Origin: Polaribacter tangerinus
Lineage (GTDB): Bacteria; Bacteroidota; Bacteroidia; Flavobacteriales; Flavobacteriaceae
DNA: 64,000 nucleotides
Assembly (NCBI RefSeq): GCF_038024095.1
Contig: NZ_CP150668.1
Location: 1,364,001-1,428,000, forward strand
Reading direction: 5' to 3'
The notes beneath the pieces are model-generated. The model made no database searches, was not told where the DNA came from, and saw nothing but the letters and a program-made list of their open reading frames with translations. Each line of letters opens with the position of its first letter. The first letter of the stretch is position 1. A program made the position numbers and the translations under genes. Of this stretch, positions 1-64,000 are shown piece by piece.

Positions 1-293
1 AAAGCACCTTCACAGGCTGCAATAGAACGAGACACTTCGTACGAAAAATCTACGTGACCAGGTGTATCAATTAAATTCAAAATAAAAGGTTCTCCGTTGT
101 AAACATAGTCCATTTGAATTGCATGAGACTTAATGGTAATTCCACGTTCTCGTTCTAAATCCATATTATCTAATAACTGATCTTTTTTTTCTCGATCGGT
201 TACAGAACCTGTATAATCTAACAATCTATCTGCTAAAGTACTTTTTCCATGATCGATATGTGCGATAATGCAAAAATTTCTAATGTTCTTCAT
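1..293 (-). CDS. lepA: Elongation factor 4 (LepA), N-terminal part, cut by window edge
   Basis: The translated 97 residues begin [19 protein letters not shown], which holds the GTPase P-loop (AHIDHGKST), followed by the switch region [18 protein letters not shown] and the G3 motif DTPGHVDF. This run is diagnostic of LepA, the translational GTPase that back-translocates stalled ribosomes, rather than EF-G or TypA. The rest of the gene lies off the left edge. The ATG at 291-293 is preceded by a well-formed promoter at 322-351, giving a short leader of about 20 nt. Identity is very secure; only the G-domain start is visible. Confidence 0.96.
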
Positions 294-321
294 ACGTCGT
301 TTTCTAACTACTTTCAATTAG

Positions 322-351
322 CAAAGATACGTTATTTACTTACTACTGCAA
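322..351 (-). promoter_or_regulatory. lepA promoter, Bacteroidetes type
   Basis: On the minus strand the -7 box TATCTTTG occupies 322-329, and a -33 TTG lies at 349-351 with exactly 19 nt between them, the expected spacing for the Bacteroidetes primary sigma factor. The predicted transcription start is about 20 nt before the lepA ATG. Confidence 0.75.
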
Positions 352-440
352 GCTACTTTTTTTGCATCTAAATGGTAATTATTTATTGATTTTTAGTTAA
401 ATATTACTCTTAAATACAATCCGTAGATATTTTAAATCAA

Positions 441-473
441 AAAGACTTTACAAATTCTGTAAAGTCTTTTTTT
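441..473 (-). terminator. Bidirectional intrinsic terminator downstream of the tandem repeat
   Basis: A perfect 12-bp stem (441-452 with 458-469) encloses the loop AATTC and is followed by a T-run on the plus strand and by TTTTTGATTT on the minus strand. It is positioned to end transcripts of the TolB-like gene that stops at 961, so the whole 67-bp repeat block would lie in that mRNA's 3' untranslated region. Confidence 0.8.
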
Positions 474-487
474 ATAAAGTATTCTAA

Positions 488-999
488 CCTGTTAGTCCTG
501 CCATTCTGCAATAAACAGGTTGGTATCTCTTGGTTGTTATTTCAGATTGCCTGGCCTGTTAGTCCTGCCATTCTGCAATAAACAAGTTGGTATCTCTTGG
601 TTGTTATTTCAGATTGCCTGGCCTGTTAGTCCTGCCATTCTGCAATAAACAAGTTGGTATCTCTTGGTTGTTATTTCAGATTGCCTGGCCTGTTAGTCCT
701 GCCATTCTGCAATAAACAAGTTGGTATCTCTTGGTTGTTATTTCAGATTGCCTGGCCTGTTAGTCCTGCCATTCTGCAATAAACAAGTTGGTATCTCTTG
801 GTTGTTATTTCAGATTGCCTGGCCTGTTAGTCCTGCCATTCTGCAATAAACAAGTTGGTATCTCTTGGTTGTTATTTCAGATTGCCTGGCCTGTTAGTCC
901 TGCCATTCTGCAATAAACAAGTTGGTATCTCTTGGTTGTTATTTCAGATTGCCTGGCCTGTTAGTCCTGCCATTCTGCAATAAACAAGTTGGTATCTCT
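488..999. repeat. 67-bp tandem repeat, seven full copies plus a 43-bp partial, made from a gene 3' end
   Basis: Copies start at 488, 555, 622, 689, 756, 823, 890 and 957, a constant period of 67 bp. The last partial copy (957-999) is the real 3' end of the lipoprotein gene at 961-2058. Read on the minus strand, each unit carries that gene's last 12 codons and stop (RDTN, LFIAEWQD, stop) plus 28 nt of downstream sequence. Copies look identical except for one base at 518 (G for A) in the copy furthest from the gene. Because 67 is not a multiple of three, successive copies rotate frame. There are no unique spacers, so it is not CRISPR. The block sits between the stop codon and the terminator at 441-473. 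Confidence 0.97.
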
Positions 1000-2058
1000 A
1001 CCACCTCCGTTATTTCTATTTGAGGAGAATACAAGTTTTTTACCATCATTAGAAAATACCGGAAAAGCATCGAACGTTTCTCCGTGTGTAACTCTCTTTA
1101 AATTTTTACCATCAATATCTATCATATATAAATTAAAAGGGAAGCCTCTTTCGGCCTCAAAATTTGAAGAAAATAGTACTTTTTTTCCTGATGGATGAAA
1201 AAACGGACTCCAATTGGCATTTCCTAAATCTGTTAATTGTCGCAATTCCGAACCATCAGCATTACAAATATACAGCTCCATTTCTGTTGGCTCTACTAAA
1301 CCTTCTGCCAATAAATCTTTGTATGCTTTTATTTCTTCTGGAGTTTTTGGTCTTGAGGAACGAAAAATAATTTTAGAGCCATCTGGCGAGAAAAATGCTC
1401 CTCCGTCATAACCCAATTCATTGGTTATTTGTTGTACATCTGTCCCATCAATATTCATTGTGTACAATTCTAAATCGCCACTTCTTGTAGATGTAAACAC
1501 AATTTTATCGCCTTTAGGAGAAACCGTAGGTTCTGCATCATATCCTTTTTCATGAGTTAATTGCTTTACAATATTGCCCTGCAAATCTGCTACAAAAATG
1601 TCGAAACTGTCATAAACTGGCCATATATATTTACCATTTTTACGCAAAGGAACTTCGGGGCAGTTTTCATCTACTAAATGTGTAGAGGCATAAATAATGT
1701 GTTTGTTATCTGGTAAAAAATAAGCACATGTGGTTCTTCCTTTACCAGTAGAAATCATAGGAGGTACGCTGTTTTTAAAATCTTCATTGGCATTCATTAA
1801 AAACATCTGATCACAACCAACATTCCATTTTTTGTAGTTAGATTGAAATACCAGTTGCTTATCATCAAAACTCCAATATGCCTCTGCATTATCTCCGCCG
1901 AAAGTTATCTGTTTGAGACTTTTAAAATGAACTTCCTCTGGGTATATCAATCCATTTTTAGTACTCTTTTTTTCTTCTGATGTCGTATTAGATGTTTTCT
2001 TATCATTTTTACAAGCAGTAAAAAAAACTGCAAACACCAATAAATAAACAATTCTCAT
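961..2058 (-). CDS. TolB-like beta-propeller (PD40/WD40-like) lipoprotein
   Basis: A 365-residue protein with a lipoprotein signal peptide (MRIVYLLVFAVFFTAC, lipobox FTAC, Cys16). The mature part contains repeated PD40/TolB blades, recognisable as SPKGDKIVFTSTRSGDLELY, FSPDGSKIIFRSSR, FHPSGKKVLFSSN and FSNDGKKLVFSSNRNN. This suggests a six- to seven-bladed propeller exposed in the periplasm or at the outer membrane. Such proteins usually act as protein-interaction scaffolds; no catalytic residues are visible. The gene is divergent from the M28 peptidase gene at 2104. Its last 12 codons and stop are the seed of the downstream tandem repeat, and the true reading frame ends at the first copy. 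Confidence 0.85.
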   Translation of the reverse strand: MRIVYLLVFAVFFTACKNDKKTSNTTSEEKKSTKNGLIYPEEVHFKSLKQITFGGDNAEAYWSFDDKQLVFQSNYKKWNVGCDQMFLMNANEDFKNSVPPMISTGKGRTTCAYFLPDNKHIIYASTHLVDENCPEVPLRKNGKYIWPVYDSFDIFVADLQGNIVKQLTHEKGYDAEPTVSPKGDKIVFTSTRSGDLELYTMNIDGTDVQQITNELGYDGGAFFSPDGSKIIFRSSRPKTPEEIKAYKDLLAEGLVEPTEMELYICNADGSELRQLTDLGNANWSPFFHPSGKKVLFSSNFEAERGFPFNLYMIDIDGKNLKRVTHGETFDAFPVFSNDGKKLVFSSNRNNGGGRDTNLFIAEWQD

Positions 2059-2083
2059 TTTTCTATTTTATTAATTAACTTCG

Positions 2084-2091
2084 CAAAAATA
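2084..2091 (-). promoter_or_regulatory. -7 box for the TolB-like lipoprotein gene
   Basis: TATTTTTG on the minus strand, 26 nt upstream of the ATG at 2058. No clear -33 TTG was found at the expected distance, so only the -7 element is supported. Confidence 0.5.
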
Positions 2092-2103
2092 ATATTTATC
2101 ATC

Positions 2104-3327
2104 ATGAGAAACCTTGTATTTGTAATCTTTTTATCTTTTCTAGTATCGTGTACATCAGAAAAAAAACCTAAAAATCAAATTAAAGCTGATGTTTCCTTTT
2201 TGGCTTCTGACGAATTAGAAGGAAGACAAACAGGTACTGATGGCGAAAAAAAAGCCGCAGAATATATTGCAAAACGTTATAAGAAAATAGGCTTGCAGCC
2301 AAAAGGGACCTCAAAATACTTACAGGCGTTTAGTTTTAAACCTAAAACAAATCCGCATGACGAAGTGCAATTTGATGTAAATGGAGATGGAACTATTACC
2401 GGAAATAATGTAGTTGGTTTTTTAAACAATAATGCTAAAAATACTATTGTAATTGGCGCTCACTTCGATCATTTAGGCTATGGTGGCGAAGGTTCTTTAT
2501 ATAGAGATACCATTAAAGCGGTTCATAATGGTGCAGATGATAACGCATCTGGTGTAGCGGTAATGTTAAATTTAGCCGAAAAATTGAAAGAAAAAAACAC
2601 GAATAATAATTATTTATTTATTGCTTTTTCTGGAGAAGAAATGGGTTTGTTGGGATCTAATTATTTTGTTAAAAACCCAACTATAAACACAAAGAATATT
2701 TCTTATATGATAAATATGGATATGGTTGGTAGGTTAAAAAAAGATAGTACACTTGCTGTTTATGGTACTGGAACTTCACCAATTTTTAAACAGGTTTTAA
2801 AATCTCACAACGAAAAATTTAAGTTAATTGAGCAAGAATCTGGAGTTGGTCCAAGCGACCATACCAGCTTTTATTTAGCAGATATACCTGTTTTACATTT
2901 TTTTACTGGGCAGCATGAAGACTACCATAAACCTACAGACGATTCTGAAAAATTAAATTATAAAGGCATGGAAACCATTAGTAATTATATTTATAATATT
3001 ATTACAGACTTAGATGATAATGGCAAATTGGCTTTTAGAAAAACTAAAAATGAAAGCGAAGAATCTCCACGTTTTAAGGTAGGTTTGGGAGTGATTCCAG
3101 ATTATATGTTTGATGGAAAAGGAATGCGCATAGATGGGATTTCTGAAGATAAGCCTGCACAAAAAGCAGGTCTTAAAAAAGGAGATATTGTACTTCAATT
3201 AGGCGATAGTTTAGTTACAGATATGATGAGTTACATGCGTGCATTATCGGTTTTTGAAAAGGGAAACACTACAAAAGCTGTTGTAAAAAGAGGAAATGAA
3301 GAAATTGAAAAAATAATTCAATTTTAA
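2104..3327 (+). CDS. M28 family zinc aminopeptidase with C-terminal PDZ domain, lipoprotein
   Basis: A 407-residue predicted lipoprotein (signal ending FLVSC). A peptidase M28 domain spans about residues 30-300 with the co-catalytic zinc motifs GAHFDHLG, HNGADDNASG, SGEEMGLLGS and NMDMVGR and a late His in HEDYHKPTDD. A PDZ domain occupies about 310-405 (GLGVIPDY, IDGISEDKPAQKAGLKKGDIV). It should remove N-terminal residues from peptides in the periplasm or at the cell surface. The ATG at 2104 follows a 45-bp divergent spacer shared with the TolB-like gene. Substrate specificity cannot be read from sequence. Confidence 0.92.
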   Translation: MRNLVFVIFLSFLVSCTSEKKPKNQIKADVSFLASDELEGRQTGTDGEKKAAEYIAKRYKKIGLQPKGTSKYLQAFSFKPKTNPHDEVQFDVNGDGTITGNNVVGFLNNNAKNTIVIGAHFDHLGYGGEGSLYRDTIKAVHNGADDNASGVAVMLNLAEKLKEKNTNNNYLFIAFSGEEMGLLGSNYFVKNPTINTKNISYMINMDMVGRLKKDSTLAVYGTGTSPIFKQVLKSHNEKFKLIEQESGVGPSDHTSFYLADIPVLHFFTGQHEDYHKPTDDSEKLNYKGMETISNYIYNIITDLDDNGKLAFRKTKNESEESPRFKVGLGVIPDYMFDGKGMRIDGISEDKPAQKAGLKKGDIVLQLGDSLVTDMMSYMRALSVFEKGNTTKAVVKRGNEEIEKIIQF

Positions 3328-3336
3328 AAAAAACAT

Positions 3337-3344
3337 TATCTTTG
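3337..3344 (+). promoter_or_regulatory. -7 box for the cytochrome c/YceI/DUF5777 cluster
   Basis: TATCTTTG, 15 nt upstream of the ATG at 3360. It shows that the upstream TTG at 3342, which would extend the ORF, lies inside the promoter and is not the start codon. Confidence 0.65.
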
Positions 3345-3359
3345 ATAGAAAACTTAATC

Positions 3360-3719
3360 ATGAAACTATCATTAATTAAACTATTCACAATCAGTTTTAT
3401 TTCAATATTCATTATTAATTGTACGACTTCAGAAAGCCCTTTAGAGGAACCCGTTAATCCAATTTCAACTTTGGTTACATACAACAAAAATGTAAAAACA
3501 ATTATTGATAATAATTGTATATCATGTCATATTTCTGGTGGTCAAGCTGGTTTTCTTCCTCTTATAAATTATACCCAAGTAAAAAATTCTGCTGAAAGAG
3601 GGAGTTTAATTTCAAGAATGAACAGTATAACTGCTCCAATGCCAAAAAGTGGTCTTTTACCAGCCCAAACAAGGGCTGTAATAGATAAATGGAAAGAAGA
3701 CGGATTCTTAGAAAAGTAG
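3360..3719 (+). CDS. Small c-type cytochrome-like lipoprotein
   Basis: A 119-residue protein starting at ATG 3360, with a lipoprotein signal (lipobox IINC, Cys21) and one heme-c attachment motif CISCH (Cys53, Cys56, His57). Downstream Met residues in SRMNSITAPMPKSG could supply the sixth heme ligand. It resembles the short monoheme cytochromes that Flavobacteria encode beside YceI and DUF5777 proteins, and is likely an envelope electron carrier. It is first in a tight cluster: the next gene begins 7 bp after its stop. Confidence 0.8.
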   Translation: MKLSLIKLFTISFISIFIINCTTSESPLEEPVNPISTLVTYNKNVKTIIDNNCISCHISGGQAGFLPLINYTQVKNSAERGSLISRMNSITAPMPKSGLLPAQTRAVIDKWKEDGFLEK

Positions 3720-3725
3720 TCTACT

Positions 3726-4268
3726 ATGAAAAAAGTGATTTTAATATCATTCCTACTTATAAATTTTTCAGTAATCTCACAAACATATTTTACAAGAACA
3801 GGTGAAACTAATTTCTCTGCATCAGTAAAAGCTTTTGTACCTGTAGAAGCGATAAATAATAGTACAACTGTATTATTAAAATCATCTTCTGGAGAAATTG
3901 CTGCTCAACTTTTTATAACTGCATTTGATTTCAAAATTGCTTTAATGCAAGAGCATTTCAATGAAAATTATATGGATGCAAATAAATATCCTAAATCATT
4001 TTTTAAAGGAAAATTAAAAGATTTTAATTTTCCAGAAATCAATAAAAAAACTAGTTACCAACTTTTGGGAACTCTTACAATTAAAGGCATAGAAAAAGAT
4101 ATTTCTACTGTAGCTGATGTTTTTTTCTACAATGGGAAAATCTCACTCACTTCAGAATTTACAATATTACCAAAAGATTTTGAAATTGCAATTCCCAGTA
4201 TCGTGAGAAAAAAAATAGCCGAAAAAATAAATGTTTCCTTAAATTATGAATTGGTCGAAAAAAAATAA
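3726..4268 (+). CDS. YceI-like periplasmic protein
   Basis: A 180-residue protein with a cleavable signal peptide (ends ISQ). The YceI pattern is visible: an early FSASVKAFVPVEAINN, the central HFNENYMDANKYPKSFFKGK, then GTLTIKGIEKDIS and a final EFTILPKDFEIAIPSIV. YceI proteins form a lipocalin-like barrel that binds isoprenoid-type lipids in the periplasm. It overlaps the next gene by 23 nt, so the two are probably co-translated. The link to the neighbouring cytochrome and barrel protein suggests a role in quinone or lipid handling for envelope redox, which is inference. Confidence 0.85.
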   Translation: MKKVILISFLLINFSVISQTYFTRTGETNFSASVKAFVPVEAINNSTTVLLKSSSGEIAAQLFITAFDFKIALMQEHFNENYMDANKYPKSFFKGKLKDFNFPEINKKTSYQLLGTLTIKGIEKDISTVADVFFYNGKISLTSEFTILPKDFEIAIPSIVRKKIAEKINVSLNYELVEKK

Positions 4269-4629
4269 AATAGCTACACTCATATTTATTGTAATTCTAA
4301 TAACCGGATATTCTTCATATAATTACATTATGAAATCGACAAAAACCACAGAAAATAGCGAAACAGATTTTAGTGGAAATGCTAATGAATTTATAAATAA
4401 AGTAAAGGAAAATCCACTTTTATGGACAAATAAAATTATTGTAGTGGAAGGAAATGTAACCCATGCAAACAATAAAAGCTTAACACTTAATAATCTAATT
4501 TTCTGTCAATATGAAAAATCAGAAAAAACTGTTCCTCTTAATAAGATAATAAAAATTAAAGGTCGTTTTATTGGTTACGACGACTTAATGGCAGAAGTAA
4601 AGTTGGATAAATGTATTTTTCAAAATTAA
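4246..4629 (+). CDS. Membrane-anchored OB-fold (tRNA_anti-like) protein
   Basis: A 127-residue protein with one N-terminal membrane helix (IATLIFIVILITGYSSYNYI) and a C-terminal domain of about 85 residues with the pattern NPLLWTNKIIVVEGNVTH... IIKIKGRFIGYDDLMAEVKLDKC. This matches the small OB-fold domain found in Bacteroidetes proteins beside YceI/DUF5777 genes. The ATG at 4246 lies inside the yceI-like gene (23-nt overlap). Function is unknown; position argues for an envelope role with the neighbours. Confidence 0.7.
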   Translation: MNWSKKNKIATLIFIVILITGYSSYNYIMKSTKTTENSETDFSGNANEFINKVKENPLLWTNKIIVVEGNVTHANNKSLTLNNLIFCQYEKSEKTVPLNKIIKIKGRFIGYDDLMAEVKLDKCIFQN

Positions 4630-4633
4630 AATT

Positions 4634-5500
4634 ATGAACAAAAAGAATCTTTTTCTCACAATAGCTGTTTTTTCTGTTTTTATATTAAAAGCACAAGACA
4701 AATTATTGGACGAATTAAATGAATTTTCTAATAAAGAAGTAGTCTTTGAACTTCCAGCATTTAAAGCAATGAAAATTGGAAATTTACAATCAACTAAAAT
4801 TGCCGAAAAAGGAGACCTTTATTTATATGTTTCACACAGATTTGGCTCTGTTAAAGATGGTTTTGAAACACTTTTTGGTTTAGACAATGCAAATACAAAT
4901 ATTCAACTACTTTATAGTTTTTGGGATGGTGTTCAATTTAGTGTAAGTAGAGAATCATTAAGACAAACTTATGCCTCAGCTGTTAAAATTCGACTAATAA
5001 AACAGTCAACCAAATTTCCTGTTAATTTAGCTTTTTATGGAACTGCAAATATAAATGCAGAATTAAATGAAGACATATTTCCAAATTTGAAATTTGGTGA
5101 TAGAATGAGTTATGCTGCACAAATTTTGGCGTCAAAAAGGGTTACTGATAATTTGTCTTTATTAATAGCACCTAGCTATATCAGGCAAAATTTACAAGAC
5201 TTAAACCTTGTTGGTGCTAGAAATCATAATCAATTTGCAATGGGTTTAGGTGGTCGATATAAGTTGAGTAAGCGTGTGAGTATGAATATGGATTATGCAT
5301 ATAATTTCAATAGAGATGAAAACTCAATTTATAAAAATCCTTTAACAATTGGAATGGATTTAGAAACTGGTGGACATGTTTTTCAGTTACTTTTTTCAAA
5401 TGCTCAATCTACCAATGAACCTGGATTTTTGAGCCAAGCAGAAGGCGATTGGAATAACGGTGTAATATTCTTTGGATTTAATATTGTAAGAGTTTTTTAA
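4634..5500 (+). CDS. DUF5777 family outer-membrane beta-barrel protein
   Basis: A 288-residue protein with a signal peptide (ILKAQ) and the DUF5777 hallmarks: FELPAFKAMKIGNLQSTKIA near the N-terminus, LYVSHRFGSV, and alternating beta strands through GLGGRYKLSKRVSMNMDYAY to a terminal Phe (FNIVRVF). These proteins are predicted outer-membrane barrels of unknown function. It starts 4 bp after the OB-fold gene, completing a four-gene cluster. No terminator was seen before the DUF4345 remnant. Confidence 0.82.
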   Translation: MNKKNLFLTIAVFSVFILKAQDKLLDELNEFSNKEVVFELPAFKAMKIGNLQSTKIAEKGDLYLYVSHRFGSVKDGFETLFGLDNANTNIQLLYSFWDGVQFSVSRESLRQTYASAVKIRLIKQSTKFPVNLAFYGTANINAELNEDIFPNLKFGDRMSYAAQILASKRVTDNLSLLIAPSYIRQNLQDLNLVGARNHNQFAMGLGGRYKLSKRVSMNMDYAYNFNRDENSIYKNPLTIGMDLETGGHVFQLLFSNAQSTNEPGFLSQAEGDWNNGVIFFGFNIVRVF

Positions 5501-5549
5501 ATCTTAATTTCATAAAAATAACTCACTAACATTTATAAAAACTTGCTAA

Positions 5550-5909
5550 ATTGTTTCAATAGGAATTGTTGTACCCGTTTCTTTTGTTTATGGATTTAAT
5601 CCTTCTTTAAACTTTAACATTCAGCTTCAAACAACAGACGAACATAATTTTTTTAAAGCAATTATGGGTTTATACATAGGATTTTCGATACAATGGACGC
5701 TCGGAATTTTCAAGAATAACTATTTAAAATCGGCATTGATTTCCCATATTATTTTTATGTTTGGCCTAGGTTTGGGAAGGGTTTTAAGTTACTTTCTAGA
5801 TGGCACACCAACTTTCGGATATCAATTTGGCACTTTTGCAGAGTTATTTTTAGGTTTTTACGGACTTTGGGTTTTAAAAAATAAAAACACTAATTTTGCA
5901 GAAAAATAA
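5550..5909 (+). pseudogene. DUF4345 membrane protein remnant lacking its N-terminus
   Basis: The frame reads SIGIVVPVSFVYGFNPSL and then QTTDEHNFFKAIMGLYIG into three further hydrophobic segments, the normal DUF4345 pattern. It is closed upstream by a TAA at 5547-5549, with no ATG before an internal Met at 5664. The family normally begins with a full membrane helix about 20 residues earlier, which is absent or shifted here. Either the 5' end has decayed or there is a frameshift near 5545. An ATG at 5664 could still give an 81-residue fragment, but that would lack the first membrane helix. Confidence 0.6.
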
Positions 5910-5915
5910 ACAATT

Positions 5916-6914
5916 TTGGTAAAAATAGGCCCTATAGAACTTCCAGATTTTCCGCTATTACTAGCTCCTATGGAAGATGTTTCCGACCCACCTTTTAGAG
6001 CATTATGCAAGGAAAACGGTGCGGATGTTGTTTACACCGAATTTATTTCTTCTGAAGGGTTAATTCGTGATGCTGCAAAAAGTGTTATGAAGTTAGATAT
6101 TTATGAAAAAGAAAGACCTGTGGGCATTCAAATTTTTGGTGCAAATTTAGAGTCTATGCTACAAACAGTAGATATTGTAGAAAAATCAAACCCTGATATT
6201 ATAGATATTAATTTTGGCTGTCCGGTAAAAAAAGTTGTTTCTAAAGGAGCAGGTGCAGGAATTTTAAAAGATATCGATTTAATGGTTTCTTTAACAGAAG
6301 CCATGGTAAAAAGAACAAACTTACCAATAACCGTTAAAACTCGTTTAGGTTGGGATCATGATTCTATAAAAATTGTAGAAGTTGCAGAACGTTTGCAGGA
6401 TGTTGGTTGTAAAGCCATTTCTATTCATGGTAGAACAAGAGCACAAATGTATAAAGGTGAAGCCGATTGGCACCCAATTGCAGCAGTAAAAAATAACCAA
6501 AGAATGCATATTCCTGTCTTCGGAAATGGGGATATTACAACTCCTGAAAAAGCCATGAAAATGAGAGATGAATTTGGTTTAGATGGCGCTATGATTGGTA
6601 GAGCTGCTATTGGTTATCCTTGGTTTTTTAATGAAGTAAAGCATTATTTTAAAACTGGCAAACATTTAGATAAACCAACAATTGCAGAGAGAACAGCAGT
6701 AGCTAGAAGGCACTTACAAATGGCAATAGATTGGAAAGGAGAACGTTTGGGGGTTGTAGAAACAAGAAGGCATTATACCAATTATTTTAAAGGAATTCCG
6801 CATTTTAAAGAATACAGAACTAAAATGGTAACTTCAGACGACCCAAAAGATGTTTTTGATACATTTAATGAAGTTGTAAATACTTTTGGAAATATGATTA
6901 TTCCTCAAATTTAA
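5916..6914 (+). CDS. dusB: tRNA-dihydrouridine synthase
   Basis: A 332-residue FMN-dependent Dus enzyme that reduces uridines in the tRNA D-loop. The TIM barrel starts LLLAPMEDVSDPPFR; the active-site Cys lies in INFGCPVKKV; FMN phosphate-binding segments include SIHGRTRAQMYKGEADW and PVFGNGDITTPEKA. The start is a TTG at 5916, giving MVKIGPIELPDFP, which matches the usual N-terminus of the flavobacterial enzyme. It converges on the permease gene at 6959 across a 44-bp spacer without a strong terminator. Confidence 0.95.
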   Translation: MVKIGPIELPDFPLLLAPMEDVSDPPFRALCKENGADVVYTEFISSEGLIRDAAKSVMKLDIYEKERPVGIQIFGANLESMLQTVDIVEKSNPDIIDINFGCPVKKVVSKGAGAGILKDIDLMVSLTEAMVKRTNLPITVKTRLGWDHDSIKIVEVAERLQDVGCKAISIHGRTRAQMYKGEADWHPIAAVKNNQRMHIPVFGNGDITTPEKAMKMRDEFGLDGAMIGRAAIGYPWFFNEVKHYFKTGKHLDKPTIAERTAVARRHLQMAIDWKGERLGVVETRRHYTNYFKGIPHFKEYRTKMVTSDDPKDVFDTFNEVVNTFGNMIIPQI

Positions 6915-6958
6915 TTTTTCCCACTATAATGGTATTTATACTAGCTAGCGTATAGTTG

Positions 6959-8161
6959 CTATTTTTCTATAAATTCTTTTGTAATTCGACTGCTGGCAAT
7001 TTTTGCTGCTATAAAGCCCAATATTGTAAGCGTAAAAATAACAACTACAAAATTTATAAAACGGAATTCTACTGGATATGCCAATTCTGGAACAATCATA
7101 AAAAATGCAAACTGTTGTTGAAGGAAAACTAATAATACACCCAAAAATACGCCTACACACATTCCAAAAAATGTAAGTAAAAATCCCTGAAAAACAAATA
7201 TTTTTTTCAGCTCTGTAACAGTAAGTCCTAAATTATAAAGTGTCTTTAAGTTATCTTTTTTGTCTATTATCATCATAATAATAGCTCCTATTACATTAAA
7301 TAAAGCGATAATTACAATGAGTGTAAAAATTAAATAAGAAACAACGTTTTCTGTATTTATAACTTTGTAGAAAACCTCATTTAGCTGCTCTTTTGTTTGT
7401 ATCTTAAAGTTAATACCCAACTTTTCGGTTAGTTTATTTACCACGGTTGGTGCCTCTAAATAATTATGCACACTTATTTCGATGCCCGTTACTTCATTCT
7501 CTTTGTAATCTAATAATTTTCTGGCATCTTGTATCTCTGTAAAAACAAATTTACTTGCAAATTCTTCTGTACCAGAATATACTCCTACTATTTGAACTTC
7601 TATTTTTCGAAAGGGATTTCTAGGGTTTATAAAACCTTTTCCTGCCTTAGGAACCATAATTTTTAAAGGGGTTCCAAAATTTAAAGTTCCTAATGATAAT
7701 TTATTAGATATTTGACCACCAATAACTGCTGTATTTTTAAAATCTGTTTGCAACCAACTGCCTTGCTCTAAAGAACTGTCTATTGCTGTAATAAGTGGAT
7801 AATTATTTTGAACTCCTTTTATGTAACTAATTTCATTTTTAGAATTGTATTCTAAAAAAACTCGTTCTTCAATTACATGTGAAGCTGCTTTAATTTCTGG
7901 TAAGCTTAAAATTAATTGCTGAATACTATCGGTTACAAGAAAAGATTTTCCTTTAACTGCTGTTATTTTCACATCAGGGTCGGAGACTTCTAACAAACTG
8001 TAACTAAAAGTTCGCAAACCAGAAAAACCAGAGAGAATAATAAATAAAGCTAATGAACTAACTATTACGCCAAAAGAGGCTATCATAGTAATAATATTAA
8101 CAGCATTATTACTGGTTTTTGTAAATAAGTATCTTTTGGCTATGTAAAAAGGAAAACTCAA
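6959..8161 (-). CDS. FtsX/LolE-like ABC transporter permease
   Basis: A 400-residue membrane protein with the MacB/LolE layout: an N-terminal helix at about 20-45 (NIITMIASFGVIVSSLALFI), a large periplasmic domain (about 50-270), then three C-terminal helices around 275-385. The opening FYIAKRYLFTKTSNNAVNIIT is typical of the lipoprotein-releasing LolC/E family in Bacteroidetes. It would extract lipoproteins from the inner membrane with a LolD-type ATPase, which is not encoded nearby. The gene lies downstream of rbfA on the same strand. Confidence 0.85.
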   Translation of the reverse strand: MSFPFYIAKRYLFTKTSNNAVNIITMIASFGVIVSSLALFIILSGFSGLRTFSYSLLEVSDPDVKITAVKGKSFLVTDSIQQLILSLPEIKAASHVIEERVFLEYNSKNEISYIKGVQNNYPLITAIDSSLEQGSWLQTDFKNTAVIGGQISNKLSLGTLNFGTPLKIMVPKAGKGFINPRNPFRKIEVQIVGVYSGTEEFASKFVFTEIQDARKLLDYKENEVTGIEISVHNYLEAPTVVNKLTEKLGINFKIQTKEQLNEVFYKVINTENVVSYLIFTLIVIIALFNVIGAIIMMIIDKKDNLKTLYNLGLTVTELKKIFVFQGFLLTFFGMCVGVFLGVLLVFLQQQFAFFMIVPELAYPVEFRFINFVVVIFTLTILGFIAAKIASSRITKEFIEK

Positions 8162-8223
8162 ATGCTTATTTTTTGACTCACATTAAAAATACTATTATCG
8201 TTTTACTTAAAATTGGTATATTA

Positions 8224-8619
8224 TTATTTTTTTTGCCTTTTTGGTAATACTTCTGGGTTTTTTATAGGATTTGCATCTTCTCCTTTTAAAGATTTGTCAA
8301 TTTCTTCTATATAATCTAAAGTATCATCACCAAAAAACAATAATTCTGGCATTCTTCTTAGCTGATTACGCGTTCTTTTTGCCATTTCATGTCTAATTAA
8401 CGGCGTATTAGAAACTACTCCTTTTATAATTTCTTCTCTTTTTTCTGATGGAAAAATACTCAAATAAACTTTTGCAACGCCCAAATCTGCAGTAACATGA
8501 ACCTTAGAAACAGAGATAATTACTCCTTTCATACCGTCTTGTGCAGCTTTTTGCAAAACATCTACCAAATCTTTTTGTAAAACACCTGCTATTTTACGCT
8601 GTCTGTTTGTTTCTTCCAT
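8224..8619 (-). CDS. rbfA: Ribosome-binding factor A
   Basis: A 131-residue protein whose N-terminus MEETNRQRKIAGVLQKDL and central VSKVHVTADLGVAKVYLSIF and RHEMAKRTRNQLRRMPELLFFGDD match RbfA, the cold-shock factor for 16S rRNA 5'-end maturation. The KH-like fold covers residues 1-110; the tail KNPEVLPKRQKK is basic. Its -7 box ends only 4 nt before the ATG, which predicts a leaderless or nearly leaderless mRNA. Confidence 0.95.
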   Translation of the reverse strand: MEETNRQRKIAGVLQKDLVDVLQKAAQDGMKGVIISVSKVHVTADLGVAKVYLSIFPSEKREEIIKGVVSNTPLIRHEMAKRTRNQLRRMPELLFFGDDTLDYIEEIDKSLKGEDANPIKNPEVLPKRQKK

Positions 8620-8623
8620 AATG

Positions 8624-8631
8624 CAAATTTA
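8624..8631 (-). promoter_or_regulatory. -7 box for rbfA (near-leaderless)
   Basis: TAAATTTG on the minus strand, with its final G at 8624 and the ATG at 8619. No -33 TTG was found 19-21 nt upstream. Confidence 0.5.
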
Positions 8632-8639
8632 CACATTTT

Positions 8640-9284
8640 TTATGGAGTATAAATCTTATTTTTTATCGCATACATTACCATACCAACCCGGTTTTTTACA
8701 TTCAACTTTGTAAACAAAACATCTCGATATCCATCAATAGTTTTCGGACTTAAACACATTTTATCGGCAATTTCTTTGTAGGTTAATTCAGAACATGACA
8801 AACGCATAAATTTTATTTCTCTGTCTTTAAAAACAATTTCATTATTGTTTTCTCCTGAAACAGATTTCATAAGTAAGTTTGTTACATTTTTAGTATGATA
8901 AAAACCATTTTCTACAATTTCTGTTAATGCTTTTTCTAATACATGCTTTTCTGTATCTTTTAAAAGGTATCCGATAGCACCCACTTTTAGCATTTTTAAA
9001 ATGGTAGTATCTTCATCTTCTACAGAAAGTGCCATTACATTTACAGTTTCATGGTTCTCGGTAATCCAACTAGTTGTTTCAATACCGTTCATTATAGGCA
9101 TATTGATATCCATCAGTACCAAATCTGGAACATTTTTAGGAGATGCCGAAAACTTATCTATCACTTCTTGACCGTTTTTACAAGTATATAAAACTTTAAA
9201 TTTCGGAAAAGTGTTTACCATACCTGCTATTGCTTGAGATAATAAGGTATGATCGTCTACAATTACTACAGAATATTTAATCAT
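8640..9284 (-). CDS. NarL/LuxR-type response regulator
   Basis: A 214-residue regulator. The receiver domain (about 1-125) has acidic DD at 10-11, phospho-acceptor Asp59 in DLVLMDINMP and Lys in YLLKDTEKH. A LuxR-type HTH lies at about 150-205 (SCSELTYKEIADKMCLSPKTIDGYRDVLFTKL, read in part). It overlaps the 3' end of the histidine kinase gene by 4 nt, so the pair is translationally coupled. Target genes are unknown. Confidence 0.93.
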   Translation of the reverse strand: MIKYSVVIVDDHTLLSQAIAGMVNTFPKFKVLYTCKNGQEVIDKFSASPKNVPDLVLMDINMPIMNGIETTSWITENHETVNVMALSVEDEDTTILKMLKVGAIGYLLKDTEKHVLEKALTEIVENGFYHTKNVTNLLMKSVSGENNNEIVFKDREIKFMRLSCSELTYKEIADKMCLSPKTIDGYRDVLFTKLNVKNRVGMVMYAIKNKIYTP

Positions 9285-10033
9285 AATTTGTATGTTATAT
9301 TTAGCGAGGTTCCTTGGTTTAATTCCGACTTAAAAATAGCCTTTGCACCAATTAACTTTGCTCTCGTTTTAATGTTTTCTATTCCAATACCAGAATTCTT
9401 ATTATTTACAGGGATAAAGCCGATACCATCATCTGAAACAGTTATGTCTAATACATTTTTATCAAATAATACTTTTATATCGAGCTTTTTAGCTTTGGAA
9501 TGTTTTATTGTATTCGAAAAAAATTCTTGCAAAATTCTAAAAATAATAATGCTAGATTTTTTATTAATCTTTTGTTTTTCACCAGAAACTTGCAATGAAG
9601 CTTTTAAAAAATTCATTCTATTAAAGCGGTCAATTTCTAACTCAATGGCTTCCATTAAATCGATGTTTTTTATTGCCTCTGGGTTTATTAATTTAGATAA
9701 AGAACGAACTTCTGTAAGACCTTTTGTAATAGTTTCTGATACTTCATGTAGGTTGTTTGGCGTAGCATTTTGTAACTGAATTTTTGCCAATGTTAAAAGC
9801 TGCCCAATATTATCGTGTAATTCCCAACTAATGTTTCTTAATGTTTCTTCTCTAATTTCTATTTGAGTTTCTGCAATTTCTTTTTCAAATTTTTTCTTAT
9901 CCTCTTTTTTTTGTTGAAGTAAGAGGTTTTTTCTTTTTTGAAAAACACTAAATAAAATGATTAGAGCTATAGTAATAAAAATTATGATTAATGTTGCTGA
10001 TAAAGCAACTAATGCCTCTGTTTTGTACTCCAT
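9281..10033 (-). CDS. HisKA_3-type sensor histidine kinase
   Basis: A 250-residue kinase: one membrane helix at about 7-31, a charged coiled coil (residues 32-60), a dimerisation/phosphoacceptor motif WELHDNIGQLL with His73, and a C-terminal HATPase_c domain with the N-box EFFSNTIKHSKA and the G-boxes VSDDGIGF and NSGIGIENIKTRAKLIGA. It has no extracytoplasmic sensor domain, so sensing may rely on the membrane protein encoded just upstream, whose gene overlaps this one by 25 nt. Partner of the NarL-type regulator at 8640-9284. Confidence 0.93.
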   Translation of the reverse strand: MEYKTEALVALSATLIIIFITIALIILFSVFQKRKNLLLQQKKEDKKKFEKEIAETQIEIREETLRNISWELHDNIGQLLTLAKIQLQNATPNNLHEVSETITKGLTEVRSLSKLINPEAIKNIDLMEAIELEIDRFNRMNFLKASLQVSGEKQKINKKSSIIIFRILQEFFSNTIKHSKAKKLDIKVLFDKNVLDITVSDDGIGFIPVNNKNSGIGIENIKTRAKLIGAKAIFKSELNQGTSLNITYKL

Positions 10034-10638
10034 AATAAACCGCTAATAAAACAAATTTGAACTAAAATTAAAATTACATCGTGTAAGATTATCAAAGATT
10101 CACTCTCTGACCGTGAGGCAATTGTAATAATAAAAAACACCGTGTAGTAAGGTATTGTGGTTAAATAATACATTAAAAAACTGACGGTAATCCAGAATGG
10201 TAACTCTTTGTTAAAACGAATTATTTTTTCTGATTTTAAAAGTTCTGTCAAAAATAAAATCATAAATGAACTTACTACCACTGCACCAATTAACACCGTA
10301 TAATTTTGAAGCTCTGTATAAAAAAAACTAGTAATATAGATACTGTTAAAAACTACTAATAGTGTTTTAATCCAAGAATGAGAAAAAGACTCTCTAGTTA
10401 ATTTATAATAAATAAGCCCTACAATATTGTACTCAAAAAATGTATAAATATTGTAAGCTTCGGTAGAAGAAAATCTATAAATTTTTGCAATCTCACCGAA
10501 GCTTTCAATTATGAGCGCTACAAAAAGATAGGCTATAAAATAACGATAATATGATGCTTTAAACTTCTTATAATATATAATTGCTACTACAAAAGCTATA
10601 AATTCTAAAACATAACTAAGGTTATTTAAATGCACCAT
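10009..10638 (-). CDS. Polytopic membrane protein, possible sensor partner of the kinase
   Basis: A 209-residue protein with about seven hydrophobic helices (for example LEFIAFVVAIIYY, YFIAYLFVALIIESF, VLIGAVVVSSFMILFLTEL and DVILILVQICFISGLLW). I do not recognise a named family. It overlaps the kinase start by 25 nt and precedes kinase and regulator in one operon, so a role in signal input is a reasonable guess. Conserved charged residues inside membrane segments (FGEIAKIYRF) would be candidates to test. Confidence 0.7.
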   Translation of the reverse strand: MVHLNNLSYVLEFIAFVVAIIYYKKFKASYYRYFIAYLFVALIIESFGEIAKIYRFSSTEAYNIYTFFEYNIVGLIYYKLTRESFSHSWIKTLLVVFNSIYITSFFYTELQNYTVLIGAVVVSSFMILFLTELLKSEKIIRFNKELPFWITVSFLMYYLTTIPYYTVFFIITIASRSESESLIILHDVILILVQICFISGLLWSTKQRH

Positions 10639-10649
10639 AATTATTCGTA

Positions 10650-11276
10650 TTAAAACGGAGGTCTCATTTGTGCTCTATTAGCACCTGAACTTTCTAAGTC
10701 GTCTTGCATATTAAAAAGAGGTAAAAAAGAAGCTCTATTTACCATTTTAGAGTTTTTACTACTAAATTTGTCTAAAAATTTAGTAAATGGTATGGGCTGT
10801 TTTACACCAGAATATAACGGTTCATAAGCAACATTTAAAGAGTCTCCAATATTTGTTGTAGGCATTAAAATTAATGTTTGTCTTCCATTGGTTTCTTTAT
10901 CTGAATAGTCTTTCGGGTAAGCAGCAGAAAAAATACGTATTCCTGTAAGTGGAATTTGCTTATCTTCAGATAATTTCTCTAGGTATGCAATGTATTGCTT
11001 TAACTGTGCTAAATCGAAAAAATTAGAAACTGTTTCGATGTCGTCTTCAATACCACTAAAATTTTTACGGTAAGCGTCTAAAACAGGCTTTTGACCAACA
11101 TCATATTGATGAAACATAGCTGCCATCTCTTTGTATGTTATGGCAATTGCTGGTCTTGTATTGTTTTCTTTTAATACAACAGAGGTTGATTTTTCTTGAG
11201 TAGTTTCAGTTTTACAACTAAAACATAAAATAAGAGATACTATACATAAAATTATGTAATTGCTTGTTACTTTCAT
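10650..11276 (-). CDS. Conserved lipoprotein of unknown function
   Basis: The ATG at 11276 is chosen because it gives a compact lipoprotein signal (MKVTSNYIILCIVSLILCFSC); an upstream in-frame start at 11306 would add ten residues in front of it. The mature 185 or so residues contain YKEMAAMFHQYDVGQKP and LTGIRIFSAAYPKDY, with no known catalytic motif. It lies 11 bp upstream of the membrane-protein/kinase/regulator genes and may be co-transcribed with them, suggesting an envelope accessory to that signalling system. Confidence 0.7.
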   Translation of the reverse strand: MKVTSNYIILCIVSLILCFSCKTETTQEKSTSVVLKENNTRPAIAITYKEMAAMFHQYDVGQKPVLDAYRKNFSGIEDDIETVSNFFDLAQLKQYIAYLEKLSEDKQIPLTGIRIFSAAYPKDYSDKETNGRQTLILMPTTNIGDSLNVAYEPLYSGVKQPIPFTKFLDKFSSKNSKMVNRASFLPLFNMQDDLESSGANRAQMRPPF

Positions 11277-11507
11277 AAAAAACATATTAGGGTTAATAAA
11301 CAACAAATTACAATTTTTTACAATATAGTTGTATAATAAGCAAAAAATATTTAAAATATATTGATTATCAGAAAGTTACTATAAATCAATTTATTAAAAT
11401 ACAGGATTTTTCCTGAATTAAAGAGAGTAAAACACTTGCAAATTATTGTACATAAATTTACAATTTTGTACAAAGAAAAAGTTACTGGGAAAATTGTTTT
11501 AAGAAAT

Positions 11508-11543
11508 AAAAAAAACCTCAAAACTTGATTGTTTTGAGGTTTT
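11508..11543 (-). terminator. Terminator of the atpDC operon
   Basis: An 11- to 13-bp perfect stem (AACCTCAAAAC with GTTTTGAGGTT) and a 6-nt loop, followed on the minus strand by a run of eight T. It begins 22 bp after the atpC stop. Confidence 0.88.
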
Positions 11544-11565
11544 AAAATTTATTTTACATACTAGA

Positions 11566-11859
11566 TTAATCTGCTAAAATAATGGCTTTATTATCATTCA
11601 ACTCTAAAGTTCCGGAATTAATGGCCAATGTTAACACTTTGTCATCATCTGCATGTGCAGTCAGTTTTCCGTGCAAATCATCTAAAACTAAATGATCTTG
11701 GGTGTGAATATGTATTTTTATTTCACCTTCTTTAAGAATAGAAACTATAGGAGCGTGATTGTTTAATATTTGAAACTCTCCGTCTGTTCCAGGTGCCGAA
11801 AATAAATCAACTTCCGAGGAAAATAAAATAGCTTCTGGTGTTACAATTTCTAAATACAT
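11566..11859 (-). CDS. atpC: ATP synthase F1 epsilon subunit
   Basis: A 97-residue epsilon subunit with the N-terminal beta-sandwich only (MYLEIVTPEAILFSSEV, APGTDGEFQILNNHAPIVSILKEGEI). The C-terminal helical hairpin found in many epsilon subunits is missing, as is usual for the short Bacteroidetes form. It follows atpD by 69 bp and is closed by the terminator at 11508-11543. It links the F1 rotor to the c-ring; the loss of the inhibitory helices implies no epsilon-type auto-inhibition. Confidence 0.95.
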   Translation of the reverse strand: MYLEIVTPEAILFSSEVDLFSAPGTDGEFQILNNHAPIVSILKEGEIKIHIHTQDHLVLDDLHGKLTAHADDDKVLTLAINSGTLELNDNKAIILAD

Positions 11860-11928
11860 CTATAATTATTTTTGTAGCTTTTACACTTAATTAGTTTTGC
11901 TGTATTTGTTAAACAACAAATAAGCGGT

Positions 11929-13446
<1,518 letters not shown>

Positions 13447-13500
13447 CTAATTATAATTTAAATTTATATGTAAGAGACGTTACATCTCATTTTCAGGGTG

Positions 13501-13508
13501 CAAAGATA
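13501..13508 (-). promoter_or_regulatory. -7 box for atpDC
   Basis: TATCTTTG on the minus strand, 60 nt upstream of the atpD ATG. A -33 TTG at the usual spacing was not found. Confidence 0.6.
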
Positions 13509-13567
13509 ATTCTTTTGATTGAAAATAAAAAAGTTTTTTAAACTAAAACGAAACTGTTTAAAATAGA

Positions 13568-13595
13568 GAAGCCTCACCAAAAATGGTGAGGCTTC
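13568..13595 (-). terminator. Terminator of the OmpA-family gene
   Basis: A perfect 12-bp stem (GAAGCCTCACCA with TGGTGAGGCTTC) and AAAA loop lies 23 bp after the porin stop. On the minus strand it is followed by TCTCTATTTT, a weak T-tract. Confidence 0.75.
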
Positions 13596-13617
13596 AAAAG
13601 TTATAGTTTAAAAGTTA

Positions 13618-14970
13618 TTAGTTTGTAACTTTAACTTCTACTCTTCTGTTTTGTGCTCTTCCTGCTCTAGTTTTGTTAGAAGCAACTGGGCTTTCTATTC
13701 CATAACCCTTTGCAGTTAATCTAGAAGCATCGATTCCGTTTTTAATTAAGTAATCTCTAACAGCATTTGCTCTCTTGTCAGATAATCTTAAGTTTAACGC
13801 CTTGCTACCAGTGTTATCAGTGTAACCTCTAATTGCAAACTCAGCTCTTGGATATTCTTTCATTAAAGAAATCATTCCATCTAATTGCTTAGTAATTCCT
13901 GCTTTGAAAGAAGCTCTACCAGTGTTAAATAAGATTGCTTTTGCAAAAGTATCTATACCTATTTTAGCTTTCATAGAAATTACTTCTGGACAACCATTTT
14001 CAGATGCAACACCAGCTACATTAACACACTTGTCATCTTTGTCTAAGATTCCATCTCCATCGGTATCTGGCCAAGGACATCCTCCGTTAGCAACAGCACC
14101 TGCTTCAGTAGGACACTTGTCGTTTTTGTTTACAACTCCATCTCCGTCTGTATCAGGACATCCTTTATTTGCTTTAGTTCCTTTTTCAGAAGGACACATA
14201 TCATCTTTGTCAGCTACACCATCTCCGTCAGAATCAGGACAACCGTTCATTGCTGCTAAACCTGGAGTGTTTACACATGCATCGTCAGAATCTTTTACAC
14301 CATCTCCGTCTGCATCAGGACAACCGTTAAAGTCTTTTAAACCTGCAACTTCTGGACAAGCATCATCTTTGTCATACACACCGTCTCCGTCTGTGTCTTT
14401 TCCTCCAAATCTAATTACTAAACCTAAGGTAGTTTGGTAGTGAGATCTTACCTCATCAGCAAAACCTTTTTTTGTTCCTGTTTGAAAGTTTAAACCTAGG
14501 TTTTCGTTAAACCAAGTGTTGAAACCAACACCACCATTTAACATTCCTTCTCCTTGAGAATCAATAGAAGTGTAACCACCTCCTAAATATACATAAGGAT
14601 CAAACCAACCAGTCTCACCTATTAAAGTATTTAAGTCATACTTTACAATAGCGTCTACAGACCAGTATAGCAAATCTGAATCGTCTTCTGTTACTAAAGT
14701 TTGGATCTTATTTAAAGCTCCAGCTACTTGTAAAGAAAAACCTTTGTTTAAGTATTTTTCTCCTGTAATTCTAGAAATAGAAGGTAAAGCGTTCCAATCA
14801 GAATTACCTAACAAGTCTTTCACTTGCGTTCCAAAATCATTACTGCCGTAGATATCTACAACATTTGCCCCAAAACCGATAGCCCAAGGGTTGTTTTCAT
14901 CTTGTGCATTTACGGTACCAATTGTTGCCAACGTAAACAAAGCTATCACAGCTAATTTTAAATGTTTCAT
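13618..14970 (-). CDS. OmpA-family outer-membrane protein with five TSP3 calcium-binding repeats
   Basis: A 450-residue protein starting at the ATG 14970, with signal peptide ending TVNAQ. An N-terminal eight-stranded barrel spans about 25-185. Five thrombospondin type-3 repeats follow, each with DxDGDGVxDxDDxC and NGCP elements, at about 190-330. A C-terminal OmpA peptidoglycan-binding domain ends it ([35 protein letters not shown]). It anchors the outer membrane to the cell wall. A strong promoter (15010-15039) suggests high expression, as usual for major OmpA proteins. Confidence 0.95.
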
Positions 14971-15009
14971 TATCAAATTTTTAAATTAAAAGTTCGTTAT
15001 TATAATACG

Positions 15010-15039
15010 CAAAAGTAAGTTCTTAAAACGTATCTACAA
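15010..15039 (-). promoter_or_regulatory. Promoter of the OmpA-family gene
   Basis: The -7 box TACTTTTG (minus strand, 15010-15017) and a -33 TTG at 15037-15039 are separated by exactly 19 nt. The leader to the ATG at 14970 is about 33 nt. Confidence 0.72.
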
Positions 15040-15085
15040 AGACAAATCTACAAAATATTAACAAATTTACAAGTTTTTATCAATT

Positions 15086-16279
15086 CTAAATTACATTTAA
15101 TGCCTTTCCTACCTTTATAAATGCGGCAACAGCCTTGTCTATATGCTCTTTTGTATGGGCTGCAGACAACTGTACTCTTATTCTGGCTTTTTCTTTAGGA
15201 ACCACAGGGAAAAAGAACCCTATTACATAAATTCCTTCTATTAAAAGCATTTCTGCCATTGTTTGCGATAGCTTTGCATCGTATAACATAACGGGAACTA
15301 TAGCTGCATCTGCACCAACCAAATCAAAACCTGCTTTTTCCATTTCTGTTCTAAAATAATTGGTATTCCACTCTAATTGATCTCTTAGCGAAGTATCTGA
15401 AGAAATAATATCAAAAACTTTTAATGCTCCTCCCACTAAGGATGGTGCCAAAGAATTCGAAAATAAATAAGGACGTGAACGTTGACGTAAAATTTCAATA
15501 ATTTCTTTCTTACCAGTAGTATAACCTCCCATAGCGCCTCCTAGAGCTTTCCCTAAAGTTCCGGTAACAATATCTACTCTATTCATTACATTTTTTAGCT
15601 CTACAGTTCCTCTTCCTGTCTTACCAATAAAACCCGTTGCATGACACTCATCTACCATTACTAGCGCATCATATTTATCTGCTAAATCGCAGATTTCATC
15701 TAGTTTGGCTACAATACCATCCATAGAAAAAACACCATCTGTTACAATAATTTTAAATCGGTGGTTGTGTTTGTTTGCCTCTATTAATTGTTCTTCTAAA
15801 GAACTCATATCGTTGTTGTTATAACGATAGCGTGCCGACTTACATAAGCGAACTCCGTCTATAATCGAAGCATGGTTTAAACTATCTGAAATTATAGCAT
15901 CTTCTTTTGTTAGTAGTGGTTCAAAAACACCACCATTGGCATCGAAACAAGCGGCATACAATATAGTATCGTCAGTAGTATAAAATGAAGCAATTTTTTG
16001 TTCTAATTGTTTGTGAATGTCTTGGGTTCCGCAAATAAAACGAACCGAAGACATGCCAAATCCATGAGAGTCTAAAGCCTCTTTTGCAGCCTTAATAACC
16101 TCGGAGTTATTGGAAAGACCTAAGTAGTTATTTGAACAAAAATTAATTACTTCCTGACCACTCGCTATTTTAATAACAGCATCTTGTGAAGAAGTAATAA
16201 TACGTTCCGTTTTATACAAACCTGCTTCTTTAATTTCTTCTATTTCTTTTTTTAAAGTATCTTTAATTTTTCCGTACAT
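15086..16279 (-). CDS. kbl: Glycine C-acetyltransferase (2-amino-3-ketobutyrate CoA ligase)
   Basis: A 397-residue PLP enzyme of the alpha-oxoamine synthase family. It carries [45 protein letters not shown] and the PLP lysine in [14 protein letters not shown]. The sequence matches Kbl (threonine breakdown: 2-amino-3-ketobutyrate plus CoA to glycine and acetyl-CoA) better than BioF or Spt. It stands alone between ompA and the helicase gene; a tdh partner is not in view. Confidence 0.93.
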
Positions 16280-16300
16280 ATTTTGTAAATATTATAAATA

Positions 16301-16308
16301 CAAAGTTA
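16301..16308 (-). promoter_or_regulatory. -7 box for kbl
   Basis: TAACTTTG on the minus strand, 21 nt before the kbl ATG, in the 48-bp gap after the helicase stop codon. Confidence 0.5.
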
Positions 16309-16327
16309 CAAAGTTTATTCTTTTTAT

Positions 16328-19300
16328 TTATACCTCAACTACGTCTATTTTATGGTTACAATAAACGAGTAGTTTCTTTTTTACAGTGAACTGCATCGAC
16401 TCTAAAACCGCCGAATAGTTGTGTAATTGTGAAACATGCAACTCAGAGGGGTTTCCTGTTTTGTAATCTATAATAACTACTTCGTTATGCTTATTAAAAA
16501 CGAGTCTGTCTGGAATAATTATTTGATGGTTTTCGGTAACTATTTCTCGTTCATTAAAAACTGTAACATCCTCAGAAAAATAGGGCTGTAACTTTGGGTG
16601 GGCAACAATTGCATTTACAATTGTAGTGATAGATTCCAATTGATTTTTATCCATAAAACCTTGTTCATAAAAATGTAAAAGCACAGAAGAAGCATCTTTA
16701 TAACTTACAATTTTTGAAAAAATTTGATGTATTAAATTACCGTAATTTATTGCATCACCTTGTGCGGTATCCCAAAGTTTAGAAGAGTTTGCTAAAAGCA
16801 CAATATTATGGTCTTGCCATGGGTTTCCAATAAATTTCTGATGGTGTTCGGTTGCTGATTTTACCTTTACAAATTCGCTTACTCTTTTCTTGTCTCCAAA
16901 ACTATACTGAAATGTGTCTTTTTTCCAAATTTCTTTATTTTTGAGATAATTGATAAATACGCCCGAAAACATATTTTTATTTTCGCTACCGGCTTTATTT
17001 ACAGAATTCTCTGTAATAATATACAAACGCTCAACGGCTCTTGTTAACGCCACGTACAATAGGTTAAAGTTATCTAACTCTAAGGCTTCTCTTCTAAAAT
17101 CATACAAGGCTTTACCTCGTTTACTTATAAAACCAACATCTTTGCTATAATCTACTAACAGTTCTTTAAAATTTAAATCTTTTGGCAAATCATCTAACCA
17201 AACTTTTGGTTTAATTTGCTGATAAATATCTACATCGCAAGGAAAAATAACCACAGGAAACTCTAAACCTTTAGATTTGTGAATGGTCATTATTTGAACA
17301 GCATCTGAACTTTCTGGTGCAACAATACTTAATGATTCTTTTTTAAGATCCCAGAAATGTAGGAAGTCTTGAATATCTGTTCCTTTTCTTTGCTGCTCTA
17401 AAACAATATCTAAAAAAAACTGAATATAGGCATCTGAAGAATCAATCAATTGAAAACCTCTAATTATTTCTTCTATTTTTTCATAAAATGGTTTTTGATG
17501 AAATATGGAAGTCTGAAATTCAATTCCGTATTGTTTTAAATCTTGAAAAAGCAACTCATTATTCTTTGCCAAATATTCTTCTAAAAATTGATTTTTTTCT
17601 AATGAAATATGCAAATGTTCATGTAAAAAATATAAGAACTCAAACCTTGATTCTTGATTATTAGGATGTTGAATAATTTCTAAAACAGTAATTATAAACT
17701 TAATTTTAGCATTATTGTTTAATAGTAACGTTTCATTTGAAACTATATCTATGTTGTTTTCCGAAAGATAATCTGCAACTGCTATTCCGTCTTTTTTAGA
17801 CCTTGTTAAAACACAAATTTCACTCAAAGAAAAAGATTCTTTCAGTTCTATAATTTTTTCTAATACTTTTTTAGGATACCTCAGCTTATTTTCTTCTTTA
17901 TCCTCTTCCTTCAACAAAAAATCTAAAGAAACATAACCTCCTTTTTTGGCATTTTCGAGCTGCTTGTTTCCTTCTATAAAAATGTTTTTGTAAGCTTCAT
18001 TTTTAAAAAAATTTGCTACATGTTGAAAAAACTGATTGTTAAAATTAATAATTTCAGAATAGCTCCTATAATTTGTATCTAACTCTTGTATTTTTTTAGA
18101 AACTTGAAAAGGATTTTGCCCACCTTCTCCATCAATTCCTAAAGAAATAAATTGTTCTGCTTTACCTCCTCGCCATCTATAAATAGCTTGTTTACCATCT
18201 CCAACCAACAACAAATTACTACTTTCTTGAGCGAGTGCATTGTCTATTAAAGGAATTAAATTTTCCCACTGAAGTAGTGAGGTATCTTGCATTTCATCTA
18301 TAAAAAAATGAGAAAATCGATGTCCTATTCTTTCATATATAAAGGGTGCTGGTTGATCTTTTATATTTTGGGCAATTAATTGATTAAATTCTGCTATTAA
18401 TCGAATATTATTGTCTTCTTTAATAGCTTCTAACGCTGCATTTATATTGTTTAAAACCGCTAGTTGTGTAATACTTTTTAATAGAACTCTGTTAAAAGCA
18501 TATTTACGAAAAGAAGTTTCAAAAAGTTTTTGTGAGGTATAAAAATAAGCATGCAGCTGAGTTGCTATACCATCAATAATATCTTTATTTGCTACAGGTA
18601 TACTTGCTGAATATAAGTTCTCTTTTGCGGCAATTTTTTTATATAAACGCCCTTCAAAATTAAAATCTTCACTTTTTAAAGCGGCAATATTTTTTATTTT
18701 TTTAAAGTGATTTGGGTAATCTTTATAGCTAAAGTCGGTTTCTGATAGTTCGTTATTACTAATAAAGTTTAGAACTGTAGTTGCCAATTCTTCAAAAACT
18801 TGTTCAATTTCTTTGTTTTCCTTTTGAAGTTTTTCTTTTAGAGAGGTGAAATCTTCAAATTTTTTGGTCGCTAACTTCTGAAAGTGCTTTTGGTCATCTT
18901 CATTAAGGAGTATTTTTGCAAATTCTGCTAGGTCTCTAGAGATATCCCAAGATTTATCGTCATCTGTTTTTTCTAGAGAATAATCAATTAATAATTTTGT
19001 AAGTTTAGCATCGACTCCAATATTTGAAATAATTACCTCTACTGCTTGATTTAATAATGAAACAGCATCCATTTCAACCTCAAAATTTTGAGAAAGCCCT
19101 AAATCATGGGCAAAACTTTTAATTATTTTATGAGTAAAACTATCAATAGTAGTAATATTAAAAGCTGCATAATTTTGTAAAATTGCCTCTAATATTTTTT
19201 TACTCCTTTCTTTAATTTTATCTTTTTCTACCTTAGTTTCATCAACAACTTTTAGAAACAAATCATTTTCTATGCCATTTGCAAATTCTTCTAAGTTTAC

Positions 19301-19480
19301 TAAAACTCGCTCTTTCATTTCTCCTGCGGCTTTGTTCGTAAAAGTAATTGCCAAAATTTTCTGAAACGTAAATATATCATCGGCGGTAAGAATTACTTTT
19401 AAATATTCTTTTACCAGTGTAAATGTTTTACCACTTCCGGCAGAGGCGTTATAAACTTGAAAAGTTGCAGATTTTTGCAC
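16328..19480 (-). CDS. UvrD/AddA-like helicase-nuclease
   Basis: A 1050-residue superfamily 1A helicase. The Walker A is NASAGSGKTFTLVKEYL near the N-terminus, with KILAITFTNKAAGEMKERV (motif Ia), SHFFIDEMQDTS (motif II), LLVGDGKQAIYRWRGG (motif III), TIHKSKGLEFPVVIFP (motif V) and NLLYVALTRAVERLYI (motif VI). The C-terminus has a PD-(D/E)XK-type nuclease motif (IIDYKTG). This is the Bacteroidetes counterpart of AddA/RecB for double-strand-break repair. The usual nuclease-helicase partner gene (AddB-like) is not adjacent here. Confidence 0.9.
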   Translation of the reverse strand: MQKSATFQVYNASAGSGKTFTLVKEYLKVILTADDIFTFQKILAITFTNKAAGEMKERVLVNLEEFANGIENDLFLKVVDETKVEKDKIKERSKKILEAILQNYAAFNITTIDSFTHKIIKSFAHDLGLSQNFEVEMDAVSLLNQAVEVIISNIGVDAKLTKLLIDYSLEKTDDDKSWDISRDLAEFAKILLNEDDQKHFQKLATKKFEDFTSLKEKLQKENKEIEQVFEELATTVLNFISNNELSETDFSYKDYPNHFKKIKNIAALKSEDFNFEGRLYKKIAAKENLYSASIPVANKDIIDGIATQLHAYFYTSQKLFETSFRKYAFNRVLLKSITQLAVLNNINAALEAIKEDNNIRLIAEFNQLIAQNIKDQPAPFIYERIGHRFSHFFIDEMQDTSLLQWENLIPLIDNALAQESSNLLLVGDGKQAIYRWRGGKAEQFISLGIDGEGGQNPFQVSKKIQELDTNYRSYSEIINFNNQFFQHVANFFKNEAYKNIFIEGNKQLENAKKGGYVSLDFLLKEEDKEENKLRYPKKVLEKIIELKESFSLSEICVLTRSKKDGIAVADYLSENNIDIVSNETLLLNNNAKIKFIITVLEIIQHPNNQESRFEFLYFLHEHLHISLEKNQFLEEYLAKNNELLFQDLKQYGIEFQTSIFHQKPFYEKIEEIIRGFQLIDSSDAYIQFFLDIVLEQQRKGTDIQDFLHFWDLKKESLSIVAPESSDAVQIMTIHKSKGLEFPVVIFPCDVDIYQQIKPKVWLDDLPKDLNFKELLVDYSKDVGFISKRGKALYDFRREALELDNFNLLYVALTRAVERLYIITENSVNKAGSENKNMFSGVFINYLKNKEIWKKDTFQYSFGDKKRVSEFVKVKSATEHHQKFIGNPWQDHNIVLLANSSKLWDTAQGDAINYGNLIHQIFSKIVSYKDASSVLLHFYEQGFMDKNQLESITTIVNAIVAHPKLQPYFSEDVTVFNEREIVTENHQIIIPDRLVFNKHNEVVIIDYKTGNPSELHVSQLHNYSAVLESMQFTVKKKLLVYCNHKIDVVEV

Positions 19481-19561
19481 GAGAATTTTTTTTAGAAACG
19501 AATTCTACGAATTTAAGAAAAAAGACCTCATTTACAGAAAAATCACTAAGAAAAAATAGCC

Positions 19562-19599
19562 AAAAAAAATGCTCAATTTCGAAATTTCAAAATTGAGCA
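19562..19599 (-). terminator. Terminator of the lipoprotein gene at 19623
   Basis: A 10-bp stem (TGCTCAATTT with AAATTGAGCA) with an AT-rich inner helix, followed on the minus strand by eight T residues. It begins 24 bp after the stop codon. Confidence 0.85.
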
Positions 19600-19622
19600 C
19601 TCTACCATTAAATAAGTTAAAA

Positions 19623-20297
19623 TTATGGAACTTTTGTTGCTATAAAAGTTTTTGGCGAACTCGTGTTCCAAGTAAAAGTTCCAGACATGGTATTGTTATT
19701 AGTTACAGTACCTGTAAAAACATAGCTAGTTGCTGTAGAGTTACCTGTTAAATTATAGGTAACTATATTTTCGTTTACAGACCAAAAGCCAACTGATGTA
19801 AACTGCCCAGGATATGCGGGCTCTTCCCAACGTGCAGTACCATCTGCATAAAAATCTACTTGACCAGGATAATTAGTGTTTGAGGGGTCATAGTTTAATG
19901 AGAAATCCCAAAGCGTATTATCTAAATTCCAAGTATCAAATGAAACCTCATTTCCGTAGGCTGTTCCCGAGCTATTGGTGGCAAAAGCTCTTACATAATA
20001 AGTTCCGCCGTGTTGCCCCAAACCGATAATGTCAGACACAAAAGTATCTGTAGTAGCAGCAACAACGTTATCGTTTATGGTAGGATTTGGTGAGGTACTC
20101 CAACAAATACCTTGTGCGGTAATTATATCTGCACCATCACTTAATACAATTCCGCCCGAAACTGCGGATGTAAAAGTAATATTAGAAATTGAATAGGTTC
20201 CTACTGTTGGAAGGCTTTGTACTGGATCTAATCCACCACAAGATGTTAAAACTGCAAATAAAAATGCAGCAACTAATTTTAAAGTTGTTCTTTTCAT
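19623..20297 (-). CDS. Fibronectin-III-like lipoprotein of unknown function
   Basis: A 224-residue predicted lipoprotein (signal ending VLTSC, Cys20). Residues about 35-120 resemble the fibronectin type III-like repeat common in Bacteroidetes surface proteins (AQGICWSTSPNPTINDN, TYYVRAFATNSSGTAYGNEV). The C-terminal half (WDFSLNYDPS, VDFYADGTARWEEP, GFWSVNENIVTYNLTG) is lipocalin-like. No catalytic motif is visible. It is monocistronic, with its own promoter and terminator. Confidence 0.75.
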   Translation of the reverse strand: MKRTTLKLVAAFLFAVLTSCGGLDPVQSLPTVGTYSISNITFTSAVSGGIVLSDGADIITAQGICWSTSPNPTINDNVVAATTDTFVSDIIGLGQHGGTYYVRAFATNSSGTAYGNEVSFDTWNLDNTLWDFSLNYDPSNTNYPGQVDFYADGTARWEEPAYPGQFTSVGFWSVNENIVTYNLTGNSTATSYVFTGTVTNNNTMSGTFTWNTSSPKTFIATKVP

Positions 20298-20315
20298 AAT
20301 AATAGTTTTTTTTTA

Positions 20316-20323
20316 CAAAACTA
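20316..20323 (-). promoter_or_regulatory. -7 box for the FN3-like lipoprotein gene
   Basis: TAGTTTTG on the minus strand, 18 nt upstream of the ATG at 20297. Confidence 0.5.
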
Positions 20324-20408
20324 CTATTTTATTTCAAAAAACACATATGAAAAAGTCTGAATCTAAAAGGTGAAAAACACCTAATCTACAATATACAACT
20401 ACTAATTA

Positions 20409-21245
20409 TTAACCCAAACCAACATCTAAGCACATCATTACTATAAAACCTCCAATAAAACCTAATGTTGCAATGTCTGTGTATTTATCTCTTTGTGTTT
20501 CTGGAATAACTTCTTCTACTACCACAAAAATCATAGCGCCTGCTGCAAACGCAAGTGCATAAGGTAAAATTGGGGTAAAAAACGATACTGCTAAAGCCCC
20601 TAAAACTGCTGCTACAGGTTCTACAATTGCAGATAATTGTCCGTACCAAAAACTCTTAAACCTACTAACACCTTGTCTTCTTAAAGGCATTGCTACTGCA
20701 AAACCCTCTGGAAAATTCTGAATACCAATACCAATTGCTAAAGAAATTGCTGCTACAATCATTTCGGTTTGCTCTACGCCTACTAGTGTAGAAGCAGCCC
20801 CAAAAAGCACCCCAACTGCCAATCCTTCTGGAATATTATGTAAAGTAATTGCTAAAACCAATAACGTGGTTTTATGCCATGCTGTTTGAACTCCCTCTAC
20901 TTCACTTTCTTTAAAATTGATATGTAAATGTGGTAGAATTTTATCCAATCCGAATAAAGACAATGCTCCTAAAGCAAAACCAATAGCAGCCGGAATTACT
21001 TTGATAAACCCTTCTCCAGGACTGTTTTCTATTGCTGGAGATAATAAACTCCAAAAACTTGCTGCAACCATTACACCTCCAGTAAAACCTAGCATACCGT
21101 CTAAAACTGCTCTATTAGCCTTTTTGAAAAAAAACACTAAAGCGGCGCCTGCCGCAGTTAAACCCCAGGTAAAAAGTGATGCAAATAGAGCCGCCCAAAT
21201 AGGGTATTCTTTTGCAAATTCTACTAATTGATTAAATGTACTCAT
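20409..21245 (-). CDS. ZIP family divalent metal transporter
   Basis: A 278-residue membrane protein with eight predicted helices and the two ZIP metal-site motifs, HNIPEGLAVGV in helix 4 and NFPEGFAVAMP in helix 5. A cytoplasmic metal-binding segment PHLHINFKESE lies between helices 3 and 4. The family imports Zn, Fe or Mn. Its start overlaps the stop of the MntR-like repressor gene by 4 nt, so it is probably controlled by that regulator. Exact metal not determinable; Mn or Fe is suggested by the regulator family. Confidence 0.92.
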   Translation of the reverse strand: MSTFNQLVEFAKEYPIWAALFASLFTWGLTAAGAALVFFFKKANRAVLDGMLGFTGGVMVAASFWSLLSPAIENSPGEGFIKVIPAAIGFALGALSLFGLDKILPHLHINFKESEVEGVQTAWHKTTLLVLAITLHNIPEGLAVGVLFGAASTLVGVEQTEMIVAAISLAIGIGIQNFPEGFAVAMPLRRQGVSRFKSFWYGQLSAIVEPVAAVLGALAVSFFTPILPYALAFAAGAMIFVVVEEVIPETQRDKYTDIATLGFIGGFIVMMCLDVGLG

Positions 21246-21898
21246 GCTTTTTTAATGTATAAATTATTAGCAATTTTATGTGAAATCGTTAATTTTTTTT
21301 CTCCTACTAAAATGATTAATGAAGCATCGAAATCTTCTTTTTCTATAACAGTTATTTTTTTGCCTAAAGTAATGCCCTTTTTGTCTAAAAACTGTAAAAA
21401 TTCAGACGAAGAATCATTGACTCCAACACAAACTCCATGTTCATTGCTGGTTAAAGTAGATAATAAACTTTTGTCTATAGTATTTAAATTACCCTCTTTA
21501 TCTGGTATAGGATCTCCATGAGGATCGTGTGTTGGAAATCCTAAAAATTGATCTAATTGATTGATTAATTTCTGTGATTTAATATGTTCTAGCTGCTCTG
21601 CAACATCATGCACCTCATCCCAAGAGAAGTTTAATTTATCTACTAAAAACACTTCCCATAAACGATGTTTTCTTACAATATTAGCGGCAGTTTTCTTACC
21701 TAGCTCGGTAAGTACTACACCTTTGTACTTTTTATAATTTAACACTTGTTTATCCGATAGCTTTTTTATCATATCTGAAACCGAAGAGGCTTTTGTGGCT
21801 AGTTTCTCTGCAATAGCATTGGTACTTATTCCTTTATTAGTCTCGTGTTCTAAATGATAAATTGTCTTTAAATAATTCTCTTCTGAGAGTGTAAACAT
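21242..21898 (-). CDS. DtxR/MntR-family metal-dependent repressor
   Basis: A 218-residue regulator. The winged HTH is MFTLSEENYLKTIYHLEHE... STNAIAEKLATKASSVSDMIKKL; the metal-binding/dimerisation helices are KKTAANIVRKHRLWEVFLVDKL, EVHDVAEQLEHI and DPHGDPIPD; a C-terminal FeoA/SH3-like domain covers about 140-218. Co-transcribed with the ZIP gene and divergent from a TonB receptor. The intergenic palindrome at 21939-21980 is the obvious operator, implying joint metal-responsive control of both directions. Confidence 0.92.
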   Translation of the reverse strand: MFTLSEENYLKTIYHLEHETNKGISTNAIAEKLATKASSVSDMIKKLSDKQVLNYKKYKGVVLTELGKKTAANIVRKHRLWEVFLVDKLNFSWDEVHDVAEQLEHIKSQKLINQLDQFLGFPTHDPHGDPIPDKEGNLNTIDKSLLSTLTSNEHGVCVGVNDSSSEFLQFLDKKGITLGKKITVIEKEDFDASLIILVGEKKLTISHKIANNLYIKKA

Positions 21899-21917
21899 AC
21901 CCTAATATTTAGTCTTA

Positions 21918-21925
21918 CAAATATA
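21918..21925 (-). promoter_or_regulatory. -7 box for the mntR-like/ZIP operon
   Basis: TATATTTG on the minus strand, 19 nt from the ATG at 21898. The palindrome 21939-21980 covers its -33 region. Confidence 0.7.
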
Positions 21926-21938
21926 TACTATTTATTTT

Positions 21939-21980
21939 TATAAAACATATTTTTAGACAAGTCTAAAAATATGTTTTATA
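21939..21980. promoter_or_regulatory. Perfect 20-bp inverted repeat, probable MntR/DtxR-type operator
   Basis: The left arm (21939-21958) and right arm (21961-21980) are perfectly complementary around a 2-bp AA centre; the core reads TTTTTAGACAAGTCTAAAAA. It overlaps the -7 box of the rightward promoter and lies over the -33 region of the leftward promoter, so a bound repressor would block both. The binding protein is inferred to be the adjacent DtxR-family regulator. Confidence 0.8.
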
Positions 21981-21984
21981 TTTG
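21977..21984 (+). promoter_or_regulatory. -7 box for the TonB receptor gene, inside the operator
   Basis: TATATTTG; its first four bases are the last bases of the palindrome's right arm. The leader to the ATG at 22011 is about 20 nt. Confidence 0.7.
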
Positions 21985-22010
21985 CAAAAAAGTATTATCA
22001 ACTAATGTAA

Positions 22011-24245
22011 ATGTTCAAAAAAACGATTCTTCTTTTGTTTGTTGTTACTAGTGTTTTTAGTCAAAACAATAGTATTTCTGGTACATTAACTGCCAACAAT
22101 ACAGTACTTCCTTTTGCTAATGTATATTTTAAAAATACACGTGTTGGAACAACAACAGACCAAAACGGATTTTATCAACTGAAAAATATCCCTCCTGGAA
22201 AATACACGTTAGTATTTAGTAGTATTGGTTTTAAAAAACTTGCTTTTGATATTACTATTGTAGCTAATGAACAAATAACAAAAAATGCTGATTTAAAAGG
22301 ACAAGATTCTTTAAAAGAGATCGTAATTACTGGAACTCTAAGACCTGTTTCAAAAACAGACAGTCCTGTACCTGTAGAGGTTTACAGTAAAACTTTTTTT
22401 AAAAAAAACCCTACACCATCTATTTTCGAATCATTACAAAATATAAATGGAGTTCGCCCACAATTAAACTGTAATATTTGCAACACTGGTGATATTCATA
22501 TAAACGGATTGGAAGGACCTTATACTTTTGTTTTAATAGACGGAATGCCCATTGTTAGTGGTCTTTCTACTGTGTATGGCCTTACGGGAATTCCGCAAGC
22601 ATTAATAGAACGTGTAGAAATTGTTAAAGGACCTGCATCTACTTTGTATGGTTCTGAAGCTGTGGGAGGTATCATTAATATTATCACCAAAAAAACAACA
22701 AACGCCCCGATAATTTCTACAGATAATATGATAAGTTCTTGGAGTGAAACGAATACAGATGTAAGTCTTAGATATAACGTTTCTAAGAAAGTAAATGCCC
22801 TTTTAGGCATCAACTATTTTAGGTATCAGAATAGCATCGATAATAATCATGATAATTTTACCGATGTAACGCTACAGCAAAGAATTTCTATTTTTCATAA
22901 AATGAATTTCCAACGAAAAAGCAAGAAACTATTTTCTATAGCTACCAGGTATGTATACGAAGACCGATGGGGTGGAGAAATGAATTGGGAAAAAAAATAC
23001 AGAGGAACAAATAGTGTATATGGAGAAAGTATTTACACGAATAGATGGGAAACTTTTGGTACCTACGAATTTCCATCAACAGAAAATATTAGGTTCCAAT
23101 TTAGTGCAAATGGCCATTATCAAGATTCTTTTTATGGAACTGTTAATTATGATGCAAAACAACTAATAGGTTTTGGTCAATTGGTGTACAACAAACAAAT
23201 TGGCAATAAACATAACATCTTATTCGGTGTAGCCTATAGATATACTTTTTATGATGATAGTACTTTTGCAACAGCTAAAAAAAATGGTATTACCAACAAC
23301 CCGTCTGTAGTTCACTTACCAGGAATTTTTATACAAGATGAAATTGCTATAAATAAACAACATACACTTTTGTTGGGTGGTAGATGGGACTATAATAGCA
23401 TACATGGCACAATTGTATCGCCTAGAATAAACTACAAGTGGAACTCTAAAGATAACAAAAATATTGTACGCCTAAGTGTAGGAAATGGTTTTCGAGTTGC
23501 CAATGTTTTTACAGAAGATCATGCGGCTTTAACAGGAGCAAGAACAGTAGAATTTGATGGTAAATTAGCACCTGAAACTTCATGGAACACAAACCTAAAC
23601 TACGTAAAAAAGGTAACTACAGAAAACGTGTTTATAAATATAGATGCCAGCGCATTTTACACACATTTTAGCAATAGAATTTTACCAGATTATGAAACAG
23701 ACACAAATAAAATAATCTACGCAAACCTAAAGGGATACTCCGTTTCTAAAGGTATTTCTTTACAAACAGACCTTACATTTACCAACGGTTTAAATATAAA
23801 CGCAGGGGCTACATTAATGGATGTTTCTATTACCGAAAACAACCAAAAGATTCGACAAATATTAACAGAACGTTTTAGTGGAGTGTGGTCTATTTCATAT
23901 CGGTTAAATAATAATATAACCATCGATTATACCGGCAATTTATATGGCCCGATGCGATTACCTTTATTGGGTGAAAAAGATGTTAGAAAAGAATTTTCGC
24001 CTTGGTTTAGCATTCAAAATATTCAGGTATCAAAAAAATTTTCAAACAGTTGGGAACTATATGGCGGTATCAAAAACATTTTAAATTATACGCCTCCTGA
24101 CAATAGTATTAATAGCGCCAACAACCCATTTGATATAGGTGTAGATACTACAAAAAATCCTGAACTTGCCTTCGACCCAACTTATATGTTTGCTTCTAAC
24201 CAAGGTATTAGAATGTTTTTAGGATTGCGTTACACATTATTTTAA
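22011..24245 (+). CDS. TonB-dependent outer-membrane receptor, probably metal uptake
   Basis: A 744-residue receptor: signal peptide (FLLFVVTSVFSQ-like), an N-terminal carboxypeptidase-regulatory-like domain (about 20-105), a plug with IHINGLEGPYTFVLIDGMP and VKGPASTLYGSEAVGGIINI, and a barrel ending in the aromatic LRYTLF. The plug holds a Cys pair in NCNICNTGDIH, which could bind a metal or form a disulfide. Position across the metal-repressor operator suggests import of a chelated metal. The thioredoxin-like gene starts 4 bp downstream. Confidence 0.92.
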   Translation: MFKKTILLLFVVTSVFSQNNSISGTLTANNTVLPFANVYFKNTRVGTTTDQNGFYQLKNIPPGKYTLVFSSIGFKKLAFDITIVANEQITKNADLKGQDSLKEIVITGTLRPVSKTDSPVPVEVYSKTFFKKNPTPSIFESLQNINGVRPQLNCNICNTGDIHINGLEGPYTFVLIDGMPIVSGLSTVYGLTGIPQALIERVEIVKGPASTLYGSEAVGGIINIITKKTTNAPIISTDNMISSWSETNTDVSLRYNVSKKVNALLGINYFRYQNSIDNNHDNFTDVTLQQRISIFHKMNFQRKSKKLFSIATRYVYEDRWGGEMNWEKKYRGTNSVYGESIYTNRWETFGTYEFPSTENIRFQFSANGHYQDSFYGTVNYDAKQLIGFGQLVYNKQIGNKHNILFGVAYRYTFYDDSTFATAKKNGITNNPSVVHLPGIFIQDEIAINKQHTLLLGGRWDYNSIHGTIVSPRINYKWNSKDNKNIVRLSVGNGFRVANVFTEDHAALTGARTVEFDGKLAPETSWNTNLNYVKKVTTENVFINIDASAFYTHFSNRILPDYETDTNKIIYANLKGYSVSKGISLQTDLTFTNGLNINAGATLMDVSITENNQKIRQILTERFSGVWSISYRLNNNITIDYTGNLYGPMRLPLLGEKDVRKEFSPWFSIQNIQVSKKFSNSWELYGGIKNILNYTPPDNSINSANNPFDIGVDTTKNPELAFDPTYMFASNQGIRMFLGLRYTLF

Positions 24246-24249
24246 AGGA

Positions 24250-24732
24250 ATGAAAAAAGCTATTTATATACTATTTCTATTGTCGTGGTTAAATAACTAC
24301 AGTCAATCTGAATCGCCTCAACTTAAAATTCATACTTTTTCTGAACTTGAACAAAAATATAAAATGCAACAAAAACCAGTCATTATTTTTGTTTACACAG
24401 ATTGGTGCAAAGTATGCTTTGCGATGAAAAATACCACTTTAAAAAACAAGAAGTTAGTATCACTTTTAAACAATCAGTTTTACTTTAGCATGCTTAATGG
24501 TGAGTCTAAAAAAAATATCACTTTTTTAAATAAAAAATATACATACATTGCCACTGGAGATAATACTGGTATTCATGAACTAGCAAATGAACTGGCAGCT
24601 AAAAACCGAATAATTGCCTATCCAACCACCATTTTTTTAAATAAAAGATTAGAAATAGAAACACAAATAGTTGGATTTTCAAAATCGAAAAAAATGATAC
24701 AAATGCTTAAAAAAATGCTCCTTTTAAATTAA
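24250..24732 (+). CDS. Exported thioredoxin-like protein
   Basis: A 160-residue protein with signal peptide (LNNYSQ), a thioredoxin fold with the redox motif DWCKVC (Cys53/Cys56) and a cis-Pro loop AYPTTIFL near the C-terminus. It is coupled to the TonB receptor gene 4 bp upstream. It may reduce the receptor's plug cysteines or a released metal ion in the periplasm, which is inference. Confidence 0.85.
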   Translation: MKKAIYILFLLSWLNNYSQSESPQLKIHTFSELEQKYKMQQKPVIIFVYTDWCKVCFAMKNTTLKNKKLVSLLNNQFYFSMLNGESKKNITFLNKKYTYIATGDNTGIHELANELAAKNRIIAYPTTIFLNKRLEIETQIVGFSKSKKMIQMLKKMLLLN

Positions 24733-24814
24733 ATAATTACTACCAAAAACAAATAGATATTACCACAACTATAAGAAAATAAAATTGTTGATGGGTTTTT
24801 ATTGATATACGTGT

Positions 24815-24822
24815 TACATTTG
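24815..24822 (+). promoter_or_regulatory. -7 box for mfd
   Basis: TACATTTG, 17 nt before the TTG start at 24840. Confidence 0.55.
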
Positions 24823-24839
24823 CATAAAATTTTAGTAGC

Positions 24840-27800
24840 TTGAGCAAGCAGAACATTGTAAATTATTACCAAAAATCTGCCTTAATATCGCAGATAAACA
24901 CACAACTTAAAACAGAAAAAAACCATTTTCAACTATCGAATTTGGTAGGTTCTTCTTTATCTTTTGTTATTTCAGAGAGCTTTAAAAACACTAACAAACC
25001 CTATCTTTTAATTTTTAATGACAAAGAAGAAGCTGCCTATTATTTAAACGATTTAGAACAGCTTTTAGGAGATAAAAATGTACTTTTTTATCCGGGTTCA
25101 TATCGTAGACCATACCAAATAGATGAAACAGACAATGCCAATGTTTTACTTCGTTCGGAGGTTTTAAATAGAATAAACTCTCGAAAAAAGCCAGCTATAA
25201 TTGTAACCTATCCAACGGCTCTCTTTGAAAAAGTAGTTACAAAAAAAGAACTAGAAAAAAATACCTTAAAAATAACTGTTGGAGAAAACGTTTCATTAGA
25301 CTTTGTAAATGAAGTATTGTTCGAATATAAATTTAAACGCGTAGATTTTGTAACAGAGCCTGGCGATTTTTCTGTTCGTGGTGGAATTATAGATGTCTTT
25401 TCTTTTTCTAATGATGAACCCTATAGAATAGAGTTTTTTGGAGACGAAATAGAAAGTATTCGTTCTTTTGATGTAGAAACACAACTCTCTAAAGAAAAAC
25501 TAAAAAAAATTGCAATTATGCCAAATGTCGAGAACAAGGCATTGCAAGAAAATAGAGAAAGTTTTCTTAAATATATTGCAAGTGATACGGTAATTTTTAC
25601 CAAAAATATTGCTGTTTTAGAAGGAAATCTCAATAAATTTTTTGACAAAGCATTAGATGCATACAACAACTTATCAAAAGAAATAAAACACGCAACACCA
25701 GAAGAGCTATTCTGTAACGGTAGCTTCATACTCGAAGAAATGAAGCATTTCTCTGTGGTTTATTTTGGTAATCATTCAACAAAAAACAGCCCCAATACAA
25801 GTACCGATATTGTTTTTAATACCTTACCACAGCCCTCTTTTAATAAACAATTTAGCTTACTTATAAATAATTTAGACGAATACCACAAAGCAGGTTTTAC
25901 AAACTACATTTTTTGCTCGAATGAACAGCAAGCAAAAAGATTTCATGATATTTTTGACGATGCAGAAACTACTGTACACTACGAAACAGTAGTTTTTCCA
26001 TTATACCAAGGTTTTGTAGATGTAAATAATAAATTGGTTTGTTATACAGATCATCAGATTTTTGAAAGATATTATAAATTTCGACTCAAAAATGGATATG
26101 CTAAAAAACAAGCCATAACTTTACAAGAGTTAAATAAATTAGAAATTGGTGATTATGTAACGCACATGGATCACGGTATTGGAAAATTTGGTGGTTTACA
26201 AAAAATTGATGTTCAAGGAAAAAAACAAGAAGCTATAAAATTAGTATACGGAGAACGAGATATTTTATATGTAAGCATACACTCGCTACATAAAATATCT
26301 AAGTTTAATGGCAAAGATGGAAAAGCTCCCAAAATATACAAATTAGGCTCTGGCGCTTGGAAAAAAATTAAACAAAAAACAAAAGCAAGAGTTAAACATA
26401 TAGCTTTTAATCTAATTCAACTATACGCCAAAAGAAAACTGCAAAAGGGAGTCGCTTTTGGTCCAGACACCCATATACAACACGAGTTAGAAGGTAGTTT
26501 TATGTATGAAGATACACCCGATCAATTTACCGCTACACAAGAAGTAAAAAAGGATATGGAAAAAGACCAACCTATGGACAGATTGGTATGTGGCGATGTA
26601 GGTTTTGGGAAAACAGAAGTTGCCGTAAGAGCCGCATTTAAGGCAGTAGACAATGGCAAACAAGTTGCTATTTTAGTACCTACAACCATTTTAGCTTTTC
26701 AACATTACAAAACATTTTCCGAACGCTTAAAAGACTTTCCTATAAGAATAGATTATTTAAATAGGTTTAGAACAGTCAAACAAAAAGCTGCTGCTATAGA
26801 AGGTGTTAATTCGGGTGCTGTAGATATTATTATTGGAACTCATCAACTCACCAATAAAAAAATTCAGTTTAAAGATTTAGGGCTGTTAATTATTGATGAA
26901 GAACAAAAGTTTGGTGTTGCAGTAAAAGATAAGTTAAAAACGTTAAAAGAAAATGTAGATACTTTAACGCTAACTGCCACCCCAATTCCTAGAACTTTAC
27001 AATTTAGCTTAATGGCTGCTAGAGATTTATCTGTAATAAAAACACCTCCACCAAACAGACATCCTATAGAAAGTAATGTAATTCGTTTTTCGGAAGAGGT
27101 AATTAGAGATGCCATTTCTTATGAAATTTCTAGAGGCGGACAAGTATTTTTTATTCATAATAGAATAGAAAACATTAAAGAGGTTGCAGGTTTACTACAA
27201 AGATTAGTGCCAAATGCAAAAATTGGCGTTGGTCACGGACAAATGGAAGGTAAAAAGCTAGAAGATTTAATGCTTGGCTTTATGAATAATGATTTTGATG
27301 TTTTGGTTTCTACAACAATTATAGAAAGCGGTTTAGATGTACCAAATGCAAATACTATTTTTATAAATAATGCCAATAATTTTGGGCTTTCAGACTTGCA
27401 TCAAATGAGAGGTAGAGTAGGACGTTCCAACAAAAAAGCATTTTGCTATTTTATTACACCACCTTATCATATGATGACAGATGATGCCAGAAAAAGAATA
27501 GAAGCTTTGGTATTATTTTCTGATTTAGGAAGTGGTATAAATATTGCCATGAAAGATTTAGAAATTCGTGGTGCTGGAGATTTATTGGGTGGCGAACAAA
27601 GTGGTTTTATAAATGATATTGGTTTTGATACTTATCAGAAAATATTACAAGAAGCAATAGAAGAATTAAAAGAAAATGAATTTGCAGATTTGTACCCAAC
27701 AGATACTTCTAAACCAAAAGAATATGTTAAAGAAGTACAAATAGATACCGATTTCGAAATTCTCTTTCCAGACGATTATGTAAATTCAGTTACCGAACGC

Positions 27801-28184
27801 CTTAGTTTATACAACAAACTGTCTGACATAGAAACCGAAGAAGCACTTCAAAAATTTGAATTAGAAATAATAGATAGATTTGGAGCTATACCTACACAAG
27901 TAGAAGATTTATTAAACTCGGTACGTATAAAATGGTTAGCAAAAAAACTTGGCCTAGAAAAAATTATTCTAAAACAAAAAAGAATGATTGGCTACTTTGT
28001 ATCTGATCAGCAAAGTAATTTTTATCAAACTACTGCTTTTACTAATATGCTAAAACATGTACAAGAGAATGGCAAAAGTTGTGTAATGAAAGAAAAAGAA
28101 ACCAAAAAAGGACTTCGACTATTGGTAACATTTATTAAAATAGATAGTGTAAAAAAAGCCCTAGAAACACTGCAGAGAATTTAA
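24840..28184 (+). CDS. mfd: Transcription-repair coupling factor
   Basis: A 1114-residue Mfd. In order: a UvrB-homology module (about 20-330, RVDFVTEPGDFSVRGGIIDVF), an RNA-polymerase interaction domain (LEIGDYVTHMDHGIGKFGG), a RecG-like translocase with Walker A CGDVGFGKTEVA, DEEQ motif IIDEEQKFGV, TATPIPRTLQ and GRVGRSNKKAFC, and a C-terminal TRCF domain. It displaces stalled RNA polymerase and recruits UvrA. The start is TTG at 24840. Confidence 0.98.
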   Translation: MSKQNIVNYYQKSALISQINTQLKTEKNHFQLSNLVGSSLSFVISESFKNTNKPYLLIFNDKEEAAYYLNDLEQLLGDKNVLFYPGSYRRPYQIDETDNANVLLRSEVLNRINSRKKPAIIVTYPTALFEKVVTKKELEKNTLKITVGENVSLDFVNEVLFEYKFKRVDFVTEPGDFSVRGGIIDVFSFSNDEPYRIEFFGDEIESIRSFDVETQLSKEKLKKIAIMPNVENKALQENRESFLKYIASDTVIFTKNIAVLEGNLNKFFDKALDAYNNLSKEIKHATPEELFCNGSFILEEMKHFSVVYFGNHSTKNSPNTSTDIVFNTLPQPSFNKQFSLLINNLDEYHKAGFTNYIFCSNEQQAKRFHDIFDDAETTVHYETVVFPLYQGFVDVNNKLVCYTDHQIFERYYKFRLKNGYAKKQAITLQELNKLEIGDYVTHMDHGIGKFGGLQKIDVQGKKQEAIKLVYGERDILYVSIHSLHKISKFNGKDGKAPKIYKLGSGAWKKIKQKTKARVKHIAFNLIQLYAKRKLQKGVAFGPDTHIQHELEGSFMYEDTPDQFTATQEVKKDMEKDQPMDRLVCGDVGFGKTEVAVRAAFKAVDNGKQVAILVPTTILAFQHYKTFSERLKDFPIRIDYLNRFRTVKQKAAAIEGVNSGAVDIIIGTHQLTNKKIQFKDLGLLIIDEEQKFGVAVKDKLKTLKENVDTLTLTATPIPRTLQFSLMAARDLSVIKTPPPNRHPIESNVIRFSEEVIRDAISYEISRGGQVFFIHNRIENIKEVAGLLQRLVPNAKIGVGHGQMEGKKLEDLMLGFMNNDFDVLVSTTIIESGLDVPNANTIFINNANNFGLSDLHQMRGRVGRSNKKAFCYFITPPYHMMTDDARKRIEALVLFSDLGSGINIAMKDLEIRGAGDLLGGEQSGFINDIGFDTYQKILQEAIEELKENEFADLYPTDTSKPKEYVKEVQIDTDFEILFPDDYVNSVTERLSLYNKLSDIETEEALQKFELEIIDRFGAIPTQVEDLLNSVRIKWLAKKLGLEKIILKQKRMIGYFVSDQQSNFYQTTAFTNMLKHVQENGKSCVMKEKETKKGLRLLVTFIKIDSVKKALETLQRI

Positions 28185-28260
28185 AAAATAACCGTCAATT
28201 TACTAGATTAAAAGTATCGTTTTTTTCTAAAACAGCTGATTTATAATATCACAAAAAAAC

Positions 28261-29121
28261 ATGGGAAATTTACACTTCAAAAATTTATCTCTATTACTAT
28301 TAGCAACGCTTTTTATTAGTACTTCTGGGGTTTTGGGCAAATACATAAACATGCCTGCAGAGGTAATTATATGGTTTCGTGGTTTTTTTGGAGCTCTTTT
28401 TATTTATGGTTTTTGTAAAATTAAAGGTACTAGTTTAAAGATTTCGTCTAAAAAAGATTTCTACTCTTTTATTGTAAGTGGTTTTTTCTTAGGCCTGCAC
28501 TGGGTAACTTACTTTTATGCCTTAAAACTGTCTAACGTAGCACTTGGTATGTTGTCTATGTATACTTTTCCGGTGATGACTGCCTTCCTAGAGCCCTTTT
28601 TTTCTAAACAAAAACTAAGTGGTATGCATATTTTACTTGGTATTTTGGTACTTGTCGGTGTTGCTATTTTAGTGCCTGAAATATCATTAGAAAATGAAGA
28701 AGCTAAAGGGATATTATTGGGTGTTTTTTCTGCTCTTTGTTACGCTTTGAGAAACTTAACCACAAAAAAGCATGTGCAAAAATATAACGGGAGTACATTA
28801 ATGCTGTATCAACTTATTATAGTTACACTTTTATTGATTCCGGTTTTATTGGTAGATGAAAATTTAGCAAATTTTAGTAATCAGTTTCCTTTACTAATTT
28901 TAATTGCTTTATTAACCACTGCAATTGGTCATACCATGATGGTAAATTCTCTGCAACATTTTACTGTAGCAACTGCTAGTATTATAAGCAGTGTACAACC
29001 TATATTCGGTATTATTATTGCCTTTATTTTTGTTAATGAAGTGCCAACTACAAATACCTACATTGGTGGAACTTTAATTTTAGCAACCGTAATAATAGAA
29101 AGTATTAGAAGTAAGAAATAA
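28261..29121 (+). CDS. EamA/DMT-superfamily permease
   Basis: A 286-residue protein with ten membrane helices in two EamA repeats (the first about 7-135, the second about 150-283; FSALCYALRNLTTKK marks the second repeat start). The family exports amino acids or related metabolites; the substrate is not readable. It converges with the kinase-like gene at 29134 over a 12-bp gap. Confidence 0.87.
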   Translation: MGNLHFKNLSLLLLATLFISTSGVLGKYINMPAEVIIWFRGFFGALFIYGFCKIKGTSLKISSKKDFYSFIVSGFFLGLHWVTYFYALKLSNVALGMLSMYTFPVMTAFLEPFFSKQKLSGMHILLGILVLVGVAILVPEISLENEEAKGILLGVFSALCYALRNLTTKKHVQKYNGSTLMLYQLIIVTLLLIPVLLVDENLANFSNQFPLLILIALLTTAIGHTMMVNSLQHFTVATASIISSVQPIFGIIIAFIFVNEVPTTNTYIGGTLILATVIIESIRSKK

Positions 29122-29133
29122 GCATTTAAAAAG

Positions 29134-30201
29134 TTAAAACAACTCTTTATTGCTAATATCCAAATAATTACGCTTTACAAAAGCTAATATAGTCTCTAAA
29201 ATTTCGCCCATATTTTTACAATCCTTAAACTTTACATCTCCAACATATTTTATAAGATGTTCTTTTAATAAAGCTATATTTTCTGGAGAAGAAATAGTAT
29301 CTGCTTTCATACACTTTATTAATCGAGTAGTTCTTCTGGGAGCAGTAATCATTCTTTTTGCCATAAAAGAACGTTCCTCTATTTTATATTGACGTATAGA
29401 ATCATTTTCGAGCTTTTTACCAACCATTTCAATCATTTTAAAATTCTCTTTCATAAATTGAAGATTGTACACTTTTAAATTTCCTTCAAAAGATTGTTGG
29501 TCGAAATCGATGGCTCTAATTTTATAAACTATACTATCAAAATCGTGGGTAGGTGTAATTACATAATTATAAGAGCGCATATCTCCTAACAAACGAACCA
29601 AACAACGTTCTTTAAATTTTACAAACTCTTTGGCTATTTGCGATTTTTCTAACTCGGTACACTTTGGCAAAAAATCTCTAATAAAATCGTCTCCAGGAAT
29701 TCCGGCAATATGCTCTTCTATTAAAGTATCTTTATATACCAAGAAATTCATGTTATGCGGAGACAAAATATGTTCTAATTCTAAACCATAAATTCTAGAG
29801 GCATCTGCTTTTTTTACATAAAAATAAGTAGCGTTGTCATTTAAAATATTTCTAATTTTTACTCGAAAGGGTTTCGAATTTCCAAAAGTACAATAGTCTA
29901 TGGCATCGACACTTAAAAACGGAATGCCATCGTCATTCCCATCGGAATGCAACATTGTGTATACTTTTTTTAAACTTCTATCAATTTCTTGTCTGTCGTA
30001 TTCAGAATAATATGTTCGTACCCAAAGCGTATCTTCCTCATCTTTATCGTATACCGTTACTGAACCCTGAAAACGAAGTAAATCATCATAAAAAATAGGT
30101 ATTTTTATATTCCTGTTATAGTTTTTTAAATACGCATTTAGCATATCATTTACAGGAAATGTAGGTTTTTTTTTAGACATCAATTTTTTCTCTACCGCCA
30201 T
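29134..30201 (-). CDS. Conserved flavobacterial protein with a possible kinase-like core
   Basis: A 355-residue soluble protein that I cannot assign to a named family. Two segments resemble a lipid/protein-kinase active site: LLGDMRSYNYVI (D-x4-N spacing of a catalytic loop) and, about 25 residues later, IRAIDFDQQSF (in the position of DFG). An upstream SKPFRVKIRNIL and EEHIAGIPGDDFI might be the N-lobe. No membrane segment or signal peptide. Its -7 box sits in the short gap after dprA. The kinase idea is inference from spacing only. Confidence 0.6.
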   Translation of the reverse strand: MAVEKKLMSKKKPTFPVNDMLNAYLKNYNRNIKIPIFYDDLLRFQGSVTVYDKDEEDTLWVRTYYSEYDRQEIDRSLKKVYTMLHSDGNDDGIPFLSVDAIDYCTFGNSKPFRVKIRNILNDNATYFYVKKADASRIYGLELEHILSPHNMNFLVYKDTLIEEHIAGIPGDDFIRDFLPKCTELEKSQIAKEFVKFKERCLVRLLGDMRSYNYVITPTHDFDSIVYKIRAIDFDQQSFEGNLKVYNLQFMKENFKMIEMVGKKLENDSIRQYKIEERSFMAKRMITAPRRTTRLIKCMKADTISSPENIALLKEHLIKYVGDVKFKDCKNMGEILETILAFVKRNYLDISNKELF

Positions 30202-30220
30202 CTTTTCTGTTGATTTTTAT

Positions 30221-30228
30221 CAAAAGTA
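30221..30228 (-). promoter_or_regulatory. -7 box for the kinase-like gene
   Basis: TACTTTTG on the minus strand, between the dprA stop (30236) and the ATG at 30201. Confidence 0.5.
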
Positions 30229-30235
30229 AGAATAA

Positions 30236-31336
30236 TTATGCGAGTTCAAACATCTTTCCTGGCAAAGGTTTTGTAATTCCTTTTAATTCCATTTGTAACA
30301 TTAAAGATGCCAATTGATATATTGGAATGTTACACTCCAAAGAAATCATATCTAACAATTGTGCTCCTTTTTGATGTAATAAATCATACACTTTCTGCTC
30401 CTTTTCACTTAAAATTAAAAACAATTCTTTCTGAATTATTTTTAGTTTTTTTGGGGTATCCCAATTAAGCATTTTTACTATTTCATCTGCCGAATTTAAT
30501 AAGAAGGCTTTGTTGTTTTTAATTAAATTATTACATCCTTTGCTATAAATATCTGTAGTTCTTCCTGGCACTGCAAATACATCTTTATCGTAAGAATTAG
30601 CAATATCTGCAGTTACTAAAGAACCTCCTTTGCTAGCAGATTCTATAACCACTGTAGCACTTGAAATACCAGCTACAATCCTGTTACGCTTTAAAAAATT
30701 TTCTCTTAATGGTGCTTCACGATGCCAAAATTCTGTAATAAAACCCCCATTTTCTAATACATGTGGCATATATTTTTTATGAGCTTTTGGGTATATTTCG
30801 TTAAAACCATGTGCCAATACAGCCACAGTTTGTAGCTTATTTTTTATGGCTGCCTTATGTGCACAAATATCCACTCCGTATGCAAATCCACTAACAATAA
30901 TCGGACTGTAAATTGATAAATCTGCAATAAGTTTTTCGCAAAAATCTCTACCATAAGAACTCATATTTCTTGTACCAACAATAGAAATAATTTTAGAATT
31001 AGAAAAATCTATTTTTCCGTCTTTAAAAAATAATATTGGACTATCAATACAGTGTTGTAAATTGGTTGGATACTCATTATCTAAAAAATAAGAATAAGAA
31101 ATGTTATTATCTTTTATATATTGAAGTTCTTTTTGAGCTAATGTAATGTTTTCCTTATCAAAAAGATGCCTAAGTATGTGGTTGCCAATTCCGTTTATTT
31201 TAGATAATGTAGTTTGCTTTTCTTTAAATATTTGCGCCACATCTCCTACATTTACAATGAGTTTCTTTGCTAGAATATCTCCAATAGCCTTACTTTTTTG
31301 CAAACGTAAGATTGCCAATAATTTTTCTTCTTCCAA
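30236..31336 (-). CDS. dprA: DNA processing protein A
   Basis: A 366-residue DprA, the loader of RecA onto single-stranded DNA during natural transformation. The Rossmann-like core carries ISIVGTRNMSSYGRDFCEKL, IVSGFAYGVDICAHKAA, ENFLKRNRIVAGIS and SKGGSLVTADIANSYDKDVF. An N-terminal SAM/HhH-like region (INGIGNHIL) precedes it and a C-terminal winged helix (about 300-366) follows. It is divergent from the HU-CCDC81 gene. Confidence 0.96.
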   Translation of the reverse strand: MEEEKLLAILRLQKSKAIGDILAKKLIVNVGDVAQIFKEKQTTLSKINGIGNHILRHLFDKENITLAQKELQYIKDNNISYSYFLDNEYPTNLQHCIDSPILFFKDGKIDFSNSKIISIVGTRNMSSYGRDFCEKLIADLSIYSPIIVSGFAYGVDICAHKAAIKNKLQTVAVLAHGFNEIYPKAHKKYMPHVLENGGFITEFWHREAPLRENFLKRNRIVAGISSATVVIESASKGGSLVTADIANSYDKDVFAVPGRTTDIYSKGCNNLIKNNKAFLLNSADEIVKMLNWDTPKKLKIIQKELFLILSEKEQKVYDLLHQKGAQLLDMISLECNIPIYQLASLMLQMELKGITKPLPGKMFELA

Positions 31337-31418
31337 GGGATAACAATTTGAATAACAATATATAAAAAATTTGTTGATAATTATTAGAGAACTTTTTATA
31401 ATAATACTGTTAAAATTA

Positions 31419-31426
31419 TATATTTG
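31419..31426 (+). promoter_or_regulatory. -7 box for the HU-CCDC81/SPOR gene (near-leaderless)
   Basis: TATATTTG ends 5 nt before the ATG at 31432, so the transcript would start at or next to the start codon. Confidence 0.55.
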
Positions 31427-31431
31427 TTATT

Positions 31432-32328
31432 ATGATTTTAGAGCGCTACATTAACGATTTATTATATAGGTACGAATGTGTAATTGTTCCTGATTTTGGG
31501 GGTTTTGTAACCAACAAAATTGGTGCGAGGTTGCAAAAAGATACTCATACTTTTTATGCTCCTTCTAAACAAATAACATTTAATAGTCATCTAAAACATA
31601 ACGACGGTTTGTTGGCAAATTATATTGCTGCTTCAGAAAATATCTCATTCGAAAAAGCAGCTACTGCAATTTCTTTAAGTGTCATACAATGGCAAAATCA
31701 ATTGCAATCGTCTCAAGTTGCTTTAGAAAATCTTGGTATCCTTTCTTTAAATTCAGCTAAAAAAATAATTTTTGAACCGAATGAAAGTACCAACTTTTTA
31801 ACATCATCTTTTGGTCTTTCTAATGTTACATCACCTGTAATTAACAACTATAAACAAGTAGTAAAACCTTTAGAAACAAGTACTTCTAAGAAAAAAGTTC
31901 CTGCCTTTATTAAATATGCAGCTACGGCAGCAATTTTACTAACTTTAGGAGTAGCAGCTTACAGCAACTACAAAGTAAATGAGCAAAAAGTAACCATTGC
32001 TCAACAAGAAATTGCACTCCAAAAAAAGATTGAAACAGCTACTTTTGTAATTCCAAATCCACTACCTACATTAGAACTAAATGTAGTTAAAAAAACAGCT
32101 AAACCTTTTCATTTGGTAGCAGGCTCTTTTCAATTTAGAAAAAATGCAGAAAAAAAAGTAGCTCAATTAAAACAAAAAGGTTTTAATGCCTTTATTATTG
32201 GACTTAATAAATGGGGTTTAACCCAAGTTGCTTTTACTAGTTATGCAAATAAAAACGATGCTATAAACCATCTTCATAAAATAAAAAGAACCATTAGCAA
32301 AGAGGCTTGGCTCTTAGTAAAAGAGTAA
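31432..32328 (+). CDS. HU-CCDC81 and SPOR domain membrane protein
   Basis: A 298-residue protein. The N-terminus (ILERYINDLLYRYECVIVPDFGGFV) and residues 35-130 match the paired CCDC81-like prokaryotic HU domains. One membrane helix follows at about 160-180 (AATAAILLTLGVAAY), and a C-terminal SPOR domain (about 220-296, FHLVAGSFQFRKNAEKKVAQL). SPOR binds denuded septal peptidoglycan, while the HU-like part faces the cytoplasm, so it may connect DNA or cytosolic factors with the division site (family-level inference). Confidence 0.88.
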   Translation: MILERYINDLLYRYECVIVPDFGGFVTNKIGARLQKDTHTFYAPSKQITFNSHLKHNDGLLANYIAASENISFEKAATAISLSVIQWQNQLQSSQVALENLGILSLNSAKKIIFEPNESTNFLTSSFGLSNVTSPVINNYKQVVKPLETSTSKKKVPAFIKYAATAAILLTLGVAAYSNYKVNEQKVTIAQQEIALQKKIETATFVIPNPLPTLELNVVKKTAKPFHLVAGSFQFRKNAEKKVAQLKQKGFNAFIIGLNKWGLTQVAFTSYANKNDAINHLHKIKRTISKEAWLLVKE

Positions 32329-32457
32329 CGTTTTAAGTATCTTTTAAGGCCTCTAATTTTCTAACTTATTTTGTTATAGAATCTAACAATAAAACTACTG
32401 TTGTAAAAGTAGTCTGTTCTTTTTTTAGACTTCTAAAATTTTGATAAAATGATTGCC

Positions 32458-32465
32458 TATCTTTG
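32458..32465 (+). promoter_or_regulatory. -7 box for the thioesterase gene
   Basis: TATCTTTG. It overlaps the first codons of a longer reading frame that opens at 32453, showing that the ATG at 32483 is the real start. Confidence 0.65.
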
Positions 32466-32482
32466 CAAAAAATTTAAAAGCA

Positions 32483-32992
32483 ATGAATGCTAAAACTCCC
32501 AAAGAATCATTAACAATATTAACAGACCTAGTTTTACCGGGTGAAACCAACTATTTAGATAACCTTTTTGGTGGAGAATTACTAGCTAGAATGGACAGAG
32601 CTTGTAGTATTGCCGCCAGAAGACACTCAAGAAGAATTGTAGTAACGGCCTCTGTAAATCATGTGGCGTTTAATAAATCTGTACCTGTTGGAAGCGTAGT
32701 AACGGTAGAAGCCAAAGTTTCTAGAGCTTTTAAATCGTCTATGGAAGTGTATGTAGATGTATGGATAGAAGACAGACAATCTAGACACAGAACAAAAGTA
32801 AACGAAGGTATTTATACTTTTGTTGCTGTAGATGAAACAGGAAAACCAGTTCAAATTCCGCAATTGTTACCAGAAACAGAATTGGAAATAGAACGTTTTG
32901 AAGGAGCCTTAAGAAGAAAGCAACTAAGCCTTGTTTTAGCAGGAAAAATGAAACCTAATGAGGCTACAGAACTAAAAGCATTGTTTAACTAA
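32483..32992 (+). CDS. Acyl-CoA thioesterase (hotdog fold)
   Basis: A 169-residue single-hotdog protein starting at the ATG 32483. Family features are ETNYLDNLFGGELLARMDRACSIAARRHS and VTASVNHVAFNKSVPVGSVVTVEAKV. It resembles the YciA/BACH type that hydrolyses acyl-CoA to free CoA. Followed 11 bp later by the small MscS-like gene on the same strand, probably one transcript. Confidence 0.88.
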   Translation: MNAKTPKESLTILTDLVLPGETNYLDNLFGGELLARMDRACSIAARRHSRRIVVTASVNHVAFNKSVPVGSVVTVEAKVSRAFKSSMEVYVDVWIEDRQSRHRTKVNEGIYTFVAVDETGKPVQIPQLLPETELEIERFEGALRRKQLSLVLAGKMKPNEATELKALFN

Positions 32993-33003
32993 ACACCTAT
33001 AAA

Positions 33004-33507
33004 ATGACAGATTTATTTGGAATAAAAATAATATGGTCTTTAGGATTTATATTATTTGCCATATTAATACGAATTATTATCATTAACTCATTAAAGAAAA
33101 TTCAAACAAAATTTGGTTTTCAAAAATCGAGAATATTAGTAACCAATAAAATAATTACAATTTTAATTTACTCTACCATTATTGTGCTAATAGCCTTTCT
33201 TTGGGGAGTAGACCAAAAACAACTATTGGTATATATTTCTTCTTTTTTAACAGTATTAGGAATTGCTTTTTTTGCGCAATGGTCTATACTTTCGAATATT
33301 ACAGCGGGTTTAATATTATTTATAAATTATCCTGTAAAAATTGGCGATACTATTACAGTGTTAGAAAAAGACAACAATGTTACAGGTCAAATAAAAGATA
33401 TTGGAGCTTTTTTTATTACACTAAAAACTCCCGAAAAAGAATTAATAACCATGCCTAATTCGGTAATTCTACAAAAGAATATTAAATATTTTCCGCAACC
33501 AGATTAG
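33004..33507 (+). CDS. Short MscS-family mechanosensitive channel
   Basis: A 167-residue protein with three membrane helices (about 10-25, 48-68, 72-105) and the MscS beta domain (FINYPVKIGDTITVLEKDN, GQIKDIGAFFITLKTPEKELITMPNSVI). It stops right after that domain and lacks the usual C-terminal alpha/beta vestibule domain. A second, longer MscS protein is encoded at 56498-57298. Converges with the EnvC-like gene, 7 bp away. Confidence 0.83.
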   Translation: MTDLFGIKIIWSLGFILFAILIRIIIINSLKKIQTKFGFQKSRILVTNKIITILIYSTIIVLIAFLWGVDQKQLLVYISSFLTVLGIAFFAQWSILSNITAGLILFINYPVKIGDTITVLEKDNNVTGQIKDIGAFFITLKTPEKELITMPNSVILQKNIKYFPQPD

Positions 33508-33514
33508 CTTTTAA

Positions 33515-34747
33515 TTATCTTTTTAAAAGCCAAACAGCTGGGTTTAATTTTGTGGTATTTTTGTAAAGTACAAAAATTAAAGTCGTTTTTCCGGAAACCT
33601 TATCTGTAAAAATATGACCTATATTTTGACCAGTTTTTACAACATCGCCCTTTCTAACATATAATTTATCTAAATTATTGTAGGAAGAAATATAGTTACC
33701 ATGTTGTATTAATACATTTCTTCTTCCTTCTGCAGAAACCAAAACATTTAAAACTGTACCATTAAAAATAGCCAAAGCATTGTTATTTTGATTGGTTACG
33801 ATATGTAAACCCGTTCCGTTTATTTCGATACCAGGAAAAGTTGGATGGCGCTGTTTACCAAACCTTCTAACCACCACACCCTCTTTTACGGGCCATGGCA
33901 ACTTACCTCTATTAAGTTCAAAATTTGCCGCTAATTCTTTTGCTTCCGGACTCAGTATAAATTCGTTTCTCTTGCTTGTTTTAGGTGTAGATTTTAATTT
34001 TTTTGCAGCCAATCTATTTGCCTTTTCAATGGCTGCCTTAATAATTTTATCTAACTTTTGTGCCACTCTTTTCTCTTCTGCAATTTTCTTTTGAAGATTT
34101 CTTTTGTAAGCACTTTCTTTCTTTTTAATTTTTGCTAGTAGCAATTCTTGACGCTTCTTATCTAACTCTATTTGTTTTTTTTGATCTTTCTCAGAAACAA
34201 TTAAACTATCTTTTGATTGTTTTTTATAGGTGAGAGAATCTATAAGTTGCTGCACTACTAGTGCTTGTTTTCCAATTTCTTCTCCTTGTTTTTTTCTAAA
34301 TGATGTATATTGTTCTAAGTAAGAAACCCTTTTATAAGCTTGATAAAAACTTTGTGAAGACAATAAAAACATTAACCTACTTTGTTTAGAACGGCTTTTG
34401 TACGATTTAAAAATCATAGCTGCATAATCTGCCTTTAAAGCCTCGAGCTCTTTTTCTAAAACTGCAATCTTTCGGGTGTTTTTATCAATTGTTTTAGACA
34501 ATAAAGCAGCCTCTAAATTTATGGTATTTATAAGCTCTTGTCTAACCGCTATTTTCTGCTGAATATCGCTTAAATCTTCTAAAACATTTTTCTCTTTTTT
34601 TTGTTCTTTAAAAAGCAAAGAGTTTACCTGCCTTATTTCTGCCTTTAGCTTTTTTCGCTGTGCTTCTAACTCTTTTTTAGTTTGACTAAACGTAGTTAAA
34701 CTACAAAAAAAGTATAGCATAAAAATTTGTAAACGAGTCTTTATCAC
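33515..34747 (-). CDS. EnvC-like murein hydrolase activator with degenerate M23 domain
   Basis: A 410-residue exported protein: signal peptide, a long coiled coil (about 22-260) and a C-terminal LytM/M23 domain (about 285-410). The zinc ligands of active M23 enzymes (HxxxD and HxH) are replaced: the first site reads FPGIEINGTG, the second GNYISSYNNL, the last TTLIFVLY. It is thus a catalytically dead activator like E. coli EnvC, which switches on amidases for daughter-cell separation. Abuts the DUF4292 lipoprotein gene (shared base at 34747). Confidence 0.88.
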   Translation of the reverse strand: MIKTRLQIFMLYFFCSLTTFSQTKKELEAQRKKLKAEIRQVNSLLFKEQKKEKNVLEDLSDIQQKIAVRQELINTINLEAALLSKTIDKNTRKIAVLEKELEALKADYAAMIFKSYKSRSKQSRLMFLLSSQSFYQAYKRVSYLEQYTSFRKKQGEEIGKQALVVQQLIDSLTYKKQSKDSLIVSEKDQKKQIELDKKRQELLLAKIKKKESAYKRNLQKKIAEEKRVAQKLDKIIKAAIEKANRLAAKKLKSTPKTSKRNEFILSPEAKELAANFELNRGKLPWPVKEGVVVRRFGKQRHPTFPGIEINGTGLHIVTNQNNNALAIFNGTVLNVLVSAEGRRNVLIQHGNYISSYNNLDKLYVRKGDVVKTGQNIGHIFTDKVSGKTTLIFVLYKNTTKLNPAVWLLKR

Positions 34748-35517
34748 TATAATTTTATACGTTTATATCCGCTAGGAATTTTAAATGATGTATTTAAATC
34801 ACTATTAAAAATAACAGATTTTAAATTAAAATCTATAGTTGTTTGCTTAGTATTATCTTTTGCTAAAATTACCATTTTAGAAGGAAAAATCTCCTTTTTT
34901 TGTGTAAAATAATCCGAATAAGAAATATCTAACCGTTGTTTTTTTTCAATATTAACAATAGACTGGCCCAATAATTTAAAATGAGAAGGTTGTACTTTAA
35001 AGAAAGTATCGAATAATATATTTTGTGTTTTAGGAGATAGTACATACACATTATTTTCTATACTAACTTCTTGTTTTTCTTTTTTCAAGTCTAAAATAGC
35101 CTGACCTAAAAACAGGTTTTGTAACTGATCGAAATTAATAGGAGTTCCTAATATTTCTTCTAATAAAGAAAAATCTCCATCGAAGTAAGTTCTATCTAAC
35201 GGTGAATAAAAAAGCACTTTATTTGGTGTTATTTTGGCTTTAAAAACATTAATAAACTTAGTTCCCTTTAACCAAATTACTTTATCTATTTCTATTTTTA
35301 TATTTACAGATATACGTTGTTTTATATTTTCTCCCTCGTAGTTTACCGAATATTTTGCATCTAATGTTTCTTTAGAAAAATTTGCAGCAATGTGTTTTTT
35401 AACTACACGCCTTGCAGACATTTTAGTGGCAATAGCACTTTTATCTATAGCAATACTTTTAGACTTACAAGCAGCAAATACTAAGACTAAAAAAAACAGA
35501 TATATTATATTTTTCAT
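34747..35517 (-). CDS. DUF4292 family lipoprotein
   Basis: A 256-residue predicted lipoprotein (signal ending VFAAC, Cys17). The DUF4292 pattern is seen in YSVNYEGENIKQRISVNIKI, VIWLKGTKFINVFKAKITP and LDRTYFDGDFSLL. The fold is probably LolA/LolB-like. In Flavobacteria this gene regularly sits between a TPR gene and the envC-like gene, as here, with 1-bp gaps on both sides, so an envelope-assembly role is likely. Confidence 0.85.
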   Translation of the reverse strand: MKNIIYLFFLVLVFAACKSKSIAIDKSAIATKMSARRVVKKHIAANFSKETLDAKYSVNYEGENIKQRISVNIKIEIDKVIWLKGTKFINVFKAKITPNKVLFYSPLDRTYFDGDFSLLEEILGTPINFDQLQNLFLGQAILDLKKEKQEVSIENNVYVLSPKTQNILFDTFFKVQPSHFKLLGQSIVNIEKKQRLDISYSDYFTQKKEIFPSKMVILAKDNTKQTTIDFNLKSVIFNSDLNTSFKIPSGYKRIKL

Positions 35518-35518
35518 A

Positions 35519-36496
35519 CTATTTCTTTAGTTTCTGTAGTTTTAATTTCAGTTTTTCTACCTCTTTTTTATTTCCCATTTTTTTATGATTAATCATCAAT
35601 TCCTTGTAAAAAGTAATTTCTACAGTTGTTTCTATTACAAAATCCAAACCATTATTTAATGTTTCTATAGCTTTTGTGTACTGTTTGTTAGCATGTAGGG
35701 CTTTTGCATGAGATAAATATACAAAAGGTTGCGCAGGAAAAAGTATCATTCCCTCCGAACTATACAGCAATAATTGCTCTAGGGTATTTGAAGGGTTCTC
35801 TAAAATAGTTTTTAATAATGAATATGATTTTGTTGCTGTAAACTGTTTTTTTAAACTTTCTAAATCGGTATTATTTTGAGTATTCACAGGTGTTTCCGAT
35901 TTAGTTCGATTTTTTAACGAAGCTTTATAACGCTTATAATTAGAGGGTAAGACTTGTTCTTTCTCTAAAACATCCATTAAAGAAATAGCATTTTTGGTAT
36001 CGTTATTTTGTATAAATAATCGAATTAAATTAACACGTTCTTTCGTGTCGATTTCTACCACTTTTTTTTGAGCTTTAATGGCTTCGGTAAAATTGCGTTC
36101 TTTTACAAAAATTGCTACTAAATGTTTAAGCATCCATATATTATCGGAGTCTTTTTGTAAGGCTCTCTGTAAATATTCTCTTGCTAAAATTGTATTATTA
36201 AGCTGATAATAATTTTTAGAAAACTCAAAAAAAACAGCTACATCATTTGGTATTATTTGATGACAACTTTCTAGGTTTTCTATGGCTTGCTGATACTTAC
36301 CAATAGCTTTTTGAGATAGTGCTTCAAAAAAATACTCTTGAAACGCTAGCTCTTTATCCTCTGTAAAATCGGCAGCTAACGGAATACTGTCTTGTGCGCT
36401 AAAATTATTGGAAATCAACATAAAAAAGAAAATACAACCGTATAAAAAACTACTATTAGTTGTAAATTTTTGCAGTATGTATTTTCTTCTAAACAT
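35519..36496 (-). CDS. Exported tetratricopeptide-repeat protein
   Basis: A 325-residue protein. The ATG at 36496 is preferred because it lies just past the upstream gene's stop; the longer frame from 36523 would overlap it. After the signal (ending NNFSAQ), TPR units are visible at AIGKYQQAIENLESCHQIIP, AREYLQRALQKDSDNIWML and a C-terminal HANKQYTKAIETLNNGLDF. A scaffold role in the envelope operon with DUF4292 and EnvC-like proteins is inferred. Confidence 0.82.
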   Translation of the reverse strand: MFRRKYILQKFTTNSSFLYGCIFFFMLISNNFSAQDSIPLAADFTEDKELAFQEYFFEALSQKAIGKYQQAIENLESCHQIIPNDVAVFFEFSKNYYQLNNTILAREYLQRALQKDSDNIWMLKHLVAIFVKERNFTEAIKAQKKVVEIDTKERVNLIRLFIQNNDTKNAISLMDVLEKEQVLPSNYKRYKASLKNRTKSETPVNTQNNTDLESLKKQFTATKSYSLLKTILENPSNTLEQLLLYSSEGMILFPAQPFVYLSHAKALHANKQYTKAIETLNNGLDFVIETTVEITFYKELMINHKKMGNKKEVEKLKLKLQKLKK

Positions 36497-36497
36497 C

Positions 36498-37514
36498 TTA
36501 ACTAAGCTCTGTATAATCTCCAATACTTACAGAGGTAAATTTACCATTAAAAACAGCATGGTTACCAATCATTGCATTGTCTAAATTGGCATTTGTAATG
36601 GTAACATTTGTTTGAATAAGTGAGTTGGTAATGGTACTGTTTTCTACAACACTATTCTCTCCAATAGAAACAAAAGGACCTATTTTAGTGTTTTTAAGCA
36701 CCACATTTTTTCCGATATAACAAGGCTGAATAATTTCTGAATTTTCTAAAATTACTTCTTCAGAAACTAAATTATTTCCGGCTTGGTGCTCAAATTGTAA
36801 AACTTGCTTATTGGTGTCTACGGTCGGGTCTTTTTTACCACAATCCATCCAAATATTTACCGTACCAGGTATAAATTTTGCTCCATCACTTTTTAACGTT
36901 TCCAACACATTTGTAAGTTGATACTCATTATTTTCTCGTAAATCATTATCAATTAAATATTGAATTTCTTCTCTTACTCTATCTCCATCTTTAAAGTAAT
37001 AAATTCCAATAATTGCTAAATCAGATACAAATTTGGTTGGTTTTTCTATAAAGTCTGTTATAAAACCTTCTTCTAACTTTACTACACCAAAAGCACTAGG
37101 ATCTGCAACTTGCTTTACCCAAATTGCCCCATCGGCATTGGCATCTAGTTTAAAATCTGCTTTAAACAAAGTATCCGCATAAGCCACAACACAAGGGCCA
37201 CTTAAAGATTCTTTTGCACAAAATAATGCATGTGCTGTTCCTAAGGCCTCTTCTTGAACGTATACAGAACCTTTTGCCCCCAATTCTTTGGCAATTTGTA
37301 ATAAAGTTGCCTCGGTATTGGCAGGAAAACCTTTTTTTGCAGGACCGATAATAAAAGCAATTTCGTTTATGCTTTGGTCAATTACGCTAGCAATATCTTC
37401 TACAAGTCTTTGCACAATTGGTTTACCAGCAATTACTGTTAATGGTTTTGGAACGGTTAAAGTATGTGGTCTTAAACGAGAACCTATTCCCGCCATTGGA
37501 ACAATTATTTTCAT
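36498..37514 (-). CDS. Nucleotidyltransferase with left-handed beta-helix (sugar-1-phosphate activation)
   Basis: A 338-residue protein starting at the ATG 37514; the ORF is open 52 codons further upstream, but that stretch is hydrophobic and lysine-rich and unlike the family. Residues 1-235 form the NTP_transferase domain (MAGIGSRLRPHTLTVPKPL, YADTLF, NIWMDCGKK), and 250-335 contain hexapeptide repeats. It makes an NDP-sugar (dTDP-glucose, GDP-mannose or similar) for surface polysaccharide or cell wall. Immediately upstream of the TPR/DUF4292/EnvC genes. Confidence 0.88.
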   Translation of the reverse strand: MKIIVPMAGIGSRLRPHTLTVPKPLTVIAGKPIVQRLVEDIASVIDQSINEIAFIIGPAKKGFPANTEATLLQIAKELGAKGSVYVQEEALGTAHALFCAKESLSGPCVVAYADTLFKADFKLDANADGAIWVKQVADPSAFGVVKLEEGFITDFIEKPTKFVSDLAIIGIYYFKDGDRVREEIQYLIDNDLRENNEYQLTNVLETLKSDGAKFIPGTVNIWMDCGKKDPTVDTNKQVLQFEHQAGNNLVSEEVILENSEIIQPCYIGKNVVLKNTKIGPFVSIGENSVVENSTITNSLIQTNVTITNANLDNAMIGNHAVFNGKFTSVSIGDYTELS

Positions 37515-37670
37515 AAATTTTATCAATTTTATAAGTCGCAATATAACACTAATTAAGAGATTGTAAAAAATGAGCAATGGTAAAAATAAGTGGTATTTTT
37601 TTAAATTAAATAGACTAAAAATCAAAGGCTTTGCTAGGGTTTTTCGTTTCTTTGTAAAAATTTTTAACAC

Positions 37671-39545
37671 GTGAACTATTTATCAGTAGAAAATATCTCT
37701 AAGGCTTACGGAGATAGAGTATTGTTTGAAGACATTTCTTTTGGAATTAATAAAGACCAAAAAGTGGCTTTTGTTGCAAAAAATGGAAGTGGAAAAACTT
37801 CCATTTTAAATATTATTGCCAATTTAGATGTTCCAGACACTGGCCAAGTAGTTAGCAGAAAGGGTATTTCTATTGCTTATTTAGCTCAAAAAGACGACAT
37901 TAATCCAGCATTAACCATAGAAGAAACCATTTTTGCTACTGATAATAAAATACTTTCTATTGTAAACAAATACGAAAAAGCATTAAAAAATCTTGATGAT
38001 ACAGAAGCGTACCAAGCCGCTTTCGATTTAATGGATCAGCACAATGCATGGGATTTTGAAACACAATACAGGCAAATATTATCGAAATTGAAACTCGACG
38101 ATTTAAGCTTAAAAGTTGGAGCGCTTTCTGGCGGACAACGAAAGCGACTTTCTCTAGCCATTGTTCTTATTAATAAACCTGATTTATTAATTTTAGATGA
38201 GCCAACAAATCATTTAGATTTAGAAATGATAGAATGGCTTGAAGCATTTTTTGCCAAAGAAAAAATTACTCTTTTTATGGTTACTCACGACCGCTATTTT
38301 TTAGAACGTGTATGTAATGAAATCTTAGAGTTAGACGAAGGAAAAATATATAAATACAAAGGAAACTATTCTTACTATCTTCAAAATAAAGAGGAAAGGC
38401 TCGCTTTAGAAGCTACCAATTTAGGAAAAGCAAAAAGCTTGTTTAAAAAAGAACTCGATTGGATGCGAAGACAGCCAAAAGCAAGAACTACAAAATCTAA
38501 GTCTAGAACAGACGATTTTTACAAAATAAAAGAGCAAGCGCACCAACGAAGAAAAGACCATCAAATTCAGTTAGAAATAAATATGGAACGTTTAGGAAGT
38601 AAAATTCTTGAGCTACATAAAGTTACAAAATCATTTGGTGATAAAAAGATTTTAGAAAATTTCGATTATGTTTTTAAACGTGGTGAGCGTATTGGTATTA
38701 TTGGTAAAAACGGTACAGGAAAATCTTCCTTTTTAAATATTATAACAGAGAAATCTCCTTTAGATAGTGGAAAAGTTATCTTGGGTGAAACCGTAAAATT
38801 TGGCTATTACACACAAGCTGGTATTAACATTAAAGAAGGACAAAAAGTTATTGAAGTAATAAAAGAATTCGGAGAGTTTATACCACTTACAAAAGGTAGA
38901 AAAATTTCTGCATCACAATTATTAGAACGTTTTTTATTTGATAAAAAGAAGCAATATGATTTTGTTGAAAAACTTTCTGGAGGCGAGCAAAAAAGACTCT
39001 ATTTGTGTGCTGTTTTAATTCAGAATCCAAATTTTTTAATTTTAGATGAGCCTACAAATGATTTAGATGTAGTTACTCTAAACGTGCTAGAAAATTTCTT
39101 ATTAGATTACCCTGGCAATCTTTTGGTGGTTTCGCACGATAGGTATTTTATGGATAAAATTGTAGATGCTTTGTTTGTTTTTAGAGGTAATGGAGTGGTG
39201 GAAAATTTTCCTGGAAACTACTCAGACTTTAGAACATATGATAGCTCAAACGACAAAGAAGAAGAAATAGCAGAAAAATCTGCTTCAAAAAAAGTAGAAA
39301 AACCGTTAAAGAAAACGTCTAAAAAAACCCTATCTTTTGATGAAAAAAGAGAGTTTGGTGCTTTAGAAGTAGAGATTGAACGTTTACAAAAAAGAAAAGC
39401 AGCTATAGAAACCGACTTTTTAAATGTAGCTATTGCCCCAGAAGATATTCCAAAAAAATCGAAAGAACTACAAGAAATCAATACTCAACTAGAAGTTAAG
39501 GAAGAAAGATGGTTAACACTTTCTATGAAATTGGAAGACTCATAA
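37671..39545 (+). CDS. ABC-F family ATPase, Uup type
   Basis: A 624-residue protein with two ABC domains and no membrane part. Walker A motifs are AKNGSGKTS and GKNGTGKSS; signatures LSGGQRKRLSLA and LSGGEQKRLYLC; Walker B motifs LLILDEPTNHLDLE and LILDEPTNDLD. The interdomain linker (EERLALEATNLGKAKSLFKK) and the C-terminal coiled coil (about 540-620) mark the Uup branch, which acts on ribosomes or DNA. The start is a GTG at 37671. Confidence 0.92.
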   Translation: MNYLSVENISKAYGDRVLFEDISFGINKDQKVAFVAKNGSGKTSILNIIANLDVPDTGQVVSRKGISIAYLAQKDDINPALTIEETIFATDNKILSIVNKYEKALKNLDDTEAYQAAFDLMDQHNAWDFETQYRQILSKLKLDDLSLKVGALSGGQRKRLSLAIVLINKPDLLILDEPTNHLDLEMIEWLEAFFAKEKITLFMVTHDRYFLERVCNEILELDEGKIYKYKGNYSYYLQNKEERLALEATNLGKAKSLFKKELDWMRRQPKARTTKSKSRTDDFYKIKEQAHQRRKDHQIQLEINMERLGSKILELHKVTKSFGDKKILENFDYVFKRGERIGIIGKNGTGKSSFLNIITEKSPLDSGKVILGETVKFGYYTQAGINIKEGQKVIEVIKEFGEFIPLTKGRKISASQLLERFLFDKKKQYDFVEKLSGGEQKRLYLCAVLIQNPNFLILDEPTNDLDVVTLNVLENFLLDYPGNLLVVSHDRYFMDKIVDALFVFRGNGVVENFPGNYSDFRTYDSSNDKEEEIAEKSASKKVEKPLKKTSKKTLSFDEKREFGALEVEIERLQKRKAAIETDFLNVAIAPEDIPKKSKELQEINTQLEVKEERWLTLSMKLEDS

Positions 39546-39561
39546 TTGTATTGAAAATTTA

Positions 39562-39600
39562 AAAGTAAAAAAGGCATTCTATAACAGAATGCCTTTTTTT
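39562..39600. terminator. Bidirectional terminator between ABC-F and pyk
   Basis: A 12-bp perfect stem (AAAAGGCATTCT with AGAATGCCTTTT) and 5-nt loop, with T-tracts on both strands, between convergent genes. Confidence 0.9.
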
Positions 39601-39617
39601 ATATAATAAAATATGTG

Positions 39618-41045
39618 TTAATTTATCTGAGAAACACGTAATGTATTCACCATTCCTTTTGCCTCAACTGGCATAGAGGTTAAATTAATTATAAAGTCTC
39701 CTTGGTTTACAAAGCCTTTGTCTTTAGATATATTGTTAATTTCTACAACCGTATCATCGGTACTTAAATTTTTATCGTAATAAAAAGCTTTCACGCCCCA
39801 AAGTAAATTTAGTTTTCCTAAAATTCTTCTTTCAGAAGAAAAAGCCAATATTTTCGATTTTGGTCTCCATGCAGAAATTTGAAATGCTGTATAACCACTA
39901 TTTGTAAGGGTAGAAATTGCTGCGGCATCTATATTATTTGCCATTAATGCTGCATGATGACAAATTGCTTTGGTAATAAAACGGTTTGTTCTAATATGTG
40001 GTGCTTGATGTGGTACTTTAATTAAATCAGAATTTTCTACACTTACAATAATTTCCCTCATTTTTCGAATTACTCTTATTGGATGTTTTCCAACAGATGT
40101 TTCTCCAGAGAGCATTACTGCATCTGCACCATCCATAATAGAGTTCGCAACGTCGTTTACTTCTGCTCTTGTTGGTACAGAATTCTCTATCATTGTTTCC
40201 ATCATTTGAGTAGCAATAATAACGGGTATTCTAGCTTTTTTAGCTCTTTCTACCAACATTTTTTGAATTAGTGGTACTTCTTGCATTGGTATTTCTACAC
40301 CTAAATCTCCTCGAGCCACCATTAATCCATCGCAATAAGGTATTAAAGAATCTATATTGGCAACTGCCTCTGGTTTTTCTATTTTAGCAATCACTGGCAC
40401 TCTATAAGTAGAATGCTCATCTATTAAATCGCGCAACATTCGTAAATCTTCTGGCGTTCTAACAAAAGAAAGTGCCATCCAATCTACATCTAAACCTAAC
40501 GCAAAAATGGCATCTTCTTTATCTTTTTCAGTTAAAGCTGGTAAAGAAATTGCTGTGTTTGGTAAATTAACCCCTTTTTTAGATTTTAATGCACCACCAA
40601 CAATAGTTTTTACCACTACTTTTTTGTCTTTATCTGTAGATACAACCTCGAAAAGTAATTTCCCATCGTCTACTAATATTTGTTCTCCAACTTTAACATC
40701 TTTTGGAAAACGTTGATATGTCATGAACGCCTTTTCTTTGGTACCGATACATTTTTCTGTAGTAAAGGTAAAAAGGTCGCCATCTTCTAAAACCACATCA
40801 TCTTCCATAACTCCTACACGTAGTTTAGGACCTTGTAAATCTGCTAAAATGGCAACATTAAAACCATTTTCTTCATTTATTTCTCTTATTGTTTTTACTG
40901 TTTTTGTAACATTCTCGTAATCTGCATGCGAAAAATTAATTCGAAATACATTTACACCTTCTTTAGCAAGATTGGTTAAAATTTCTTTAGAGCCTGTGGC
41001 AGGACCTAATGTGGCTACTATTTTTGTTTTTTTGTATGGCTTCAT
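39618..41045 (-). CDS. pyk: Pyruvate kinase
   Basis: A 475-residue glycolytic enzyme (PEP + ADP to pyruvate + ATP). The motifs are RINFSHADYENV, the active-site signature VIAKIEKPEAVANID, MVARGDLGVEIP and ADAVMLSGETSVGKHP; the C-terminal allosteric domain is present. It begins 2 bp after the stop of the IPExxxVDY gene, so the two are co-transcribed. Confidence 0.98.
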   Translation of the reverse strand: MKPYKKTKIVATLGPATGSKEILTNLAKEGVNVFRINFSHADYENVTKTVKTIREINEENGFNVAILADLQGPKLRVGVMEDDVVLEDGDLFTFTTEKCIGTKEKAFMTYQRFPKDVKVGEQILVDDGKLLFEVVSTDKDKKVVVKTIVGGALKSKKGVNLPNTAISLPALTEKDKEDAIFALGLDVDWMALSFVRTPEDLRMLRDLIDEHSTYRVPVIAKIEKPEAVANIDSLIPYCDGLMVARGDLGVEIPMQEVPLIQKMLVERAKKARIPVIIATQMMETMIENSVPTRAEVNDVANSIMDGADAVMLSGETSVGKHPIRVIRKMREIIVSVENSDLIKVPHQAPHIRTNRFITKAICHHAALMANNIDAAAISTLTNSGYTAFQISAWRPKSKILAFSSERRILGKLNLLWGVKAFYYDKNLSTDDTVVEINNISKDKGFVNQGDFIINLTSMPVEAKGMVNTLRVSQIN

Positions 41046-41047
41046 TC

Positions 41048-41518
41048 TTAAAATATTAAAAAGTCTTTAGACTTTAGTGTGTTTTTATCTATTGAATAAG
41101 AAGTGACTACTTGCTCAATATTATTAATTTTTTGTACTGTATTTTCTACAAAATTAAAAACTCCTTCGCCAGAAATTTTTAAAAAAAAATCTACTTTTTT
41201 TTTCTCTGGAATTAAGTAAGTCTTCGTTTCGGTAGAAAGTAGTAACTCGTTAGATGCTAATTGATTTTCTCTTTTAAAGCTATTTTCAATCAAAAACCAC
41301 TCGAAGCTATATTCTTCACTAGAGAAATTGTAGAGAGAAAACGATGCATTAATACGTTCGATTTCAAATTCTAAATCTTTGATTGATTTAGAAAAGCGAG
41401 TGTTTAAATTTTTGTTAAGCAAATATGCCAGTTTATAATCTTCTAATGCTGTATGAATACCAATTAGTGCGTATTCTTCTTCGCCAAAATCGTCTAAACC
41501 TAAAGCATGAATTTGCAT
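41048..41518 (-). CDS. IPExxxVDY family protein
   Basis: A 156-residue soluble protein containing the family signature YLIPEKKKVDFFLKI. It belongs to a Bacteroidetes-restricted family of unknown function that normally sits directly upstream of pyk, as seen here. Downstream of rnc with a 91-bp gap. Confidence 0.88.
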   Translation of the reverse strand: MQIHALGLDDFGEEEYALIGIHTALEDYKLAYLLNKNLNTRFSKSIKDLEFEIERINASFSLYNFSSEEYSFEWFLIENSFKRENQLASNELLLSTETKTYLIPEKKKVDFFLKISGEGVFNFVENTVQKINNIEQVVTSYSIDKNTLKSKDFLIF

Positions 41519-41609
41519 AAATTGTAAATTAACTTTTAGTGATTTTAATCTTGCTAAATTACTAATTGTTTGCGAGATTATATTTTATTTTCACGAAAAC
41601 GTTATCGCT

Positions 41610-42347
41610 TTAATCTAACGATATTTCATTCTGAAATGCAAAATATACTCTTTTGGCAGCCATTTCTTCTGCTTTTTTCTTAGAAGTTGCTCTCCCTTTG
41701 GCTATTTGATTACCATCTATACTTATCTTAACGCTAAAATGTTTTATTTGCTCGTTACCAGAATCTTCATAAGTATCAAAAGAATATTGTTTTTTTTGCT
41801 TCTGGCACCATTCTATTATCAATCCTTTATAGCTTGTAATTTTACCTTCTAACTTTTGTATATCTACGTAAGGTACAATTACATTTTTATGAATAAACTT
41901 CTGACAAAAGTTATACCCTTTATCTAAGTATATTGCGCCAATTAAAGCTTCAAAAATGTTTCCATGAATATTGTCTCCCACATTTGCTTGGTCTATATTA
42001 CTTTTTACAAACTGAATAAGATTTAAGTCTTTTCCGAGTTCGTTTAGATGGTCTCTACTCACAATTTTAGAACGCATTTGTGTGAGATAACCTTCTGTGC
42101 CTTTGGGCACTTTTTTATATAAATAAGCGGCAATTACAGAACCCAGAATAGAATCTCCTAAAAACTCTAAACGTTCGTAATTTACAGGATTACCTTTGCT
42201 ATCTGTCATCTGCACAGAACGGTGTGTAAATGCTTTTTGATAATAGGTAATTTTTTTGGGAGAAAAGTTTAGTAATTTTTTTAATTCGCCATAAAATACG
42301 GATTCTTCAGGAGAATGCGATTTTACTATTTTGCGAATAAAGTTCAT
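41610..42347 (-). CDS. rnc: Ribonuclease III
   Basis: A 245-residue double-strand-specific RNase. The catalytic signature is NYERLEFLGDSILG with acidic partners in GNIFEALIGAIYLDKG; the dsRNA-binding domain occupies about 170-245 (IKHFSVKISIDGNQIAKGRATSKKKAEE, read in part). It processes rRNA. Three bp after fabF. Confidence 0.98.
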   Translation of the reverse strand: MNFIRKIVKSHSPEESVFYGELKKLLNFSPKKITYYQKAFTHRSVQMTDSKGNPVNYERLEFLGDSILGSVIAAYLYKKVPKGTEGYLTQMRSKIVSRDHLNELGKDLNLIQFVKSNIDQANVGDNIHGNIFEALIGAIYLDKGYNFCQKFIHKNVIVPYVDIQKLEGKITSYKGLIIEWCQKQKKQYSFDTYEDSGNEQIKHFSVKISIDGNQIAKGRATSKKKAEEMAAKRVYFAFQNEISLD

Positions 42348-42350
42348 AGA

Positions 42351-43604
42351 CTACTCGTCTAATTTCTTAAAAGCAACACATGCATTGTGGCCACCAAAAC
42401 CGAAAGTATTACTCATGGCTACCTTAATATCTCTTTTTTGAGCTTTGTTTAAGGTTAAGTTTAACTCAGGGTTTATATTTTCATCTACATTTTGATGATT
42501 TATTGTTGGCGGAACAATACCATGTTTCATTGCCAAAATAGAGGCGATAGATTCTATAGCACCAGCTGCACCCAATAAATGACCGGTCATAGATTTTGTA
42601 GAATTAATGTTGATGTTTTTGGCATGATTTCCAAAAACAGCAGAAATAGCTTTTAATTCAGCTACATCACCTAAAGGAGTAGAAGTACCATGGGTATTAA
42701 TATGGTCTACTTCTTCGGGTTTAATTCCTGCATTTTCTAGGCAGTTTTTCATTACAGCAACCACACCAACTCCTTCAGGATGTGGCGCAGTAATATGGTA
42801 GGCATCCGAAGACATTCCACCACCAATTACCTCTGCATAAATTTTTGCACCTCTGGCTTTTGCATGCTCGTAACTTTCTAGAACAATAGCTCCTGCACCT
42901 TCGCCTAATACAAAACCATCACGTTCTGCATCAAAAGGTCTAGAGGCTGTTTTAGGATCATCGTTTCTAGATGATAATGCGTGCATAGAACTAAAACCAC
43001 CCATACCTGCAATTGTAACAGCCGCTTCAGAACCACCAGTAACAATAACATCACAAGTGCCTAAACGAATATAATTCATGGCATCTATCATTGCATTTGC
43101 AGAAGAAGCACAGGCAGAAACAGTTGTATAATTTGGGCCCATAAATCCGTTTTTAATAGAAATATGACCTGGAGCAATATCGGCAATCATTTTTGGGATA
43201 AAGAAAGGATTAAATCTTGGAGTTCCGTCTCCTTCTGCAAAGTTTAAAACTTCGTTTTGAAAGGTTTCTAAACCACCAATACCTGCTCCCCAAATTACGC
43301 CCACACGTAATTTGTTGATTTTTTCTAAATCTAAATTCGCATCTGCGATTGCTTCATCAGAAGCCACCATTGCATATTGCGTAAAGCGATCCATTCTTCG
43401 AGCTTCTTTTCTGTCTATAAAATCTGTGACATTAAAGTTTTTTAGCTCACAAGCAAAACGAGTTTTGAACTTGGCAGCATCATAATATGTAACAGGTGCT
43501 GCTCCGCTAACTCCGTTAACTAAAGCGTTCCAATATTCTTCTATATTATTACCAATTGGCGTTAATGCGCCAAGTCCAGTGACTACAACTCGTTTTAATT
43601 GCAT
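42351..43604 (-). CDS. fabF: 3-oxoacyl-ACP synthase II
   Basis: A 417-residue condensing enzyme of fatty-acid elongation. The Cys-His-His triad is in TTVSACASSANAM, NTHGTSTPLGD and KSMTGHLLGAAGA, and the C-terminal glycine loop is FGFGGHNACV. Downstream of acpP by 7 bp, the standard acpP-fabF-rnc cluster. Confidence 0.98.
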   Translation of the reverse strand: MQLKRVVVTGLGALTPIGNNIEEYWNALVNGVSGAAPVTYYDAAKFKTRFACELKNFNVTDFIDRKEARRMDRFTQYAMVASDEAIADANLDLEKINKLRVGVIWGAGIGGLETFQNEVLNFAEGDGTPRFNPFFIPKMIADIAPGHISIKNGFMGPNYTTVSACASSANAMIDAMNYIRLGTCDVIVTGGSEAAVTIAGMGGFSSMHALSSRNDDPKTASRPFDAERDGFVLGEGAGAIVLESYEHAKARGAKIYAEVIGGGMSSDAYHITAPHPEGVGVVAVMKNCLENAGIKPEEVDHINTHGTSTPLGDVAELKAISAVFGNHAKNININSTKSMTGHLLGAAGAIESIASILAMKHGIVPPTINHQNVDENINPELNLTLNKAQKRDIKVAMSNTFGFGGHNACVAFKKLDE

Positions 43605-43611
43605 ATAAATG

Positions 43612-43848
43612 TTACTTTTTTGCTTCTTCTATATAGCTAACTGCTTGACCTACAGTACCAATGTTTTCTGCTTGATCATCTGGAATTTGAATATCAAATT
43701 CTTTCTCGAATTCCATAATTAACTCAACAGTATCTAAAGAATCTGCTCCTAAATCGTTTGTGAAGCTCGCTTCTGTTGTTACCTCGTTATCGTCAACGCC
43801 TAATTTGTCTACGATAATCGCTTTTACTCTTGATGCAATGTCTGACAT
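43612..43848 (-). CDS. acpP: Acyl carrier protein
   Basis: A 78-residue acidic ACP with the phosphopantetheine attachment Ser37 in [17 protein letters not shown]. First gene of the acpP-fabF-rnc cluster; -7 box at 43879-43886. Confidence 0.99.
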
Positions 43849-43878
43849 AATTTTTTAATTTTAAATTTTAAATCTGGG

Positions 43879-43886
43879 CAAAAATA
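43879..43886 (-). promoter_or_regulatory. -7 box for acpP-fabF-rnc
   Basis: TATTTTTG on the minus strand, 30 nt before the acpP ATG; the leader is almost pure A/T. Confidence 0.6.
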
Positions 43887-44018
43887 CAAATCTTATTAAT
43901 TATAACTAATTTTTGTCCAAAAAATGATGCTTAAAAGTAAAGAAAATAATTTAATCTTCACTTAATAGTATCGGTTTGTTAATAATTATTCTTTTTTTTG
44001 TAGCTTAGAAAGATAGAT

Positions 44019-44591
44019 ATGAAGCGTATTATTATTTTTGCATCTGGTTCTGGTTCGAATGCAGAGAACATTATTTCTTATTTTAATCACACTAAAACCG
44101 CTAAGGTTACTAATGTGCTGTGTAACAATGAGCATGCCAAAGTTTTTGAACGTTGTAAAAAACTAAACACCAAGTGTATTCATTTTACAAAAAACGATTT
44201 TTTTACAACAGACAACATTTTAAACCTACTTAAAGAAGAGGCAGATTTTATTGTATTAGCTGGTTTCTTATGGAAAATTCCAGAAAAAATAGTAACGGCT
44301 TTTCCTAACAAAATTATAAATATTCATCCGGCATTATTGCCAAAATATGGCGGAAAAGGAATGTATGGAATGCATGTACACAAAGCAGTAAAAGCAAATA
44401 ATGAAACCGAAACGGGCATTACCATTCATTATGTAAATGAAAATTATGATGAAGGCGCCATTATTTTTCAGAAAGAAACCGCTTTAACAAACCAAGACAC
44501 TCCTACAACTATAGCAGCAAAAATTCATCTTTTAGAGCAGCGTTATTTTCCGAAAGTATTAGAAGAAGTAATTGTAAGTATTAATGAGTAA
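44019..44591 (+). CDS. purN: Phosphoribosylglycinamide formyltransferase
   Basis: A 190-residue GART of purine synthesis, transferring formyl from 10-formyl-THF to GAR. The motifs are FASGSGSNAENI at the N-terminus, the catalytic NIHPALLPKYGGKGMYG with downstream His (MHVHKAV) and VNENYDEGAIIFQ. It overlaps the RNase H gene by 8 nt. Confidence 0.97.
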   Translation: MKRIIIFASGSGSNAENIISYFNHTKTAKVTNVLCNNEHAKVFERCKKLNTKCIHFTKNDFFTTDNILNLLKEEADFIVLAGFLWKIPEKIVTAFPNKIINIHPALLPKYGGKGMYGMHVHKAVKANNETETGITIHYVNENYDEGAIIFQKETALTNQDTPTTIAAKIHLLEQRYFPKVLEEVIVSINE

Positions 44592-45219
44592 AAAAAAGTT
44601 TTACGTAGTTTGGAACGGACGAAAAAAAGGTGTTTTTACTTCTTGGAATGTTTGTAAAAAACAAATAGAAGGTTTTGAAAATGCCCAATACAAAAGTTTT
44701 TCGAATTTAGAAGAAGCCGAAGTTGCTTTCTCTAAAAAATACGAGGAATATAAGGGTAAAAATACCACAAAACCTGTGCTTTCAGCAAAAGAAAAAGCGT
44801 CTTTTGGCACCCCTATTTTAGAGAGCATTGCTGTAGATGCTGCTTGTTCAGGAAACCCTGGTGCAATGGAATATAGAGGTGTTTTTACACACAACAAAAA
44901 AGAAATTTTTAAAAAAGGACCTTTTAAAAACGGCACCAATAATATTGGAGAATTTTTAGCTTTAGTACATGGAATTGCACTTTTAAAGGGTAAAAATAAA
45001 GAAGACATTCCTATTTATTCAGATTCTAAAATTGCCATGAGTTGGATAAAGCAAAAACGTTGTAAAACAAATATTCATTTTAACGATACTAACAAAGATT
45101 TGCTAGAGTTAATTAAAAGAGCCGAAAATTGGCTAAAAGAAAATACGATTAAAAATCCGATTTTAAAATGGGAAACAAAAGCTTGGGGAGAAATTCCTGC
45201 TGATTTTGGTAGAAAATAA
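44584..45219 (+). CDS. Viroplasmin-domain ribonuclease H
   Basis: A 211-residue protein: an N-terminal viroplasmin-like RNA:DNA-hybrid-binding domain (KKKFYVVWNGRKKGVFTSW to about residue 50) and an RNase HI fold from about 75, with acidic residues in IAVDAACSGNPG, NIGEFLALVHGIAL and IYSDSKIAMSWIK. It removes RNA from RNA-DNA hybrids. Translationally coupled to purN, a pairing common in Flavobacteria. Confidence 0.92.
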   Translation: MSKKKFYVVWNGRKKGVFTSWNVCKKQIEGFENAQYKSFSNLEEAEVAFSKKYEEYKGKNTTKPVLSAKEKASFGTPILESIAVDAACSGNPGAMEYRGVFTHNKKEIFKKGPFKNGTNNIGEFLALVHGIALLKGKNKEDIPIYSDSKIAMSWIKQKRCKTNIHFNDTNKDLLELIKRAENWLKENTIKNPILKWETKAWGEIPADFGRK

Positions 45220-45391
45220 CGTGATGTATTCATTTACTATATCGGTTATTTTGTAACATAATAGCAAAATAGTTTTTTAAGTATATGAATGTAATTGTTT
45301 TACTTAATAATAATTGAACTCTTATTTTTAATTGATATGAAACCTCATATTATACCTACTAATATGGAATTTGAAATTTGTATTTTATAAT

Positions 45392-46159
45392 ATGTATTTT
45401 CCTTCTAAAAACTTACCAATAGCTAATTATTTAGATGCTACCTATTTAAAAACTCCTAGTCAAGCAAATATTAGTAGTGCCGATACAAAAAAGCAAATTA
45501 TCGCTTTGGCAGAAGAGGCAAACACTTACAATTATAAACTAGTAATGGTTAGGCCTTTGTATATTACGTTGCTAAAAAGAACACTAAAAAAATCGGTTCT
45601 TATTGGAACTGTTATTGATTTTCCTGAAGGAAAAGCTCCTGTTAACCAAAAACTAAAAGAAGCCAAAAAAGCAATTGATTTAGGTGCTAACGAACTAGAT
45701 TTTGTAGTAAACTACAGCGCTTTTAAAAACGGAAATATCGATTTAATAAAAGAAGAAGTGACTAAAGGCACTGCTATTTGTCTAAAGAATAACAAAGTTG
45801 TGAAATGGATAATTGAAGTAGCTGCTTTATCAAATGAAGAAATAATTGTAATTTCACGTTTAATAAAACAAATTGTGCTAGATAATTTCGGAGAAAAAAA
45901 CACCAAAAATGTGTTTGTGAAATCTTCTACCGGCTTTTACAAAACAAAAACAAATAAACCTAATGGTGCTACTATAGAAAATATGCGTCTAATTGTAGAA
46001 AATGCAAAACCGTTAAAAATAAAAGCAGCAGGTGGTATTAAAAATTACGAAACAGCACAAAAATTTATTTCTTTTGGGGTAGATAGAATTGGTACTTCTT
46101 CTGCAAAAGAAATAGTAACAAAAAAAGAAAATAAAAACCTAAATAACCTAGAATATTAA
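45392..46159 (+). CDS. deoC: Deoxyribose-phosphate aldolase
   Basis: A 255-residue TIM-barrel aldolase cleaving deoxyribose 5-phosphate to acetaldehyde and glyceraldehyde 3-phosphate. The motifs are NYLDATYLKTP, ANELDFVVNYSAF, the Schiff-base Lys in FVKSSTGFY and IKAAGGIKNYETA. The ATG at 45392 is preferred over the upstream TTG at 45371. Followed 2 bp later by an acyltransferase gene, an unusual partner. Confidence 0.94.
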   Translation: MYFPSKNLPIANYLDATYLKTPSQANISSADTKKQIIALAEEANTYNYKLVMVRPLYITLLKRTLKKSVLIGTVIDFPEGKAPVNQKLKEAKKAIDLGANELDFVVNYSAFKNGNIDLIKEEVTKGTAICLKNNKVVKWIIEVAALSNEEIIVISRLIKQIVLDNFGEKNTKNVFVKSSTGFYKTKTNKPNGATIENMRLIVENAKPLKIKAAGGIKNYETAQKFISFGVDRIGTSSAKEIVTKKENKNLNNLEY

Positions 46160-46161
46160 TT

Positions 46162-46743
46162 TTGAAAAATTACTTTGCACACCAAACAGCAGTTATAGAC
46201 GAAGGCTGCCAAATAGGAAAAGGAACAAAAATATGGCATTTTAGCCATGTTATGACAGAGGCAATTATTAGCGAAAACTGTAATATTGGGCAAAATGTTG
46301 TGGTATCTCCTAAAGTATTTTTAGGTAAAAATGTAAAGGTGCAAAATAACGTATCTATATACACCGGCGTAATTTGCCAAGAAGATGTTTTTTTAGGACC
46401 CTCTATGGTTTTTACCAATATTACAAACCCTAGAAGTGCTATTATTAGACAAGATAAATATATAGAAACCCTGGTAGAAAAAGGGGCAAGTATTGGTGCA
46501 AATGCTACTATTATTTGTGGTAATACTATAGGTAAGTATGCCCTTGTTGGTGCTGGAGCAGTAGTTACAAAAAATGTTGCACCATACGCATTAGTTGTAG
46601 GCAATCCGTCGAAACAAATTGGCTGGGTTAGCGAGTACGGACATCGCCTAAATTTTGATAATAATGGTCTGGCAACTTGTAAAGAAAGCAACGAAACCTA
46701 TCAATTAAAAAATAATATTGTTATAAAATTACACAATGACTAA
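46162..46743 (+). CDS. Hexapeptide-repeat acyltransferase (WbpD/WlbB-like)
   Basis: A 193-residue left-handed beta-helix protein with repeating I/V-G-x units (CQIGKGTKIWHFSHVM, NIGQNVVVSPKVFLGKNVKV, GASIGANATIICGNTIGKYALVGAG, split in reading) and the tail VVGNPSKQIGWVSEYGHRL. This matches N-acetyltransferases that act on UDP-amino sugars for surface glycans. The start is TTG at 46162. It overlaps remB by 8 nt. Confidence 0.88.
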   Translation: MKNYFAHQTAVIDEGCQIGKGTKIWHFSHVMTEAIISENCNIGQNVVVSPKVFLGKNVKVQNNVSIYTGVICQEDVFLGPSMVFTNITNPRSAIIRQDKYIETLVEKGASIGANATIICGNTIGKYALVGAGAVVTKNVAPYALVVGNPSKQIGWVSEYGHRLNFDNNGLATCKESNETYQLKNNIVIKLHND

Positions 46744-48814
46744 AAAATTCACATTTTTATTTCTCTTTATAACTGCTCTCAGTTTTTCACAATCTGAAGT
46801 ATATCCTCAGTTTGATTCTTGCAAAGAAAAAAAAGTTGTAAATGCAAAAGATTGTTTTTTATCTACTACTAAAAAAGAGTTTTTCAAAATTTTTAAAGTT
46901 CCTGAAATAGTCTTTAGAGAAAATTATACAGATACTATAAACGCACAATTTGTGGTGAACAAAGAAGGTAACTTTAAACTTATTTATGTAAACACACCTT
47001 ACCAAGAAATTAAAGACGCAATTGCAAAAACATTTTTAAAACTACCAAAGGTTATTGCTGCAAAATATAATAACAATTCTATAGAAATGCAGTTTCAGTT
47101 ACCTATCTCTTTCCCATTACAAACAGACAGAACTGCCATATCAAGTACAAAAGAACCAATAGAAAATAAAGAAAGTAAAAAACGTAGTTTATTTGATGTG
47201 GTTGAAAAAAATAAAATAGCTAATGCCTCATTTCTAGAGCATGAAAGTCAGCTTAATATTCCTTTTACACATCAAAGATATGTAGATTATGAATTTGCAT
47301 TACACAAAGCTAAGGGAACGCATACAGCCTCTAAACCTTATGTTTTTAATGAAATAAATACCTATATTGATTTAACCTCTGAAAAAGAAAAGTTTTTAAA
47401 ACCATCAAAAAAATCATGGGTTGGCAAAAAAATTTGGAATGAGCATTTACTTCAAATTAAAGAAAAAGATTTTTGGTTAACAGTAGATTTTTTGGTGGAT
47501 GTACAAGTAGGTAAAGACAATTCTGATGTTCCTTACACCTATAATAATTCAAGAATAATAACTGTAAATGGTGGCTTAGGAAATAAGTTTTCGTATTCTG
47601 CTACAGTTTTTGAAAGTCAAGCTAGGTTTGCAAACTACATAAATACAGCTACCTTTAACAATTCTTTATTAACTAGACCCAAAAACTCGGAAGGTTTAGT
47701 TCCTGGAAGGGGAAAAGCAAAAAGATTTAAAGAAGATGGTTTTGATTACCCAGTTGCAGAGGGTTATTTAGCGTACCAACCTAATAAATTTATGCAGTTT
47801 CAATTTGGAAATGGCAGAAATTTTATTGGAGATGGATATCGATCTTTTATACTTTCGGATGTTTCTGCACCTACCACTTACTTAAAAATGAAAGTAGATT
47901 TCTGGAAAATACAATATACCAATATTTGGATGTGGAACACAGAACCTTCTCTAGCCTCTGCTATTAACCCAAATGAACACCAAAGAAAATACATTGCAGC
48001 CCATTACCTTAGTTTAAATATTACAGATAAACTAAATATAGGTCTATTTGAAACAGCTATTTCTACTGGAGAAAATGGCTTTGACGCTGGTTTTTTAAAT
48101 CCTGTTCTTTTTTATAGATCTGTAGAATTTAATCGTGGTGAAGATGCCGGTAACGCAATTATTGGACTCACAGGAAAATATAAATTAACAAATAATATTT
48201 CTCTATACTCACAATTAATGGTAGATGAGTTTTCGGTAGGAAACTTAAATGACTTAAGCGATTGGAGAAATAAATTTGCCTATCAATTAGGAGCAAAATA
48301 CTTTGATGCATTTAATGTAAAAGACCTTTTTTTACAACTAGAGTACAACTATGCTAGGCCCTACACATTTGCGCATAAATCGCCCATTTTAAATTACGGA
48401 AATTACAGCCAGCCAATGGGCCATTTGTGGGGTGCAAATTTTTATGAAGCAATAGCCATTGCCAGATATAAAAAAGACAGATGGAGTTTTAATGCAAAAA
48501 TAATAGCTGGTAAAAAAGGATTTGATTTTGCAGATGAAGCAATTAGTTATGGTGGAAATATTTACCAATCTTATGATGATAGATTTGCAGATGTTGGCAA
48601 TAATTTGACGCAAGGAAACACTGCAAACATATTTTTAGCAGACTTACAAGGCAATTATTTACTAAATCCATCAAATAATTTAAGTCTTTTTGCTGGTTTA
48701 ACATTTAGAAGATTTTCTCCAAAAACTGCTACAACTCCTTTCCCTGCTGGGAATACTGTATGGTTTTCTGCAGGAATAAGAGCCGATTTATTTAATTGGT
48801 ACTTAGATTTCTAA
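46736..48814 (+). CDS. remB: Gliding-motility-associated outer-membrane protein RemB
   Basis: A 692-residue exported protein with signal peptide (ALSFSQ). Residues 40-140 resemble a TonB-C-like module (FVVNKEGNFKLIYVNTP); the rest is beta-rich with Wzi-like strands (GNGRNFIGDGYRSFILSDVSAPTTYLK split, LGAKYFDAFNVKDLFLQLEYNYARPY) ending in aromatic residues. It matches the family annotated RemB in gliding flavobacteria, a barrel implicated in motility and surface polysaccharide interaction. Coupled to the sugar acyltransferase gene. Confidence 0.85.
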   Translation: MTKKFTFLFLFITALSFSQSEVYPQFDSCKEKKVVNAKDCFLSTTKKEFFKIFKVPEIVFRENYTDTINAQFVVNKEGNFKLIYVNTPYQEIKDAIAKTFLKLPKVIAAKYNNNSIEMQFQLPISFPLQTDRTAISSTKEPIENKESKKRSLFDVVEKNKIANASFLEHESQLNIPFTHQRYVDYEFALHKAKGTHTASKPYVFNEINTYIDLTSEKEKFLKPSKKSWVGKKIWNEHLLQIKEKDFWLTVDFLVDVQVGKDNSDVPYTYNNSRIITVNGGLGNKFSYSATVFESQARFANYINTATFNNSLLTRPKNSEGLVPGRGKAKRFKEDGFDYPVAEGYLAYQPNKFMQFQFGNGRNFIGDGYRSFILSDVSAPTTYLKMKVDFWKIQYTNIWMWNTEPSLASAINPNEHQRKYIAAHYLSLNITDKLNIGLFETAISTGENGFDAGFLNPVLFYRSVEFNRGEDAGNAIIGLTGKYKLTNNISLYSQLMVDEFSVGNLNDLSDWRNKFAYQLGAKYFDAFNVKDLFLQLEYNYARPYTFAHKSPILNYGNYSQPMGHLWGANFYEAIAIARYKKDRWSFNAKIIAGKKGFDFADEAISYGGNIYQSYDDRFADVGNNLTQGNTANIFLADLQGNYLLNPSNNLSLFAGLTFRRFSPKTATTPFPAGNTVWFSAGIRADLFNWYLDF

Positions 48815-48851
48815 AAAAACAATAAAAGTTTTTTTATATTAAAATAAAGTA

Positions 48852-48859
48852 TATCTTTG
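48852..48859 (+). promoter_or_regulatory. -7 box of a possible short transcript
   Basis: TATCTTTG directly ahead of two terminator hairpins; no protein gene follows. It could drive a non-coding RNA of about 70 nt ending at 48938. Confidence 0.35.
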
Positions 48860-48861
48860 TA

Positions 48862-48898
48862 GTGTAGTCCTTTCTTAGGATTACACTTTTTCTTTTTC
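48862..48898 (+). terminator. First of two tandem terminators after remB
   Basis: A 10-bp stem (48862-48871 with 48877-48886, one G-T pair) and 5-nt loop, followed by TTTTTCTTTTTC. Confidence 0.7.
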
Positions 48899-48909
48899 AT
48901 AGCAATTTT

Positions 48910-48938
48910 CCCACTCAATTTATTGAGTGGGTTTTTTT
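48910..48938 (+). terminator. Second tandem terminator
   Basis: A perfect 9-bp stem (CCCACTCAA with TTGAGTGGG), a 4-nt loop and seven T. The T-run is on the plus strand only. Confidence 0.88.
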
Positions 48939-49173
48939 ATGTGTTTAAATTTAAAAATTTATGCCCATTAATTCTTCAGTCCATTAACCAAATACAAAAT
49001 AATTTACGATTGCATTTTTCAATATAAATAGTTAGTTTATTTTCATTATAAGACTTGTGTTTACATTTAACTTGCAACAACAACTAACTTTAAACAACCT
49101 ATTAAGGTTTAAATAATCTTTCAAAAATTACCAATATTTTTCTATTGAAAGCAAACAAAAGGAGTTAAAAGCT

Positions 49174-49212
49174 ATGGTAAATTCAGATTTATCAAATATC
49201 TTTGCAAACTAA
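49174..49212 (+). CDS. 12-codon mini-ORF with a strong Shine-Dalgarno sequence
   Basis: ATG at 49174 opens MVNSDLSNIFAN and stops at 49210-49212, 10 nt before the ctaB ATG. AAAAGGAG at 49157-49164, 9 nt upstream of the ATG, is the best Shine-Dalgarno match seen in the window. The ctaB -7 box lies inside the ORF, so it could only be made from a transcript starting further upstream. A leader peptide or a remnant of a lost gene; low certainty. Confidence 0.3.
   Translation: MVNSDLSNIFAN
49197..49204 (+). promoter_or_regulatory. -7 box for the ctaB/cytochrome oxidase operon
   Basis: TATCTTTG, 18 nt before the ATG at 49223. It also shows that the TTG at 49202 is not the ctaB start. Confidence 0.65.
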
Positions 49213-49222
49213 CCGTGGTAAA

Positions 49223-50125
49223 ATGGATACAGCAGTTATTTCAGATCGTAAAATGTCTATACAACGTATTTTTTCAGACTTTAAACAACTTACCAAAGTT
49301 GGTTTATCGTTAAGTGTTGTTTTTACATCCCTTACCGGATATCTTCTTGCGGTAGAAACTGTTAATTACTTTACCTTATTTTTATTAGCTATAGGTGGTT
49401 TTTTTATGGTTGGCGCTTCAAATGCATACAACCAAATAATAGAAAAAGATACCGATGCTATTATGAAACGTACTCAAAACAGACCACTACCAACAGGTAG
49501 AATGTCTGTAAACACTGCACTAACTGTAGCTATTCTTTTTACAATTTCTGGAATAGCAATTTTATATAGCATCAATCCTAAATCGGCTTTGTTTGGAGCC
49601 ATTTCTATCTTTTTATATGCCTGTGTTTACACTCCTTTAAAAGCAATTACACCATTAACGGTTTTTGTAGGTGCAATACCAGGTGCCATACCATTTATGT
49701 TAGGTTGGGTGGCTGCAACTAATAACTTCGGAATTGAAGCTGGGTTTTTATTTATGATTCAATTTTTTTGGCAGTTTCCACACTTTTGGGCTATTGGTTG
49801 GTTACAATTCGAAGAATACAAAAAAGCCGGATTTAACATGCTGCCAATGGGAACTAAAGATACCGGTGCTGTAAAGCAAATTATTTTTTATACAATAGTG
49901 ATGATTTTAGTTTCAGTTGCTCCCGTTTTAAAAGTATCTGGTGCCTTTTATATTTATCCAACAACTGCTATAATAGTGGCACTTTTAGGTGTGCTAATGT
50001 TATATTATGGAGTAAAATTGTACAAAAGCAAAGAAAACAAAGATGCTAGAAAATTAATGCTAGCAAGTATTTTATATATAACATTAGTTCCAATAATTTA
50101 TGTTATTGATAAGTTTTTACATTAA
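49223..50125 (+). CDS. ctaB: Protoheme IX farnesyltransferase (heme O synthase)
   Basis: A 300-residue UbiA-family membrane enzyme with about nine helices. The prenyl-diphosphate motif NAYNQIIEKDTDAIMKRTQNRPLP and the second motif YTPLKAITPLTVFVGAIPGAIP are present. It converts heme B to heme O for the cytochrome oxidase encoded with it. The ATG at 49223 follows the promoter; the longer TTG frame does not. First gene of the oxidase cluster. Confidence 0.96.
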   Translation: MDTAVISDRKMSIQRIFSDFKQLTKVGLSLSVVFTSLTGYLLAVETVNYFTLFLLAIGGFFMVGASNAYNQIIEKDTDAIMKRTQNRPLPTGRMSVNTALTVAILFTISGIAILYSINPKSALFGAISIFLYACVYTPLKAITPLTVFVGAIPGAIPFMLGWVAATNNFGIEAGFLFMIQFFWQFPHFWAIGWLQFEEYKKAGFNMLPMGTKDTGAVKQIIFYTIVMILVSVAPVLKVSGAFYIYPTTAIIVALLGVLMLYYGVKLYKSKENKDARKLMLASILYITLVPIIYVIDKFLH

Positions 50126-50151
50126 TAGATTTTTACATTAAATTTATAAAA

Positions 50152-50739
50152 ATGATTACAGAACAAACATTACAAGAAGAGAAAATTGCCGCCAAACGAA
50201 AGTCTGCAAAACCAATGCTTTGGGTTTCTATGATTAGCATGGTAATGTTTTTTGCCGGCCTTACAAGTGCATATGTAGTAAGTACAAAAAGAGAAGATTG
50301 GGTAACTTTCGATTTACCAAATGGCTTTTACATTAGTACTCTTTTAATAATTGCAAGTAGTATTTTTCTAATAATCTCTCAGAAACTATTACAACAAGAC
50401 AAAAGACAACTATCGTTGGTAACAGTGGTCATTACACTAATTTTAGGTATTGGTTTTATCTGGCAACAATACGAGGGTTTTAATCAACTAAAAAGCAGTG
50501 GTTTGTATTTTACAGGACCCGAAAGTACCGTATCTACATCCTTTATTATTGGCATAACATTTTTACATGTTTTACACCTATTAGCAGGACTGATAGTGCT
50601 TTTAGTTGTTATTTATAATCATTTTAAATATAAGTACAAACCAAATGATTTACTAGGGTTTGAACTTGGTGCTCTCTTTTGGCATTTTGTAGATATACTA
50701 TGGATTTATCTATTTTTCTTTTTCTATTTTATTAGATGA
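50152..50739 (+). CDS. Cytochrome c oxidase subunit III, short form
   Basis: A 195-residue, five-helix subunit III homologue. The motifs are GLTSAYVVSTKREDWVTFDLP, GITFLHVLHLLAGLIVL and the terminal GALFWHFVDILWIYLFFFFYF. Bacteroidetes carry two subunit-III genes in tandem; this is the short one. It follows ctaB by 26 bp. Confidence 0.93.
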   Translation: MITEQTLQEEKIAAKRKSAKPMLWVSMISMVMFFAGLTSAYVVSTKREDWVTFDLPNGFYISTLLIIASSIFLIISQKLLQQDKRQLSLVTVVITLILGIGFIWQQYEGFNQLKSSGLYFTGPESTVSTSFIIGITFLHVLHLLAGLIVLLVVIYNHFKYKYKPNDLLGFELGALFWHFVDILWIYLFFFFYFIR

Positions 50740-50750
50740 TGAAAAATGAT

Positions 50751-50758
50751 TATTTTTG
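50751..50758 (+). promoter_or_regulatory. Internal -7 box for the second coxC-like gene
   Basis: TATTTTTG, 39 nt upstream of the ATG at 50798, suggesting extra transcription of the distal oxidase genes. Confidence 0.45.
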
Positions 50759-50797
50759 CAAGACTATTTTTAATATTCAATTAATAGAAAAACATTT

Positions 50798-51781
50798 ATG
50801 GAAGCAAATATTGCTGTACCAACTGACAAGAAAAATACCTGGGGTGGTGGAAACGGAATAAAACCATTCGGTGCTAGTTATGGTAAAATGATGATGTGGT
50901 TTTTTATCCTATCAGATGCATTAACTTTTACAGGATTCTTAGTAGCATACGGTTTAACACGTTTTAAATTCATCGACTCTTGGCCAATTGCAGATGAGGT
51001 TTTTACTCACGTACCTTTTATTCATGGAGAATTTCCGATGATATACGTAGCAATCATGACGTTTATCTTAATATTTTCTTCGGTAACAATGGTATTAGCG
51101 GTTGATGCTGGCCACCAAATGAAAAAAACAAAAGTTGCATGGTACATGTTTGCAACCATTATTGGTGGTATTATATTTGTTGGCTCTCAAGCATGGGAGT
51201 GGAACACTTTTATCAAAGGCTCTTATGGTGCTGTTAAAACTACAGATGGTAAAGTTTTACAATTTGTAAAAGACGGCAAACAAATTGCACTTTCAGACTT
51301 TGTTGTGAGTAATCCTGCAGAAGAAAGAGTTGAGCATACAAAGAAAAACGGTTTGTGGTACCAGGAAGAGGCTTCAATAGCGAACTATTCTGTTGCCGAA
51401 GTAATTGCAGCTTATGAAGCAAACCCAGATGTACAGGTTCGTACAGAATTGATAGATTTATCTACCAAGAAAAAAACAATCCTTTCTAGAGAAGAAGGGA
51501 CCCTTCAATTAGCAAAAACAAAAATGGTTGTAGAGGGTGCTAACCTTAAAGTAAACGAATACGGAAATACTATTTTTGCAGATTTCTTTTTCTTTATTAC
51601 TGGTTTTCATGGTTTTCACGTTCTTTCTGGTATTATTTTAAATATTATCGTTTTCTTTAATGTTATTTTAGGAACTTACGAGAAAAGAGGACACTACGAA
51701 ATGGTAGAAAAAGTAGGTTTATATTGGCACTTTGTAGATTTAGTTTGGGTGTTTGTATTTACCTTCTTCTACTTAGTATAA
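50798..51781 (+). CDS. Cytochrome c oxidase subunit III, long form with soluble insertion
   Basis: A 327-residue subunit III. The N-terminal helices include MMMWFFILSDALTFTGFLVAYG, the C-terminal ones FFFFITGFHGFHVLSGIILN and YWHFVDLVWVFVFTFFYLV. Between them, after SQAWEWNTFIKGSYGAVK, lies a hydrophilic insertion of about 95 residues (roughly 150-245) absent from canonical subunit III. The insertion should face outside the membrane and could dock a cytochrome or assembly factor. Confidence 0.92.
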   Translation: MEANIAVPTDKKNTWGGGNGIKPFGASYGKMMMWFFILSDALTFTGFLVAYGLTRFKFIDSWPIADEVFTHVPFIHGEFPMIYVAIMTFILIFSSVTMVLAVDAGHQMKKTKVAWYMFATIIGGIIFVGSQAWEWNTFIKGSYGAVKTTDGKVLQFVKDGKQIALSDFVVSNPAEERVEHTKKNGLWYQEEASIANYSVAEVIAAYEANPDVQVRTELIDLSTKKKTILSREEGTLQLAKTKMVVEGANLKVNEYGNTIFADFFFFITGFHGFHVLSGIILNIIVFFNVILGTYEKRGHYEMVEKVGLYWHFVDLVWVFVFTFFYLV

Positions 51782-51800
51782 TTAAAATAAAAAGATAGAA

Positions 51801-52142
51801 ATGGCAGGACACGCACACGAATCGAACGCAAAAAGAATATGGATTGTATTTGGTATTCTTTCAGTAATAACTTTAGTAGAAGTATACTTAGGAATTATTA
51901 AACCTAGTGCACTTCATTTACATGGACCAGGAACAAGTTGGTTAAACTGGATATTTATTATTTTAACCTTAGCAAAAGCTTACGGAATTGCATGGGTTTT
52001 TATGCACTTAGAAGGAGAAAAAAAATGGTTTAGACGAGCTATTGTTTGGTCTGGTGTATTTCTAATGATATATATGGTAACTCTCTTCTTACTAGAAGGA
52101 GAATATATTTACGATACATTATCGCCACTTGTAAGATGGTAA
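51801..52142 (+). CDS. Cytochrome c oxidase subunit IV-like protein
   Basis: A 113-residue protein with three membrane helices (RIWIVFGILSVITLVEVYLG, WLNWIFIILTLAKAYGIAWVF, IVWSGVFLMIYMVTLFLL) and a His-rich start MAGHAHES, matching the prokaryotic caa3-type COX4 family. It follows the long subunit III by 19 bp and ends at a terminator. Confidence 0.9.
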   Translation: MAGHAHESNAKRIWIVFGILSVITLVEVYLGIIKPSALHLHGPGTSWLNWIFIILTLAKAYGIAWVFMHLEGEKKWFRRAIVWSGVFLMIYMVTLFLLEGEYIYDTLSPLVRW

Positions 52143-52153
52143 GATAAAATTTT

Positions 52154-52181
52154 AAAGGTGGTTTAAACCACCTTTTTTTTT
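52154..52181 (+). terminator. Terminator after the subunit IV gene
   Basis: Stem AAAGGTGG with CCACCTTT around a TTTAAA loop, followed by about six further T residues. A new -7 box follows at once (52186), splitting the oxidase genes from the assembly genes. Confidence 0.88.
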
Positions 52182-52185
52182 GCTT

Positions 52186-52193
52186 TAAATTTG
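52186..52193 (+). promoter_or_regulatory. -7 box for the SCO/DUF420 assembly genes
   Basis: TAAATTTG, 29 nt before the ATG at 52223. Confidence 0.55.
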
Positions 52194-52222
52194 TTAAATA
52201 TTGGTTAAAAACTTAAAATAAA

Positions 52223-52876
52223 ATGAAATTTATCACAAAAAAAAGAGTGGTATTGTTTTTACTATTCATATCTCCACTTTTGTTTTACTTACTACTCTCG
52301 TCAGGTATTAACAATTTCGCAAAATTGCCTGTTGTAACAAAAAATGTTGCCGATATTCAACTAATAACAAAAACTAAAAAAATAAGTTTTAAAAATAAAA
52401 TATCTATTGTTTGTTTTTTAGGGGATGATATTGAAAACATACAAGGAGCAGTATTTAATTTAAATCAAAAAATATACAAACCTTTCTACGGTTTTAAAGA
52501 TTTTCAAATGATTGCTATATATCCGAAAGAAAAAGAAATCGAAGTAAGCAAATTAGAAAAAGAAGTAGGTGCATTTACCGATATGGCAAAATGGCAATTT
52601 ATAGCAAGCTCTAAGGAAGAAATAAACGCTTTATACGATAGTTTTAATACCAATAAGCAATTAGTTGATGGTCAAATTTCTGAAGCTTACATTATAGATA
52701 AAGAAGTAAACTTAAGAGGTAGAACAGACGATAAGGATTCGAAAAATGGATTAATTATGGGGTATAACATGAACTCTGTAGCTGTATTAAAAAATAAAAT
52801 GAAAGATGATGTAAAAGTTCTTTTAGCAGAGTATCGTTTGGCACTTAAAAAAAATAACGCAGATAGAGATATTTAA
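52223..52876 (+). CDS. Membrane-anchored protein of unknown function in the oxidase assembly cluster
   Basis: A 217-residue protein with one N-terminal helix (VVLFLLFISPLLFYLLLSS) and a soluble domain. The domain looks thioredoxin-like without cysteines at the active site (ISIVCFLGDDIENIQG in the beta1-loop position). It is consistently found before SCO genes in Flavobacteria to my knowledge, suggesting a copper or assembly accessory; I do not recognise a named family. 5 bp before the SCO gene. Confidence 0.7.
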   Translation: MKFITKKRVVLFLLFISPLLFYLLLSSGINNFAKLPVVTKNVADIQLITKTKKISFKNKISIVCFLGDDIENIQGAVFNLNQKIYKPFYGFKDFQMIAIYPKEKEIEVSKLEKEVGAFTDMAKWQFIASSKEEINALYDSFNTNKQLVDGQISEAYIIDKEVNLRGRTDDKDSKNGLIMGYNMNSVAVLKNKMKDDVKVLLAEYRLALKKNNADRDI

Positions 52877-52881
52877 AAATT

Positions 52882-53526
52882 ATGAATAAAAAATACTCAT
52901 ACATAGGCATATCATTGGTTATTTTATTGTTCGGTATTTACACAGTTCATAAAGTTGTAAATAAATTTAAAAAAACCGATTTAGTTACTTTTAATAAAGT
53001 ACCAGAATTTGAATTTATAAATCAGGAAGGAGAAAAAATTACAAATAAAACATACATTGGTAAAGTATATGTTGTTGAATTCTTTTTTAGTACATGTCCA
53101 ACAATTTGTCCTATCATGAATGCAAAGATGCTGACTATTCAAAATGAGTTTTTTGGGAATCGTAATTTTGGCATTGCCTCCATTTCTATCACACCAGAAA
53201 TTGATACTCCAGAGGTATTAAAAGAATATGCAAAAGCAAACGGAATAAACCATAAAAACTGGCATTTATTAACTGGTAAAGAAGAATCTGTAGTATACAA
53301 TTTGTCTAACAAAGGTTTTAAACTTTATGCTGGTAAAGGAGATGCAGAACACGGTGGCTTTGAACACTCTGGGTTGTTTGCTCTAGTAGACAAAAACGGA
53401 TATATAAGGTCTCGTAAAGATGAATACGGAAACCCAATAATGTACTACAGAGCAATCGAAGAACAAGGTTTTGAAGATCAAATAAAAGAACTGAAAGAAG
53501 ATATTAAAAAATTATTAAATGAATAA
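52882..53526 (+). CDS. SCO1/SenC-family copper chaperone
   Basis: A 214-residue membrane-tethered protein. The copper ligands are Cys72 and Cys76 in FFSTCPTICPIMNAKM and a distal His in GFEHSGLFALVDKNG. SCO proteins deliver copper to the CuA centre of cytochrome oxidase subunit II. It overlaps the DUF420 gene by 8 nt. Confidence 0.94.
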   Translation: MNKKYSYIGISLVILLFGIYTVHKVVNKFKKTDLVTFNKVPEFEFINQEGEKITNKTYIGKVYVVEFFFSTCPTICPIMNAKMLTIQNEFFGNRNFGIASISITPEIDTPEVLKEYAKANGINHKNWHLLTGKEESVVYNLSNKGFKLYAGKGDAEHGGFEHSGLFALVDKNGYIRSRKDEYGNPIMYYRAIEEQGFEDQIKELKEDIKKLLNE

Positions 53527-54061
53527 CATAGAAACTAAAGAAGCAAAATATAAAAAAATAATTATAGCACTATCTATAATTATTCCGCTAGCAGTAGCAG
53601 CGTTATTTGGTATCAACTTAAAGGAACTAGGTTTTAATGTAGAGCCTTTAACCTTTTTACCTCCAATATATGCAAGTATAAACGGTCTTACAGCTATTCT
53701 TCTTATTGCTGCTGTTATTGCAATTAAAAAAGGAAATAAGAAATTGCACGAACAATTAAATACTTTAGCAATAATATGTTCCTTACTTTTTTTAGTAATG
53801 TATATTGGATATCATATGACCAGCGATTCTACTAAATTTGGAGGTGAAGGTGTGATAAAATACATTTATTATTTTATTCTTTTTACGCACATTATACTCT
53901 CAATTATTGTAATTCCTTTTGTTTTAATTACATATATGAGAGCAAAACTAGGAAAGTTTGAGGCTCATAAAAAAATTGCTAAAAAAACATTTCCGCTGTG
54001 GCTATATGTTGCTGTAACCGGTGTAATAGTGTATATAATGATATCTCCTTATTATGTGTAA
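53519..54061 (+). CDS. DUF420 family membrane protein
   Basis: A 180-residue protein with five predicted helices. His residues are placed near membrane boundaries (NKKLHEQLN, YIGYHMTSDSTKFGG, LFTHIILSIIVIP, KFEAHKKIAKKTFPLWLYV), as usual for DUF420. The family accompanies SCO and heme-copper oxidase genes and may bind heme or copper. Overlaps both neighbours by 8 nt, so it is tightly co-translated. Confidence 0.9.
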   Translation: MNNIETKEAKYKKIIIALSIIIPLAVAALFGINLKELGFNVEPLTFLPPIYASINGLTAILLIAAVIAIKKGNKKLHEQLNTLAIICSLLFLVMYIGYHMTSDSTKFGGEGVIKYIYYFILFTHIILSIIVIPFVLITYMRAKLGKFEAHKKIAKKTFPLWLYVAVTGVIVYIMISPYYV

Positions 54062-54287
54062 AAAAATAAAAACTGGCATATCGTTACTTTTTATACTTGC
54101 TGCAAATAATGCAATAGCACAATGTGCCATGTGTAAGGCCGTTGTAGAAAACGGAGATGTTGCAATGGCAGAAGGTATAAATAGTGGTATTACTTATTTA
54201 ATGGTATTTCCCTACATATTAGTTGGTATCCTTTTCTATACAATCTACAGATACAATAAAAAAAAAGAAGATTTAATACTAAAATAA
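54054..54287 (+). CDS. Small CxMC-motif membrane protein of the oxidase cluster
   Basis: A 77-residue protein: signal peptide (LAANNAIAQ), an immediate metal-binding-like CAMCK at the mature N-terminus, then one helix (YLMVFPYILVGILFYTIY) and a charged tail. The Cys-x-Met-Cys group right after the cleavage site suggests a copper-binding peptide held at the outer face of the membrane. Overlaps the DUF420 gene by 8 nt; last gene of the assembly operon. Confidence 0.75.
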   Translation: MCKKIKTGISLLFILAANNAIAQCAMCKAVVENGDVAMAEGINSGITYLMVFPYILVGILFYTIYRYNKKKEDLILK

Positions 54288-54402
54288 GCTAGGTTAATTT
54301 GTAACAAAATTTAATTACAAGCGTCTTATTAAAACACTATACGAATATCTATCGTGAATGATTAGCGTTTTTTAAAAATAAAATCAACCAAAAAAAAATA
54401 TT

Positions 54403-55734
54403 TTGAAAACTAAACTTTTATTATGTGCTGCATTTTTTACATCAATTGCCGCATTTTCTCAAAAACAATGGACTTTAAAGGAAGCTGTTGACCAAGCTTT
54501 AACAAAAAATATTTCTATACAACAAAATAAACTGAGTGTAGAATTAGCAAAGAAAGACGTAGAAATTGCCAAAGGTAATTTTTTACCAAACTTATCTGGA
54601 TCTTCATCTGGCAGATACAATGTAGGTCTTTCTCCTAACGAACAAGGTATTTTATCGAACACAAAAAACTTAAACGCATCATTTAATATAACAAGTGGTG
54701 GTACCATTTTTAATGGATTTAGAAATACAAACACCTATAAACAAGCTAAACTTGGCGTAGAAACTAGTTTGCTTAACTTAAAGCAAATGGAAAATGATAT
54801 TTCTTTAAGAGTAGTAAACAGCTATTTAAATGTATTGTTTGCAAAAGAAAATTTAGAAGTTGCTAAAGTACAAGCAGAAATTAGTAAAAAGCAAATAGAA
54901 GCAGCCAAAGCTAGGTTTAATGCCGGATCTATTGCAAAAGGAGAGCTATTAAATTTTCAATCTACAGCGGCTAATGACGTACAAAATGTAATTTTACAAG
55001 AAAACGCCTTAGATTTAGCTATTTTAAACCTTGCTCAATTATTGCAAGAACCTGCAGAAAACTTTGATGTTGCTCCAATTAATGTAGAAAACCCGAGTGC
55101 AGAGTTGTTCTACAATAATTCGTCTTCTGTATATGAGAAATCCTTAGATTTTATGCCTCAAATAACAAGAGCTAAATTAGATATAGAAAATGCCGATTTT
55201 AATATTGCATTAGCAAAAGGTGCTTTTTTACCAAGTTTAACCTACTCTATTGGTCTTGGATCTTCTTATTTTCATCAATTTAATAATTTAAGACCAGGGC
55301 AAACTAATATAAGTTTCTTCGAGTTTTTAAATGATCGTTTTAATTACGGAGCAGGAATTTCTTTAAATATTCCAATATTTAATAGATTTCAAACAAAAAA
55401 TAGAGTTACACAGTCTTTAATCAATAAAGAAATATCTCAAACAAGATTAGAAAACCAAAAGCTACAACTAAAACAAACTATAGAGCAAGCATTTTTAGAT
55501 GTAAAATCGGCTTTAAAAACATTTGAGGCTGCAAAAATATCTTTAGCTGCACAAAAAGAAGCGTTTAAAAACGCGCAAGAAAGATATAATTACGGTGCAA
55601 TGACATTGTTTGACTTCGATTTGGTAAGAACCCGTTTGGTAAATGCTGAAGGTGCCATGATACGTTCTAAATACGACTATGTGTTTAAAACTAAAGTGTT
55701 GCAATTTTACTCAGGTGAACTAATTTTAGAATAA
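54403..55734 (+). CDS. TolC-family outer-membrane efflux protein
   Basis: A 443-residue protein with signal peptide (AAFSQ) and the two-repeat OEP architecture: WTLKEAVDQALTKNISIQQ, an EAAKARFNAGSIAKGELLNFQ helix, and ALKTFEAAKISLAAQKEAFKNAQERYNYGAMTLFDFDLVRTRL (read in part) in repeat two. It forms the exit duct of a type I or RND exporter. The start is TTG at 54403. No adaptor or pump gene follows; tsaB is next after a terminator. Confidence 0.92.
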   Translation: MKTKLLLCAAFFTSIAAFSQKQWTLKEAVDQALTKNISIQQNKLSVELAKKDVEIAKGNFLPNLSGSSSGRYNVGLSPNEQGILSNTKNLNASFNITSGGTIFNGFRNTNTYKQAKLGVETSLLNLKQMENDISLRVVNSYLNVLFAKENLEVAKVQAEISKKQIEAAKARFNAGSIAKGELLNFQSTAANDVQNVILQENALDLAILNLAQLLQEPAENFDVAPINVENPSAELFYNNSSSVYEKSLDFMPQITRAKLDIENADFNIALAKGAFLPSLTYSIGLGSSYFHQFNNLRPGQTNISFFEFLNDRFNYGAGISLNIPIFNRFQTKNRVTQSLINKEISQTRLENQKLQLKQTIEQAFLDVKSALKTFEAAKISLAAQKEAFKNAQERYNYGAMTLFDFDLVRTRLVNAEGAMIRSKYDYVFKTKVLQFYSGELILE

Positions 55735-55753
55735 AAGAAATAACATCTTTTTC

Positions 55754-55792
55754 AACCTCACAGTTATAAAATTCTGTGAGGTTTTCTTTTTT
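55754..55792 (+). terminator. Terminator of the tolC-like gene
   Basis: A 10-bp perfect stem (AACCTCACAG with CTGTGAGGTT) and AT-rich loop, then TTTCTTTTTT. Confidence 0.88.
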
Positions 55793-55799
55793 GAAATAG

Positions 55800-55807
55800 T
55801 ATCTTTG
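55800..55807 (+). promoter_or_regulatory. -7 box for tsaB
   Basis: TATCTTTG between the preceding terminator and the TTG start at 55822. Confidence 0.6.
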
Positions 55808-55821
55808 TAAAAAAAATCGAA

Positions 55822-56508
55822 TTGGCAATTATTTTAAATATAGAAACTACCACAAAAAACTGCTCTGTTAGCATAGCAAAAAACGGAGAAACTATTGCCA
55901 TTAAAGAACTAAATAATGGTAATTACTCTCATGCAGAAGTTTTACACACATACATAGAATCGGTTATAAAGGAAGCTAGAATTGATGTAAAAGAAATAAG
56001 TGCAATTGCCGTGAGTAAAGGACCTGGTTCTTATACTGGATTAAGAATTGGTGTATCTGCAGCAAAGGGATTCTGTTTTGCACTAGATAAACCATTAATA
56101 TCTGTAGATACTCTTAAAGCATTATCGATAGCTATAAAAATAGAAAGCGGACATATAATACCTATGTTAGATGCCAGAAGAATGGAGGTGTACAGTGCTG
56201 TTTTTAACCATAAATATGAACAAGTTAGCAAAACAGCGGCAGTAGTAATTACAGAAGACTCCTTTTTAGAATTTTTAGATAAAGGCCTTGTTTACTTTAT
56301 AGGCGATGGTGCAAAAAAATGCAAAGAAACAATTACGCACAAAAATGCAATATTTATAGATGATGTATTTCCTTCTGCGAAGCAAATGAGTACTTTATCT
56401 TTTGAAAAGCACAAAAAAAACGACATCGAAGATGTCGCTTATTTTGAACCTTTTTATTTAAAAGATTTTATAGTAATTCCAGAAAAGAAAAAGAAACCTA
56501 CTTTTTAA
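55822..56508 (+). CDS. tsaB: tRNA threonylcarbamoyladenosine biosynthesis protein TsaB
   Basis: A 228-residue ASKH-fold protein (ILNIETTTKNCSVSIAKNGE, AVSKGPGSYTGLRIGVSAAKGF, PMLDARRMEVYSAVF). It is the scaffold partner of TsaD in making t6A37 on tRNAs. The start is a TTG at 55822. The 3' end overlaps the convergent mscS gene by 11 nt. Confidence 0.95.
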   Translation: MAIILNIETTTKNCSVSIAKNGETIAIKELNNGNYSHAEVLHTYIESVIKEARIDVKEISAIAVSKGPGSYTGLRIGVSAAKGFCFALDKPLISVDTLKALSIAIKIESGHIIPMLDARRMEVYSAVFNHKYEQVSKTAAVVITEDSFLEFLDKGLVYFIGDGAKKCKETITHKNAIFIDDVFPSAKQMSTLSFEKHKKNDIEDVAYFEPFYLKDFIVIPEKKKKPTF

Positions 56509-57298
56509 TTTCTACTTGATGTGGATAAGGAATTTCTATACCTGCCTTGTCTAAAGCAAGTTTAGTGTTTTCTGTAACATCAAAAAATACGGTCCAATAA
56601 TCTTCTGTTTTACACCAAGGTCTTACAGCAAAATTAACAGAACTATCTGCCAATTCAGATACTGTTACTGCTGGTGCAGGTGTTTGTAAAACTTTAGGAT
56701 GCGTTGTTAGAACCTGCATTAATACCTCTTTAGTTTCTTTAATATCTGCATCATAAGAAACCCCGAAAGTTAAGTCTACTCTTCTAGTACCTTCTGTACT
56801 ATAATTAATAATGTTTCCGTTAGATAAAGAACCATTCGGAATAATAATTTCTCGATTAGACAAGCCTGTAAATTTAGTTGTAAAAATTTCTATTTCTTTT
56901 ACAACACCTATTTCTCCTTGTGCTTCTACCAAATCTCCAATTTTAAAAGGCTTAAAAATCATAATTAAAACACCTCCAGCAAAATTTGCTAAAGAGCCTT
57001 GTAATGCTAAACCTACCGCCAAACCTGCTGCTGCTAAAATGGCCGCAAAAGATGCCGTTTCTACACCTAACTTAGCAATTACAGAAATAAATAATAATAT
57101 TCTTAAAATCCAACCTAAAAGATTGCCCAAAAACTTCTGTAAAGTAACATCTACATTTCTTTTTCTAAGTATTTTTTGAGTGGTATTAATAATTATTTTA
57201 ATTACTATTAAACCAATTATAAGCATTACCAAAGCCATAACTACTTTAGGTGCATATTGTACAATTAAGCTTTCAAATTTTGTAAGATATTCTTCCAT
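56498..57298 (-). CDS. MscS-family mechanosensitive channel
   Basis: A 266-residue channel with three N-terminal helices, the pore helix AAGLAVGLALQGSLANFAGGVLI, the beta domain (PFKIGDLVEAQGEIGVVKEIEIFTTKF, part) and a full alpha/beta C-terminal domain with IPYPHQVEI. It releases solutes on hypo-osmotic shock. Unlike the short channel at 33004-33507, it is complete. Confidence 0.94.
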   Translation of the reverse strand: MEEYLTKFESLIVQYAPKVVMALVMLIIGLIVIKIIINTTQKILRKRNVDVTLQKFLGNLLGWILRILLFISVIAKLGVETASFAAILAAAGLAVGLALQGSLANFAGGVLIMIFKPFKIGDLVEAQGEIGVVKEIEIFTTKFTGLSNREIIIPNGSLSNGNIINYSTEGTRRVDLTFGVSYDADIKETKEVLMQVLTTHPKVLQTPAPAVTVSELADSSVNFAVRPWCKTEDYWTVFFDVTENTKLALDKAGIEIPYPHQVEIKK

Positions 57299-57339
57299 TT
57301 TTATAATAGGGTTTTGTGTTCATATAAAATTATACACCA

Positions 57340-57347
57340 CAAAGTTA
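57340..57347 (-). promoter_or_regulatory. -7 box for mscS
   Basis: TAACTTTG on the minus strand, 41 nt before the ATG at 57298. Confidence 0.5.
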
Positions 57348-57406
57348 GTCTTTTTCACAGAAAAGCAATGAAAACATCATGATTATTAAAAATCAATAAA
57401 AAGCAT

Positions 57407-58159
57407 TTAATATTCCACTTTAAAAGCAATTGGCATTGTATAACGAACCCGAACTGGTGTATTTCTTTGTTTACCTGGTGTAAACTTTGGAAGCTTATTT
57501 ATTAATAGTTCAGTCTCTTTCTTTAAACGAACATGAGGTGCTCTAATTTTAACATCTACAACATTACCGTTTGCATCTATTAAAAACTGAGTTTGAATTT
57601 TATGAACTCCAGCCTGTAAACCTAGTTCGCTTCCTAGGTTAGCATCGAAATTTCGCTGCACAAATTCTTTCATTTTTCTATCAAAACAGCGTTTATTTTC
57701 TTTTTTAGACAAACCTTCACATCCTTTAAAAACAGGTGCATCTTCTATGTTTATAAAGGCAACATCATTTTCAATTGGGTCTTCTTCTGGTATATCTACC
57801 TCAATAATACTATTAGGATCTACCAAAACCATTGGTGCATCGGGCTCATCTATTAAAACCTTTTCTTCGATAGTATTATCTCCTTTTTCAATTTTTTCAT
57901 CTAAAATAAGCCTAGTTACTTTATCTACAGGAGAAGAAGGAGTAATCGTTTTCTTTTCTCTTTTAAAAACAGGAATTTCATGGGGTAAAAGAACATATAC
58001 ATTCGAATTTACTTGTGCCAAATGTTGTACCGTTTTTTTTGACGTTTTGTGTTCTAACGAAATATAAACCACAAATAGCACCAAAACAAGTCCTAATTGT
58101 GTAAAAATAGTAGAGAACTTCTCTAATTGTTTTGTGGGTACTTTTTTTAAGTTTTTCAT
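57407..58159 (-). CDS. TonB-family energy transducer
   Basis: A 250-residue protein: one N-terminal helix (FTQLGLVLVLFVVYISL), an acidic Pro/Glu/Asp-rich spacer (about 80-125) and a C-terminal TonB domain (FLIDANGNVVDVKIRAPH, LPKFTPGKQRNTPVRVRYTMPIAFKV). A conserved VFKGCEGLSKKENKRCFDRKM segment with two Cys precedes the TonB domain, as in many Bacteroidetes TonB proteins. It passes proton-motive energy to outer-membrane receptors. ExbB/ExbD genes are not adjacent. Confidence 0.9.
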   Translation of the reverse strand: MKNLKKVPTKQLEKFSTIFTQLGLVLVLFVVYISLEHKTSKKTVQHLAQVNSNVYVLLPHEIPVFKREKKTITPSSPVDKVTRLILDEKIEKGDNTIEEKVLIDEPDAPMVLVDPNSIIEVDIPEEDPIENDVAFINIEDAPVFKGCEGLSKKENKRCFDRKMKEFVQRNFDANLGSELGLQAGVHKIQTQFLIDANGNVVDVKIRAPHVRLKKETELLINKLPKFTPGKQRNTPVRVRYTMPIAFKVEY

Positions 58160-58210
58160 AATCAGAAAGTTTATATGTTAAGATTATACAAAACCAAAGA
58201 ACGTGCCATA

Positions 58211-58239
58211 AAAAAACAGCATTATTAAAATGCTGTTTT
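58211..58239 (-). terminator. Terminator of the DUF3109 gene
   Basis: An 11-bp stem (AAAACAGCATT with AATGCTGTTTT) and 5-nt loop, with a T-run on the minus strand. Confidence 0.85.
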
Positions 58240-58260
58240 ATAGATAGTTATAATAAAATA

Positions 58261-58836
58261 TTACTCTGTAGCTCGATGTTTTTCTGCTACTTTTTCTAAT
58301 TGATTATACCAGTTTTCTCCAAACTTTCTAATAAGTGCTTGTTTTACAAATTTATAAACCGGCACTTGCAGCTCTTTTCCAAGAGAACAAGCATCGTCAC
58401 AAATTTCCCATTTATGATAATTTACTGCAGAAAACTCGCTATAGGATTTTACACGAATAGGATATAAATGGCAAGAAATAGGTTTTTTCCAGTCTATTGC
58501 ACCCGAATTATAAGCTTCTTCTATGCCACAAAGTGCTGTTTTTTTCTCATCAAAAATTACATAAGCACAATCTGCATTGTTAATAAGGGGCGTTTCTAAC
58601 TCTCCCCATTCACTAGTTACCCAAGTACCCTCTTTTTCAATAACTGCAATACCTTCTTTTCTTAAAAAGGGTTTTACTTTTGGGTATATTTTTTCTAAAA
58701 TTTTGGTTTCTTCTTTATCTAAAGGTGCACCTGCTTCGCCATCTATACAACAAGCTCCTTTGCATGCAGAAATATTACATACAAAGTCTTTTTCGATAAT
58801 ATCTTCTGAAACGATTGTTTTTCCTAATTGAAACAT
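58261..58836 (-). CDS. DUF3109 family cysteine-rich protein
   Basis: A 191-residue protein from the ATG at 58836, giving MFQLGKTIVSEDIIEKDFVC; a start at 58854 would lie upstream of its promoter. About eight conserved cysteines are visible (CNISACKGACC, NADCAYV, TALCGIEEA, ISCHLYPIR, CDDAC), typical of YkgJ-like/DUF3109 proteins thought to bind a metal or iron-sulfur cluster. The function is unknown. The mRNA would be almost leaderless. Confidence 0.88.
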   Translation of the reverse strand: MFQLGKTIVSEDIIEKDFVCNISACKGACCIDGEAGAPLDKEETKILEKIYPKVKPFLRKEGIAVIEKEGTWVTSEWGELETPLINNADCAYVIFDEKKTALCGIEEAYNSGAIDWKKPISCHLYPIRVKSYSEFSAVNYHKWEICDDACSLGKELQVPVYKFVKQALIRKFGENWYNQLEKVAEKHRATE

Positions 58837-58840
58837 GTGG

Positions 58841-58848
58841 CAAAAATA
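58841..58848 (-). promoter_or_regulatory. -7 box for the DUF3109 gene (near-leaderless)
   Basis: TATTTTTG on the minus strand, ending 4 nt before the ATG at 58836. Confidence 0.5.
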
Positions 58849-58894
58849 AGACATTTTTTTTCTTTAATTTTACATGAAACTAAACTTAGTTGAG

Positions 58895-58902
58895 TAATTT
58901 TG
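58895..58902 (+). promoter_or_regulatory. -7 box for marC and the following flavoprotein gene
   Basis: TAATTTTG, 19 nt before the ATG at 58922. Confidence 0.55.
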
Positions 58903-58921
58903 CACAAAAAATAATCGTAAA

Positions 58922-59509
58922 ATGAATTTTAATTTTAAAGAAATTGCAACGGCATTTATGGTGTTGTTTGCCGTAATTGATATTGTTGGAAACATACCTA
59001 TTATAATAGATTTACGTAAAAAAGCAGGTCATATTCAGTCTGGTAAAGCCTCTATAATTGCTGGTATAATTATGATTTTTTTCTTGTTTCTAGGTCAGAG
59101 TTTACTTGGATTAATAGGTATAGATGTAAACTCCTTTGCTGTTGCCGGTTCTTTTATTTTGTTTTTTATTGCACTAGAAATGATACTAGGTATTACTCTT
59201 TACAAAGACAACGAAGGTGATGTAAATGCCATTACGGCCTCTGTATTTCCATTGGCTTTTCCACTAATTGCAGGACCAGGAAGTTTAACAACCTTGCTCT
59301 CTTTAAGAGCCGAATTTTATATAGAAAATATTATAACTGCGGTGTTACTAAACGTATTGTTAATATTTGTTGTGTTAAAAACCTCTTCTAAAATAGAAAG
59401 AATTATTGGCCCCAACGGAATACAAATTATTAGAAAAGTTTTTGGTGTTATCTTATTAGCAATTTCTGTAAAACTATTTACAGCAAATATTAAAGCGCTA
59501 TTTTTATAA
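58922..59509 (+). CDS. MarC-family membrane protein
   Basis: A 195-residue protein with six helices. Family motifs are FAVIDIVGNIPIIIDL at the start and FPLAFPLIAGPGSLTTLLSL in the middle, the MarC hallmark. The function is uncertain (possible small-molecule transport). One base separates it from the next gene, so the pair is coupled. Confidence 0.92.
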   Translation: MNFNFKEIATAFMVLFAVIDIVGNIPIIIDLRKKAGHIQSGKASIIAGIIMIFFLFLGQSLLGLIGIDVNSFAVAGSFILFFIALEMILGITLYKDNEGDVNAITASVFPLAFPLIAGPGSLTTLLSLRAEFYIENIITAVLLNVLLIFVVLKTSSKIERIIGPNGIQIIRKVFGVILLAISVKLFTANIKALFL

Positions 59510-59510
59510 A

Positions 59511-60128
59511 ATGACTTCTTTTGATGCTCTTATTATTGGTGGTGGTGTTGCAGGAATGCAGTGTGCACTTGTCTTAGGCTCTGCAAAAAATAAACCTTTT
59601 GCAAAAAGTAAAAAAATGGGTATTATAATGCATCAAAAGGCATCGCATTTACAAAACGCACTTTTTAATAATGTATTGGGAATTTCTCCGAAAACTCTAG
59701 GTAAAGATATTTTATTAGATGGAAAACTACAATTATCTCGTTTATATCCAGAAGTATTACAAATAGAACATGAAAAAGTACTTGAAATTATAACTAATAA
59801 AGAAAACTATACCATAGTAACTACTAAAAGTAGGTACCTAGCAACTACGCTAGTAATCGCTTTAAATTACTCAAAACCTTTTACTATTAAAGGATTAGAG
59901 AACTTTTTAGTACCTCATAAAAGAGCAAATCCTACAAAAGATAGAATTGAGCTTAAAAACCGTAACTATAAAATACGTAAAAATTTATATTGCTGTGGAA
60001 CTATTGCAGGTATTCGAAGTCAGTTTGCAATTGCAGCGGGAAGTGGTGCAAGTGTAGCTACCGATATTTTAACGGAATGGAACAACCATGTACCTACTAA
60101 AATACACGATAAAATTGGCACTCATTAA
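59511..60128 (+). CDS. Thioredoxin-reductase-like flavoprotein, short form
   Basis: A 205-residue protein with an N-terminal dinucleotide-binding motif (ALIIGGGVAGMQCALVLG) and a distal FAD-contacting segment NLYCCGTIAGIRSQFAIAAGSGASVATDI. It is about 100 residues shorter than thioredoxin reductase, lacking the NADPH domain and the CxxC active site, although YCCG is present. Similar short FAD proteins occur in Bacteroidetes; the substrate is unknown. Confidence 0.8.
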   Translation: MTSFDALIIGGGVAGMQCALVLGSAKNKPFAKSKKMGIIMHQKASHLQNALFNNVLGISPKTLGKDILLDGKLQLSRLYPEVLQIEHEKVLEIITNKENYTIVTTKSRYLATTLVIALNYSKPFTIKGLENFLVPHKRANPTKDRIELKNRNYKIRKNLYCCGTIAGIRSQFAIAAGSGASVATDILTEWNNHVPTKIHDKIGTH

Positions 60129-60140
60129 ATATTTTTGAAG

Positions 60141-60370
60141 ATGAAAAAAGTATTTCAAAATATCTCTATTGCTACATTAATGCTGTTTATTATATTGTTT
60201 TAGCCAACAAATTGAATATTAATATTCCTTACAACTCCTCTGATGTTCAAAGTTTAGTAGTTCTTATTTACTTATTTACAAGAATGAAATACAACCAACT
60301 GGAAATAAATGAAAAAGAGCAAACTATTAAAGAATTAAATAAGAAACTTAAAAGGTTAGAAAGTAAATAA
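60141..60370 (+). pseudogene. Small membrane/coiled-coil protein broken by a one-base frameshift
   Basis: ATG at 60141 reads MKKVFQNISIATLMLF and stops at 60201-60203. In the frame displaced by one deleted base, the sequence continues VYYIVLANKLNINIPYNSS, then a hydrophobic LVVLIYLFTRM and a charged coiled-coil tail (EINEKEQTIKELNKKLKRLE) to a TAA at 60368. Joining the frames near 60180-60185 restores a protein of about 76 residues. Either a true loss of function or a sequencing error. Confidence 0.6.
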
Positions 60371-60400
60371 ATGCAAAATATAGCCTTTTATAAACAACAA

Positions 60401-60429
60401 AAAATGCAGCTTTTTAGCTGCATTTTTTT
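60401..60429. terminator. Terminator, probably the original glmS terminator
   Basis: Stem AAAATGCAGCT with AGCTGCATTTT around TTTT, with T-runs on both strands. On the minus strand it lies 20 bp past the glmS tail remnant (60450-60464), so it would have ended glmS transcripts before the island was inserted. Confidence 0.85.
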
Positions 60430-60449
60430 GTAATATTAAAAATATTAAC

Positions 60450-60464
60450 TTATTCTACCGTTAC
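60450..60464 (-). other. Displaced original 3' end of glmS (Val-Thr-Val-Glu-stop)
   Basis: On the minus strand, codons GTA ACG GTA GAA TAA spell VTVE-stop, the conserved C-terminus of GlmS. The functional glmS, ending at 63641, reads GTT ACA GTG GAG TAG: the same peptide with the third base changed in all five codons. The sequence at 60450-60464 is therefore best explained as the host gene's old tail, separated from the gene body by about 3.2 kb of inserted DNA. Confidence 0.75.
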
Positions 60465-60498
60465 CAGATGTCAACATCTCAACTAAAAGTCAGGTAAC
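60460..60498. repeat. Island repeat R1 (39 bp) at the glmS-tail junction
   Basis: GTTACCAGATGTCAAC begins it and AAAGTCAGGTAAC ends it. Identical over 39 bp to R2 at 61274-61312; flanks differ on both sides. The ends GTTACC/GGTAAC are inverted. It lies 9 bp past the stop of the 218-residue ORF. Unlike R2 and R3 it has no -10 box beyond the TTGACA, because the glmS tail begins there. Confidence 0.92.
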
Positions 60499-60507
60499 TA
60501 CCAACCA

Positions 60508-61164
60508 TTAGATTGTTTCCATCAATTGATTTTGTTCTTCTTCAATGATTGATTTAGTTGGGTTCACACCGAATTCTCCTAATGTTTTTACATAGAATTC
60601 AATGAAGTTATCTCCCTTACCACTATACTCATTGTAGGTTTTCCAATACAGTTGTCCATCACCATATGTTTTTGAGAGATATTGAAACCCATCCATAGGA
60701 TTGTTTTCGGTTTTTAGGTTTCTTTCATAGATAATGTTGTTTTTTGGATTCAACCACCACTTCATACACACATAACCAATTCCTTTTGAGATGTAATCAC
60801 CTACATACTTCTTTGAGAATGATTCCCAACTTTCAGTTTGGATTACTAATGGGGTGATTTGGAATTGTTCTTCACCATACTTATCCCACATCATATCTGA
60901 GATATCTTTCATTGAATTGATTTCATCTACATCAACATATCCTAACTCATTCACATATAATTTTCTTCCAATACTGAAATAATATTTTAGAAGGTTATCT
61001 CTGAATTCTTCAACAGTTATTGGAGTTTTAATTGAAGTGAAATCAACTTTTCTATTGTGAATTCCAATTAGTGTTTTTTGTAATTTTGATTTCAGATTTG
61101 GATTTTTTTTGTTCACTTTCTTTCTGAAATTCTTCGTGTTTCTTTTGTTTTGTTTTTTACTCAT
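60508..61164 (-). CDS. Unknown 218-residue protein, first cassette-like unit
   Basis: I do not recognise the family. The N-terminus (residues 1-33) is extremely basic and Asn/Lys-rich; the rest is a soluble domain with aromatic stretches (DMMWDKYGEEQFQITP, GIGYVCMKWWLNPKNN, DGQLYWKTYNEYSG). No signal peptide or membrane helix. It is transcribed from the sigma70-like promoter in R2 through a structured leader, and its stop lies 9 bp before R1. Codon use (many TTC, GGA, ATC) differs from the chromosomal neighbours. An RNA- or DNA-binding role is suggested only by the basic tail. Confidence 0.75.
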   Translation of the reverse strand: MSKKQNKRNTKNFRKKVNKKNPNLKSKLQKTLIGIHNRKVDFTSIKTPITVEEFRDNLLKYYFSIGRKLYVNELGYVDVDEINSMKDISDMMWDKYGEEQFQITPLVIQTESWESFSKKYVGDYISKGIGYVCMKWWLNPKNNIIYERNLKTENNPMDGFQYLSKTYGDGQLYWKTYNEYSGKGDNFIEFYVKTLGEFGVNPTKSIIEEEQNQLMETI

Positions 61165-61204
61165 TTCTAATAAATTTTAATTGTTTTTAATTTTATTTAA
61201 TTCC

Positions 61205-61241
61205 GATTCTCACTTAATAGAGGAGGAGAATCTTACCCTCT
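61205..61241 (-). promoter_or_regulatory. Pseudoknot-forming leader of cassette unit 1
   Basis: In the minus-strand transcript, AGAGGG (61236-61241) pairs with TCCTCT (61219-61224), and GATTCTC (61226-61232) pairs with GAGAATC (61205-61211). The order 5'-S1-S2-S1'-S2' with loops of 3, 1 and 7 nt is a classic H-type pseudoknot. It lies about 40 nt upstream of the ATG at 61164. Confidence 0.6.
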
Positions 61242-61260
61242 CAAACTTTGTTACATATAC

Positions 61261-61288
61261 ATTATAATCCTAAGTTACCAGATGTCAA
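61261..61288 (-). promoter_or_regulatory. Sigma70-like promoter of cassette unit 1
   Basis: TTGACA (61283-61288) and TATAAT (61261-61266) on the minus strand, 16 bp apart: a perfect match to the E. coli-type consensus. The -35 lies inside repeat R2. Confidence 0.7.
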
Positions 61289-61312
61289 CATCTCAACTAA
61301 AAGTCAGGTAAC
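61274..61312. repeat. Island repeat R2 (39 bp)
   Basis: Identical to R1. It begins 3 bp after the stop of the 38-residue ORF and carries the -35 element of the 218-residue gene, so it both ends one unit and starts the next. Confidence 0.92.
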
Positions 61313-61315
61313 CTC

Positions 61316-61432
61316 TTAGTAATAGAGAAGAGTTTCTTCATCATAATCCTCTTCCCAAACCCCATACATTATGTTGTTAAGGTGTTTGTTTGATTCCATT
61401 TCTGAGAATCTGATTTCTGAATTTGTTTCCAT
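61316..61432 (-). CDS. Unknown 38-residue acidic protein, second cassette-like unit
   Basis: ATG at 61432 encodes METNSEIRFSEMESNKHLN and then an acidic WEEDYDEETLLYY tail, with the stop at 61316-61318. It is too short for family assignment. Support for it being real: its own TTGACA/TATACT promoter, the same pseudoknot leader as the 218-residue gene, and the stop placed 3 bp before repeat R2. Small acidic products of mobile elements are often inhibitors or antitoxins, which is only a guess here. Confidence 0.6.
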   Translation of the reverse strand: METNSEIRFSEMESNKHLNNIMYGVWEEDYDEETLLYY

Positions 61433-61455
61433 AATTTTTAATTTTATTTAATTCC

Positions 61456-61491
61456 GATTCTCACTTTATGGAGGTGGAGAACCTTGACCTC
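61456..61491 (-). promoter_or_regulatory. Pseudoknot-forming leader of cassette unit 2
   Basis: Same architecture as in unit 1: GAGGT (61487-61491) with ACCTC (61471-61475) and GGTTCTC (61477-61483) with GAGAATC (61456-61462). Six changes in 72 nt separate the two leaders. One S1 pair changes G-T to T-A, and one S2 pair changes A-T to G-T, so pairing is kept. The outermost S1 pair is lost. Confidence 0.6.
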
Positions 61492-61511
61492 TCAAACTTT
61501 GTTACACTAAT

Positions 61512-61539
61512 AGTATAATGGGGTATTACCAGATGTCAA
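61512..61539 (-). promoter_or_regulatory. Sigma70-like promoter of cassette unit 2
   Basis: TTGACA (61534-61539) and TATACT (61512-61517) on the minus strand with 16 bp between, the same geometry as unit 1. The -35 is inside R3. Confidence 0.7.
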
Positions 61540-61562
61540 CCTTTTAGAAAAAGTCAGGTAAC
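61525..61562. repeat. Island repeat R3, diverged copy in a divergent promoter region
   Basis: It shares TTACCAGATGTCAAC and AAAGTCAGGTAAC with R1/R2, but the centre reads CTTTTAGAA and the first base is A. It lies between the minus-strand 38-residue ORF and the plus-strand gene at 61602. On the plus strand, TTAGAA (61544-61549) and TATAAC (61566-61571), 16 bp apart, could be a weak rightward promoter. Confidence 0.85.
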
Positions 61563-61601
61563 TTTTATAACTTTACAGTTCAATTAGAATGAACAAATCG
61601 G

Positions 61602-62354
61602 ATGGATGATAAATACCGAATAAAAAAAGTTGGAGATGGTTGGGAGTTCCTTCCAAAAGAGGAACGAGATAGGAAAAGGAAGTATGAAAATCTCACAATC
61701 AAAATTAGAAGAAGAGAAAAGAAGATTGAGAGAATAAAGGTTCAACTGAAAAAGGAGAAGGAAGAACTTACAGAGTGGAAAGGTGAAATGAGGGAAGGAT
61801 ACAATGAGATGGTTAAATACCACAAAACCCTTACACCTACATTTTCTACATCAATCAGTAAAAACCCCAAACACAAACAAAAAGATACACTAACTGGTGA
61901 TTATAAAACCAAAGGAAATCGTAGTTGGACAATAACTGTAAGAGTTATTGGGAAAAGAAAACCAATCTACTTAGGTACGATGGAAAAGGTTGGTGAAATG
62001 ATTGATTTGATTGAAGGTAAAAGTGAATTTTGGAGTAAGAAGAGAGTTGATACTAACTACAAACACGAAGTTCAAACGATTAAAAAAATTGAATACTTAG
62101 TCTATCCATTAATTAAAAGAGATTTGATTAAATGTTTAGAATCTGAGGGAAGTTTAGAACCTTTTATGAATAGTACTGTAAAGGGTATGGATTACTTAAA
62201 TGAATTGTATTTGAACTCTGAATTTTATGAGGAACCTAAAGTCATAGAAAAAAAGGAATCAAAAGGATTCTTCTTAGGTTATCTTCCAAATGGTAAACCA
62301 ATTTATGGTAAGAAGAAATCTAAAAAAGAAAAAGGTAATGAGGAGGGTAAATAA
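61602..62354 (+). CDS. Unknown 250-residue protein with coiled coil and possible AP2-like domain
   Basis: Residues 20-75 are a highly charged coiled coil (KKIERIKVQLKKEKEELTEW). Residues about 100-145 read GNRSWTITVRVIGKRKPIYLGTMEKVGEMI, resembling the AP2-like or arm-type DNA-binding beta-sheets of integrases and homing nucleases. The C-terminal tail is Lys-rich (GYLPNGKPIYGKKKSKKEK). No nuclease or recombinase active site is visible. It is divergent from the cassette units across R3; DNA binding is inferred. Confidence 0.65.
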   Translation: MDDKYRIKKVGDGWEFLPKEERDRKRKYENLTIKIRRREKKIERIKVQLKKEKEELTEWKGEMREGYNEMVKYHKTLTPTFSTSISKNPKHKQKDTLTGDYKTKGNRSWTITVRVIGKRKPIYLGTMEKVGEMIDLIEGKSEFWSKKRVDTNYKHEVQTIKKIEYLVYPLIKRDLIKCLESEGSLEPFMNSTVKGMDYLNELYLNSEFYEEPKVIEKKESKGFFLGYLPNGKPIYGKKKSKKEKGNEEGK

Positions 62355-62513
62355 ACAGTAATAATTGATATCAAATTCAATAAATAAAAGGACTACATCA
62401 ATCAACAAAGAAACACTTTTTCATTAACTGATATAGTAATCACAATTCTTTTATTCTTTATATTATATCAAATAGTGATTCAATCTTATTTTGATACTGT
62501 AATTATTTTTGAA

Positions 62514-62699
62514 TTACACTAAGGTGTGATTTTGTTTCATTTGATTTTCCCACTCTAATAAATCCGTTTTCCTGATATACTTTTTATGAGATGAAATTTC
62601 TATCATAGGTAAACCAAACCTTTTTCTCCATTCTTCTATGGTGGTTCTGTTTACATTGTACATCTTCATTAGTTGTTGTTTTGTTATTCTTTCTTCCAT
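62514..62699 (-). CDS. Small helix-turn-helix protein (excisionase/MerR-like)
   Basis: A 61-residue protein reading ITKQQLMKMYNVNRTTIEEWRKRFGLP followed by a wing-like HKKYIRKTDLLEWENQ, the pattern of small HTH_17/excisionase proteins. It overlaps the upstream 70-residue ORF by 16 nt. A candidate regulator or recombination directionality factor for the island, inferred from family and position. Confidence 0.7.
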   Translation of the reverse strand: MEERITKQQLMKMYNVNRTTIEEWRKRFGLPMIEISSHKKYIRKTDLLEWENQMKQNHTLV

Positions 62700-62896
62700 T
62701 GTTTTTCTTCTTCTTTTTTTAATAATTCTTTGAATAGTTTTTGATATCCTTCTTTATCTTTCTTTATTCGATAGGGTTCAAGTTCATCTGAGAAGTTCTT
62801 AATCAATTCTGATTTTCTGATTAACTCCTCTGTGAATTCTTTTGGATTTTCTTTAATCCAGTTTAATGTTTCAATATTTAATTTAGTTTGTTTCAT
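62684..62896 (-). CDS. Small charged protein coupled to the HTH gene
   Basis: A 70-residue protein from the ATG at 62896 (MKQTKLNIETLNWIKENPKE, ending KKEEEKQWKKE). An earlier in-frame ATG at 62929 coincides with the end of a decayed ORF and seems less likely. Helical and highly charged, no family recognised. It overlaps the HTH gene by 16 nt, so the two are probably co-translated. Confidence 0.6.
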   Translation of the reverse strand: MKQTKLNIETLNWIKENPKEFTEELIRKSELIKNFSDELEPYRIKKDKEGYQKLFKELLKKEEEKQWKKE

Positions 62897-62928
62897 CTTT
62901 AAACAGTTATTATAAATAGGATAAACCA

Positions 62929-63165
62929 TTATTTTATTTTGATTGAATTTTTAACTCTTAGAGTATAATCAGTATTAGATACACCAATCCCCTTTAAGAA
63001 TTTCACCTCTTTTTTGAATCAATTATAAATTTCCTCAGACCAGTTCGATTGAATCACCCATATCTGATTTATAGTATAATCATTTTTGATACTATCGGAG
63101 AAACCTCTTCCGTTATGTTTAGATATTATTTCAATCTTACAGAATACTATCCGACGTCTAACCCA
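62929..63165 (-). pseudogene. Decayed island ORF with an in-frame TGA
   Basis: The minus-strand frame is open from 63165 to a TAA at 62929-62931 except for a TGA at 63019-63021. Its translation looks protein-like on both sides of the stop (KIEIISKHNGRGFSDSIKN, NQIWVIQSNWSEEIYN, FKKEVKFLKGIGVSN, TDYTLRVKNSIKIK). A TGG-to-TGA change (Trp to stop) would explain it. No start codon is visible upstream of the TAG at 63166-63168, so the 5' end is gone too. Family unknown. Confidence 0.45.
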
Positions 63166-63308
63166 CTAACTATTCCTCAGAACCCTCGTGGGTGGTTGGT
63201 ATTTTACCCTATGATGGATACCAGTATCTAATATAAGTATCACGAAGTGTAGGAAAACGTAAAAAAAGTGAAGTATTTTTATCTAGAAGGGTAAGAAAAA
63301 AGTTAGTA
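63166..63308. other. Non-coding spacer in the island
   Basis: No gene was found on either strand. It holds the clustered short inverted motifs GGATACCAGTATC and TAAGTATCACG near 63217-63244 and an inverted pair ACCCAC/GTGGGT around 63161-63192. Combined with the decayed ORF, 62897-63308 carries no intact gene. Confidence 0.4.
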
Positions 63309-63605
63309 TTACCTTATTTCCTCAATAATCGGAACAGAAACCTCAACAATATCCTTTCTATTAATTCTCTCTTCTCTTATCTTTCCCTTCTTATAAATGG
63401 AATGAATATGGTTGTTTTTAAATACATTACCACGAGGTGTTTTTAACCCTTCCTCATTTAGAATTTGAGATATCTTTCTGTATCCAATAGGGGTAAGGAT
63501 ATCTTCTTTATACTTACAAATTCTATTGAATAAATATTGTTGATATTCAGTATAATTAGATTCCCAAAGATGTGTGGTTGTAATTGATATTGAGAAACTT
63601 AACAT
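63309..63605 (-). CDS. Orphan recombinase-domain protein at the glmS-proximal end of the island
   Basis: A 98-residue protein from the ATG at 63605 (MLSFSISITTTHLWESN). Residues about 45-80 read IGYRKISQILNEEGLKTPRG followed by NHIHSIYKKGKIREERINRKD, very like the helical Recombinase domain of large serine recombinases. The N-terminal catalytic resolvase domain with its active-site Ser is absent. It starts 35 nt after the glmS stop. It may be a DNA-binding accessory that recognises the insertion site; catalysis would need another protein. Confidence 0.65.
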   Translation of the reverse strand: MLSFSISITTTHLWESNYTEYQQYLFNRICKYKEDILTPIGYRKISQILNEEGLKTPRGNVFKNNHIHSIYKKGKIREERINRKDIVEVSVPIIEEIR

Positions 63606-63640
63606 CCATTTTATGGAGTAAGGATTACCAACACACATAT

Positions 63641-64000
63641 CTACTCCACTGTAACAGATTTAGCCAAGTTTCTAGGCTGATCTACATTTTTACCTAACAT
63701 TACAGCAATATGATATGACAATAATTGCAACGGAATAGTAGTTAATAATGGGGTTAAAGCCTCTTCAGTTTCTGGGATTTCTATAACGTGATCTGCAATT
63801 TTTCGAACTTGTGTATCACCTTGTGTAACTATAGCAATAATTTTACCTGATCTAGACTTTATCTCCTGAATATTGCTAACCACCTTTTCGTAATGCCCTT
63901 TGTTAGTAGCTATTACAAAAATTGGCATATTTTCATCAATTAGAGCAATTGGTCCATGTTTCATCTCTGCTGCCGGATATCCCTCTGCATGAATATAAGA
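63641..64000 (-). CDS. glmS: Glucosamine-fructose-6-phosphate aminotransferase, C-terminal part, cut by window edge
   Basis: The last 119 residues of GlmS: the end of the second SIS isomerase domain (AEGYPAAEMKHGPIALIDEN, SRSGKIIAIVTQGDTQVRKI) and the conserved C-terminus LGKNVDQPRNLAKSVTVE, which closes the active site. It makes glucosamine 6-phosphate for peptidoglycan and lipid A. The final codons (GTT ACA GTG GAG TAG) appear to be supplied by the adjacent island; the probable native tail is at 60450-60464. Confidence 0.97.
   Translation of the reverse strand, partial: SYIHAEGYPAAEMKHGPIALIDENMPIFVIATNKGHYEKVVSNIQEIKSRSGKIIAIVTQGDTQVRKIADHVIEIPETEEALTPLLTTIPLQLLSYHIAVMLGKNVDQPRNLAKSVTVE

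Follow-up and report, generated by a model that had tools for sequence, protein, structure and literature searches.

A glmS-end island in Polaribacter tangerinus related to a serine-integrase element family with a putatively self-severed integrase

The directionality of serine integrases, which carry out integration and do not perform excision without a partner protein, is central for phage biology and genome engineering, and elements moved by such large serine recombinases (LSRs) include those of the phiC31, Bxb1 and TP901-1 type. LSR elements (PMC10083194) resemble the relatives of the island described here in having an integrase with PF00239 and PF07508 domains and attP-like inverted arms, and further resemble them in using a single target site in a conserved gene that is kept functional. 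They differ in that the present copy is without an LSR, and in that the attP of its relatives appears to lie inside the integrase coding region, the C-terminal domain being separated by integration. Archaeal "suicidal" SSV-type integrases also have attP inside the integrase gene, which is split on integration, and remobilisation would likewise need an intact copy elsewhere; the 2021 review that describes them considers self-disrupting recombinases to be exclusively archaeal (PMC8371274). The SSV-type enzymes are, however, tyrosine recombinases of archaea, whereas serine recombinase domains of bacterial Flavobacteriaceae are concerned here, only the C-terminal domain would be severed, and three cases suggest -1 frameshifting. 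In the integration-dependent immunity of mycobacteriophage BPs (PMC4557955), attP similarly lies in a coding region and integration shortens the protein, but the split gene is that of the repressor rather than the integrase. A self-splitting bacterial serine integrase was not found in the literature covered, from which subscription papers and preprints were mostly absent.

The window, i.e. the whole analysed stretch of 64,000 nucleotides of P. tangerinus, contains an island at the 3' end of glmS. From sequence comparison, we consider it fairly probable that the island derives, minus the recombinase, from a serine-integrase family that homes to the end of glmS and whose integrase is severed on integration.

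Two glmS tails and the insertion site

The glmS gene running off the window ends in GTTACAGTGGAGTAG (GTT ACA GTG GAG TAG), and a second tail, GTAACGGTAGAATAA (GTA ACG GTA GAA TAA), is found on the same strand at a start-to-start distance of 3191 nt (Table 1). Both encode Val-Thr-Val-Glu-stop and differ in the third base alone, in five of five codons. The first-pass annotation had claimed these two synonymous tails, their spacing of about 3.2 kb on one strand and a terminator beside the displaced tail, and all of this was confirmed by the sequence; a hairpin with a T-run is present 3' of the displaced tail, as it is 3' of glmS in the empty-site relatives L004, L006, L118, L120 and L131. An Rfam scan gave no match above threshold, four sub-threshold matches being located around the terminator. 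Apart from these two tails, no Val-Thr-Val-Glu-stop motif occurs in the 64 kb window on any strand, the chance expectation from base composition being about 0.0009 per 3.2 kb of one strand. Of the 80 relatives kept for comparison, 79 have a glmS that closes with the same motif, and in the sole exception (L023) the contig ends inside the glmS stop codon.

Table 1. Features of the island and its flanks in the window (positions in the window; sites 1–3 are the 38- and 39-nt repeats).
Feature	Position	Strand	Basis or remark
Hairpin with T-run, read as native glmS terminator	60401..60429		sequence
Displaced native glmS tail GTAACGGTAGAATAA	60450..60464	-	sequence
Site 1, 39 nt; terminal GTAAC = right crossover core	60460..60498	-	sequence
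orf218, orphan protein	60508..61164	-	in 1/397 family genomes (own only)
Site 2, same 39-nt sequence as site 1	61274..61312	-	sequence
38-aa ORF behind leader repeat	61316..61432	-	read from sequence
Site 3, a 38-nt variant lying between orf250 and 38-aa ORF	61525..61562	-	
orf250, divergent from cassette genes; homolog in G412 island 35%	61602..62354	+	
orf61, HTH_17/excisionase-like, predicted DNA-binding; 97% identical in G412 island	62514..62699	-	
orf81, homolog in G412 island 75%	62684..62929	-	comparison with relatives
Conserved block of ~250 nt, common to Maribacter L015 and second G418 locus	63000..63245		alignment
orf109, weakly PF07508-like	63309..63638	-	E 0.0023, below Pfam's cut-off
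Left attachment arm GTGTGTTGGTAATCCTTACTCC, resembles G519 and G533 arms	63615..63636	-	arm comparison
Active glmS tail GTTACAGTGGAGTAG	63641..63655	-	sequence
Last 10 nt of glmS, AGTGGAGTAG, read as element-supplied	63641..63650	-	tail comparison
Left crossover core GTTAC in glmS Val-Thr codons	63651..63655	-	sequence
glmS 3' part, runs off window	63641..64000	-	sequence

Empty sites, at which glmS is directly followed by the flavoprotein and marC genes, were seen in seven relatives (L004, L006, L118, L120, L121, L124 and L131); in other relatives the gap between glmS and the flavoprotein gene is larger, or the latter is absent from the stretch covered. Inserts of other kinds occupy the same glmS codons in other relatives. 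While native glmS tails vary strongly from species to species, the element-supplied tail is mostly NGTGGAGTAR, and GTGGAGT is present in 17 of 20 island-adjoining tails versus 9 of 96 other tails (Fisher p 3e-11, relatedness ignored), or in 17 of 21 when the non-conforming G362 is added. The target sequence is found at both junctions of the window island, in the form of the two glmS tails, and displaced tails are found in relatives too. The view that foreign DNA joined at GTNAC of the last glmS codons, bringing a recoded tail, is supported by this comparison; it had been proposed from the window alone, with GTWAC as the core, along with the expectation of uninterrupted glmS–flavoprotein/marC loci and of different inserts at the same codons in relatives, both of which were encountered. 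The attachment site in the Flavobacteriaceae host would be the last five codons of glmS, stop included, and joining at GTNAC, as seen in the sequences, gives glmS the tail of the element and moves the native tail to the far end. A duplication or a decayed glmS fragment would explain why both tails encode the same peptide, but is very improbable as the source of the second tail, since third bases differ in every codon, the displaced tail precedes a native-type terminator and native-type neighbours, and displaced tails with paired arms occur in nine relatives.

The 3' end of glmS is also the classical target of Tn7, at attTn7, and the insertion place of BCEGI-1, which adjoins glmS in Bacillus cereus (PMC2359905). 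A Tn7-like transposon is nonetheless extremely improbable at the present locus, because the insertion lies within the codons of glmS and swaps its tail, no Tns-like match was obtained for the five island ORFs scanned, and the relatives bear LSRs and paired arms. The earlier statement that the targeting is unlike that of Tn7 agrees with these observations.

The orf109 element family

With the own genome included in each set, the gene orf109 is found in 13 of 397 family genomes and in 10 of 166 from the genus, and it adjoins a glmS-type tail in all of them except G546, in which orf109 is interrupted by a stop and the glmS tail is not nearby. By these sequence comparisons, the window island is a member of a Flavobacteriaceae element family marked by orf109 just past glmS. 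The structure prediction of orf109 is weak (mean pLDDT 61.6) and helical, and a fold search of the PDB gave no match at E <= 0.001. Among viral contigs, neither orf218 nor orf109 nor the LSR pair had a relative. Plasmids and phages gave distant LSRs only, all of them with identity under 60%, and at least 80% of the query was covered at one place in 0 of 22 matching plasmid records and 2 of 130 matching phage records.

In nine relatives, inverted arms that match one another are present at both ends, together with the displaced glmS tail. Seven were identified by script from 16 left junctions at 15 loci, without a shuffled control, and the other two by eye across contigs (G560, 19/19; G519, 20/22); the arm match of G239, 15/20, is at the threshold of the script. 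The right end was not found for L106 and L107 within 6 and 17 kb after glmS, respectively. An LSR is borne by five relatives: those of G412, G068 and G418 contain PF00239 and PF07508, and those of G560 and G519 were found by similarity, the former on the contig with the right end and not on the glmS contig, the latter as a fragment at the edge of the contig bearing the right end. One misfit, G362, has an LSR near the left junction that reads away from glmS, a tail other than GTGGAGT, and broken contigs. A second LSR copy in G412 was rejected; both contig ends carry the same genes, and the copy is read as an assembly overlap.

The predicted integrase coding region across attP

When the ends of the LSR-bearing elements are joined by script, orf109 is positioned on the opposite side of attP from the integrase. 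In G068 and G418 the LSR frame continues through attP into orf109, giving a 660-aa frame in the former and 716 open codons in a row in the latter, and G068 also has a genomic copy whose end matches the predicted joint exactly. In G412, G519 and G560, whose LSRs form class F, orf109 is open in the -1 frame relative to the LSR at the predicted circle joint. As orf109 lies beyond the crossover either in frame (two elements) or in -1 (three), attP would be situated within a continuous integrase coding region. An integrase gene with attP inside it, which integration would split, is a feature of the relatives G068 and G418 and not of the window, and applies to the class F elements only via a -1 shift; only five LSR-bearing elements underlie the split-integrase reading and only three the frameshift.

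The stem that stimulates -1 frameshifting usually lies about 5–9 nt downstream of the slippery heptamer. Such a heptamer is found at the final sense codon, or the one before it, of all three class F LSRs (AAAAAAG, GGGAAAG and CCCAAAG in G412, G519 and G560, respectively), in the phase X_XXY_YYZ at the overlap of the LSR and orf109 frames; in the predicted circle the attP hairpin comes after it. The pattern XXXAAAG occurs at the same place in 2 of 871 background ORFs, and the laxer XXXAAA[AG] in 34 of 871. The arm starts 6 nt past the heptamer in each of the three, and in predicted folds of the predicted joints the long stem opens approximately 5, 5 and 4 nt past it. The RNA fold of the predicted joints has z-scores of -9.2, -6.6 and -6.5, versus -0.2 for the integrated right end of G412. 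Slightly less than even confidence is given to a self-disarming bacterial serine integrase whose coding region includes attP and in which, in one lineage, the attP repeat doubles as a -1 frameshift stimulator that adds orf109 in the circle only; the protein made would then report the integration state. DNA binding may, however, be the sole role of the inverted arms. The LSR stop of G519 overlaps an ATG (TAATG), where coupled re-initiation could stand in for frameshifting, and all three class F LSRs already terminate, as judged by eye, in a similar HTH-like motif, so that orf109 may be dispensable.

The same loci could also be ordinary LSR islands, with attP adjoining the integrase and orf109 an independent accessory gene, for instance a directionality factor, neither split nor frameshifted. 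The attP arms suffice to explain the hairpin, each class F LSR ends at a stop of its own with a C-terminus that looks complete, orf109 has an ATG just beyond the glmS stop in the window and in G519, and it is kept intact in several LSR-less elements. This explanation is judged unlikely, though it deserves some weight, for in integrated G412 no ATG, GTG or TTG is present in orf109 ahead of its conserved motif, the XXXAAAG pattern is kept though all three heptamers differ, the LSR and orf109 share a single frame across attP in G418 and G068, and G068 has a fused genomic copy.

According to the preferred reading of a severed integrase, the circle would produce the full enzyme, consisting of the LSR and the orf109 domain, by plain read-through or by a -1 frameshift at the slippery heptamer with the attP hairpin behind it. 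On integration, orf109 would be cut off and the hairpin lost, so the integrated element would make only the shortened integrase and stay put, immobile until the full enzyme is supplied from elsewhere. If true, an integrase that loses its C-terminal domain by its own reaction, perhaps by way of a frameshift signal in attP, would be a natural one-way switch, the same crossover disarming the integrase and rebuilding the essential glmS of the host. Self-splitting integrases would then be extended to bacteria, and glmS would join the safe-harbour genes by gene-end replacement, not by Tn7-type insertion.

Composition of the window island

No serine recombinase or LSR is present in the window island, in which orf109 is all that is left of the integrase coding sequence, and no right partner for the left arm GTGTGTTGGTAATCCTTACTCC was found in the window. 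Three PF00239 genes are present in the own genome, all outside the island, and a glmS-type tail is absent around two of them (L184 and L185). Lacking both LSR and right arm, the island is probably a recombinase-less derivative of the LSR element family and not an autonomous member, and it would need help in trans, if mobile at all.

Alternatively, and compatibly with this derivation, the island may be composite, its left end being of the orf109 type and its right part a separate cassette system with the same GTAAC core at its sites, a possibility to which we give noticeably less than even weight. The 39-nt site at the right junction, where the arm would be expected and is absent, recurs before the cassette units, and a similar layout of orf250, site, leader and ORF is found in a G412 island with a different site sequence. 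On the other hand, the site part of the query was matched in the own genome only, among 166 genus genomes, the 43 other matching genus genomes hitting merely its AT-rich first 55 nt, and the sites are without a linked recombinase and may be operators. Within the own genome the 39-nt pattern matches solely at glmS, and it has no exact match in viral contigs. The arrays of the window and G412 resemble integron cassettes in having small ORFs between inverted-end repeats of ~35–39 nt with a divergent gene adjacent. Integron sites have the consensus GTTRRRY/RYYYAAC, which the window site ends GTTACC..GGTAAC do not fit, and an integron was rejected in the absence of an IntI or other tyrosine recombinase among the scanned island ORFs.

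L135 was left out of the alignment of the conserved 250-nt block, as its stretch is unrelated. Neither strand of the block folds better than shuffled sequences (z 0.34 and -0.52). The structure prediction of orf250 is weak (mean pLDDT 45.7), with a long N-terminal helix predicted.

glmS tails in the window and in relatives

The first-pass annotation had placed two Val-Thr-Val-Glu-stop tails about 3.2 kb apart, and both are present: the functional end of glmS (AAA TCT GTT ACA GTG GAG TAG) and a second tail (GTA ACG GTA GAA TAA) lie 3191 nt from each other, and since no other V-T-V-E-stop motif occurs in the 64-kb window, the pair is not due to chance. The stretch from the flavoprotein gene to the terminator holds short, possibly broken ORFs, seen by eye. 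From a scan of glmS ends in relatives 80 loci were kept, of which 79 end in VTVE-stop, the other (L023) being a contig cut inside the stop codon. The comparison with relatives proposed earlier as a check did yield some with an uninterrupted glmS: in L004 and L006, and likewise in five loci sampled from the genus (L118, L120, L121, L124 and L131), the gene is followed directly by the flavoprotein gene and marC, which in the window stand past the second tail. The remaining relatives have a bigger gap behind glmS, or no flavoprotein gene within the stretch covered. Native tails differ between relatives in synonymous codons, which rules out predicting one particular native tail. The tail GTGGAGT is carried by 17 of the 20 glmS tails adjoining an island versus 9 of 96 other tails, a group that may still include some other islands (Fisher p 3e-11, ignoring shared ancestry); adding G362 makes the former count 17/21.

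Coordinates of features in the window and in loci of relatives
Feature	Source	Coordinates	Strand	Basis
Functional glmS end	window	63641-63661	minus	read from sequence
Second glmS tail	window	60450-60464	minus	read from sequence
Left arm	window	63615-63636		
Short ORFs before terminator	window	60140-60370		by eye
Orphan ORFs between repeats	window	60460-61562		
Orphan ORFs between repeats	G412, L135	13621-14362		
Conserved ~250-nt block	window	63000-63245		
Conserved ~250-nt block	G418, L202	~11702-11975		
Conserved ~250-nt block	Maribacter, L015	~9468-9740		
orf81/orf61/block copy	G418, L202 (11 kb)	11163-12061		
64-nt repeat, three copies	G418, L136	7045-7108, 9785-9848, 12231-12294		
orf109 copy with internal stop	G546, L175	17437-17646		
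Segment between inverted copies	G068, L112	2621-18799		

Junctions and paired arms of the orf109 islands

In the window only 2 nt separate the glmS stop from the start codon of orf109, homologs of which were found in 13/397 family and 10/166 genus genomes (own genome counted in both). In class F, with orf109 on the glmS strand, its aligned part starts 6-75 nt beyond the last glmS sense codon (G239, G268, G064, G330, G295, G006, G151, G099, L015, L005 and G412), and the same type of left junction occurs in G519, G500, G486, G533, G492 and G501, the last being identical in sequence here to L005, so that the two count once. In class R (G391, G043, G068, G362 and G418) orf109 runs antiparallel to the displaced tail, the native glmS end at the far side of the island. 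G362 (L207 and L114) fits neither class, and its contigs are broken: its large serine recombinase (LSR) near glmS points away from the gene, and its class R orf109 is on a separate contig. G546 is an exception: the 20 kb around its orf109 copy contain no glmS and no complete glmS tail, and this copy may stand for another target or for a site that has decayed. A 15 kb segment of G068 has at each end, in opposite orientation, a copy of orf109 together with the same 206-aa small resolvase.

Internal stops interrupt orf109 in G006, G099, G500, G546, G486, G533 and G492, and no PF00239 gene was found near the orf109 locus in the six of these genomes searched. The ORF is free of stops in G412, G519, G418 and G068, as is its aligned part in L015. 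Decay of orf109 where the LSR is absent would be a tendency only, because several LSR-less copies, that of the window among them, are intact.

A script, run without a shuffled control on 16 left junctions in 15 loci, required a match to the left arm in inverted orientation (at least 15/20) and a displaced tail (at least 9/12) behind it. Both were found at 7 of the 16: G412 (14.9 kb, arms 20/20), the G418 mini-element and G064 (each 1.1 kb, 19/20), G486 (1.07 kb), G268 (1.0 kb) and G099 (1.1 kb; all three 17/20), and G239 (1.1 kb, 15/20, at the threshold). The script returned no right end for the window, the G418 class R junction, L105, L106, L107, L108, L015, L174 and L177; the sequence available behind glmS is below 1.4 kb in L105, L108, L174 and L177, about 6 kb in L106 and about 17 kb in L107. 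By eye, partner arms were located on another contig of the same genome for L015 (19/19) and G519 (20/22).

Recombinases and the predicted circle

The G412 island encodes a 641-aa protein with PF00239 and PF07508, ending 33 nt ahead of the displaced-tail core. G560 (Maribacter, the genome to which L015 belongs) has a 631-aa LSR in the same place, 50% identical to it, and G519 the C-terminal 263 aa of such an LSR at a contig edge. G068 was the only one of 345 family genomes matched (E <= 1e-30) by a profile built on the LSRs of G412 and G560, in a sample without G412, G418, G519 and G560. The LSRs of G068 and G418 have PF00239, PF07508 and zinc-ribbon matches and run antisense into the glmS tail. 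That of G068 ends in PVRDYSTVTDFAKFLG, in which the residues YSTVT come from reading the glmS tail backwards; elsewhere in this genome the same end is fused in frame to orf109, and joining the element ends in silico gives exactly that fusion. In G418 the joined ends form one open stretch of 716 codons.

In G412, G560 and G519 the LSR frame is closed by a stop of its own, and the joined ends keep the orf109 frame open across the predicted attP for 134, 162 and 131 codons, respectively, from stop to stop, overlapping the LSR end. These LSRs end in A_AAA_AAG GTT TAA, C_CCA_AAG TAG and G_GGA_AAG TAA, and a -1 slip at the heptamer would bring the ribosome into the orf109 frame. A background set of 871 ORFs, each 150 aa or longer, includes 2 with XXXAAAG at one of the final two codons and 34 with the laxer XXXAAA[AG] there. 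In the predicted circle the arm starts 6 nt past the heptamer in all three, and the joints fold as a long stem (-44.7, -37.8 and -39.8 kcal/mol; z -9.2, -6.6 and -6.5); no such stem forms at the right end of integrated G412 (-10.6, z -0.2). Integrated G412 also has no ATG, GTG or TTG in the orf109 frame ahead of the conserved motif. The frameshift reading rests on three cases and on predicted circles; for G519, whose LSR end carries TAATG with the stop overlapping a start, stop-start coupling is offered as an alternative.

Islands of LSRs and gene-end replacement are of known kinds. That a full integrase would be made from the circle only is the bold part of our proposal, and class F LSRs already bear a similar terminal motif, seen by eye, which is a caveat for the split-integrase reading. 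Integrases that split themselves are known among the tyrosine recombinases of archaea, and a 2021 review calls them exclusive to that domain (PMC8371274), whereas the LSRs of G412, G418 and G068 carry the serine recombinase domain PF00239. A term search of the main text of a large LSR survey (PMC10083194) gave no mention of glmS.

The window island and cargo

The window island retains the left arm, orf109, orf81 and orf61, and the script did not find the expected right arm in it. The genome has three PF00239 genes, none inside the island; because the island has no LSR, the window copy is most plausibly a derivative that is non-autonomous or dead. At the right junction of the island stands a 39-nt repeat, the terminal GTAAC of which forms the crossover core; two cassette-like units, whose 115-nt leader stretches are 82% identical, are preceded by a further exact copy and by a 38-nt variant. 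This layout recurs in G412, where a different repeat is present three times and the leaders are related. In both islands small orphan ORFs lie between these island-specific structured repeats, with a related leader (..TTCTCCNCCT..AAGTGAGAA..) after each of them, in the order orf250, site, leader, ORF, site. The repeats may be recombination sites or operators. In G418 one copy of another, 64-nt repeat ends at the start of an orf250-like ORF.

The window, G418 and Maribacter share a strongly conserved block of about 250 nt, which is not clearly coding and folds no better than shuffles. G418 holds a copy of orf81, orf61 and this block far from glmS, and the module therefore occurs at a second site too.

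The single G412 contig has one set of genes repeated at its two ends (L182 and L183, compared with L135), which is probably an overlap left by assembling a circular chromosome. The G412 cargo comprises a type I restriction-modification set and a PDC-S21 candidate defence gene (PADLOC), and that of G068 a type I R subunit and GmrSD-like genes. A small membrane-like protein paired with an HTH-like regulator was seen by eye in four mini-elements of different genomes, G239, G064, G099 and G418 (L102, L104, L109 and L136).
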